A stretch of 33,875 nt of DNA, from the NCBI GenBank assembly GCA_013151745.1, contig JAADHS010000094.1, positions 1 through 33,875 of the forward strand. The letters run 5' to 3'. Positions 1 to 33,875 of this stretch are shown here, in pieces. The translations under genes were made by a program, and so were the position numbers. Each line of letters opens with the position of its first letter. Position 1 is the first letter of the stretch. The DNA comes from Gammaproteobacteria bacterium (GTDB taxonomy: Bacteria > Pseudomonadota > Gammaproteobacteria > JAADHS01). The notes beneath the pieces are model-generated. The model was not told where the DNA came from and did not search any database. It saw only the letters and a program-made list of their open reading frames with translations.

Positions 1-1
1 T

Positions 2-2389
2 GGCAATGTGATTGGCAGTGGAATGAGTAAGGAAGGTTTATTTTCAATTGTATTATCTGCAGCAATTCCAGACGGTGCAATATATATGGAATCCAGTTCC
101 GGTTCTTATGTTGACGAGGCGACAGGCGAAACGGTTTCTCCTACAGGTGGTCTGATGACAGTATTTACCAGTGAAGAATTTAAGGCGATGATGAAGGCAG
201 GTGCATTCGCAGCTCTTACGCCGGAAACAACAATATTAAGTAAAATTGTCAAACAAAAAATCACCGCAGGTACAATGGCCAGTACCGCTATCACTGAAGC
301 GATTACGCTTATTGAGACAGCCTTTATTGCTGACTCCAACCCAACCAATGGCATGGTGTCAGGCGATACGGTATTACGCAAAGGTAATCTGGTAACACCA
401 TTTGCGGCTTTTCCGGAAATTGCATTAGCGAAAAATCGCGCAATCAGTTTTTCCTATCTGGCAAAAAACCTTGGTGTTGCTCCAGTAAAAGTATTTGATC
501 TGATGATCAGCGATGTTAAAGATCTGGAGGATGGAGTTCTTGATGGAAAAGATAATGCGGGTGCTGCTCTGACAATTGTAAATAGCAACGGTGATATGAT
601 TGATCTGAGCAAGCGTGACCGAAAAAGTGATATTACGGTTGCACGGCAGAAATTATTTCAGAATACTTTAACCCGTCTAAGTGAAGGAAACCTGACGGAT
701 GAGGAAAAAGCACAGTTGCGTAGTCAGTTGAGTGGTGACAGTAATTTTAGCGCATTGATTGAAGAACAAATGGCAAAACGTGATCAGCAGATCATTGATG
801 CCCAGGCAGCGATTGCAGCGCAACTATTATTAACGGATCTGGTTGAATTACCCATGCTTGCGCCTCTGGCAGATGAAGATAATGATATTGGAAATAATGC
901 AGCGACATACACATTAAATGCAAATAAAGATGTGCCAGTAACGGTAAAATTGCGCAAGGATAATGTGCTGCAAAGTATCACAATTAATATGTTACGCTAC
1001 AACGATGCACAATTGCCTCCGATGATTGTTGCCAAAAGGGGCGAACAGATTACTGCAAGCATTAATAATCAGCTGGGTGAAGAAACAACCGTTCACTGGC
1101 ATGGGTTTAAAATTCCTGCCTCTGTAGATGGTGGTCCGGATAATCCCATTTCAGCCGGTGGTTCGTTTACACCGGTCATGATCTTGCAACAGCCTGCTGC
1201 GCCACTCTGGTTTCATCCTCATCCGCATAGCAAAACCGGTGAACAGGTGTATAACGGGCTTGCTGGCATTTTTATTATCAAAGATGATATAACCAATATG
1301 CTGGAAACCAGTAACGAATTACCAACAGGCGCATACGATATTCCATTGCTGATTCAGGATCGCCGTTTTAGTGATGTCGATAATGATGGTACTCTGGACG
1401 CAATGGATTACGCAACTTCGCCAATGGATCTGGGTGCTGGCATGTTAGGTAATCATGTGCTTGTAAACGGTGTTGAGTTGCCGAAAAAAACCGTTGAAAC
1501 GAGACAGTATCGCTTCAGGCTTTATAATGTTTCCAACGCAAGAACCTATAATTTTGCATTAAATGACGGTATGGTATTTAAAGTTATTGGTACCGATGGG
1601 GGTTTGTTAAATAGACCTGTATCAACAACTGAATTATTGCTGGCTCCTGCAGAGCGTGCAGAGATTGTTATCGATTTTTCATCTTACGCCGTGGGTGATG
1701 AAGTCATGCTAATCAGTAAATCCTTTGTTGGAAATCAGATGGGAATGATGGGAAGTACAATGGGTGGTATGAGTAGAATGGACGGCATGGGTGGAATGAA
1801 TGGCATGAATATGTCAATGCCCAACGGCGCAGAATTTAGTGTGATGCGTTTTGATGTAACAACACAGGTTACCGATCCGGTTACATTGTTTACCACACTG
1901 CCTTCATCGGCCGAAATAAATACCCGATGGGCAGCCGATGTGTCTGCTACCACAGCAACACGAAAATTTGTGATGGCGATGGGTGGCATGGATAATATGC
2001 AATCTACTGAAGTATCTGGTGGCGGTAACCAAATGAACGGCATGAGTTTTACGATTAATGGAAAATCATTTGATATGAATCGTGTGGATGAAACCATCAC
2101 AACGGGTGGTGCTGTAATAACAGAAGTTTGGGAAGTTACCAATATGTCGATGATGGCTCATCCTTTTCATGCGCACGCTATTCAGTATCAGGTGTTGTCA
2201 CGAAATGGCGTTGATGCATCCGGTACAGATCTGGGCTGGAAGGACACCGTGCTTGTCGCGCCGGGTCAGACAGTTAAGCTCGTCGGAAAATTTGACCCGT
2301 CTATTAGCTATGGGAAATACATGTATCATTGTCATATTCTTGAACACGAAGATAACGGCATGATGGGGATTTTCGAAGTCGTACAGTAA
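2..2389 (+). CDS. Multicopper oxidase (CueO/laccase-like), 5'-truncated by window edge
   Basis: The reading frame is open to the window edge, so the true start lies upstream; residue numbers here count from the GTG codon at base 8. The C-terminal two thirds is a cupredoxin-type multicopper oxidase. HWHG is near residue 363 and HPHPH near 403 (type 2/3 copper ligands). The C-terminal ligands are HPFHAH near 718 and HCHILEHED near 774, ending in the usual GMMG segment. Two methionine-rich loops (about residues 577-600 and 658-680) resemble the copper-binding Met-rich insert of CueO, suggesting cuprous-ion oxidation or copper tolerance in the periplasm or at the surface. Residues 1 to about 290 have no family I recognise; they contain helical, charged segments and the first cupredoxin fold begins after about 295. 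No copper-resistance partner gene is visible in the window. The gene ends at TAA just before a strong terminator. Confidence 0.9.
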   Translation, partial: GNVIGSGMSKEGLFSIVLSAAIPDGAIYMESSSGSYVDEATGETVSPTGGLMTVFTSEEFKAMMKAGAFAALTPETTILSKIVKQKITAGTMASTAITEAITLIETAFIADSNPTNGMVSGDTVLRKGNLVTPFAAFPEIALAKNRAISFSYLAKNLGVAPVKVFDLMISDVKDLEDGVLDGKDNAGAALTIVNSNGDMIDLSKRDRKSDITVARQKLFQNTLTRLSEGNLTDEEKAQLRSQLSGDSNFSALIEEQMAKRDQQIIDAQAAIAAQLLLTDLVELPMLAPLADEDNDIGNNAATYTLNANKDVPVTVKLRKDNVLQSITINMLRYNDAQLPPMIVAKRGEQITASINNQLGEETTVHWHGFKIPASVDGGPDNPISAGGSFTPVMILQQPAAPLWFHPHPHSKTGEQVYNGLAGIFIIKDDITNMLETSNELPTGAYDIPLLIQDRRFSDVDNDGTLDAMDYATSPMDLGAGMLGNHVLVNGVELPKKTVETRQYRFRLYNVSNARTYNFALNDGMVFKVIGTDGGLLNRPVSTTELLLAPAERAEIVIDFSSYAVGDEVMLISKSFVGNQMGMMGSTMGGMSRMDGMGGMNGMNMSMPNGAEFSVMRFDVTTQVTDPVTLFTTLPSSAEINTRWAADVSATTATRKFVMAMGGMDNMQSTEVSGGGNQMNGMSFTINGKSFDMNRVDETITTGGAVITEVWEVTNMSMMAHPFHAHAIQYQVLSRNGVDASGTDLGWKDTVLVAPGQTVKLVGKFDPSISYGKYMYHCHILEHEDNGMMGIFEVVQ

Positions 2390-2412
2390 TTATTAACTGT
2401 TTACCGAAGCTG

Positions 2413-2444
2413 AAAACACCACATATTGATATGTGGTGTTTTTT
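2413..2444. terminator. Strong intrinsic terminator after the multicopper oxidase
   Basis: A near-perfect stem, AAAACACCACATA paired with TATGTGGTGTTTT around a four-base loop, is followed by a T run on the + strand. The A run on its left also makes it usable from the - strand. It lies 24 bases after the oxidase stop, between that gene and the convergent DUF2058 gene, so it probably serves both. Confidence 0.85.
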
Positions 2445-2575
2445 ATCTGAGTATCCTTTTTCACTATTACTCACCATTAATCTGATAACCCTCATCGTTT
2501 GAGCTATGTTGAGGGGGCTAAGGCATTTAAAGCGAAACATCAGTTAGCAATATAGATTTGAAACCTGTTTTATTG

Positions 2576-3121
2576 TTACCACATCAAATCATCTGGAATT
2601 TTATAGTCTGCATAAGGGTCATTTTCATCCGGTTCTTGTTGAGTCTCCGGCGCACATAAAATAATAATATCGGGGTCACGTTGTTTGATTTTTTCTGCCA
2701 CGACGGTAGGCACCAGCTCATAACTTTGGCCCAGTTTGGCCAGAGCAAGATACCCTGAACAGAGTTGTTTATGGATAGCTTCATTTAAATATAAATGTTT
2801 AATTTTGTTCTGGTCAGTAAAATTATATATCTGTTCTCCGTCTCGTTCTATAATTCGGTTTGACTCAATTAATTGCTTAATTTGAGCGATGATTGCCTTA
2901 TGTTCTGCTTTTTCTTTACGTTTCTGATTCAAGTGGCGATCTTGTGTCAACTTATCCGCTTGAGCTTGTTGGACAAGCAACGTGGCCTCACTGGGCGAGA
3001 CCGTTTGCCCTTTTTTTCGTTTTTTCTTTTGGTTTTGATGTTTCTCTTGTTTGACCTTCTTGGCTTTTTTTTCATCGACCAAGCCGGTTTTTTTTAATTG
3101 GTCAAATAATGAATTATTCAT
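2576..3121 (-). CDS. yaiL: DUF2058 family protein (YaiL-like)
   Basis: 181 residues, the usual size for this family. The N-terminus starts MNNSLFDQLKKTGLVDEKKA and runs into a very basic Lys/Gln-rich helix (about residues 20-75) predicted to be a coiled coil. The C-terminal half is globular and ends with the family hallmark DPYADYKIPDDLMW. Family members are described as nucleoprotein or polynucleotide-associated proteins, but the biochemical role is not established; the basic stretch is compatible with nucleic-acid binding. The ATG at 3121 has a good upstream AAAGGAAAGG Shine-Dalgarno region. It is followed by the convergent terminator shared with the oxidase gene. The identification is firm and the function open. 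Confidence 0.9.
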   Translation of the reverse strand: MNNSLFDQLKKTGLVDEKKAKKVKQEKHQNQKKKRKKGQTVSPSEATLLVQQAQADKLTQDRHLNQKRKEKAEHKAIIAQIKQLIESNRIIERDGEQIYNFTDQNKIKHLYLNEAIHKQLCSGYLALAKLGQSYELVPTVVAEKIKQRDPDIIILCAPETQQEPDENDPYADYKIPDDLMW

Positions 3122-3253
3122 TTTACATTACCTTTCCTTTTTTAGTTTATTTACAGCCTCCTGGATTCGGCATCAGTGAGTTCACTGAGGAATGGTGGCT
3201 TACAAACGTTACGAGCCTATTGTTGCTGGTGATCGGGGGTGAAAGTCCGAACA

Positions 3254-6200
3254 TCAGGTTTCTTGCAGCAAGTTTAACAGTTCTTCGATATTAACTTTAC
3301 CTGCGACTTCGGATCCGGCTAGTAAATTGTCAGCCAGGTCTCTTTTGCCTTGATGTAAAGCGACTATTTTTTCTTCAATGGTGTTTTTAGTAATCATTCG
3401 ATAGACGGTTACCGGGCGTTTTTGGCCGATTCTGTGCGCGCGGTCTGAGGCTTGGTCTTCCACTGCGGGGTTCCACCATGGGTCCATATGAATGACGTAG
3501 TCCGCTGCGGTGAGGTTTAAACCCACCCCGCCTGCTTTTAAGCTGATCAAAAAAAGGTCGCCTACGCCAGACTGAAATGCGTTGACTCGTTTTTTCCGCT
3601 CTTTAGCGGGGGTGCTGCCGTCGAGATATTGATATTTAATACCCATGCTATTCAGCTTTTCCCTGATGATGGAAAGGTGATCGACAAATTGGCTAAAAAC
3701 CAGAGCCTTGTGATTGTTGTCTAGTAATTCCTGCACAACATCAACAAAAAGTGCTAATTTAGAACTAGCTGGTGCTCCGGCCTTGAGCACTAATGCAGGA
3801 TTGCAGCAGGCTCTACGCAGTCGTGTAATTTCAGCGAGAATTTCTAGCTGTCTATGGCCTTGAGGCAGATCACTCTGGTTGAATTTATCGACCGCTTCGC
3901 GGCGTAATGCTTCATACAGCGTGGCTTCGTCTTTGCTCATTTCAACTTGTAAGGCAATTTCGGTACGAGGAGGCAGTTCTTTCAATACTTGAGTTTTTGT
4001 TCTTCGCAAAATGTAGGGGTGTATCAATTTTTTTAGTTTTTGTCGAACGTCAATGGAGTCATCTCGGACGATCGGGTTGGCATAACGGGCATTAAAATTT
4101 TCCATTGATCCCAGCAGTCCCGGATTAATAAAACGAAATAAATTCCAGAGTTCGCCAAGATGATTTTCGATGGGGGTGCCGGTCATAACAATTTTGACTT
4201 CGGCTTTGAGGCGCATAATGGCTTGTGATCGTTTTGTCGCCGCATTTTTAATGGCTTGTGCTTCATCAAGAATAGTTGTTGACCACGTGACACTTTCCAT
4301 CTGCTCGATATTGTTTTGTATTAAGCCGTAACTGCATATGACAACATCGAAGGCCGTTACGTTTTTGAGCACGGTCTCTCGCTTGGACTCTCGGTAGTCA
4401 ATAATATTCAAGGTTGGGGAGAAGCGCTCAATTTCATCCATCCAGTTCATTGCGACCGATGTGGGTGCTACAACCAGGGCAGGGCCCTGACTGGCGCGGT
4501 GCAGTAGCAGGGCGATCGCCTGCACGGTTTTCCCTAAGCCCATATCATCCGCCAAACACGCACCCACACCCCAGTGTGCTAGGCGAACCAGCCATTGAAA
4601 GCCTTCTTTTTGATAATCTCGTAATTCGGCTTGTAATGTTGATGGGGTTTCAGGGACGAGTTCCATCGCTTCATGAAAACGCGAAATATACGATTTCCAG
4701 GCTTTATCTGAATTGAGTTTTCCAACTTCGCTGGCCATCTCATCTAATGCCAGTGCTGCGAGCGGATGTAATTTTATTTTTCCATCCTGTTCTTCACCAA
4801 AGGCGTGGAGTTCAGAAATTCGATTTTTAAACGTACTTGTCAGGGCGATAAATTGACCATCAGCAAGGGAAATGAATCGGCCTTTAGCATTTCGTGTTAA
4901 GTCCATTAATCGCTGCATATTCAGTACCTGGCCATCATCAAGTTTAATTTCACCACCGGCAGAAAACCAATTGTTTTCTTTTTTGATCACCATTTTAAAA
5001 TCTGACAATCCGATAGTTTGATTGACTTTGAGTTTTTCTCCTTCTGGCCAGGAGATGATGGCATTTTTTAGTTCTTTCAGTCCTAATAATATTTCCAGGC
5101 ATTGTTCAGGGTCAAGTGTGACCCATGCATCGTCAATCATCTCGATGTTACTTAATTCAGGACATTGATCAATGATGTTTTGCATATTTTGAAGTTCTAA
5201 TTTTAAATCTCGGGTGGTTTGCAAGCGCTTGCCTGCCACTTCGGCAATGATTGTTTTTCCTCCTGTACCAGGACGAGAATAGGGGCCTTTGTGGATAAAT
5301 ACCTGAGTTCGTGCTTCAATTTTCAAGCCGTCTTCCAGGGGAGAAAGTAGCATGTGTATTGTACTATCCGCGTCCACATTTTCTGCTGCACTGGCGTCGC
5401 CACCGATATCGGAATGAATATCAACAAAAGGGGCGATTGCACCGATCGATGAGAGTACTTTATCTTTGGCTTCAATGGGGATGTTCAGACTACGGCCAAT
5501 GAGTGAGGCAAGATGTCTTTGTTCTGATGTGGTTTCAATGACTTTCCATTGTGTTTCCGTTTGTTTAACCAGAGAGATTGTTGCATCTTCGTCAAACTTG
5601 GGTGTCATTTTAATCGTCAGATAGCGACCTGTTTTTGTTATCTGGATTTCAGGGGAGCCTTTGACCAGTTCTAGGTGAGTTTGATTTTTATGCTCTAAAA
5701 AAAGCAAGGGATGTCCGACTAAGGACAGCAATAAACGATTTTCGTCAAAGTAATATGAGGCGCCCCAGTAGTCTCTAGACACCGTAATTGATTTGCTTGC
5801 CTGAATATCTTGCTCTGTTAGACAGTCAAAGCTGTGTTGATCTTCTGCTAAACGTTTCAAGGCGACTTTTCGACCTGCAGACCAGCGACCTTTTGTATTT
5901 TGTTTTTGTTCTTTGACCGAAATATCTGATAAAAATGAATCATTCAATGAAAGAATCCAGATGAGTCTTGATTTGTTTTTGATGTTTTCTTTTTTATGGT
6001 TACTGCTCAGATGAGACATAGCGTCTAATGCGCGTTCCCACGGTTCTTTGATTTTGATAATGTCAACCGTGCTGATAAAGCCACAGGATTGTCGCAGTTG
6101 GGCGGCTTGTTTTGCATTTTTTTTCGCGTCGTTGTCATCAAGACGAGAGAGTAATTCATAATATTCGGCAAGTAACCACAAGTAGCCGGATTTTTTTAAG

Positions 6201-7384
6201 TCGGTTATACAGAGTTTTAAGCTTGCGATATGTTGTTTTGCGATATTCTTATCCATCCACAAAAGTACGAGTACTTGAATGTAATATCCTGTTGCGCTGC
6301 CACTGTCTGGCCATTTCCCCAGTGAGTTGAGGACATAGGGCTGAGTCTTTTTTCCCGAAAGAAATGCCGCCAGATATGAAAACATGTGGTAAATGTGATG
6401 ATGATCAACCAGTTCTTCAGAGTTTAGTGCGGTTTTTAGGTATTCCTTGATGCGTGCCATATCGTGCGATGTACCACGACGAAAGAGTGCAAGAATAAAA
6501 AATATACTACAGAGATTTTCAATGACGACTTTGCGTTTTTTTATTGCTTTTCCTAGAGCCTTAATGGACAGTTCAAATTTTTCTATGGCCTGATCGTTAT
6601 GCCCCTGCAAAAACAAAATCGCGGATTCTAGCATAGGTTTGTGATAATGATCGGCGTGACAAAGTAAGTTTTTTGTTCTGTCGAGGTCACCTCGAAGCAG
6701 CAAAAATTTTGATATTTCGAAAATTAAATCAGGTGTAAGTCGATCGATTTGGTTATTTTGGGCGTTGATAAGCCATTCAAGCAGTTCATCGATATTTTCC
6801 ATGACGGACATCGAGCTGTGAAAAGCGGCAGAGAGCGCGACGTTTGAAATTATCGAAGGTAATTTGATAAACCATTTCGGGTTGAACGGTTTGAAACAGA
6901 TTTCTATGAGTGGATTGCACTGATAATATTCATTAAAGCGCCCGCAATATTTAAGTGTTGCAATGGTTTGCTTCTCTTGGTCTAGATAAAGAGCGATTCT
7001 CATTTCACGAACGGCCTGTTGCCAGGTAAGTTCCCTGGTGCGATACCCGCTATGGCTCAGGGGAATTACATTTTGTACGACCTCTGCCATTTTCGCAAAA
7101 GTACCTGCTGCTAGCGCTTGCTTTGAAGTCGCCTCTATCGTTGTTGGAGGACAGTAAAAGGCTCTATTTTTTTCATAGATTAATTTGTTTTTGACTAACT
7201 CACGTATCAGCGGTTTTAGTGTATTTATATTATGTTCTTTGCCGCCTTCATGTGTCGCGCCTAACTGTTTTACGCACTTAACCAGTGGCGTTATGCTCAT
7301 TGGCTCATAGGCCACTGATAACAGCTGAATAAGTAAAGTTGAAATAGGGGGAGGCGTAAATTTTTTTGGTTTGCGGTCAGGCAT
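3254..7384 (-). CDS. Very large SNF2/RAD54-family DEAD-like ATPase
   Basis: About 1376 residues from the ATG at 7384; a TTG at 7465 would add 27 residues. Neither start has a clear ribosome site, and a TTGCAA -35-like box overlaps the TTG, which favours the ATG. The C-terminal 450 residues are a full Swi2/Snf2 motor. Residue numbers counted from the TTG are: Walker A LADDMGLGKT near 975, DEAQ (motif II) near 1067, MTGTPIENHLGELWNLF (motif III region), and the helicase C core with GGVGLNLTAADYVIHMD near 1320 and QASDRAHRIGQKRPV (motif VI). All key residues look intact, so it should be an active DNA-dependent translocase. The N-terminal 900 residues are unassigned: a probable winged-helix segment near 35-110, then helical TPR-like repeats. 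I do not see the SWIM zinc finger common in bacterial HepA-type SNF2 proteins. No methylase or nuclease partner is adjacent. Confidence 0.9.
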   Translation of the reverse strand: MPDRKPKKFTPPPISTLLIQLLSVAYEPMSITPLVKCVKQLGATHEGGKEHNINTLKPLIRELVKNKLIYEKNRAFYCPPTTIEATSKQALAAGTFAKMAEVVQNVIPLSHSGYRTRELTWQQAVREMRIALYLDQEKQTIATLKYCGRFNEYYQCNPLIEICFKPFNPKWFIKLPSIISNVALSAAFHSSMSVMENIDELLEWLINAQNNQIDRLTPDLIFEISKFLLLRGDLDRTKNLLCHADHYHKPMLESAILFLQGHNDQAIEKFELSIKALGKAIKKRKVVIENLCSIFFILALFRRGTSHDMARIKEYLKTALNSEELVDHHHIYHMFSYLAAFLSGKKTQPYVLNSLGKWPDSGSATGYYIQVLVLLWMDKNIAKQHIASLKLCITDLKKSGYLWLLAEYYELLSRLDDNDAKKNAKQAAQLRQSCGFISTVDIIKIKEPWERALDAMSHLSSNHKKENIKNKSRLIWILSLNDSFLSDISVKEQKQNTKGRWSAGRKVALKRLAEDQHSFDCLTEQDIQASKSITVSRDYWGASYYFDENRLLLSLVGHPLLFLEHKNQTHLELVKGSPEIQITKTGRYLTIKMTPKFDEDATISLVKQTETQWKVIETTSEQRHLASLIGRSLNIPIEAKDKVLSSIGAIAPFVDIHSDIGGDASAAENVDADSTIHMLLSPLEDGLKIEARTQVFIHKGPYSRPGTGGKTIIAEVAGKRLQTTRDLKLELQNMQNIIDQCPELSNIEMIDDAWVTLDPEQCLEILLGLKELKNAIISWPEGEKLKVNQTIGLSDFKMVIKKENNWFSAGGEIKLDDGQVLNMQRLMDLTRNAKGRFISLADGQFIALTSTFKNRISELHAFGEEQDGKIKLHPLAALALDEMASEVGKLNSDKAWKSYISRFHEAMELVPETPSTLQAELRDYQKEGFQWLVRLAHWGVGACLADDMGLGKTVQAIALLLHRASQGPALVVAPTSVAMNWMDEIERFSPTLNIIDYRESKRETVLKNVTAFDVVICSYGLIQNNIEQMESVTWSTTILDEAQAIKNAATKRSQAIMRLKAEVKIVMTGTPIENHLGELWNLFRFINPGLLGSMENFNARYANPIVRDDSIDVRQKLKKLIHPYILRRTKTQVLKELPPRTEIALQVEMSKDEATLYEALRREAVDKFNQSDLPQGHRQLEILAEITRLRRACCNPALVLKAGAPASSKLALFVDVVQELLDNNHKALVFSQFVDHLSIIREKLNSMGIKYQYLDGSTPAKERKKRVNAFQSGVGDLFLISLKAGGVGLNLTAADYVIHMDPWWNPAVEDQASDRAHRIGQKRPVTVYRMITKNTIEEKIVALHQGKRDLADNLLAGSEVAGKVNIEELLNLLQET

Positions 7385-7508
7385 AGGAATGTAATCTGTA
7401 TCAAGCAATTTAGGGGGTCGTGTTTTTAAAATAGCATATACAATATTGTTGTGCTGCGGTTGCAATAGGCTACATTGTTATAGTTCTGCTTGTGTTAAAT
7501 AAAGAAAC

Positions 7509-7535
7509 AGCGTGCTCATGAGCACGCTATATCCA
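7509..7535 (-). terminator. Intrinsic terminator of the DsbA-like gene
   Basis: Bases 7509-7528 are a perfect 20-base palindrome (AGCGTGCTCA then its complement). Read on the - strand it is followed by a T-rich tail (GTTTCTTTATTT). It starts 23 bases downstream of the DsbA-like stop codon, as expected for a Rho-independent terminator separating that gene from the SNF2 gene. Confidence 0.7.
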
Positions 7536-7551
7536 ACTGAGTTTTCTAGGT

Positions 7552-8376
7552 TCAATGATCGTGACCGTCGTCTTTATGTTTCTGTTTGATTTCTTTAGGT
7601 GCTGGAAGCGTGGCAAAGGCCGGCGCGTTGCTATCCCCTTTTGCGAGAATAAGAGCGTAGATAACGGGCGGCATAGAGGAGGCCTTTCTGCCGTTGATTA
7701 CCACTAATGGGGTGCCTCTGATGTTATGCGCTTCGGCATAATCAATGTCTTCTTTAAGCCGTTTAGCCGTTTCAGATGAGTTCACACAGGTTTCAATAGT
7801 TTTGCGTTCGTTAGCGTCTGTTGTTACGGTGTTCCATATCCCTTCAATGCTGAGAAACGATTGCTGCCTGAGTAATTCTAGTTTTACATCGTCAAGAGTA
7901 GGTTGGTCGGACAGGCAGATTAATATTTTTGCAGCGAGACAGCTGACCCCTGGCTTTTTACTGGGAAAGGCATGAGGATTACATTCTTTGTCTAGCGGGA
8001 AGTGCCGAGACTCGATTGCCCAGGAGTCAGGTGGGGTGACCTCTCTTAACTCTTCCAGGGCAAAGCTTAAATTTTTACAATGAGGGCATTGGATGTCTAT
8101 CCACTCTACCAGTTGAACTGGCATTTTTTCTGAGCCAAAGGTAATGCGCTCAGGTGATGCGGGTTGGTCTATGAGTTTGGCCTTACGGTGTTCGTCAATA
8201 AGGTTGCTCATTGCTTGTTGGTCTTCCGGAGCAAACTTGGAAAGAAAAGTAGTCAGCCCTGATGGTGTTTTGGTGGTGTCGTCGGCAGCTAAGACTGGGC
8301 TCAATATTAAGGAAAGCGAGACCAGTGAGGCGAACAATAGGGTCGGTTTAAACATGATAAATGAAAGCGGATGCAT
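7552..8376 (-). CDS. Exported DsbA/DsbG-like thiol:disulfide oxidoreductase
   Basis: 274 residues. A signal peptide is clear: a hydrophobic run from about residue 9 to 28 ends in SPVLA, with likely cleavage after Ala30. The thioredoxin-fold active site is CPHC at 97-100, preceded by VEWIDIQ, and the cis-proline loop is RGTPLVVING at 220-229. Extra cysteines at 132, 146, 154 and 197 could form structural disulfides. The tail KHKDDGHDH is histidine-rich. The ATG at 8376 is preferred because AGGGA lies seven bases upstream; an internal ATG at 8355 gives a cleaner signal peptide but has no ribosome site. It is best placed in the Thioredoxin_4/DsbA-like superfamily, acting in the periplasm. Its redox partner is not in the window, so the choice between oxidase and isomerase is open. 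Confidence 0.85.
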   Translation of the reverse strand: MHPLSFIMFKPTLLFASLVSLSLILSPVLAADDTTKTPSGLTTFLSKFAPEDQQAMSNLIDEHRKAKLIDQPASPERITFGSEKMPVQLVEWIDIQCPHCKNLSFALEELREVTPPDSWAIESRHFPLDKECNPHAFPSKKPGVSCLAAKILICLSDQPTLDDVKLELLRQQSFLSIEGIWNTVTTDANERKTIETCVNSSETAKRLKEDIDYAEAHNIRGTPLVVINGRKASSMPPVIYALILAKGDSNAPAFATLPAPKEIKQKHKDDGHDH

Positions 8377-8602
8377 TTGAAATTCCCTGTAAACTGTGTT
8401 GTCATTGAATGGTGGCTTTTTGTCTCAAGTTTTTTATTCTACACGAGAGTCGGCTCTTTTTTGTAGCTTGTGGGTGAAGATTGTTCGCGTCCAACTGTAT
8501 TTTTTAGAATAAATCAAGAACTTGTGTTATGTGCCGTGGCCAATTGATTTTTCTAGGATTATACCTATGTTAAGGCGATCGAGGGAGTAGAGAGCATTCA
8601 TT

Positions 8603-8845
8603 ATGTGGTGGGTTTATATTGTAAGCTGTGCGGATACGACACTGTATACGGGGATGACGACAGATGTCGAACGACGTGTTGCAGAACACAATTCGGCAAG
8701 CCCGCTGGCAGCTAAGTATACGCGTGCGCGCCAACCTGTCGTTTTGGTTTATAAAGAAGCGTGTCATTCTCGTTCTACGGCGGCGCGTCGAGAATATGAA
8801 ATAAAAAAAATGGGTAGAGCGGCTAAGGAGGCATTGTGTGGCTAG
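8603..8845 (+). CDS. GIY-YIG nuclease superfamily protein (YhbQ/UPF0213-like)
   Basis: 80 residues, a single-domain GIY-YIG protein. The signature appears as VYIVSCADTTLYTGMT (residues 4-19). Downstream are the conserved Arg of ERRVAEHN and the Glu of REYEIKKM, both expected in the catalytic core. This short class (UPF0213) has been linked to DNA repair or nucleic-acid cleavage but its physiological substrate is poorly defined. GGAG lies about 18 bases before the ATG. The stop codon overlaps the miaA start by eight bases and the miaA ribosome site lies inside this gene, so translation is probably coupled. Confidence 0.88.
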   Translation: MWWVYIVSCADTTLYTGMTTDVERRVAEHNSASPLAAKYTRARQPVVLVYKEACHSRSTAARREYEIKKMGRAAKEALCG

Positions 8846-9791
8846 AGGCGCGCGCGGGTCTGTAATAACGCTGATGGGGCCAACAGCAAGTGGTAAATCA
8901 GCCGTGAGCTTGTTTTTGGCTGAGCGTTTTGGTTGTGAAATTATTACCGTAGATTCGGTTCAGATATTTAAAGGTATGGATATTGGTACGGCGAAGCCTA
9001 ACGAAGAGGAACAACAGAGGGTCAGGCATCATTTGCTTGATATTCGCGATCCTGCAACAAGTTATTCAGCGGCTGAATTTCGCAAAGATGCTTTGCTTTT
9101 AATAGAAAAAATTTTGGAGCGAGGCAAGGTGCCGCTATTAGTGGGGGGTACAAACCTCTATTTTCGGGCATTGTTGCAGGGGTTATCCAATTTGCCTGCC
9201 GCTGATGCGGAGGTTCGCGCTGCACTCGAAGTGCAAGCTCAACGTTTTGGCTGGCCTGTTATGCACCAACGTTTACAGGATATTGATCCAATTGCTGCTG
9301 CGAGAATCCATGCGACAGACCCGCAACGTATTCAGCGCGCCTTGGAAGTGTACAACATTACTGGAAAAACAATGACCGAACTCTGCCAGAGTGAGGATAG
9401 CAAGCCTGCTTTTCCGTATAATAATGTGAAAATGATTATGGCTCCACAAGACAGAAGCCGGTTACATCAGCGTATTGCTCGACGTTTTAAAGCCATGCTG
9501 AACCAGGGTTTTACTGATGAAGTGTTGGGTTTATATACAAGAGGGGATTTGAATACTAATTTACCCGCTATTCGTGCTGTAGGATATCGCCAGATGTGGG
9601 CTTATCTAGAAGGTGAGTATGGCGATGAACAAGAAATGTATGAAAAAGCAGTGATTGCAACGCGACAATTAGCAAAGCGGCAACTGACCTGGTTGCGCAA
9701 AGAAAAGGATGCGACTTGGTTTGAATGTTCAGACGATGACATTTTGTCTATAATGGAGAAGTTTGTTGGATACCAACTCCATAAATATTAA
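8838..9791 (+). CDS. miaA: tRNA dimethylallyltransferase MiaA
   Basis: 317 residues, typical length. It transfers the dimethylallyl group of DMAPP to N6 of A37 in tRNAs reading UNN codons. The P-loop GPTASGKS is at residues 14-21, and the DSVQIFKGMDIGTAKP segment (about 39-54) matches the DSxQ catalytic and binding motif. GGTNLYFRALLQG and TRQLAKRQLTWLR are also family-typical. The GTG start at 8838 sits six bases after a perfect TAAGGAGG within the preceding GIY-YIG gene. Directly downstream is hfq, the common gammaproteobacterial order. The usual upstream neighbour mutL is absent here. Confidence 0.97.
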   Translation: MARGARGSVITLMGPTASGKSAVSLFLAERFGCEIITVDSVQIFKGMDIGTAKPNEEEQQRVRHHLLDIRDPATSYSAAEFRKDALLLIEKILERGKVPLLVGGTNLYFRALLQGLSNLPAADAEVRAALEVQAQRFGWPVMHQRLQDIDPIAAARIHATDPQRIQRALEVYNITGKTMTELCQSEDSKPAFPYNNVKMIMAPQDRSRLHQRIARRFKAMLNQGFTDEVLGLYTRGDLNTNLPAIRAVGYRQMWAYLEGEYGDEQEMYEKAVIATRQLAKRQLTWLRKEKDATWFECSDDDILSIMEKFVGYQLHKY

Positions 9792-9831
9792 GGGTTTTTT
9801 CTTTATTTGCCACGGCAGGTTAGATGAGCTG

Positions 9832-9840
9832 TGGTACAAT
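9832..9840 (+). promoter_or_regulatory. Possible extended -10 promoter for hfq
   Basis: TGG followed by TACAAT fits an extended -10 box in the miaA-hfq gap, giving a leader of roughly 120 bases for hfq. There is no convincing -35 at the ideal distance (a TTGCCA lies 22 bases upstream, too far). hfq is known to have its own promoters in related bacteria, but this site is only a sequence match. Confidence 0.35.
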
Positions 9841-9965
9841 TCAGGGCTAGGTGACTGTCGGCAAAATAGACCAGATTCAAAAAGACAATGATTTGACAGA
9901 AACCACCTGATTCATAACGCTATGAGTATATTATAACAATAAACAAAAAAATAAGGAGAGCAGGC

Positions 9966-10211
9966 ATGTCAAAAGGGCAAACGCTACAAGACCCTTTTTT
10001 GAACGCGTTACGTAAAGAAAAAGTATCCGTTTCGATATACCTTGTAAATGGAATTAAGTTGCAAGGACAAGTTGAGTCATTCGATCAATTTGTCGTGTTG
10101 TTGAAAAATAGTGTCAGCCAAATGGTCTATAAGCATGCCATTTCGACTATTGTGCCAGCGAGAAATGTGAAAATCAGCCCTAGTGAAGAGACCAGTGGGA
10201 ACACCAAATAG
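9966..10211 (+). CDS. hfq: RNA chaperone Hfq
   Basis: 81 residues. This is the Sm-like hexameric RNA chaperone that pairs small RNAs with mRNAs. The N-terminus [12 protein letters not shown] carries the proximal-face Gln8; the Sm1 motif spans about residues 20-50 and the Sm2 motif includes [10 protein letters not shown] (about 55-64). The C-terminal tail is short, only about 15 residues past the Sm core, compared with the long acidic tail of E. coli Hfq. AAGGAGAG lies about eight bases before the ATG. hflX follows after 21 bases, so the two are probably co-transcribed. Confidence 0.97.
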
Positions 10212-10232
10212 ACGCATTTAAATTAGGTTATT

Positions 10233-11393
10233 GTGGAGCTTTTTGAACGTCCCCGTCAGGCAGATGGCGGGGAACGTGCTCTTCTTGTCCATATCGAATT
10301 TAATCGTGGCGCTGATTCCGAAGCGTTAGATGAACTTCGTGAATTGGTGTTGTCGGCGGGTGCTGAACCGGTGGATGTGATTACCGGGCGTAGACGTGCT
10401 CCCGACCCGCGCTCTTTTATTGGCGGAGGAAAGGTTGAGGAAATTCGGCTCAAAGTAGTAGAGTTAGACCTGAGTGTCGTTATTTTCAATCATACTTTAA
10501 GCCCGGCTCAGGAGCGTAACCTGGAGCGGGTGTTAATGTGTCGAGTTTTGGATCGTACCGGTTTGATTCTTGATATTTTTGCTCAGCGTGCACGAACTTT
10601 TGAAGGTAAGCTTCAGGTTGAGCTGGCACAGCTCAAGTATTTGTCAACTCGCCTGGTGCGCGGCTGGACTCATTTAGAACGTCAGAAAGGCGGGATTGGC
10701 TTGCGGGGCCCTGGGGAGACGCAGCTCGAAACGGATCGACGTTTAATCGGTGCACGAATTAAACAGCTCAATAAACGTTTAAAAAAAGTATCAAAACAAC
10801 GACAGGGTCAACGGCAAGCGCGTCTCAAGTCTAACCTGCTGAATGTCTCATTAGTCGGTTATACCAATACGGGGAAATCAACTCTGTTTAATCGCCTGGC
10901 TGGTGCCAATGTGTTTGCTGCCGACCAATTGTTTGCAACCCTGGATCCCACTTTGAGACGAGTCACTTTGAATGCGAGTGAGTCCATTATTTTGGCGGAT
11001 ACGGTCGGATTTATTCGTCATTTACCGCATTCTTTGGTGGTTGCTTTTCGGGCCACACTAGAGGAAACTGAAGCCGCCGATTTGTTGATCCATGTCGTTG
11101 ATGTCGGTGATGAACACCGTATGGCGCACATTGACCAAGTGAATGATGTGCTAAAAGAAATAGGCGCGGAGGGCATTCCGCAATTATTGGTTTACAATAA
11201 AATTGATTTATTAGATGACATGTCGCCGCGGCTTGAGCGTAATGAACAGGATATGCCTGGGAAAATATGGGTTTCTGCTGTCACTGGAGCAGGGTTTACT
11301 TTATTGCGTGAGGCGCTCGCTGAATTGAGTCGGAAGTATGCGCTGTTGCGGCGAGAACAAAGCGAGCCTATATCGAGTCACTTTGGAGATTAA
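10233..11393 (+). CDS. hflX: Ribosome-associated GTPase HflX
   Basis: 386 residues. HflX splits stalled 70S/100S ribosomes, especially under heat stress. The HflX N-terminal domain contains RRRAPDPRSFIGGGKVEE (about 53-70) and the diagnostic GGIGLRGPGETQLETDRR (153-170). The G domain follows with G1 GYTNTGKST at 209-217, G3 DTVGF, G4 NKID and a G5-like SAVTG near the end. The C-terminus ends soon after, giving a shorter tail than the E. coli protein. The GTG start at 10233 aligns with the usual MxFERPxxGERALLVHI beginning. Ribosome-site support is weak, consistent with coupling to hfq. Confidence 0.96.
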   Translation: MELFERPRQADGGERALLVHIEFNRGADSEALDELRELVLSAGAEPVDVITGRRRAPDPRSFIGGGKVEEIRLKVVELDLSVVIFNHTLSPAQERNLERVLMCRVLDRTGLILDIFAQRARTFEGKLQVELAQLKYLSTRLVRGWTHLERQKGGIGLRGPGETQLETDRRLIGARIKQLNKRLKKVSKQRQGQRQARLKSNLLNVSLVGYTNTGKSTLFNRLAGANVFAADQLFATLDPTLRRVTLNASESIILADTVGFIRHLPHSLVVAFRATLEETEAADLLIHVVDVGDEHRMAHIDQVNDVLKEIGAEGIPQLLVYNKIDLLDDMSPRLERNEQDMPGKIWVSAVTGAGFTLLREALAELSRKYALLRREQSEPISSHFGD

Positions 11394-11693
11394 TGAGGTA
11401 TTTGTATTGAATCTGAAGTTCTGGGAGTGCTTGCTTAGTACAAACCTTTGAGATATATAGAGGTATGAAACGTTTTGGACGTGCATTCCTGGGTTTTGCA
11501 TAACGTTGGAATTTTTATTGAAAAATCAATGCTTTGTGATGAGAAAAGACGGTCACGTGCAGGATCTAGGCTGAATTTTAGACTTATGCATTGGATTTTT
11601 GTTACTTAAACGTTACGATTGTGTTAAAAGATAAAACTGTTCTGGTATATTTAGTCCAGAGTATCCTATTAACTAACTACGGATGGAGAGTCC
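11394..11693 (+). other. 300-base hflX-hflK intergenic region with possible promoter
   Basis: No coding sequence of substance is visible. Near the 3' end, TGG TATATT (11643-11651) fits an extended -10 box, with GTTAAA 17 bases upstream as a poor -35. The same stretch can form a small hairpin (TCTGG with CCAGA). The gap suggests that hflKC may be transcribed on their own rather than only from the hfq-hflX promoter. I see no terminator after hflX. Confidence 0.35.
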
Positions 11694-12938
11694 ATGGCCT
11701 GGAATGAACCGGGGGATTCCAAGGATAAAGATCCTTGGGGTAAGCCAAATCCAAATAATGATCAAGGTCCACCTGATCTGGATGAGGTGATACGCAAACT
11801 TCAAAACAAGCTGAGCAGCTTGTTCGGCGGTAAGGGTGGGGGTAACGACGGAGACGGTAGTAACTCAACGGGTGGCGGCGGTCTGCCAGGTGGGATTGGT
11901 GCTGTGGGTCTAGGTGTTGTTGCTGCCATTGGCTTAGTGGTTTGGTTGGCGTTCGGCTTTTATATTATCGCGCCAGCAGAACGCGGTATCGTTTTGCATT
12001 TTGGTAAATTTCAGAGCATGACCGAGCCGGGCTTGCATTGGCGGCTGCCTTACCCTATTGGCGTTGTAGAAAAAGTTAATGTAGATGAAATCCGTACTGC
12101 GGAAATTGGTTATCGCATGTCGGGACGGGGTCAAAATGGAATCACTTCTGTTCCTAGTGAAGCTCTGATGCTGACACAAGATGAAAACATCATCGATATT
12201 AAATTTGCGATTCAATATCGAATTAAAAACGGGGCTGATTTCCTGTTTCAAGTGAATGACCCCGTTCAAACTTTGCATCAAGCGACGGAAAGTGCCGTGC
12301 GAGAAGTGGTGGGCAAAAGTGATATGGATTTTGTATTAACTGAAGGTCGCAGTGATATTGCATCTCGTGTTGGTACTTTAACGCAAGGCATATTAGACCT
12401 TTATCAGACGGGACTCGTAATTACGAGTGTCAATATGCAGGATGCTCAGCCCCCCGAAGAGGTACAGGATGCATTCCATGATGCGGTTAAGGCTAGAGAG
12501 GATGAGCAACGGTTAATTAATGAAGCTCAAGCTTATTCAAATGATATTATTCCCAAGGCACGGGGTTTGGCAGCAAGGCAAATCGAAGAAGGTAACGCAT
12601 ATAAAGAGCAAGTTGTGGCCAAGGCTGAAGGTGAAGCGAGTCGTTTTACTCAAATATTTACTGAATATGAAAAAGCACCTGATGTCACTCGGCAGCGGCT
12701 CTATTTTGAAACCATGGAAGGGGTTTTGGCGAATACCGAAAAGGTGATTATTGATATTCAAGGGGGAAATAATATAATGTTCTTGCCTCTTGATAAGTTA
12801 CGTAATCAGCAGGCTGGTTCTTCTTCATCCACTTTTAATCAATTTACCGGGCAAGCGGACACAGCGCCTCAGGTACAGGATACAGCACCGCCGATGATTT
12901 CAAATCGTGATGCATCGCGTAGTCGGGAGAGACGATAA
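11694..12938 (+). CDS. hflK: HflK, SPFH-family modulator of FtsH
   Basis: 414 residues. HflK and HflC form a large membrane complex around the FtsH protease, modulating turnover of membrane proteins and CII-like substrates. The N-terminus is the typical Gly/Asp/Pro-rich cytosolic tail beginning MAWNEPGDSKDKDPWG. A single membrane segment spans about residues 65-92. The SPFH/band-7 domain follows (AERGIVLHFGKF...EPGLHWRLPYPI), then the long Ala/Glu-rich helix with the VNMQDAQPPEEVQDAFHDA hallmark. The C-terminus is a low-complexity, Ser/Gln-rich tail. The stop codon shares its last base with the hflC ATG. Confidence 0.97.
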   Translation: MAWNEPGDSKDKDPWGKPNPNNDQGPPDLDEVIRKLQNKLSSLFGGKGGGNDGDGSNSTGGGGLPGGIGAVGLGVVAAIGLVVWLAFGFYIIAPAERGIVLHFGKFQSMTEPGLHWRLPYPIGVVEKVNVDEIRTAEIGYRMSGRGQNGITSVPSEALMLTQDENIIDIKFAIQYRIKNGADFLFQVNDPVQTLHQATESAVREVVGKSDMDFVLTEGRSDIASRVGTLTQGILDLYQTGLVITSVNMQDAQPPEEVQDAFHDAVKAREDEQRLINEAQAYSNDIIPKARGLAARQIEEGNAYKEQVVAKAEGEASRFTQIFTEYEKAPDVTRQRLYFETMEGVLANTEKVIIDIQGGNNIMFLPLDKLRNQQAGSSSSTFNQFTGQADTAPQVQDTAPPMISNRDASRSRERR

Positions 12939-13813
12939 TGGAGAAAAAAACAGCATTTGGATTGATCGGGCTATTTATTATCATCATTGTGCTTTCTGCA
13001 TCTATCTTTACGGTGCATGAACGCGAAAAGGCGATTGTTTTGCAATTGGGTACGATTTCGGGTTCTAACTTTGAACCAGGCTTACATTTTAAAATTCCGT
13101 TTGTGGAAAGTGTGGAGAAATTCGACGGGCGGGTCATGACGTTGGATGCTCAGCCCGAGCGTTATCTGACTTCAGAGAAAAAGAATGTGATCGTTGATTC
13201 TTTTGTGAAATGGAGAATTACGGATGAAAAGGCTTACTATGTTTCTATGGGTGGGAATCAACTCAGAGCAAATGAACGTCTTTCTGAAATTGTAAAGCAA
13301 GAGTTACGAGATCAATTTGGTCGAAGAACGCTTCGTGATGTGGTCTCAGGCGAACGTGAAGCGGTGATGGACATTTTGACCGTAAATACGAATAGAGCAA
13401 TTAGTGATTTTGGTATAGCCGTCGTTGATTTTCGTATTAAACGCATTGATTTGCCTGAAGAGATCAGTACCTCAGTTTACCGTCGTATGGAGGCAGAACG
13501 GGCACGGGTTGCTAAAGACTTGCGTTCCAAGGGCGCTGAGGCGGCGGAAAAAATTCGAGCTGATGCCGATCGTCAACGCACAGTGTTGTTAGCCGAAGCT
13601 TATGGTGATGCGGAAAGAGTGCGTGGTGAAGGCGATGCACGTGCGGCAGATATTTATGCGAAAGCCTATACAAAAGATGCAGAGTTTTATGCGTTTTACC
13701 GTAGCTTGTTAGCCTATAAGGCTTCTTTTAACACGAGTGGCAATATGATGGTGTTAGAGCCTAATACGGATTTCTTTAAATATTTTAAAGATCCACAGGG
13801 CGGGGTAAACTAA
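12938..13813 (+). CDS. hflC: HflC, SPFH-family modulator of FtsH
   Basis: 291 residues, partner of HflK. An N-terminal membrane anchor (about residues 6-24) is followed by TVHEREKAIVLQLG and an SPFH domain. The C-terminal helical region carries the family block RGEGDARAADIYAKAY and DAEFYAFYRSLLAYK. The one-base ATAATG overlap with hflK indicates translational coupling and a 1:1 complex. The stop codon is embedded in a perfect hairpin. Confidence 0.97.
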   Translation: MEKKTAFGLIGLFIIIIVLSASIFTVHEREKAIVLQLGTISGSNFEPGLHFKIPFVESVEKFDGRVMTLDAQPERYLTSEKKNVIVDSFVKWRITDEKAYYVSMGGNQLRANERLSEIVKQELRDQFGRRTLRDVVSGEREAVMDILTVNTNRAISDFGIAVVDFRIKRIDLPEEISTSVYRRMEAERARVAKDLRSKGAEAAEKIRADADRQRTVLLAEAYGDAERVRGEGDARAADIYAKAYTKDAEFYAFYRSLLAYKASFNTSGNMMVLEPNTDFFKYFKDPQGGVN

Positions 13814-13836
13814 CAAACTATATGTTTATAGTTTGT
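13813..13836 (+). other. Perfect hairpin at the hflC stop codon
   Basis: ACAAACTATA, a TGTT loop and TATAGTTTGT form a perfect 10-bp stem whose first base is the last base of the hflC TAA. It lacks a T run, so it is not a standard terminator. It could protect the hflKC mRNA 3' end or act with the second stem-loop further down. Confidence 0.5.
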
Positions 13837-13871
13837 AATGTACTCATAGTTTGAAAGGCCATTCAAAAGAA

Positions 13872-13933
13872 GCACCCACAGTGTAATGTTCGGGAAGACA
13901 CCTGTTCCTGAGTTGCTTGTGGGTGTTTTTTTG
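13872..13933 (+). terminator. Probable terminator after hflC
   Basis: CACCCACA (13873-13880) pairs with TGTGGGTG (13919-13926) and is followed directly by a run of seven Ts. The loop is long, about 38 bases, and can fold further (GTGT with ACAC). The U run and GC-rich stem make termination likely, though read-through to DUF2065 and hisZ is possible. Confidence 0.65.
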
Positions 13934-13959
13934 TGTGGATGATGAGTGGGTGGGCAACT

Positions 13960-14145
13960 ATGTGGACAGAGTTATGGATTGCAATCGCACTCCTGTTGGT
14001 TATTGAGGGTATAATACCGTTTTTGAGTCCTAAAACCATGCGGCAGGCGTTGGTTTCAATGCTGTCATTAGATGATAACGCTTTGAGAGTATCAGGTTTA
14101 GTGAGTATGTTAGCGGGTGTAGGGTTACTCTACATCCTCAGATAA
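13960..14145 (+). CDS. yjeT: DUF2065 small membrane protein (YjeT-like)
   Basis: 61 residues from the ATG at 13960; a GTG at 13933 would add nine residues but lies in the terminator T run. It has two hydrophobic segments (about residues 5-22 and 42-59) flanking a short polar loop (SPKTMRQALVSMLSLDDNALR). It matches the DUF2065 pattern of WxAxALxLxxEGxxPxLxPK at the start and a YxLR-like C-terminus. The gene sits between hflC and hisZ/purA in many gammaproteobacteria, as here; its function is unknown but the membrane location and hflKC linkage are consistent. Confidence 0.85.
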   Translation: MWTELWIAIALLLVIEGIIPFLSPKTMRQALVSMLSLDDNALRVSGLVSMLAGVGLLYILR

Positions 14146-14151
14146 TGAATC

Positions 14152-15339
14152 ATGAGTATAAATAGTCAATGGCTTTTGCCAGAAGGTGTTGAGGAATTAT
14201 TGCCTCAGCAAGCGGAACATTTAGATCGCTTACGGCGACGGTTGCTGGATTTATTTCGTGGTTGGGGGTACGAACTAGTGATGCCTCCTGTTATGGAATA
14301 TCTTGAGACTTTGCTTGTTGGACGAGGCGATGACCTCGATCTCAAAACGTTTAAATTTACGGATCAACTGAATGGGCGCTTAATGGGCGCTCGTGCTGAT
14401 ATTACGCCTCAAATCGCGCGGATCGATGCGCATCATTTACTTCGAGAATATCCATCACGTCTCTGTTACGCGGGTATCGTGTTACATACACGAGCGGATA
14501 GTTATGGTGCCTCTCGTGAACCCATGCAGGTTGGTGCCGAGTTATATGGCCATGACGGTGTTGAAAGTGATGTTGAAATTGTTACTCTCATGGTGGAGAC
14601 ACTGTTAACAACGGGAATTGAGAGTATTTATGTTGATCTGGGGCATGTTGGTATTTTTCGCGCCTTGGCTGAAGCTGCGGGCTTGACACATCAACAAGAA
14701 ACACACTTGTTTGAGGTGATGCAGCGCAAAGCTAAACCCGAGATGCAAGATATGTTTGAAGTCTGGGGGTTGACAGATCGATGGCGCAACATTTTTATGA
14801 GCCTGGTTGATTTGAATGGTGATGTGGGTGTCATTGAAAAAGCACGGCAGGCACTACATGATACCGATGATGCGGTGATTAAAGCGCTTGATGAATTACA
14901 GCAGGTTGCTACAGACGTGTTACAACGATTGCCAGGTTTGCAAATGCACTTTGACTTGGCAGAGCTGCGAGGATATCACTATAAAACGGGTGTGGTCTAT
15001 GCGGCCTTTACCCCCGGCCATGGTGGGGAGCTGGCTCGAGGCGGTCGTTATAACCAGGTAGGAGCCCAATTTGGCCGTGCTCGACCGGCAACCGGGTTTA
15101 GTGCTGACCTTAAAACATTAATCCGTGTGAGTGCGGAGTCGTTACCCACTGTTAATGCTATTTTGATGCCTTATGCTGCGGATCCTGATTTATTACAATT
15201 GGTCTCGAACTTGAGAGCAGAAGGGGAAAGAGTGATCAGTTTGTTGCCGGGTCAACAGGGGACAGCTGTGCATCTGGGGTGCGACAGAAAAATTATAAAA
15301 AATGATCGCGAGAGCTGGGTAGTGGTTTCGTTGTCGTAA
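14152..15339 (+). CDS. hisZ: ATP phosphoribosyltransferase regulatory subunit HisZ
   Basis: 395 residues. It is a HisRS paralogue that forms the hetero-octamer with short-form HisG for the first step of histidine synthesis. It has a class II aaRS-like core: motif 2 region (SRLCYAGIVLHTRADSYGASREPMQVGAELYGHDG) and motif 3-like GGELARGGRYNQVGAQFGRARPATGF. The C-terminal anticodon-binding domain of true HisRS is lacking; a short C-terminal alpha/beta stretch is present instead. hisG itself is not in the window, so a short-form HisG must be elsewhere. The gene begins six bases after the DUF2065 stop and is followed 38 bases later by purA. Confidence 0.95.
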   Translation: MSINSQWLLPEGVEELLPQQAEHLDRLRRRLLDLFRGWGYELVMPPVMEYLETLLVGRGDDLDLKTFKFTDQLNGRLMGARADITPQIARIDAHHLLREYPSRLCYAGIVLHTRADSYGASREPMQVGAELYGHDGVESDVEIVTLMVETLLTTGIESIYVDLGHVGIFRALAEAAGLTHQQETHLFEVMQRKAKPEMQDMFEVWGLTDRWRNIFMSLVDLNGDVGVIEKARQALHDTDDAVIKALDELQQVATDVLQRLPGLQMHFDLAELRGYHYKTGVVYAAFTPGHGGELARGGRYNQVGAQFGRARPATGFSADLKTLIRVSAESLPTVNAILMPYAADPDLLQLVSNLRAEGERVISLLPGQQGTAVHLGCDRKIIKNDRESWVVVSLS

Positions 15340-15371
15340 AATATCAGTATTAATCTAAAAGTCTAAGATAA

Positions 15372-16676
<1,305 letters not shown>

Positions 16677-16732
16677 CCAGGCTTGAGTCGAGACAATCGC
16701 TATTTTCGATCAGCTTTCCGGACGCACAGTAT

Positions 16733-18541
16733 TTATTCCATTTCTTGGTAGTTGAATTGCTGTAGCCATGTGGTTATTTCTGTCGCATCTATGGGCTTTG
16801 AATAATAATAACCCTGAACATAATCACAGCCGAGTTTGCATAAGGCATCTCCGGTTTCTTTATCTTCGACGCCTTCAGCAACTACGCGCATGCCCAGTTT
16901 ATGAGCAAGGTCAATGGTTGACTTAACAATGACGGCATCTTCTCTGTCGGTAATGATGTTTTTTACGAAGCTGCGATCTATCTTGACTTCATCTACCGGT
17001 AGTTTTTTTACATAAGCCAAAGAAGAATATCCTGTTCCATAGTCATCAATCGAGAGGGTTATGCCCATTTCGTCCAGTCTGGTCAATATTTTCAGTGCTT
17101 TTTCCGGTTCAGATATGATCGATGTTTCGGTAATTTCTAGAATCAATTTTGATGGGATTACAGACCATTTTTCTAAAATGGTCTGTATTTTGTCTGGTAA
17201 TAAAGCTTGTTTTAAATTGTTGGCAGAAAGATTAACGGCAATGCTGATATCAAGCCCTTGCTGATGCCATTGTGAGCATTGAGCGAGTGCTTGATCTACT
17301 ACCAAGTAGGTCAGTTCGTCAATCAGGCCATGTTGCTCTGCCAGCGGAATGAATTGATCTGGAAAAAGCAGGCCATGCTGTGAATGTTGCCAACGAATGA
17401 GGGCTTCGACACCGATAGGTTGTTTAAGTGACGTGTCTATTTTAGGTTGGTAATGTAATTGTAATTCTTTGTTTTTTAGTGCATTTCTGAGTTCGGTGAC
17501 CAGGGTCAGTCGTGCTGGTGTGTGTAGATCATTATTAGAATCATAAAATTGATAGCCTGTTTTTTTTCGTTTGGCCTCATACATGGCAACATCAGCATGT
17601 TGCATTAACTCGGCATCAGTGGTGCCGTGTTCGGGAAAAACAGCAATGCCTAAACTAGCCTTAATAGAAACGGTGTGGTTTTCAAGTGAAAAGGCAGGTT
17701 CCATTGATCGGAGTATTTTTTCTGCCACAATGTGTGCGCCAGAGGTGCCATTTTTTGTTAATAAAATGGCAAATTCATCTCCGCCAAGGCGAGCAATAAT
17801 GTCACTTTCTCTTAAGGACACCAGTAAACGTTTGCTGACCGCCTTGAGTAATAAATCGCCTCGTTGATGCCCCAGCGTTTCATTGACATCTTTAAAATGA
17901 TCAAGATCCATCATAATTAAAATGATGCTTTCGCAGGACTGAGCTAAAGCCTCACGGAGATGCTGTGTAAATAAATTGCGATTAGGCAGATTGGTTAATG
18001 TGTCATGCCATGCGAGTTGCTTGAGTTCTCTGTTCGCTGTTTTGAGTGCTTTAGTTCTTTCTAAAACTCGAGTTTCGAGTTCGGACTTTAATTTATTTTT
18101 TTCATCATCGAGTTGTTTTAACTCAGTCGCATCTCGTAACACGCCAATAAGGCAAGTTTCGCCCTTTATAACGCATTTGCTGATTGATATTTCCAAAGTA
18201 AGGGTTGATTTGTCTGAGCGTATTCCTTTTACATAGCGGCGTGCCCCCATAATTTTTGGCTTGCCGGCTGTTAAATACTGTTTTATAAAGTGAGGATGTG
18301 TTGGTGTGAATTCCTTGGGTATTAACATGGCAATATTATTGTTTAGCAAGTCGCTCATGTTATAGCCAAACAGAGTGGTGATTCTGGGGTTACATTCAAT
18401 GATGGTGCCGTGTTGGTCAATAACAAGAACACCGTCTGCAATGTTATCTAATATCGTACGATAACGGGTCTTCATATCATGGTTTGTGCTTTTATTATGG
18501 CTATGTTTTTTTGTCATGCTGTTTTTGCTGTTATGTGGCAT
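16733..18541 (-). CDS. PAS-GGDEF-EAL c-di-GMP turnover protein
   Basis: 602 residues. The N-terminal PAS domain (about 24-140) includes RTILDNIADGVLVIDQHGTI and ends in a DxT-like CLIGVLRDATE. A coiled-coil linker follows (about 140-175). The GGDEF domain has its intact motif at 253-257 and a canonical product-inhibition I-site, RESD (244-247), exactly five residues upstream. The EAL domain keeps EAL at 379-381, NLSANNL, LEITETS, IDDYGTGYSSL, VKIDRS, AEGVED and a QGYYYSKP end. All expected metal and catalytic residues are present, so both diguanylate cyclase and phosphodiesterase activity are possible, probably switched by the PAS sensor. There are no membrane segments, so it is cytosolic. 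The start is uncertain: ATG codons at 18541, 18517 and 18475 are in frame and none has a strong ribosome site. Confidence 0.93.
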   Translation of the reverse strand: MPHNSKNSMTKKHSHNKSTNHDMKTRYRTILDNIADGVLVIDQHGTIIECNPRITTLFGYNMSDLLNNNIAMLIPKEFTPTHPHFIKQYLTAGKPKIMGARRYVKGIRSDKSTLTLEISISKCVIKGETCLIGVLRDATELKQLDDEKNKLKSELETRVLERTKALKTANRELKQLAWHDTLTNLPNRNLFTQHLREALAQSCESIILIMMDLDHFKDVNETLGHQRGDLLLKAVSKRLLVSLRESDIIARLGGDEFAILLTKNGTSGAHIVAEKILRSMEPAFSLENHTVSIKASLGIAVFPEHGTTDAELMQHADVAMYEAKRKKTGYQFYDSNNDLHTPARLTLVTELRNALKNKELQLHYQPKIDTSLKQPIGVEALIRWQHSQHGLLFPDQFIPLAEQHGLIDELTYLVVDQALAQCSQWHQQGLDISIAVNLSANNLKQALLPDKIQTILEKWSVIPSKLILEITETSIISEPEKALKILTRLDEMGITLSIDDYGTGYSSLAYVKKLPVDEVKIDRSFVKNIITDREDAVIVKSTIDLAHKLGMRVVAEGVEDKETGDALCKLGCDYVQGYYYSKPIDATEITTWLQQFNYQEME

Positions 18542-18692
18542 CCAAAACCATGATTCCTGTTGTGAGTTTTAACTTTTACCGTATTCAGCATAATAATTCG
18601 GCCTTATGGCCACAAACTTGATCTTTGTGGCGAAATTTATCTGAAGTTACCTCTTTTATTATAGCCAGTCGAAATGATGAGTAAAGACGGCG

Positions 18693-18698
18693 TATAAT
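18693..18698 (+). promoter_or_regulatory. Possible -10 box of the rapA promoter
   Basis: A perfect TATAAT lies 42 bases before the rapA ATG in the divergent gap. No convincing TTGACA-like -35 is seen at 16-18 bases, so it may need an activator or be spurious. Its position suits a short rapA leader. Confidence 0.4.
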
Positions 18699-18739
18699 TA
18701 AGCCTGATTTTAATCGTCATAGATAATTATAGGTGTTTG

Positions 18740-21670
18740 ATGGCTGTGTTTGTTGTAGGGCAACGTTGGGTGAGTGACACAGAATCTGAGCTGGGGCTGG
18801 GTACGGTGGCGGACGTTGATTTTCGTGTAGTGACCTTGCAGTTTAGAGCGGTAGATGAACAACGCCGTTATGCCATTAACAATGCACCGTTATCACGAGT
18901 AAAATTTAAGCCGGGTGATGGAATTGAATGCCGGGACGGGATGGTTTTTTTAGTCTCTGAAGTTGAAGAACAGCAGGGCGTGCTGACGTACTATGGGTTT
19001 CAAGAAGAGGGGAGCGCCATTGAAATATCGGAAATTGCACTGAGTGACACGATTCAATTTAATAAACCTCAAGACCGTCTTTTTGCCGGTTTGATTGATA
19101 GTGATCGCGCCTATCAATTGCGTTATGCCACACAACAGCTGCGCGCCAAAAAACAGGCATCAGCCGTTTATGGACTGAGCGGTGTCCGCACGGCATTGTT
19201 GCCGCATCAAATGTATATTGCGCATGAAGTTGCACAGCGTTATGCGCCCCGAGTTTTGCTGGCGGATGAAGTCGGTCTGGGGAAGACTATTGAAGCGGGC
19301 TTGATTTTGCATCAACAACTATTAACGGGGAAAATCGGACGAGTATTAATCGTGGTGCCTGAGAGTTTGAGCTTCCAGTGGTTAGTTGAAATGTTGAGGC
19401 GTTTTAATTTGCAGTTCAGTTTATTTGACGAAGAGCGGTGCGAGGCATCTGAAGAGGATGAACTGTCTCCCTTCCTCAGTGAGCAATTAGTTTTATGTAG
19501 TTTAGAATTTTTGGCAAAATCAACATTACGTCAAGAACAGGTGCTCGCAGGAGAATGGGGCATGCTTATCGTTGATGAAGCACATCACTTGCAATGGGAA
19601 GAAAATAAACCCAGCCCTGAATATGCCATTATCGAAAAATTAGCCGCTCAGACCCAAGCGATATTACTGTTGACTGCAACGCCAGACCAGCTGGGTCATG
19701 CCAGTCATTTTGCACGATTGCGTTTGTTAGACCCGGATCGTTTTTTTGATCTTCAGTTATTTTTAAAAGAAGAGCAAGAATACGGCATTATTGCGGGTGC
19801 GGTTGCCAGCATAATGGAAAAGCAAACATTGAATGAACAGGCTCGAAGTAGTTTACATACCTTGTTAGGTAAAGACTATGAAGCTATTTTTGGCGTGACA
19901 GATGAAAAAAAATTGGTGCAGTTGAATGCAGCAAGCCAGACGCAAGCCATTCGAGCATTGTTGGATCGGCATGGTACAGGTAGAATACTGTTTCGCAATA
20001 GCAGGCGAACGGTAGGGGGGTTCCCTAAACGAATTTTAAATACTTATCCATTGCCTCTGCCAGAGCTTTATCGTTCTTTATTATCCGTTTATGCCAGGCA
20101 ACTTGAAACAGAAATGTCGTATGACCAAGCACTTTTACCTATTATTTGTCCAGAACGTTTGCTCAATGACGGTGGTAAAAAAAACTGGCTGACAATGGAT
20201 CCCAGGGTGGCTTGGTTGCTGGATTTTGTGATGGCATCTCCAGGTGAGAAAATATTATTGATTTGTAGCTCGGCACAAACTGTACTGGATTTAGAGCAGG
20301 CGGTGCGCGATCATGGCAGGATACGCGTCGCGGTTTTTCATGAAGGTTTGAGCATTGTTCAGCGAGACAGAGCAGCGGCTTATTTTGCTGAAACCGAGCA
20401 GGGTGCGCAAATACTGATGTGTTCCGAGCTGGGCAGCGAAGGACGAAATTTTCAATTTTCTCATCATCTGGTTTTGTTTGATTTGCCACTGATCCCTGAT
20501 TTGTTGGAGCAACGTATTGGTCGCCTGGATCGTATTGGTCAGCGCTCGGAAATTCAATTGCATGTTCCCTATTTTCAGGCGCCGGTCTATGAGGCTTTAT
20601 TTCTTTGGTATCACGAAGGGTTGGAGGCGTTCACACATACGAGTGCGGCTCGCTATGAAGTTGATGTGCAACTGGGCGAACGGTTACGCAAGCTATTGAT
20701 CATGTTTGCTGTAGGGGGTAAGCATGATGATGTGTCCCTTGTGGAAACACTGATAAAGGAAGCGACGGCCTTACACCATAAGCTGGCCGGTTTGATGGCT
20801 GAGGGGCGAGATCGTTTATTGGAGCTCAACTCCCATAACCTAGAGCGATCGATGCAATTGCTTGCTCAAGCGGAAAAATATGGTGACCAAGCAGAATTAC
20901 AGGATTATGTAGAATTGCTTTTTGATTGTGCAGGTATTGAGATGGAGGATCATTCCCACCTCGCCTATATCGTCAAACCAGGCAGTCATATGTCTATTTC
21001 AGGTGTTCCCTATCTCACTGATGACGGTGTTACGGTTACGTTTGATCGCGATCTGGCGTTATCCCGAGAAGATATTTTATATCTAAGTTGGGAGCACCCT
21101 ATGATTGTTTCGTTGATGGAATGGATTTCGGGTAGTGAAACAGGAAATACGTCTGTCGTGGTCATTGATGGTAAAGGAGAAGATGTTGGTCAAAGCACTC
21201 TATTTTTAGAGGTTAACTATGTTGTGGAATGTCCTGCGCCCAAGGCCTGCCAGGTCGGTCAATATCTTTCACAGAACGTATTGCGTGTCATCATAGATGA
21301 AAAGTTGAATGATTATAGTGACACATTAGATCACGTGTCAGTCAATAGTAAAGTAGTGGATCATGGTATTGACCCGATGGCGGTGCAGCAAGTGGTGAAA
21401 GAGCAAATGACACAGATTGAAAAGATGATTAAGATTAGCCATAAAATAGCAAATAAACGACTTGATGGTATGACAACCGTTGCGGGAAAAACGATGATTG
21501 CGACGTTGTCAGAAGAAATTCAGAGGCTTAGTGTGTTGAAATCAGTGAATCCAAATATTCGAGATGAAGAGCTGGTCTATTTACAAGATCGTGTACGCAG
21601 TTTACATACTTATATTAGTGGTGCGAAAGTACGTGTTGATGCTTTGAGGCTGATTTTTGTTTCGGGCTGA
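18740..21670 (+). CDS. rapA: RNA polymerase-associated ATPase RapA (HepA)
   Basis: 976 residues from the ATG at 18740 (a TTG immediately before it is in frame but adds only one residue). RapA is a Swi2/Snf2 ATPase that recycles RNA polymerase after transcription. The N-terminal Tudor-like region starts VGQRWVSDTESELGLGTV, matching the family start. The Snf2 core has LLADEVGLGKTIEAG near 172-186 and the DEAH motif VDEAHH near 277. The helicase C half contains LCSELGSEGRNFQF-like residues and EQRIGRLDRIGQRSEI. The C-terminal block NPNIRDEELVYLQD...DALRLIFVS is typical. The gene is complete. It is the second Swi2/Snf2 protein of the window. Confidence 0.96.
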   Translation: MAVFVVGQRWVSDTESELGLGTVADVDFRVVTLQFRAVDEQRRYAINNAPLSRVKFKPGDGIECRDGMVFLVSEVEEQQGVLTYYGFQEEGSAIEISEIALSDTIQFNKPQDRLFAGLIDSDRAYQLRYATQQLRAKKQASAVYGLSGVRTALLPHQMYIAHEVAQRYAPRVLLADEVGLGKTIEAGLILHQQLLTGKIGRVLIVVPESLSFQWLVEMLRRFNLQFSLFDEERCEASEEDELSPFLSEQLVLCSLEFLAKSTLRQEQVLAGEWGMLIVDEAHHLQWEENKPSPEYAIIEKLAAQTQAILLLTATPDQLGHASHFARLRLLDPDRFFDLQLFLKEEQEYGIIAGAVASIMEKQTLNEQARSSLHTLLGKDYEAIFGVTDEKKLVQLNAASQTQAIRALLDRHGTGRILFRNSRRTVGGFPKRILNTYPLPLPELYRSLLSVYARQLETEMSYDQALLPIICPERLLNDGGKKNWLTMDPRVAWLLDFVMASPGEKILLICSSAQTVLDLEQAVRDHGRIRVAVFHEGLSIVQRDRAAAYFAETEQGAQILMCSELGSEGRNFQFSHHLVLFDLPLIPDLLEQRIGRLDRIGQRSEIQLHVPYFQAPVYEALFLWYHEGLEAFTHTSAARYEVDVQLGERLRKLLIMFAVGGKHDDVSLVETLIKEATALHHKLAGLMAEGRDRLLELNSHNLERSMQLLAQAEKYGDQAELQDYVELLFDCAGIEMEDHSHLAYIVKPGSHMSISGVPYLTDDGVTVTFDRDLALSREDILYLSWEHPMIVSLMEWISGSETGNTSVVVIDGKGEDVGQSTLFLEVNYVVECPAPKACQVGQYLSQNVLRVIIDEKLNDYSDTLDHVSVNSKVVDHGIDPMAVQQVVKEQMTQIEKMIKISHKIANKRLDGMTTVAGKTMIATLSEEIQRLSVLKSVNPNIRDEELVYLQDRVRSLHTYISGAKVRVDALRLIFVSG

Positions 21671-21741
21671 ATTTACGGGTGAATTTTTTAAAGAATACGT
21701 GATAATATAGCGTTTATATTGGTTTGAAAGGCGTAAATTTT

Positions 21742-22200
21742 ATGAATGTAGTACACATACTGAATAACAAGAATGCGGGTAATTACATTATAGAGGCGAA
21801 CAATTTGCTCTCTGAGGCCATTACGACAATGACCGACAATCGTATTGGCTCATTGATTATTCTTCAAGATGGCAAACCTCACGGCATTGTGACTGAGCGA
21901 GATGTGATGTATGCCGTTGCTGAGCATGGCGATAAATTATTTGCACTCAAGGTCTCTGATGTTATGTCTACCCACTTAGTGACCTGTGATGCTGAATCTA
22001 CTTTGGATCATGCTATGGAGATGATGATTAATAACGAGACACAGCACCGCATTCGCCATTTGCCTGTGGTGCACAATGGCGGGGAATTTTCGGGTATTAT
22101 TTCTATGAGTGATGTGGTGGAAGCCTTACTGACAAAAACAGAATTTGAAAATAAACTGCTGATGAATTATATAAAAAACTGGCCTGATGCAGAGGCATAG
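21742..22200 (+). CDS. CBS-pair domain protein
   Basis: 152 residues from the ATG at 21742; an in-frame TTG at 21724 would add six residues but AAAGG lies upstream of the ATG. Two tandem CBS motifs fill the protein: the first ends in GSLIILQDGKPHGIVTERDVMYAV, the second in IRHLPVVHNGGEFSGIISMSDVVEALL. Stand-alone CBS pairs bind adenosine nucleotides and sense energy or redox state; the partner here is unknown. It lies 71 bases after rapA and may be co-transcribed or read from a weak promoter in the gap (GATAAT at 21701-21706). Confidence 0.88.
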   Translation: MNVVHILNNKNAGNYIIEANNLLSEAITTMTDNRIGSLIILQDGKPHGIVTERDVMYAVAEHGDKLFALKVSDVMSTHLVTCDAESTLDHAMEMMINNETQHRIRHLPVVHNGGEFSGIISMSDVVEALLTKTEFENKLLMNYIKNWPDAEA

Positions 22201-22273
22201 GTTATTTTCAATGGTGTGCTCGCGGCCAGATATAGTCGCGACTACGGCATGAGAGTAGTGATCAATGGCGAGG

Positions 22274-22540
22274 TTAGGAATCTTCCATTTGAAGCTGGTT
22301 TGTAATAGCAAAATCAGTTAGAAATGAATACAGCATAGGCGCTTCTTGTTCCAAATCTTTGGCAACCACAACACAATTTATTCCCTCTATTAATGCAACT
22401 TGTACTTTCGGGTGATATTTAATTCGCCTTCCATGTCCTGGTGTTCCTACAGCGGTTGCGAGCCTCTGAGCCCAATCACTAGGGCGGAATTTATCGCCGT
22501 TGGTTGTGACGCCCTTGATGATGATTTTTTCCGTTGCCAT
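22274..22540 (-). CDS. DUF3579 family protein
   Basis: 88 residues from the ATG at 22540; an upstream in-frame start at 22576 adds an unlikely hydrophilic extension. The sequence MATEKIIIKGVTTNGDKFRP, then SDWAQRL, KYHPKVQVALIEGINCVVV and a final MLYSFLTDFAITNQLQ, fits the DUF3579 family of beta- and gammaproteobacteria. No catalytic motif is apparent and function is unknown. It is the last gene of the - strand run, 87 bases after the DUF2064 gene, and convergent with the CBS gene. Confidence 0.85.
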   Translation of the reverse strand: MATEKIIIKGVTTNGDKFRPSDWAQRLATAVGTPGHGRRIKYHPKVQVALIEGINCVVVAKDLEQEAPMLYSFLTDFAITNQLQMEDS

Positions 22541-22627
22541 GATTGCTGTGCTGTATCTGCTAGTTCGGTAAGCCATCCGTAATCATTACAGATAGTATGA
22601 AGCCGTACAGTATACCACTTGGCATCA

Positions 22628-23272
22628 TTATCTTCCACATAGATGTTTTAATCCCGGATGTATTTTTAATCGTTCGTAGTCTTCAGGACGATCGATATCC
22701 CAGAGTGTGTCTAGTTCGCAATAACGAAGTTTTGCTTTGTTTATGATTTGTCGTGTTTGTGAAAGCACGTTATCGTGTCCCCAGTTGATCCTTTTGAAAA
22801 TCTTAGGTTGGGGGGCAGCGAGTCCTAATAAGGCATAGCCTCCATCTTCTGCTGGTGAAATAACGGCATCATAAGCGTGCTGTAATTTTTCTAGTGCATG
22901 CTCTATATCTGAAATACTCAAAATGGGGCAATCCGTCCCCAGAATAATAGCAAAACGACTGTATTGTAGCGTTTCATTGAAAGCATGAGTCATGCGTTCG
23001 CCCAATGTATTTCCTTGTTGTACTTTTAAAGCGACATTGTATTTTTGCTCGCAGAATTTAAAAAAAGCATGTTTACAATTAGGTGCGCACCACAGCTCAA
23101 TATTGTTTGGTTTGCCTTTTGTTACGATTGATAAGGTGTGCTCAACCAGCCGTCGATGTAACTCGGTGGCTTGCTCTGCTTGAAGATAAGGAATAAGTCG
23201 AGTTTTGACCTGACCGGCTACGGGCGCTTTGGCAAAGATGATAATAGAGCAATGGTGTTTAGGAGTGGGCAT
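22628..23272 (-). CDS. TIGR04282/DUF2064 arsenosugar-associated glycosyltransferase
   Basis: 214 residues. It has a nucleotide-diphospho-sugar transferase fold: IIFAKAPVAGQVKTRLIP (residues 10-27) is the family start, GTDCPILSISDIEHAL carries the metal-binding Asp region, and SPAEDGGYALLGL is the DUF2064 hallmark. In other genomes this family sits beside arsS and is assigned to (oxo)arsenosugar biosynthesis. Here it lies 215 bases downstream of arsS on the same strand, separated by a palindromic element. The start ATG at 23272 has no strong ribosome site. Confidence 0.88.
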   Translation of the reverse strand: MPTPKHHCSIIIFAKAPVAGQVKTRLIPYLQAEQATELHRRLVEHTLSIVTKGKPNNIELWCAPNCKHAFFKFCEQKYNVALKVQQGNTLGERMTHAFNETLQYSRFAIILGTDCPILSISDIEHALEKLQHAYDAVISPAEDGGYALLGLAAPQPKIFKRINWGHDNVLSQTRQIINKAKLRYCELDTLWDIDRPEDYERLKIHPGLKHLCGR

Positions 23273-23294
23273 GGGGTCATTTCGTTGTTTGGAG

Positions 23295-23460
23295 TATATA
23301 CCCGTAACGATTAAAATTCAGGTGTGATTGCACACCCTCTTCATTCCCTGGCTACGTTGAAATTCCTCGCAATAACCCGCTATTACTCGTCATTTCGCCT
23401 TGTCAGGAAATGAATAGGTCACACACTCAGAACCTAAATCTCAAACGCTACGGGTATATA
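23295..23460. repeat. 166-bp imperfect palindromic element
   Basis: The arsS to DUF2064 gap is almost entirely one length-symmetric palindrome. The outer 12 bases, TATATACCCGTA (23295-23306) and TACGGGTATATA (23449-23460), are exact complements, and the outer 29 bases match at 24 positions. The centre AATAACCCGCTATT (23371-23384) is also close to self-complementary, and the intervening arms pair with small shifts (TTCATT against AATGAA). The left arm carries its own hairpin, GGTGTG ATTG CACACC (23321-23336). No open reading frame is present. The structure suits a MITE-like or REP-like mobile palindrome, and the transcript would fold into a long stem. Confidence 0.75.
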
Positions 23461-23487
23461 GTGGATCTGCTGCATTTTTTAGGTTAA

Positions 23488-24459
23488 TCATGATTCGTTT
23501 AATGCGCCGCCGCAACTACTGCCCTGACCCGCAGTACAGCCGTAACAATGGTCGCCAATGATAATGGCATTGTTTTCTAGCATGGCCGGAGAAAGTTCGC
23601 TGATATGACTGCGTATTTTGCCTTGGGTCTGTAAATTAAGTCCCAGCATCTGGTTGAAGTCGCAGTCGTAGGTATAGCCCTGCCAGTCTATGCTCAGCAA
23701 AGTGCGGCACATGACGGAATCCAGATTACTTTTTTTATAGGCCGTTTTCAGCGTGTGCATATAGCTGTCAAAGAGACCTTTCGAGATTAAGATACTGCCG
23801 AAACGTTGTATGGGCATATTGGCAATGGTAAAAAGATGGTTAAATTTAATGTTGAACTCATCCCGTAAATGTTGTTTATAGGCGTGTTCCAATTCTTCCT
23901 GAGGGGGGGGGAGATTTATCTCTTGAGGGTTAAAAACCAAATTTAAAATCAACCCTGAGTTGGATTGGCCATAGCCCCGTTCGTTGAGTTTTTTTAGGCC
24001 TTGAATGCTGGCCAAAAAAGTACCTTTACCGCGTTGTTTATCGACATTGTCAGCAAGGTAGCAGGGTAGTGAGGCGGTGATTTCGACTTTTTGTTGAGCG
24101 AGAAAATCAGCAAGCTGTTCATAGCCCGGCTCACACAAAATAGTTAAATTGCAACGATCTATTACGCGTACATTCAGGGCTACCGCTTGTTTTACCAGGT
24201 ATTCAAAATGCGGGTTCATTTCCGGGGCGCCGCCCGTTAAATCCAGGGTCTGAATACGGGGGTTGTTGCGTAAAAAACTTAATATATGCTCGATATTATC
24301 CATCGACATGAGTTCAGTTCGCTTAGGTCCGGCATTGACATGACAGTGAACGCAGGACTGATTGCAGAGATAGCCTAGGTTGACTTGTAGCGTTTCCAGG
24401 TTTTTTCTTCTCAGAGGTGGAAAATCTGTTTCTTGTAATAAAGGTAGAGTGGCATGCAT
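23488..24459 (-). CDS. arsS: Arsenosugar biosynthesis radical SAM protein ArsS
   Basis: 323 residues. The radical SAM motif is CNQSCVHC (Cys32, 36, 39) followed by HVNAGPKR, typical of ArsS. It also has LDLTGGAPEMNPHF (GGE-like SAM-binding region) and SLPCYLADNVDKQRGKGTF. The C-terminal DUF3641-like domain ends in a cysteine cluster, HCYGCTAGQGSSCGG. ArsS acts after As(III) methylation by adding the 5'-deoxyadenosyl group to give arsenosugar precursors; no arsM is in the window. AAAGGGCG precedes the ATG at a suitable distance. The gene starts 21 bases after the pyrK stop, so it probably reads from the pyr operon transcript. Confidence 0.92.
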   Translation of the reverse strand: MHATLPLLQETDFPPLRRKNLETLQVNLGYLCNQSCVHCHVNAGPKRTELMSMDNIEHILSFLRNNPRIQTLDLTGGAPEMNPHFEYLVKQAVALNVRVIDRCNLTILCEPGYEQLADFLAQQKVEITASLPCYLADNVDKQRGKGTFLASIQGLKKLNERGYGQSNSGLILNLVFNPQEINLPPPQEELEHAYKQHLRDEFNIKFNHLFTIANMPIQRFGSILISKGLFDSYMHTLKTAYKKSNLDSVMCRTLLSIDWQGYTYDCDFNQMLGLNLQTQGKIRSHISELSPAMLENNAIIIGDHCYGCTAGQGSSCGGALNES

Positions 24460-24480
24460 TGTTATCGCCCTTTAGAAATT

Positions 24481-25356
24481 TTATGAGAATACTACATCAT
24501 GGCCATTGAACACGGGGCCGTCCACACAGACCCGCTTCATGGCCAGGCCTTGGGGGGTTTGGATGGGGACGGTACACCCTGCGCATCCGCCGACTCCGCA
24601 GGCCATAAACTCTTCTAACGAGATCTGTATGGGTAGCTGATATGCTTTGGCCAGGTTGTTGACTGCCGCTAACATAGGGTGGGGTCCACAGGCAAAAATA
24701 GCGACTTTTTGTTGTTGCTCTGATGTCAGGTTGTCAAGCCAGGTTTTGGCCAGATCAGTGACATAACCCTCAAAACAGCCTGGGTAGCCCTGTAAGGTGG
24801 TCAGTCGGCTGGTGATTCCCCAGTCTTCAAGTAACGGCATAGCGGCGATGACGCCGTCGGGTAAGCCAGGTACAATATATTGCGATGGTGCTGGTGTGAA
24901 GGGGAAGGGCACTTCAGAACCCATAATAACCAGTGGATTATAATGCTTGCTTTGCTTGCGTAACTGATCACTTAAGAACACCATGGGTGGAATGCCCACA
25001 CCGCCACCAATCAGTAAAGGCAGGCTGAATTTTGGGTCTAAGGTGAAGGGTTGGCCTATTGGTCCGAGAAGAGAAAGCGTAGACCCCGTATTCTGCTGGC
25101 TTAATAGCTGCGTGCCTTTGCCGACGACTTTGTAGATGAAATCAACTGTGCCACCGTCTGGATGGGTTTTCATTATAGACAGAGGACGTCGTAGCGGCAG
25201 TGAGGCAGCGCAGCGCAACTGAACAAAACTTCCGGGCGTCGCAAGGGTCGCGATTTGTGGTGACTTAACCTGTAAATAGAACTGCTTTCCGGCGAAGGGT
25301 TGGTGTGTGATAATTTCAGCTTCTTCGATGTGAATGCTGTTTCTTTGATTTAGCAT
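24481..25356 (-). CDS. pyrK: Dihydroorotate dehydrogenase B electron-transfer subunit PyrK
   Basis: 291 residues. It is a ferredoxin-NADP reductase-like flavoprotein with LRRPLSIM as the FAD-binding RPxS motif, a glycine-rich GGGVGIPPMVFLSDQL for NAD binding, and FACGPHPML near the end of the NAD domain. The C-terminal [2Fe-2S] site has Cys253, 258, 261 and 277 in the PyrK spacing (CGVGGCAGC, then RVC). PyrK passes electrons from PyrD class 1B to NAD. The catalytic PyrD is not in the window. The gene is 26 bases downstream of pyrC' on the same strand. A related sulfide dehydrogenase-type subunit is a less likely alternative. Confidence 0.85.
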   Translation of the reverse strand: MLNQRNSIHIEEAEIITHQPFAGKQFYLQVKSPQIATLATPGSFVQLRCAASLPLRRPLSIMKTHPDGGTVDFIYKVVGKGTQLLSQQNTGSTLSLLGPIGQPFTLDPKFSLPLLIGGGVGIPPMVFLSDQLRKQSKHYNPLVIMGSEVPFPFTPAPSQYIVPGLPDGVIAAMPLLEDWGITSRLTTLQGYPGCFEGYVTDLAKTWLDNLTSEQQQKVAIFACGPHPMLAAVNNLAKAYQLPIQISLEEFMACGVGGCAGCTVPIQTPQGLAMKRVCVDGPVFNGHDVVFS

Positions 25357-25382
25357 GAATTTAATGATGGCGCGGTTATCGG

Positions 25383-26663
25383 TTACGGTTGGTATTGATA
25401 GACTAGCTTACCATCAATGAAGGTGTGCGTGACATGTCCCTTGAGTTCCCAGCCGATAAAAGGGGTATTGTAGCCTTGGCTCAGCCATGATTCAGGGGTG
25501 ATTTCCCAGTAATGGTCAGGGTCAAAAATACAGATATCTGCCGCGCTCTGAATAGCCAGCGTACCTGCAGAAATTTGTAAAATACGCGCCGGCTCCGAAG
25601 TTATTTTAGAAAGGAGTTCGGGCAGCGAGAGTCGTTGTTCATGGAAAAGTCTCAAGCTGAGTGGCAACAAGGTTTCGAGACCGGCAATGCCGGGTTCGGT
25701 ATCACTAAATGGTTTGAGTTTAGCATCGGCTTCATGAGGTTGGTGGTCGGAACAGATGGCGGAGATGACCCGGTTCACGAGACCGTTGTTGAGCCCTTGT
25801 TGGTCGCGCTGGGTACGCAGTGGTGGTCGTACGTGGCAGTGGCTGTCAAAGTCGGACAGGTCTATTTCACAGAGCTGTAGTTGGTGTGCTGCGACATCGG
25901 CCGTCACCGTCAGGCCGGCTTGTTGAGCATCGGCAATCATGGTGACTGCTTGAGCGGAAGAGAGACGACAGAAGTGGGCGCGTACCCCGGTTTCTTTTAT
26001 CAAAATGAGTTGCTGTGCAAGGGCGGCTGTTTCTGCAGCTTCAGGGATGCCGGGTAAGCCAAGTCGGGTACTGACGATGCCTTCATGGACGCATCCGTCA
26101 TTGCGTAAGTGATGATCTTCTGGATATAGAAAAACAGTTAAATCATAAGTGGCAGCATATTCCAGAGCTCGACGTAGTACCAGTGTGTTTTTTAGCGGGA
26201 ACCAATGATTGCTGATGCCAACACAGCCGGCATTTTTTAGAGCAGCCATGTTACTTAGTTTTTGACCTTCAAGTTTTTTGCTCATCGCGCCGAGAGGGTG
26301 AATATGAGTGCGCCCACTGAGCTCTGCTTTATGATGAATGAGTTCGACAACTGCGGTGGTATCAATAACCGGCGTTGTATTGGGCGGGCAGCACAGTGTT
26401 GTAATTCCTCCCTTGACTGCTGCTTTTGTTTCGCTGGCTATCGTTGCTTTGTGTTCTTCTCCGGGTTCTCTCAGGTGGGCTGCCAAATCAACCAACCCTG
26501 GACAAACGACAAGACCTGAAGCTTCTATTTTTTGTTCTACAACAAAATCAGCAGGAGGTGAGCCTATGGCAGCAATGATGCCGTCAGCGATATACAGGTC
26601 ATTCATTTCATCAATGTTATTGGCAGGGTCGATAATACGTCCATTTTTTATGAGTACATTCAT
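25383..26663 (-). CDS. pyrC': Inactive dihydroorotase-like partner of aspartate transcarbamoylase (PyrC')
   Basis: 426 residues with a class I dihydroorotase/amidohydrolase fold. The metal-binding HxH of active enzymes (DxHVHLREPG) reads [10 protein letters not shown] here: residue 61 is Ala, only His63 remains. The usual DDG ligand region reads SNHW, the His before the PED motif is Tyr (LYPED), and the second His of the HxxH region reads Arg (HFCRLSS). The late SDHQPH element with Asp is kept. Loss of several ligands indicates a non-catalytic protein like Pseudomonas PyrC', which is needed structurally for the class A ATCase dodecamer. Overlap of four bases (ATGA) with pyrB supports complex formation. 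An active dihydroorotase must be encoded elsewhere. Confidence 0.9.
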
Positions 26664-27637
26664 GTCTCAGTTCCTAAATCCAACCCTGACCCCATGGTCA
26701 TTGACATCACCGCCATGCGAATGGCTATACCGTGAGTGACCTGTTGCAATATGACTGAACGGGGGCCGTCTGCAACTGCAGATTCAATTTCTACCCCCCT
26801 GTTAATTGGGCCGGGGTGCATGATCATCGCATCTGCTTTTGCGGCTTTCAGTTTTTCTTCTGTCAGTCCGTATTGTTGGTAATACTCTAACTCTCCAGGA
26901 AGTAATTCGCTGTCCATACGCTCACGTTGCAGGCGCAACATGATGACAACATCGACATCGCGTAACCCGGCTTCCAGGTTATGATAAACATGGACGCCCA
27001 ATGCATTGATGTCTTTTGGCATCAGTGTTTTTGGGCCGATGACACGAACTTCATTGACGCCTAATGTGGTTAAGGCATGAATTTGTGAGCGTGCGACTCG
27101 AGAATGAGCAATATCACCCACAATAGCGACAGACAAAGGATAAAAGTCGCCTTTTATACGGCGGATGGTGAACATGTCCAGCATGGCTTGTGTGGGGTGA
27201 GCATGACTGCCGTCGCCAGCATTAATGACGCTGATATGGGGGGCGACATGGCGAGCGATAAAATGTGCGGTGCCGCTACGGTCATGGCGGACGATAAACA
27301 TATCGCATTGCATGGCCTCAAAGTTTGCCAGTGTATCGAGCAGGGTTTCGCCTTTAGTCGTTGCTGAAGCGGCCATTTGAATGTTGAGTACGTCAGCAGA
27401 AAGCCGTTTCGCCGCCAACTCAAAGGTGGTTCGGGTGCGGGTACTGGCTTCAAAAAAAAGATTGACCACGGTGCGTCCTCTTAAGAGAGGTACTTTTTTC
27501 ACTGTGCGACGGGTGACACCGGCAAAAGACTCTGCAGTGTCAAGAACGTCAATGATCATTGCCCGGGAGAGACCCTCTATAGTTAGGAAGTGTCTAAGTT
27601 TTCCATTCGGGTCGAGTTGCAAGTTTCTTTTTTTCAT
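26660..27637 (-). CDS. pyrB: Aspartate carbamoyltransferase catalytic chain
   Basis: 325 residues. It condenses carbamoyl phosphate and aspartate, the second step of UMP synthesis. The carbamoyl phosphate site [13 protein letters not shown] has STRTRT at 65-70; [14 protein letters not shown] and [12 protein letters not shown] carry the other binding residues. The length fits the Pseudomonas-like class A enzyme, slightly longer than E. coli PyrB at the N-terminus. No pyrI is adjacent. Order pyrR-pyrB-pyrC' matches Pseudomonas; pyrR ends 14 bases upstream. Confidence 0.97.
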
Positions 27638-27651
27638 CCGTCGTTAAACTA

Positions 27652-28149
27652 TTACGATAACATTAAGCTTAAAGAATCGGGGCCTTGTAATTTGATGTGT
27701 TGGCCTGGGGCTAAGGAAATATGCTTTCCTGCGAGGTCTGCCTGTATAGGGAGTTCACGGCCATCGCGCTCGATTAATACAACCAGTGTTATTGAAGCGG
27801 GCCTACCGTAATCAAAGAGCTCGTTCAATGCTGCACGGATCGTGCGCCCAGTGGACAAAACATCATCCACCAACAAAATATGCTGATTGTCTATTTCAAA
27901 CGGTAAATGAGAAGGTTTGACCTGAGGGTTGATGCCAATTTTAGTGAAGTCATCGCGATAAAACGAAATATCCAGTTGTCCCAACGGAGAATCTAGTTGT
28001 AGCGCGTGATGAATTTTTTTGGCAACCCAGACTCCGCCGGTATGAATGCCGACTACGAGTGGGTGATCGATATTTTTATTTTTCAAAAAGTGCATTGTGC
28101 GATCTGCTAGCTGTTTAATGAGATCGTCTACATTGATTTGTTCATTCAT
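27652..28149 (-). CDS. pyrR: PyrR bifunctional pyr regulator / uracil phosphoribosyltransferase
   Basis: 165 residues from the ATG at 28149; an in-frame TTG at 28176 adds nine residues but would overlap the likely transcription start. It is a type I phosphoribosyltransferase fold, and the PRPP motif is ILLVDDVLSTGRTIRAAL. VVGIHTGGVWVAKK and SFYRDDF are also PyrR-typical. In Gram-positives PyrR binds pyr leader RNA to cause attenuation; in Pseudomonas a PyrR homologue acts on pyrB expression. I see no anti-antiterminator fold in the 66 bases upstream, so the regulatory mode here is unproven. Confidence 0.93.
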   Translation of the reverse strand: MNEQINVDDLIKQLADRTMHFLKNKNIDHPLVVGIHTGGVWVAKKIHHALQLDSPLGQLDISFYRDDFTKIGINPQVKPSHLPFEIDNQHILLVDDVLSTGRTIRAALNELFDYGRPASITLVVLIERDGRELPIQADLAGKHISLAPGQHIKLQGPDSLSLMLS

Positions 28150-28183
28150 TTTTGAGGGTACATCCGCATCCAGCAATGCTTGG

Positions 28184-28192
28184 ATTATCGCA
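28184..28192 (-). promoter_or_regulatory. Possible extended -10 promoter for pyrR-pyrB-pyrC'
   Basis: Read on the - strand, TGC GATAAT is an extended -10 box; transcription would begin near 28177, about 28 bases before the pyrR ATG. No good -35 is visible. A promoter here would leave no room for a leader attenuator. Confidence 0.3.
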
Positions 28193-28242
28193 TGTTTTCA
28201 GTTGTAGCGCAGGGAAGTTGTAGTGTCTCTATTTTTTACCCT

Positions 28243-29085
28243 TTACCCTCGTAGTGCTTGTTGTACCTCTTTGATTGATTCATCTTCTTCGTCGAATTCA
28301 AAATCATCGTAATTTGTAGTGATATTAAGCTTGGCAAATGCGGGGACATTGTTCCAGTCCGTTTCGCTCAGTCGATGGTTTTTGCCTATGTAACTTTGCA
28401 AGTTGGCGACCGTTACAACGTCGATCAGGTTGGCTTTTGGGCTCATATTACAGGCCAGGTTTTCATGTTCTGCCGCGACTGCAACTAGTTCGCTGGGGAA
28501 GTCCCATCGCCTGAGTATTTCCTTGCCAAGCCGAGGATGGAGTTCATCAATTACTTCATCAAGAATTTGGCTATTTTCTAGTAACTCAGGTGTGTTTTCT
28601 GCTCGCATCATAATGGGTAAGGCACCAATATCATGGATCAAACCAGCTAATAGTGCTTCGTCAGGTCGTAACTTGGCCATGGTGGCGAGGGAGAAGCTGA
28701 TTGCAGCGACCTCAGTGCTATGCGCCCAGAATAGTTGAAATTTGAGCTCGGTTTTTTTTGTTTTGGGTTGAAACATTTGTTTGACTAACAGACTGTGCAC
28801 ACAATTTTTTACCATGGAGTTGCCCATACGGGTAATGGCCATGTTGAGACTATCGGCACGCTGCCCTCCTCTCAGTAGTGGACTGTTCGCGAGTTGAATC
28901 AGACGTGTCGCCAGCGCTGCATCGCTGCTAATGGCTTCCGCCAGCTGCTTTGATGTCGCATTGGGGTCGTCAACGATATCTTTAACCCGGAGCGCAACTT
29001 CAGGTAGGCTGGGTAGTACCAGTGTATCGCTTTCTAACTCGTCAATAAGTTCAATCAGAATTTTTTCTTTGATTTTTTCGTACAT
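28243..29085 (-). CDS. HDOD domain protein
   Basis: 280 residues filled mostly by an HDOD domain (about 20-230): LPSLPEVALRVKDIVDDP, the SSDAALATRLIQLANSP block, AGLIHDIGALPIM and a GKEILRRWDFPSELVAVAAEHE segment. HDOD domains are HD-like folds that usually lack phosphohydrolase metal sites and act as signalling scaffolds; the residual H-D pair at LIHDIG is common in this family. There is no receiver or GGDEF domain, so it is a stand-alone form. The C-terminus is acidic. It lies 66 bases upstream of pyrR and may be a separate unit. Function unknown. Confidence 0.88.
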   Translation of the reverse strand: MYEKIKEKILIELIDELESDTLVLPSLPEVALRVKDIVDDPNATSKQLAEAISSDAALATRLIQLANSPLLRGGQRADSLNMAITRMGNSMVKNCVHSLLVKQMFQPKTKKTELKFQLFWAHSTEVAAISFSLATMAKLRPDEALLAGLIHDIGALPIMMRAENTPELLENSQILDEVIDELHPRLGKEILRRWDFPSELVAVAAEHENLACNMSPKANLIDVVTVANLQSYIGKNHRLSETDWNNVPAFAKLNITTNYDDFEFDEEDESIKEVQQALRG

Positions 29086-29147
29086 GAGAAATTTTTTTAT
29101 TCCTTGTCAGGACACCTGCTATTATATCGAACGTGTCGGACTAAAGT

Positions 29148-29576
29148 TTAGAGCGTATCAAACCAGGTTTCAATAATAAGTTTGGCAGCCAAACTGTCGA
29201 CATTCGCACGCTTTAATTTTCGTTTTTTTGTACTGTGCGGGGTAAACCCCAGTTGGCATGCTGCTTCTTTCGAAGTGAGTCGTTCATCGGCAAAATAAAC
29301 GGGTAGTTGATAACGACCGTGAAGCTGGTTGCCGAAGCGTCTTGCAGCAGCGGTGAGTTGTTGCTCAGAATCGTCCATGTTGAGAGGGAGGCCGACAATT
29401 AATGCAGTGGGTTGCCAATCATCAATCAGCTGCGAGATGGCTTGCCAGTCTGGTTTGCCCTGGTTTGCGATCAGGGTTACACCCGGTGTTGCGGTGGCGG
29501 TCAGCGTTTGACCGACGGCGGTACCAATGCGTCGTAAACCGTAGTCAAAACCCAGTACCGTTTGAGGTTCAGGCAT
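29148..29576 (-). CDS. ruvX: RuvX/YqgF Holliday-junction resolvase-like nuclease
   Basis: 142 residues from the ATG at 29576; a TTG at 29582 adds two. RNase H-like fold: GFDYGLRRIGTAVG (first catalytic Asp), GLPLNMDDSE, FADERLTSKEA (Glu) and NVDSLAAKLII (last Asp) are all present. The family processes the 5' end of pre-16S rRNA and has been proposed as a Holliday-junction resolvase. The ATG overlaps the algH stop by eight bases, giving the usual yqgE-yqgF order and translational coupling. Confidence 0.95.
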   Translation of the reverse strand: MPEPQTVLGFDYGLRRIGTAVGQTLTATATPGVTLIANQGKPDWQAISQLIDDWQPTALIVGLPLNMDDSEQQLTAAARRFGNQLHGRYQLPVYFADERLTSKEAACQLGFTPHSTKKRKLKRANVDSLAAKLIIETWFDTL

Positions 29577-30135
29577 GTCCAATGTCGTTAGAGATAAAAT
29601 TGAGGTCTATGCCCATCAGTGCTGCTGCGGCTTCCCAACGTTGTTCGCTTGGGGTGTGAAAAAGAATGGATTCATTTGCCGGCCCGGAAAGCCATGCATT
29701 TTGCCCTATTTCTTTTTCCAGTTGACCAGGCCCCCATCCTGCGTAACCCAAGGCAATAAGTGTGTTATTAGGGCCTTTTCCTTGTGCTATAGAACTTAAA
29801 ATATCTTTGGATGTGGTAATTGCAATTTCGTAGTCAAGTTGCAACATGCTGCTCCATTGGGTTGAAGGGCGATGTAAGACAAAGCCGCGTTCTGGCTGCA
29901 CCGGCCCTCCTAAGTAGATGGCTTGTTCCTTAATGTGGGGAGAGGTGATTGCAATGTTCATTTGACTGAGTACTTCTCCCAGTTTGAGATTCAACAGCTG
30001 ATTGATAATGATGCCCATTGCGCCATCTTCGTTATGTTCGCAGACATAAGCAACACTATGATGAAACTGAGGGTTACTCAGGCCCGGCATCGCAATGAGG
30101 AACTGGTTAGTAAAGCAGGTGTCTGAAAAAGCCAT
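29569..30135 (-). CDS. algH: AlgH/YqgE family protein (UPF0301)
   Basis: 188 residues. Typical features are NQFLIAMPGLSNPQFHHSVAYVCEHNEDGAMGIIINQ at the start and LGYAGWGPGQLEKEIGQNAWL in the second half. Members affect alginate regulation in Pseudomonas but the molecular role is unknown. The pairing with ruvX is conserved across gammaproteobacteria. Confidence 0.95.
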   Translation of the reverse strand: MAFSDTCFTNQFLIAMPGLSNPQFHHSVAYVCEHNEDGAMGIIINQLLNLKLGEVLSQMNIAITSPHIKEQAIYLGGPVQPERGFVLHRPSTQWSSMLQLDYEIAITTSKDILSSIAQGKGPNNTLIALGYAGWGPGQLEKEIGQNAWLSGPANESILFHTPSEQRWEAAAALMGIDLNFISNDIGHA

Positions 30136-30228
30136 AATTTAACTATACCAGAGTTTAGAGGGGGTAGAAATAAGTGCTTTATTATTTGCGTGACGAATAC
30201 GGGCCTCTTCTTAAGCAGACCGATAATG

Positions 30229-31122
30229 CTATCGAGTGCTCAGGGTGTTACCACTCATAAACTGCCATGTACGAGGTATTTTTAAGATGTCCGCTTGTTC
30301 TAAAACCGATTTAGGCAGAGGGGCATAAGGTGCAGCAAGTTTAACAATACGAATGGCGGCATCATCTAATATTTTGTACCCGGAAGAGCGCATCAATTCA
30401 ATGTTATTGAGTGAGCCATCTCGGTTAATAGCAACAATGAGAAGAAGGTTTCCAGAGAGGTTGCTGCGCTTGGCTTTTTCTGGATAATTCATATTGCCAA
30501 TCAGTTCCACTTTTTTAAGCCAGGCATCCAGATAGGCGGCCTCTGGATGGCTCATGGTATTGGGTATCAGAAGTTTAGAGCGGGGTTGTTGCGCATAAAC
30601 GCTGCTTAGCTCCGCAAGTTCAGCCTCAAGCTGGGCCATTTCCAGGCTACGTTTAATGAGTTCTGCGGCAACGGGAACTTTCTGTTCTTCCTTTTTTTCA
30701 TCTTCACCAGCAAAAATGCGTGTTTCTGCATTATTCATCGTTAGTGCTTCTCTGCTTTGTTGATGAAGAGCTTGGCTGGCTTCAACGGGTGCTCGAATTT
30801 GGGCTGCATTTCCCGGACTGGGCAAGATGTCAGGCGCAGCTTCCGGTGGACTTTGCGCACGACCTTTTTCGGTGGTATTACCACTTCCTTTTTGGTTGGA
30901 TTGAGCCAGGTAATCGGCTTTATCGGGTGTTTCATCGCTGACCGTGTTAACTAAAGTAACATCAAGGTTAGTAAAAGTGTGAGCTTCTGAGTCGCGTTTT
31001 TGATAATCAAAAGTAAGCCCCAGGATGATCAATGCGTGGGCAACAACGGCAAAAATGATGGTGACTCCCATTCGGTCTGTTTCTGAAATCCCATTTTTTC
31101 CGTATTGAGTATTACTGCTCAT
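30229..31122 (-). CDS. TonB-like energy transducer
   Basis: 297 residues. One N-terminal membrane segment (about residues 19-39) is followed by a long polar periplasmic linker. The linker lacks the classic Pro-Lys/Pro-Glu repeats but contains a predicted coiled coil near 150-190 (KRSLEMAQLEAELAELSSVYAQ). The TonB C-terminal domain is about 205-290, with YPEKAKRSNLSGNLLLIVAINRDGSL and AAIRIVKLAAPYAPLP. No exbB/exbD is adjacent. Its start overlaps the Gx transporter stop by 11 bases, so the two are likely translated together. Confidence 0.88.
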   Translation of the reverse strand: MSSNTQYGKNGISETDRMGVTIIFAVVAHALIILGLTFDYQKRDSEAHTFTNLDVTLVNTVSDETPDKADYLAQSNQKGSGNTTEKGRAQSPPEAAPDILPSPGNAAQIRAPVEASQALHQQSREALTMNNAETRIFAGEDEKKEEQKVPVAAELIKRSLEMAQLEAELAELSSVYAQQPRSKLLIPNTMSHPEAAYLDAWLKKVELIGNMNYPEKAKRSNLSGNLLLIVAINRDGSLNNIELMRSSGYKILDDAAIRIVKLAAPYAPLPKSVLEQADILKIPRTWQFMSGNTLSTR

Positions 31123-31645
31123 GTTGATGTTCTCTAGTTATCGTCTTTAGACAGGAATTAACAATATAACCACTGACTATTCCTGTAATTAATGCAATGG
31201 TCATCAGGAAAGGCATCAGTTGAAATAAACCTGGATGAGGAATAAAAAATAGATAGGCGATGCCAATTTGAGTGGCCATATGCGCCAGGGCTGCTGTAAC
31301 GCAGTAGCTGACTGGGCCAAAGAGTGGGCTATTGATTGTGCCGAGCAGGATCAGCATCGCCATGCTTGCGACGGCACCGGACAAGCTAAGTAAAAAAGTG
31401 GGTGAAAGAAAACTGCCAATTAATAAACTACCTATTAAAACACGTAGTCCGCTAATCCATGCCGCTGATCGCCAGCCGTACAGGAGAAAAGCGGTGACGG
31501 TAATGATGTTAGCGAAACCGGGTTTGACACCCGGTAATGGGCTGGGAAGTGCGCTTTCCAGTATGTGGATCGATATAGCTAACGCCGCTAACCACGCAAC
31601 AATATGATCTTCTTTGCATGTGTTCAGCTTCTGCGTTGTTGTCAT
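31112..31645 (-). CDS. Gx transporter family membrane protein
   Basis: 177 residues from the ATG at 31645; a TTG at 31654 adds three. It has about five hydrophobic segments, with the family pattern PLPGVKPGFANIITVTAFLLYGWRSA near residues 37-60 and FRVL-like LRVLIGSLL next. The family (PF07456, sometimes mislabelled heptaprenyl diphosphate synthase component I) is typically linked to a NusG domain II protein, as here, and is suspected to move a small metabolite or cofactor precursor. The substrate is unknown. The start region overlaps a copy of one end of the palindromic repeat. Confidence 0.87.
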   Translation of the reverse strand: MTTTQKLNTCKEDHIVAWLAALAISIHILESALPSPLPGVKPGFANIITVTAFLLYGWRSAAWISGLRVLIGSLLIGSFLSPTFLLSLSGAVASMAMLILLGTINSPLFGPVSYCVTAALAHMATQIGIAYLFFIPHPGLFQLMPFLMTIALITGIVSGYIVNSCLKTITREHQHEQ

Positions 31646-31646
31646 T

Positions 31647-31669
31647 AATCTCAATCGTCACGGGTATAT
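31647..31669. repeat. Partial copy of the palindromic element end
   Basis: These 23 bases match the outer arm of the 23295-23460 palindrome (read on the - strand, 23317 to 23295) at 20 of 23 positions, including ACGGGTATAT. No opposite arm is found within the adjacent coding sequence, so it is a solo end or an independent related motif in front of the Gx transporter gene. Confidence 0.5.
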
Positions 31670-31717
31670 TTAGAGAAACTCTTCAACAGATCGGCAGTAT
31701 ACTCTAAAATCTAAAGT

Positions 31718-32077
31718 CTAAAAATTAATTGTGTCATAGGTTTGTTCTGGATCATTAAGGAAAAGTGATACCCGGTTAGGTAAGCAGGCGGCGAATGTTC
31801 CGTTTCGCTCTAACCAGCCACTTCTGACACATTGTTGCCCCCGGCAAGGTGAACGGGTGAAACGTGCCTTACCATTTTCTACCACAATTATGCTGTTGCC
31901 TAGGGGGCCTTCTACGGTAAAGCTGGCATTCCTGGTGAGAGGAATGATGATGTCTTTTTGTCCTGGCGTAATGATCCTCGCTTCCTGGGCGATACCGTGA
32001 TAAAAACCCGTAATATTATATAGATATCCAATCAAAATAATGGCAAGAATGATGATAAACTTATCCCCTTTTCGCAT
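31718..32077 (-). CDS. NusG domain II-containing protein
   Basis: 119 residues. An N-terminal membrane anchor or signal (about 6-24) precedes a small beta domain of the NusG_II type. It has the conserved SPCRGQQCVRSGWL and a later CLPNRV, i.e. three cysteines of the family pattern. The family is exported or membrane-anchored and is nearly always next to a Gx transporter, sometimes also to ApbE or Rnf genes, suggesting a redox-cofactor role, which is inference. It is the first gene of the TonB-Gx-NusG_II group on the - strand, and 73 bases separate it from the Gx start. Confidence 0.85.
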   Translation of the reverse strand: MRKGDKFIIILAIILIGYLYNITGFYHGIAQEARIITPGQKDIIIPLTRNASFTVEGPLGNSIIVVENGKARFTRSPCRGQQCVRSGWLERNGTFAACLPNRVSLFLNDPEQTYDTINF

Positions 32078-32166
32078 ATTTTTTCCGATTTTTTTGGTTA
32101 CACAATACTATTTTAGCCTTATTTCAAGAAAGTGATCACACACTCATTCCGTAGTTCCTTAAAGTT

Positions 32167-32175
32167 TGCTATAAA
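32167..32175 (+). promoter_or_regulatory. Extended -10 promoter for the OmpA-domain gene
   Basis: TGC TATAAA matches an extended -10 box; transcription would start around 32182, about 35 bases before the ATG. A GGGGGT stretch serves as the ribosome site. No strong -35 is visible, as expected for an extended -10 promoter. Confidence 0.45.
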
Positions 32176-32216
32176 ATAGAGCTCGGATACTTGTTTTTAT
32201 TACGGGGGTAGACCAG

Positions 32217-32852
32217 ATGAAGAAAGCGTTCACATTTATTTTCCTTCTTTTCCTTTTTGTTTCCGGGGTTTCTTTTTTTACGGTTTGGGACAACTTAAGC
32301 CGAGAGGTCGCTCAACAATCTGCTTCGCAAATGGAACAAATGGTTCAGAAAACTGAGGCGGCTGTTCACGATGCCGATAATTCGCCTGATCCGATGAGGG
32401 TTGGGGCATCCGAGGGTACTTTTGAAACGACAGAGAATCAGACTGTTGCTGAAACACGCACTGCGATAAAGGAAACAGGTCAAACCGTTGATAGTGCGAG
32501 TGATAAGTCCAATTCGGTTGCGCAAGATAAGGAAGTGATTTCCTTCCCTTCGGGTGGTTTTGCGCTGGGACAGCAACAAAAGTCTGCTTTGTCTGCCCTT
32601 GCTGAGGTTCTTCAAGACAATACCAATAAAATTGCAAACATCGTGGGCTATTCTGACAGTATCGGTTCAGCTCAAGTGAATGATAAAGTGAGTCTGGCGA
32701 GAGCGGTGAGTGTGGAGCAATTTTTTCGTGGCCAGGGGATTCCAGGCGAGCAACTTAATATCCAGAATCACGGCAGTGCGTCTCCTGTAGCAAGTAATTT
32801 AACGGCGGCTGGACGTCAAGAAAACAGAAGAGTAGAAGTGATTCTGGAGTAG
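32217..32852 (+). CDS. OmpA-family C-terminal domain protein, inner-membrane anchored
   Basis: 211 residues. An uncleaved-looking N-terminal membrane segment covers about residues 4-24. A polar, Gln/Ser/Thr-rich linker (about 30-105) includes a possible coiled coil. The C-terminal OmpA-like peptidoglycan-binding domain is about 107-211, with the conserved GYSDSIGSAQVNDKVSLARA, the pattern IQNHGSASPVASNLTAAGRQ and NRRVEV at the very end. The lone OmpA domain with a membrane anchor suggests a cell-envelope linker. It is divergent from the NusG_II gene; the intergenic region carries a -10-like box and no other clear sites. Confidence 0.88.
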   Translation: MKKAFTFIFLLFLFVSGVSFFTVWDNLSREVAQQSASQMEQMVQKTEAAVHDADNSPDPMRVGASEGTFETTENQTVAETRTAIKETGQTVDSASDKSNSVAQDKEVISFPSGGFALGQQQKSALSALAEVLQDNTNKIANIVGYSDSIGSAQVNDKVSLARAVSVEQFFRGQGIPGEQLNIQNHGSASPVASNLTAAGRQENRRVEVILE

Positions 32853-32990
32853 TTTTCTATTTATGAAAATGCTCAAAATTAACATGTCCTGTCCTGTCCT
32901 GTTTGGGTTGGTTAATACACCATAAAAAATTCTGACCAACCTGGGTTTGACGCTACATTCGTCACCGAACACCCTCTTAATCTGCGCTTT

Positions 32991-33016
32991 GATAGAGCTT
33001 CGTTCTATCTGTTTTT
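32991..33016 (+). terminator. Possible terminator downstream of the OmpA-domain gene
   Basis: GATAGA pairs with TCTATC around a GCTTCGT loop, followed by TGTTTTTG. It is 138 bases after the stop codon, somewhat far, and the stem is short. Confidence 0.45.
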
Positions 33017-33067
33017 GTTGTTAAATAAAGTAATCAAAATTGCTGTTTTATGTAAGTATCGTGTTTA

Positions 33068-33214
33068 TCAGGGCATGGGTTTACCGCTGCCACCACCCTT
33101 GTGCATAGAACCTGATTGAGTCATGGCACAGCTCCAGGAAACGATATCAATCTCGCCACCATGCGTTGCGTCTTTTGCTTCTCCGTCAATATAACTGACT
33201 TGCAGCTCCTCATG
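33068..33214 (-). pseudogene. hcp: Hcp (type VI secretion tube protein) remnant
   Basis: Reading the - strand from about 33214 to the TGA at 33068 gives a segment containing EAKDATHGGEIDIVSWSCAM then TQSGSMHKGGG, a close match to the N-terminal third of Hcp1-family proteins (normally ...DIxSWSxGxxQSGSxxxGGG). The frame has no usable start and stops soon after the GGGSGK turn, where intact Hcp would continue with a VQD-type strand. Only about 49 codons survive, so it is a truncated remnant rather than a functional gene. No other T6SS gene is nearby. Confidence 0.75.
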
Positions 33215-33257
33215 ATGTCGTTTACTATTGTGAGTAAATTAACTCATAAGGTGAAAA

Positions 33258-33875
33258 ATGGAGTTTGAACGTAATGAAATCAATATATTAAAGCAGCTCC
33301 TTGGCGAAGCACCTCGATTAATAATCATTGTTTCTGGCCCAAGACAGGTTGGTAAAACCACAATGGTTCGACAAGCACTACCGGTTAATTCATCATGTTT
33401 CGTCGCCGCCGATCAGCCCGTAGCTGAGACCATCGACCCTTTTAACGAACATGCAGGTAGCGCTATAATAGATACGGACTTAGCCAGTTCTCCATTAACG
33501 GGCAAATGGCTGACCGATCAATGGCAACAGGCCAGAGCTCAAGCGGTAGCCCTGCCAAGTGGCGAGCGATATATGTTGGCTATCGATGAGATACAAAAAA
33601 TCCCCCGCTGGTCAGAAATAGTGAAGGGCTTGTGGGATGCTGATCGAGCAAATGAGGTACCCTTACATGTCATCCTTCTGGGGTCATCGCCCTGGTTAGT
33701 ACAAAAAGGCTTAACAGAAAGCCTGATGGGTCGCTATGAGTCTATCTCCATGACGCATTGGTCATACCCTGAAATGCAAGTTGCTTTTGATTTTTCTCTC
33801 GACGAATATATTTATTTCGGTGGTTATCCAGGTAGCGCAGGATTTATTAGAGATGAGCCGCGTTGGCAGTCTTAT
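33258..33875 (+). CDS. AAA_14-type ATPase (DUF4143 family), 3'-truncated by window edge
   Basis: 206 codons are visible and the frame remains open at the window end. Walker A is GPRQVGKT (residues 27-34), Walker B is MLAIDEIQ, and the sensor-like HVILLGSS is followed by WLVQKGLTESLMGRYE and SMTHWSYPEM, typical of this family, which carries a C-terminal DUF4143 restriction-nuclease-like domain beyond the edge. Such proteins are widespread in accessory DNA and their role is unclear. AAGGTG lies six bases before the ATG. A palindrome just upstream might be an autoregulatory site. Confidence 0.85.
   Translation, partial: MEFERNEINILKQLLGEAPRLIIIVSGPRQVGKTTMVRQALPVNSSCFVAADQPVAETIDPFNEHAGSAIIDTDLASSPLTGKWLTDQWQQARAQAVALPSGERYMLAIDEIQKIPRWSEIVKGLWDADRANEVPLHVILLGSSPWLVQKGLTESLMGRYESISMTHWSYPEMQVAFDFSLDEYIYFGGYPGSAGFIRDEPRWQSY

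Follow-up and report, generated by a model that had tools for sequence, protein, structure and literature searches.

An IS630-type MITE between arsS and a DUF2064 gene carries a conserved core hairpin that is probably a functional module

The large palindrome found between arsS and a DUF2064 gene in Gammaproteobacteria bacterium (assembly GCA_013151745.1) is best explained as an IS630-type MITE carrying a conserved core hairpin, probably a functional module, and we regard this overall reading as very likely. The DNA analysed is contig JAADHS010000094.1, positions 1 to 33,875 (33,875 nucleotides, hereafter the window). For the 158-bp element taken by itself, the assignment to MITEs of IS630 type is nearly certain, since it has what such a MITE should have: shared terminal inverted repeats, a TA duplication and short non-coding dispersed copies. 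Furthermore, the core is also found in palindromic elements with other ends, and it is therefore probably a functional module and not filler. The features are the following:

22628 to 23272, minus strand: gene of a DUF2064 / TIGR04282 family glycosyltransferase, downstream neighbour, outside the element (TIGR04282, E 4e-60; PF09837)
23297 to 23298, no strand: left copy of the TA target-site duplication (composition of 194 termini; nested empty/filled site in locus L046)
23297 to 23322, plus strand: left terminal inverted repeat including the TA, TATACCCGTAACGATTAAAATTCAGG (outer helix of the family structure; IS630 end match in L158, L161 and L173)
23299 to 23456, no strand: mobile unit, 158 bp, TACCCG...CGGGTA, a non-coding palindromic MITE (about 40 listed copies, about 130 estimated from termini)
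23321 to 23336, no strand: small perfect hairpin GGTGTGATTGCACACC in the left arm
23343 to 23410, plus strand: conserved core hairpin, GGCnGCGTT...GCAATAG/CTATT...CGCCTTGCC (model R2, covariation and phylum genomes; common to elements with unrelated ends)
23433 to 23458, minus strand: right terminal inverted repeat including the TA, reading inward TATACCCGTAGCGTTTGAGATTTAGG (outer helix of the family structure; IS630 end match)
23457 to 23458, no strand: right copy of the TA target-site duplication (composition of termini; nested site)
23488 to 24459, minus strand: arsS, arsenosugar biosynthesis radical SAM protein, upstream neighbour, outside the element (TIGR04167, E 9e-137)

The palindrome described at 23295-23460 in an earlier note on this DNA is real. 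All 12 terminal bases and 24 of the 29 outer positions match, and its 43 ungapped palindromic matches out of 83 are the highest count among all 166-bp stretches of the window, the runner-up having 40. The window has a single 12-bp inverted repeat with a span of 100-250 bp, versus 0.12 in shuffles. The palindrome folds at -20.5 kcal/mol as DNA (z -3.65) and at -72 kcal/mol as minus-strand RNA (z -8.6), the transcript fold that the note had proposed to compute. The outermost TA pairs belong to the flanks: the mobile unit is limited to the 158 bp at 23299-23456, between the duplicated TA at 23297-98 and 23457-58, and no listed ORF of at least 60 aa lies over it. The nested perfect hairpin that the note had placed in the left arm is indeed present, but it is specific to this copy and absent from the family consensus.

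Many other copies of the element were found. In its own genome, BLAST gave about 40 scored places at 87-96% identity, and a paired-end pattern gave 38 exact elements versus 0 in the control. A 13-base terminus allowing at most one mismatch occurs 263 times there, versus 7 times in the reversed control, indicating roughly 130 elements in the genome. Many copies are also carried by a genome of the same family (G001, about 83% identity), six matches were found in a genome of another family (G053), and the exact terminus is present in about twelve named gammaproteobacterial assemblies, all of them MAGs; the genomes searched are mostly fragmentary MAGs. Searches of phages, plasmids and viral contigs with the element gave no match. 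Among copies with enough flanking sequence, 59 out of 60 are intergenic, i.e. overlap by at most 60 bp any open reading frame of at least 90 aa. The core is evenly oriented relative to tandem genes (19 same, 18 opposite).

Elements usually span 158-165 bp and some variants are longer. For instance, M_MetaBat.56 has copies of 250-261 bp (L052 7597-7848, L061 1180-1429, L072 3939-4199), two of which (L052 and L072) carry in one arm an extra block of about 90 bp with CTGCATCCATGCAG and CTGCATCCCTGCAG hairpins. An extra block resembling CCTAAAAGCGCCTACTTTTGGTG also occurs in one arm at L103 6311-6510, L121 1432-1621 and L196 near 1550-1613, in two genomes. Other copies are internally deleted and keep both ends (L105 3435-3510, 76 bp; L064 2095-2207, 113 bp). 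At L070 (about 1387-2050), a gene resembling a REP-associated tyrosine transposase (MARLPRFVIPGQPQHVIQRGNNR..) lies a few hundred bases from an element terminus.

The ends point to the mode of insertion. Out of 194 termini, 190 consist of TA followed by TACCC, with A or C preceding the TA, and the four-base target is (A/C)TA(T/G) in 74 cases out of 79. IS630 elements prefer CTAG and duplicate the TA; these termini and this target therefore fit IS630. Moreover, one copy (L046, 1231-1394) is nested inside another repeat. Its flanks, joined with a single TA, align to about a dozen other copies of the host repeat, mostly at 90-96% over about 165 bp and several without gaps. This direct empty/filled comparison shows that TA is duplicated on insertion, the target-site duplication that the note had suggested looking for. 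As for the window's own site, arsS adjoins the DUF2064 gene without the element in the relatives NVTY, QIHH and QIJH, so that the absence proposed as a check is borne out. In these relatives (L139, L141, L142), the gap contains a different short palindromic repeat-like sequence (..GGCCTGCGCCGGAATGACG..), suggesting that it may have been colonised by different repeats.

When transposase genes were sought between paired ends in the fetched loci, the pairs obtained were due to chance only; a search for the IS630 family then gave the partner. The element's own genome encodes an IS630 transposase (G000:C221, L173; NF033545, 203 bits) whose gene is preceded by the left end TATACCCGTAGCGATTGAGAATTAGGTTTAA. 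It is the only IS630 copy of this genome with a fully matching end, and it runs into the contig end a few bases past the transposase gene, so that its right end is cut off. Two relatives, L158 (1123 bp) and L161 (1134 bp), are complete IS630 elements with such ends on both sides, and the L173 and L161 transposases, which belong to the NF033545/PF13358 families, are 89% identical. IS630 ends match MITE ends at up to 29 of 31 positions. The note's MITE reading thus agrees with the many copies in the genome and its relatives, the TA target duplication and an insertion sequence with matching ends, and judging from these ends the IS630 transposase would move the MITE in trans. Model R2 did not find the core inside the IS630 elements, its one good match among those loci (L157, 118-185) being outside the transposase gene. 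In genomes with other end types, the IS630 copies do not have those ends.

The symmetry of the element is conserved. In an alignment of 16 representatives made without reference to structure, both partners have changed in 13 of the 47 pairs, amounting to 33 cells versus 8.2 +/- 2.7 in shuffles and 1-6 with partners slid. This excess indicates that selection or templated repair maintains the symmetry. Hence copies are numerous and symmetry persists with compensatory changes, the opposite of the findings that the note had named as refuting its reading.

The centre of the element extends well beyond this family. R1, a model built from this element family alone, detected palindromes in 58 of the 369 genomes searched within the class, many of them with quite different ends, for instance TAAGGGCACCTCTATTAATT, CTAGGGGGCGTTCTCAATCACC, CTAGTGTCCTTTAACGCAAG, GGACCCTGGTC and TATACCCATCACGGACAGG. 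These share the centre GGCnGCGTTGC...CCTnGCAATAGnnCnnCTATTnC...GCGCCTTGCC. A further end type, GGAAGCTCTGAACAAGTC, was found with R2, a 69-position model of the core. In all, the core at 23343-23410 is found in palindromes bearing about ten or more further end types, as grouped by eye. R2 scores 70.4 bits in the window (E 2.6e-20). With a cut-off of E 0.001, it matches 99 of the 398 Pseudomonadota genomes sampled, frequently in many copies, E-values of such home-made models being rough. It also matches Cupriavidus plasmids. Family f207, outside the class, accounts for close to half of the core-positive phylum genomes. G001 contains at least two end types with this kind of centre, TATACCCG and TAGGGCC(A/G)CGG, and a third core-bearing repeat type (CGCCTGGCTGCGTTGCAAAAACTT...GCCTTGCCAGGCGA) is present at L120 10-78 and L095 1140-1208. 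The end GGAAGCTCTGAACAAG resembles those of MITEPsy1/ISPsy2 of the IS5 family, GGAAGGTCTGAAAAAGCC (PMC3189936), a resemblance that we consider as a lead only.

In 74 distinct rows of the core, 202 cells have changes on both sides versus 46.9 +/- 5.3 after shuffling, with a covariation score of 0.461 versus 0.145 (0.06-0.08 when slid); alignment A3 was fitted to the model and is thus biased towards the structure, A1 and A2 being not so fitted. Core positions that are unpaired or pair only by wobble (GTT, CTTG) are among the most conserved, and conservation is higher in the core than at the ends, contrary to what an ordinary MITE shows. That the centre recurs with unrelated ends in roughly one in four of the phylum genomes sampled suggests that it has a role of its own. 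In Rfam, the window region has no match at E 1, and the other elements have none above a family cut-off; L197 677-864 has a sub-threshold full-length match to the Yersinia sRNA Ysr276 (43 bits, E 1.8e-9, gathering 100). A search of the open-access literature on the core hairpin gave nothing relevant, and an earlier description may exist.

One strand is consistently favoured. Taken as RNA, the strand starting GGCAAGGCG is the more stably folded of the two in all 16 full elements, by a mean of 25 kcal/mol. This minus strand also folds better in 73 of 79 cores, including 50 of the 53 with other ends, and in the window it is the transcribed strand of arsS and of the DUF2064 gene. Full elements show 123 G-U versus 38 A-C mismatches on the minus strand. 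Cores alone show no such excess (91 versus 102), which suggests that the asymmetry of the core stems from its loops. As predicted from folding, the asymmetry favours a single-stranded role, be it of RNA or of single-stranded DNA, between which it does not separate.

The main competing explanation is that the core has no function and was kept solely by common descent and arm-to-arm templated repair, in a single ancient MITE superfamily in which ends and transposases drifted together. Template switching is known to correct quasi-palindromes and also yields changes on both sides, and MITEs spread without needing function; hence, the palindrome could be kept by templated repair between its arms instead of selection. 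However, high conservation of non-pairing or wobble-only positions is not accounted for in this way, a consistent strand asymmetry is unexpected from symmetric repair, and conservation of the core above the ends is the reverse of what an ordinary MITE shows. We give this explanation about one chance in three, and we consider it rather probable, from the comparison of sequences, that the core is under selection for its structure. A bolder proposal, which we put forward tentatively, is that the core might be an independent module of one fixed strand (RNA or single-stranded DNA), captured repeatedly by many transposable ends across Pseudomonadota (among them IS630-type TATACCC, TAGGGCC(A/G)CGG and GGAAGCTCTGAACAAG, the last resembling IS5-type ends), of which ERIC would be the best-known member.

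A somewhat weaker alternative is that the element is an ERIC, or a direct member of the ERIC family occurring outside enterobacteria and vibrios. ERIC (also IRU or RU-1) is intergenic, has the same TATACCC...GGGTATA ends and TA duplication, and forms a stable hairpin that favours the same strand in six ERICs out of six. It has the arm motifs GGCTGCGTT and CGCCTTGC in the same order, shared with the element at 0.003-0.02 by shuffling (jointly in 12 of 4000 shuffles for E. coli and 91 of 4000 for Salmonella), and mirrored GCGTT/GCCTT is present in three of six ERICs (about 0.001 by chance). However, ERIC is only 127 bp long versus 158-166 bp here, most of its interior does not align, and the core model, which misses ERIC, gives 6.7 bits (E 0.59) on one of them. 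Membership is thus unproven from these sequences, and we judge it unlikely.

Other known repeats are similar in organisation. RUP from Streptococcus pneumoniae is a 107-bp MITE attributed to IS630-Spn1 and, according to the literature, is likewise small, non-coding and palindromic, with a TA target and ends common to an IS630-family insertion sequence; it belongs to another host and has no known sequence relation to our element, which has a 158-bp unit and a core common to several end types. Correia elements (NEMIS) from Neisseria, another host, are MITEs with TA ends whose transcribed hairpins are cut by RNase III. By analogy, the element may work like RUP or Correia elements. YPAL (RU-2) from Yersinia, of about 168 bp, is similar in length, palindromic and intergenic, but has target duplications of 3-26 bp, internal inverted repeats, no TA at its termini and no mirrored arm motifs; the TA termini and 2-bp duplication found here exclude it. 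REP and BIME (PU) sequences are also intergenic imperfect palindromes, and their asymmetric GCG/CTT stem part is alike (GGATGCGGCG...CGCCTTATCC), which is a lead only. They are 20-40 bp long, carry a GTAG or CGTC tag, depend on a tyrosine transposase (RAYT) and lack TA-flanked terminal inverted repeats, whereas the unit studied here is about 160 bp (158 bp in the window) with terminal inverted repeats of 26-30 bp (26 bp in the window) and a TA duplication. The REP-type element also envisaged in the earlier note, and likewise REPIN, were therefore rejected. Integron attC sites were dropped, RYYYAAC/GTTRRRY boxes being not apparent on inspection.

Finally, it is very improbable that the palindrome originated on the spot as a local regulatory device (terminator or attenuator) of the arsS-DUF2064 operon: it does sit between both genes, with a strong fold as transcribed-strand RNA and two weak terminator-like matches, but its main hairpin has no T tract after it, and we rejected a terminator or operon-specific origin because the element belongs to a set of about 130 dispersed copies and the three relatives lack it in this gap. 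Regarding the control of the downstream gene that the note considered, no promoter-like site was found in the palindrome region, and copies have no preferred orientation towards neighbouring genes.

We thus return to the IS630-type MITE with a conserved core. An IS630-family transposase acting in trans would have inserted it at a TA in the gap between these two neighbours, arsS and DUF2064, duplicating this TA. The core would then work in single-stranded form, on one strand only. The simplest setting for this would be read-through transcripts, in which a stable hairpin may shield or mark the RNA, so that the host tolerates the insertions. An action on RNA is a possibility that we favour less than selection on the structure and that is based on predicted folds; copies in both orientations relative to neighbouring genes argue against a simple role as terminator or mRNA tail.

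To our knowledge, ERIC has no autonomous partner. With the IS630 partner described here, there is a definite transposase that could be tested on ERIC-like elements; the literature consulted does not name the enzyme that moves these. Moreover, the common view of MITEs is that only their ends are conserved, while the interior decays as filler. The present elements instead have variable ends around a conserved centre that shows compensatory changes. Hence, the role of small intergenic palindromes becomes a testable question.
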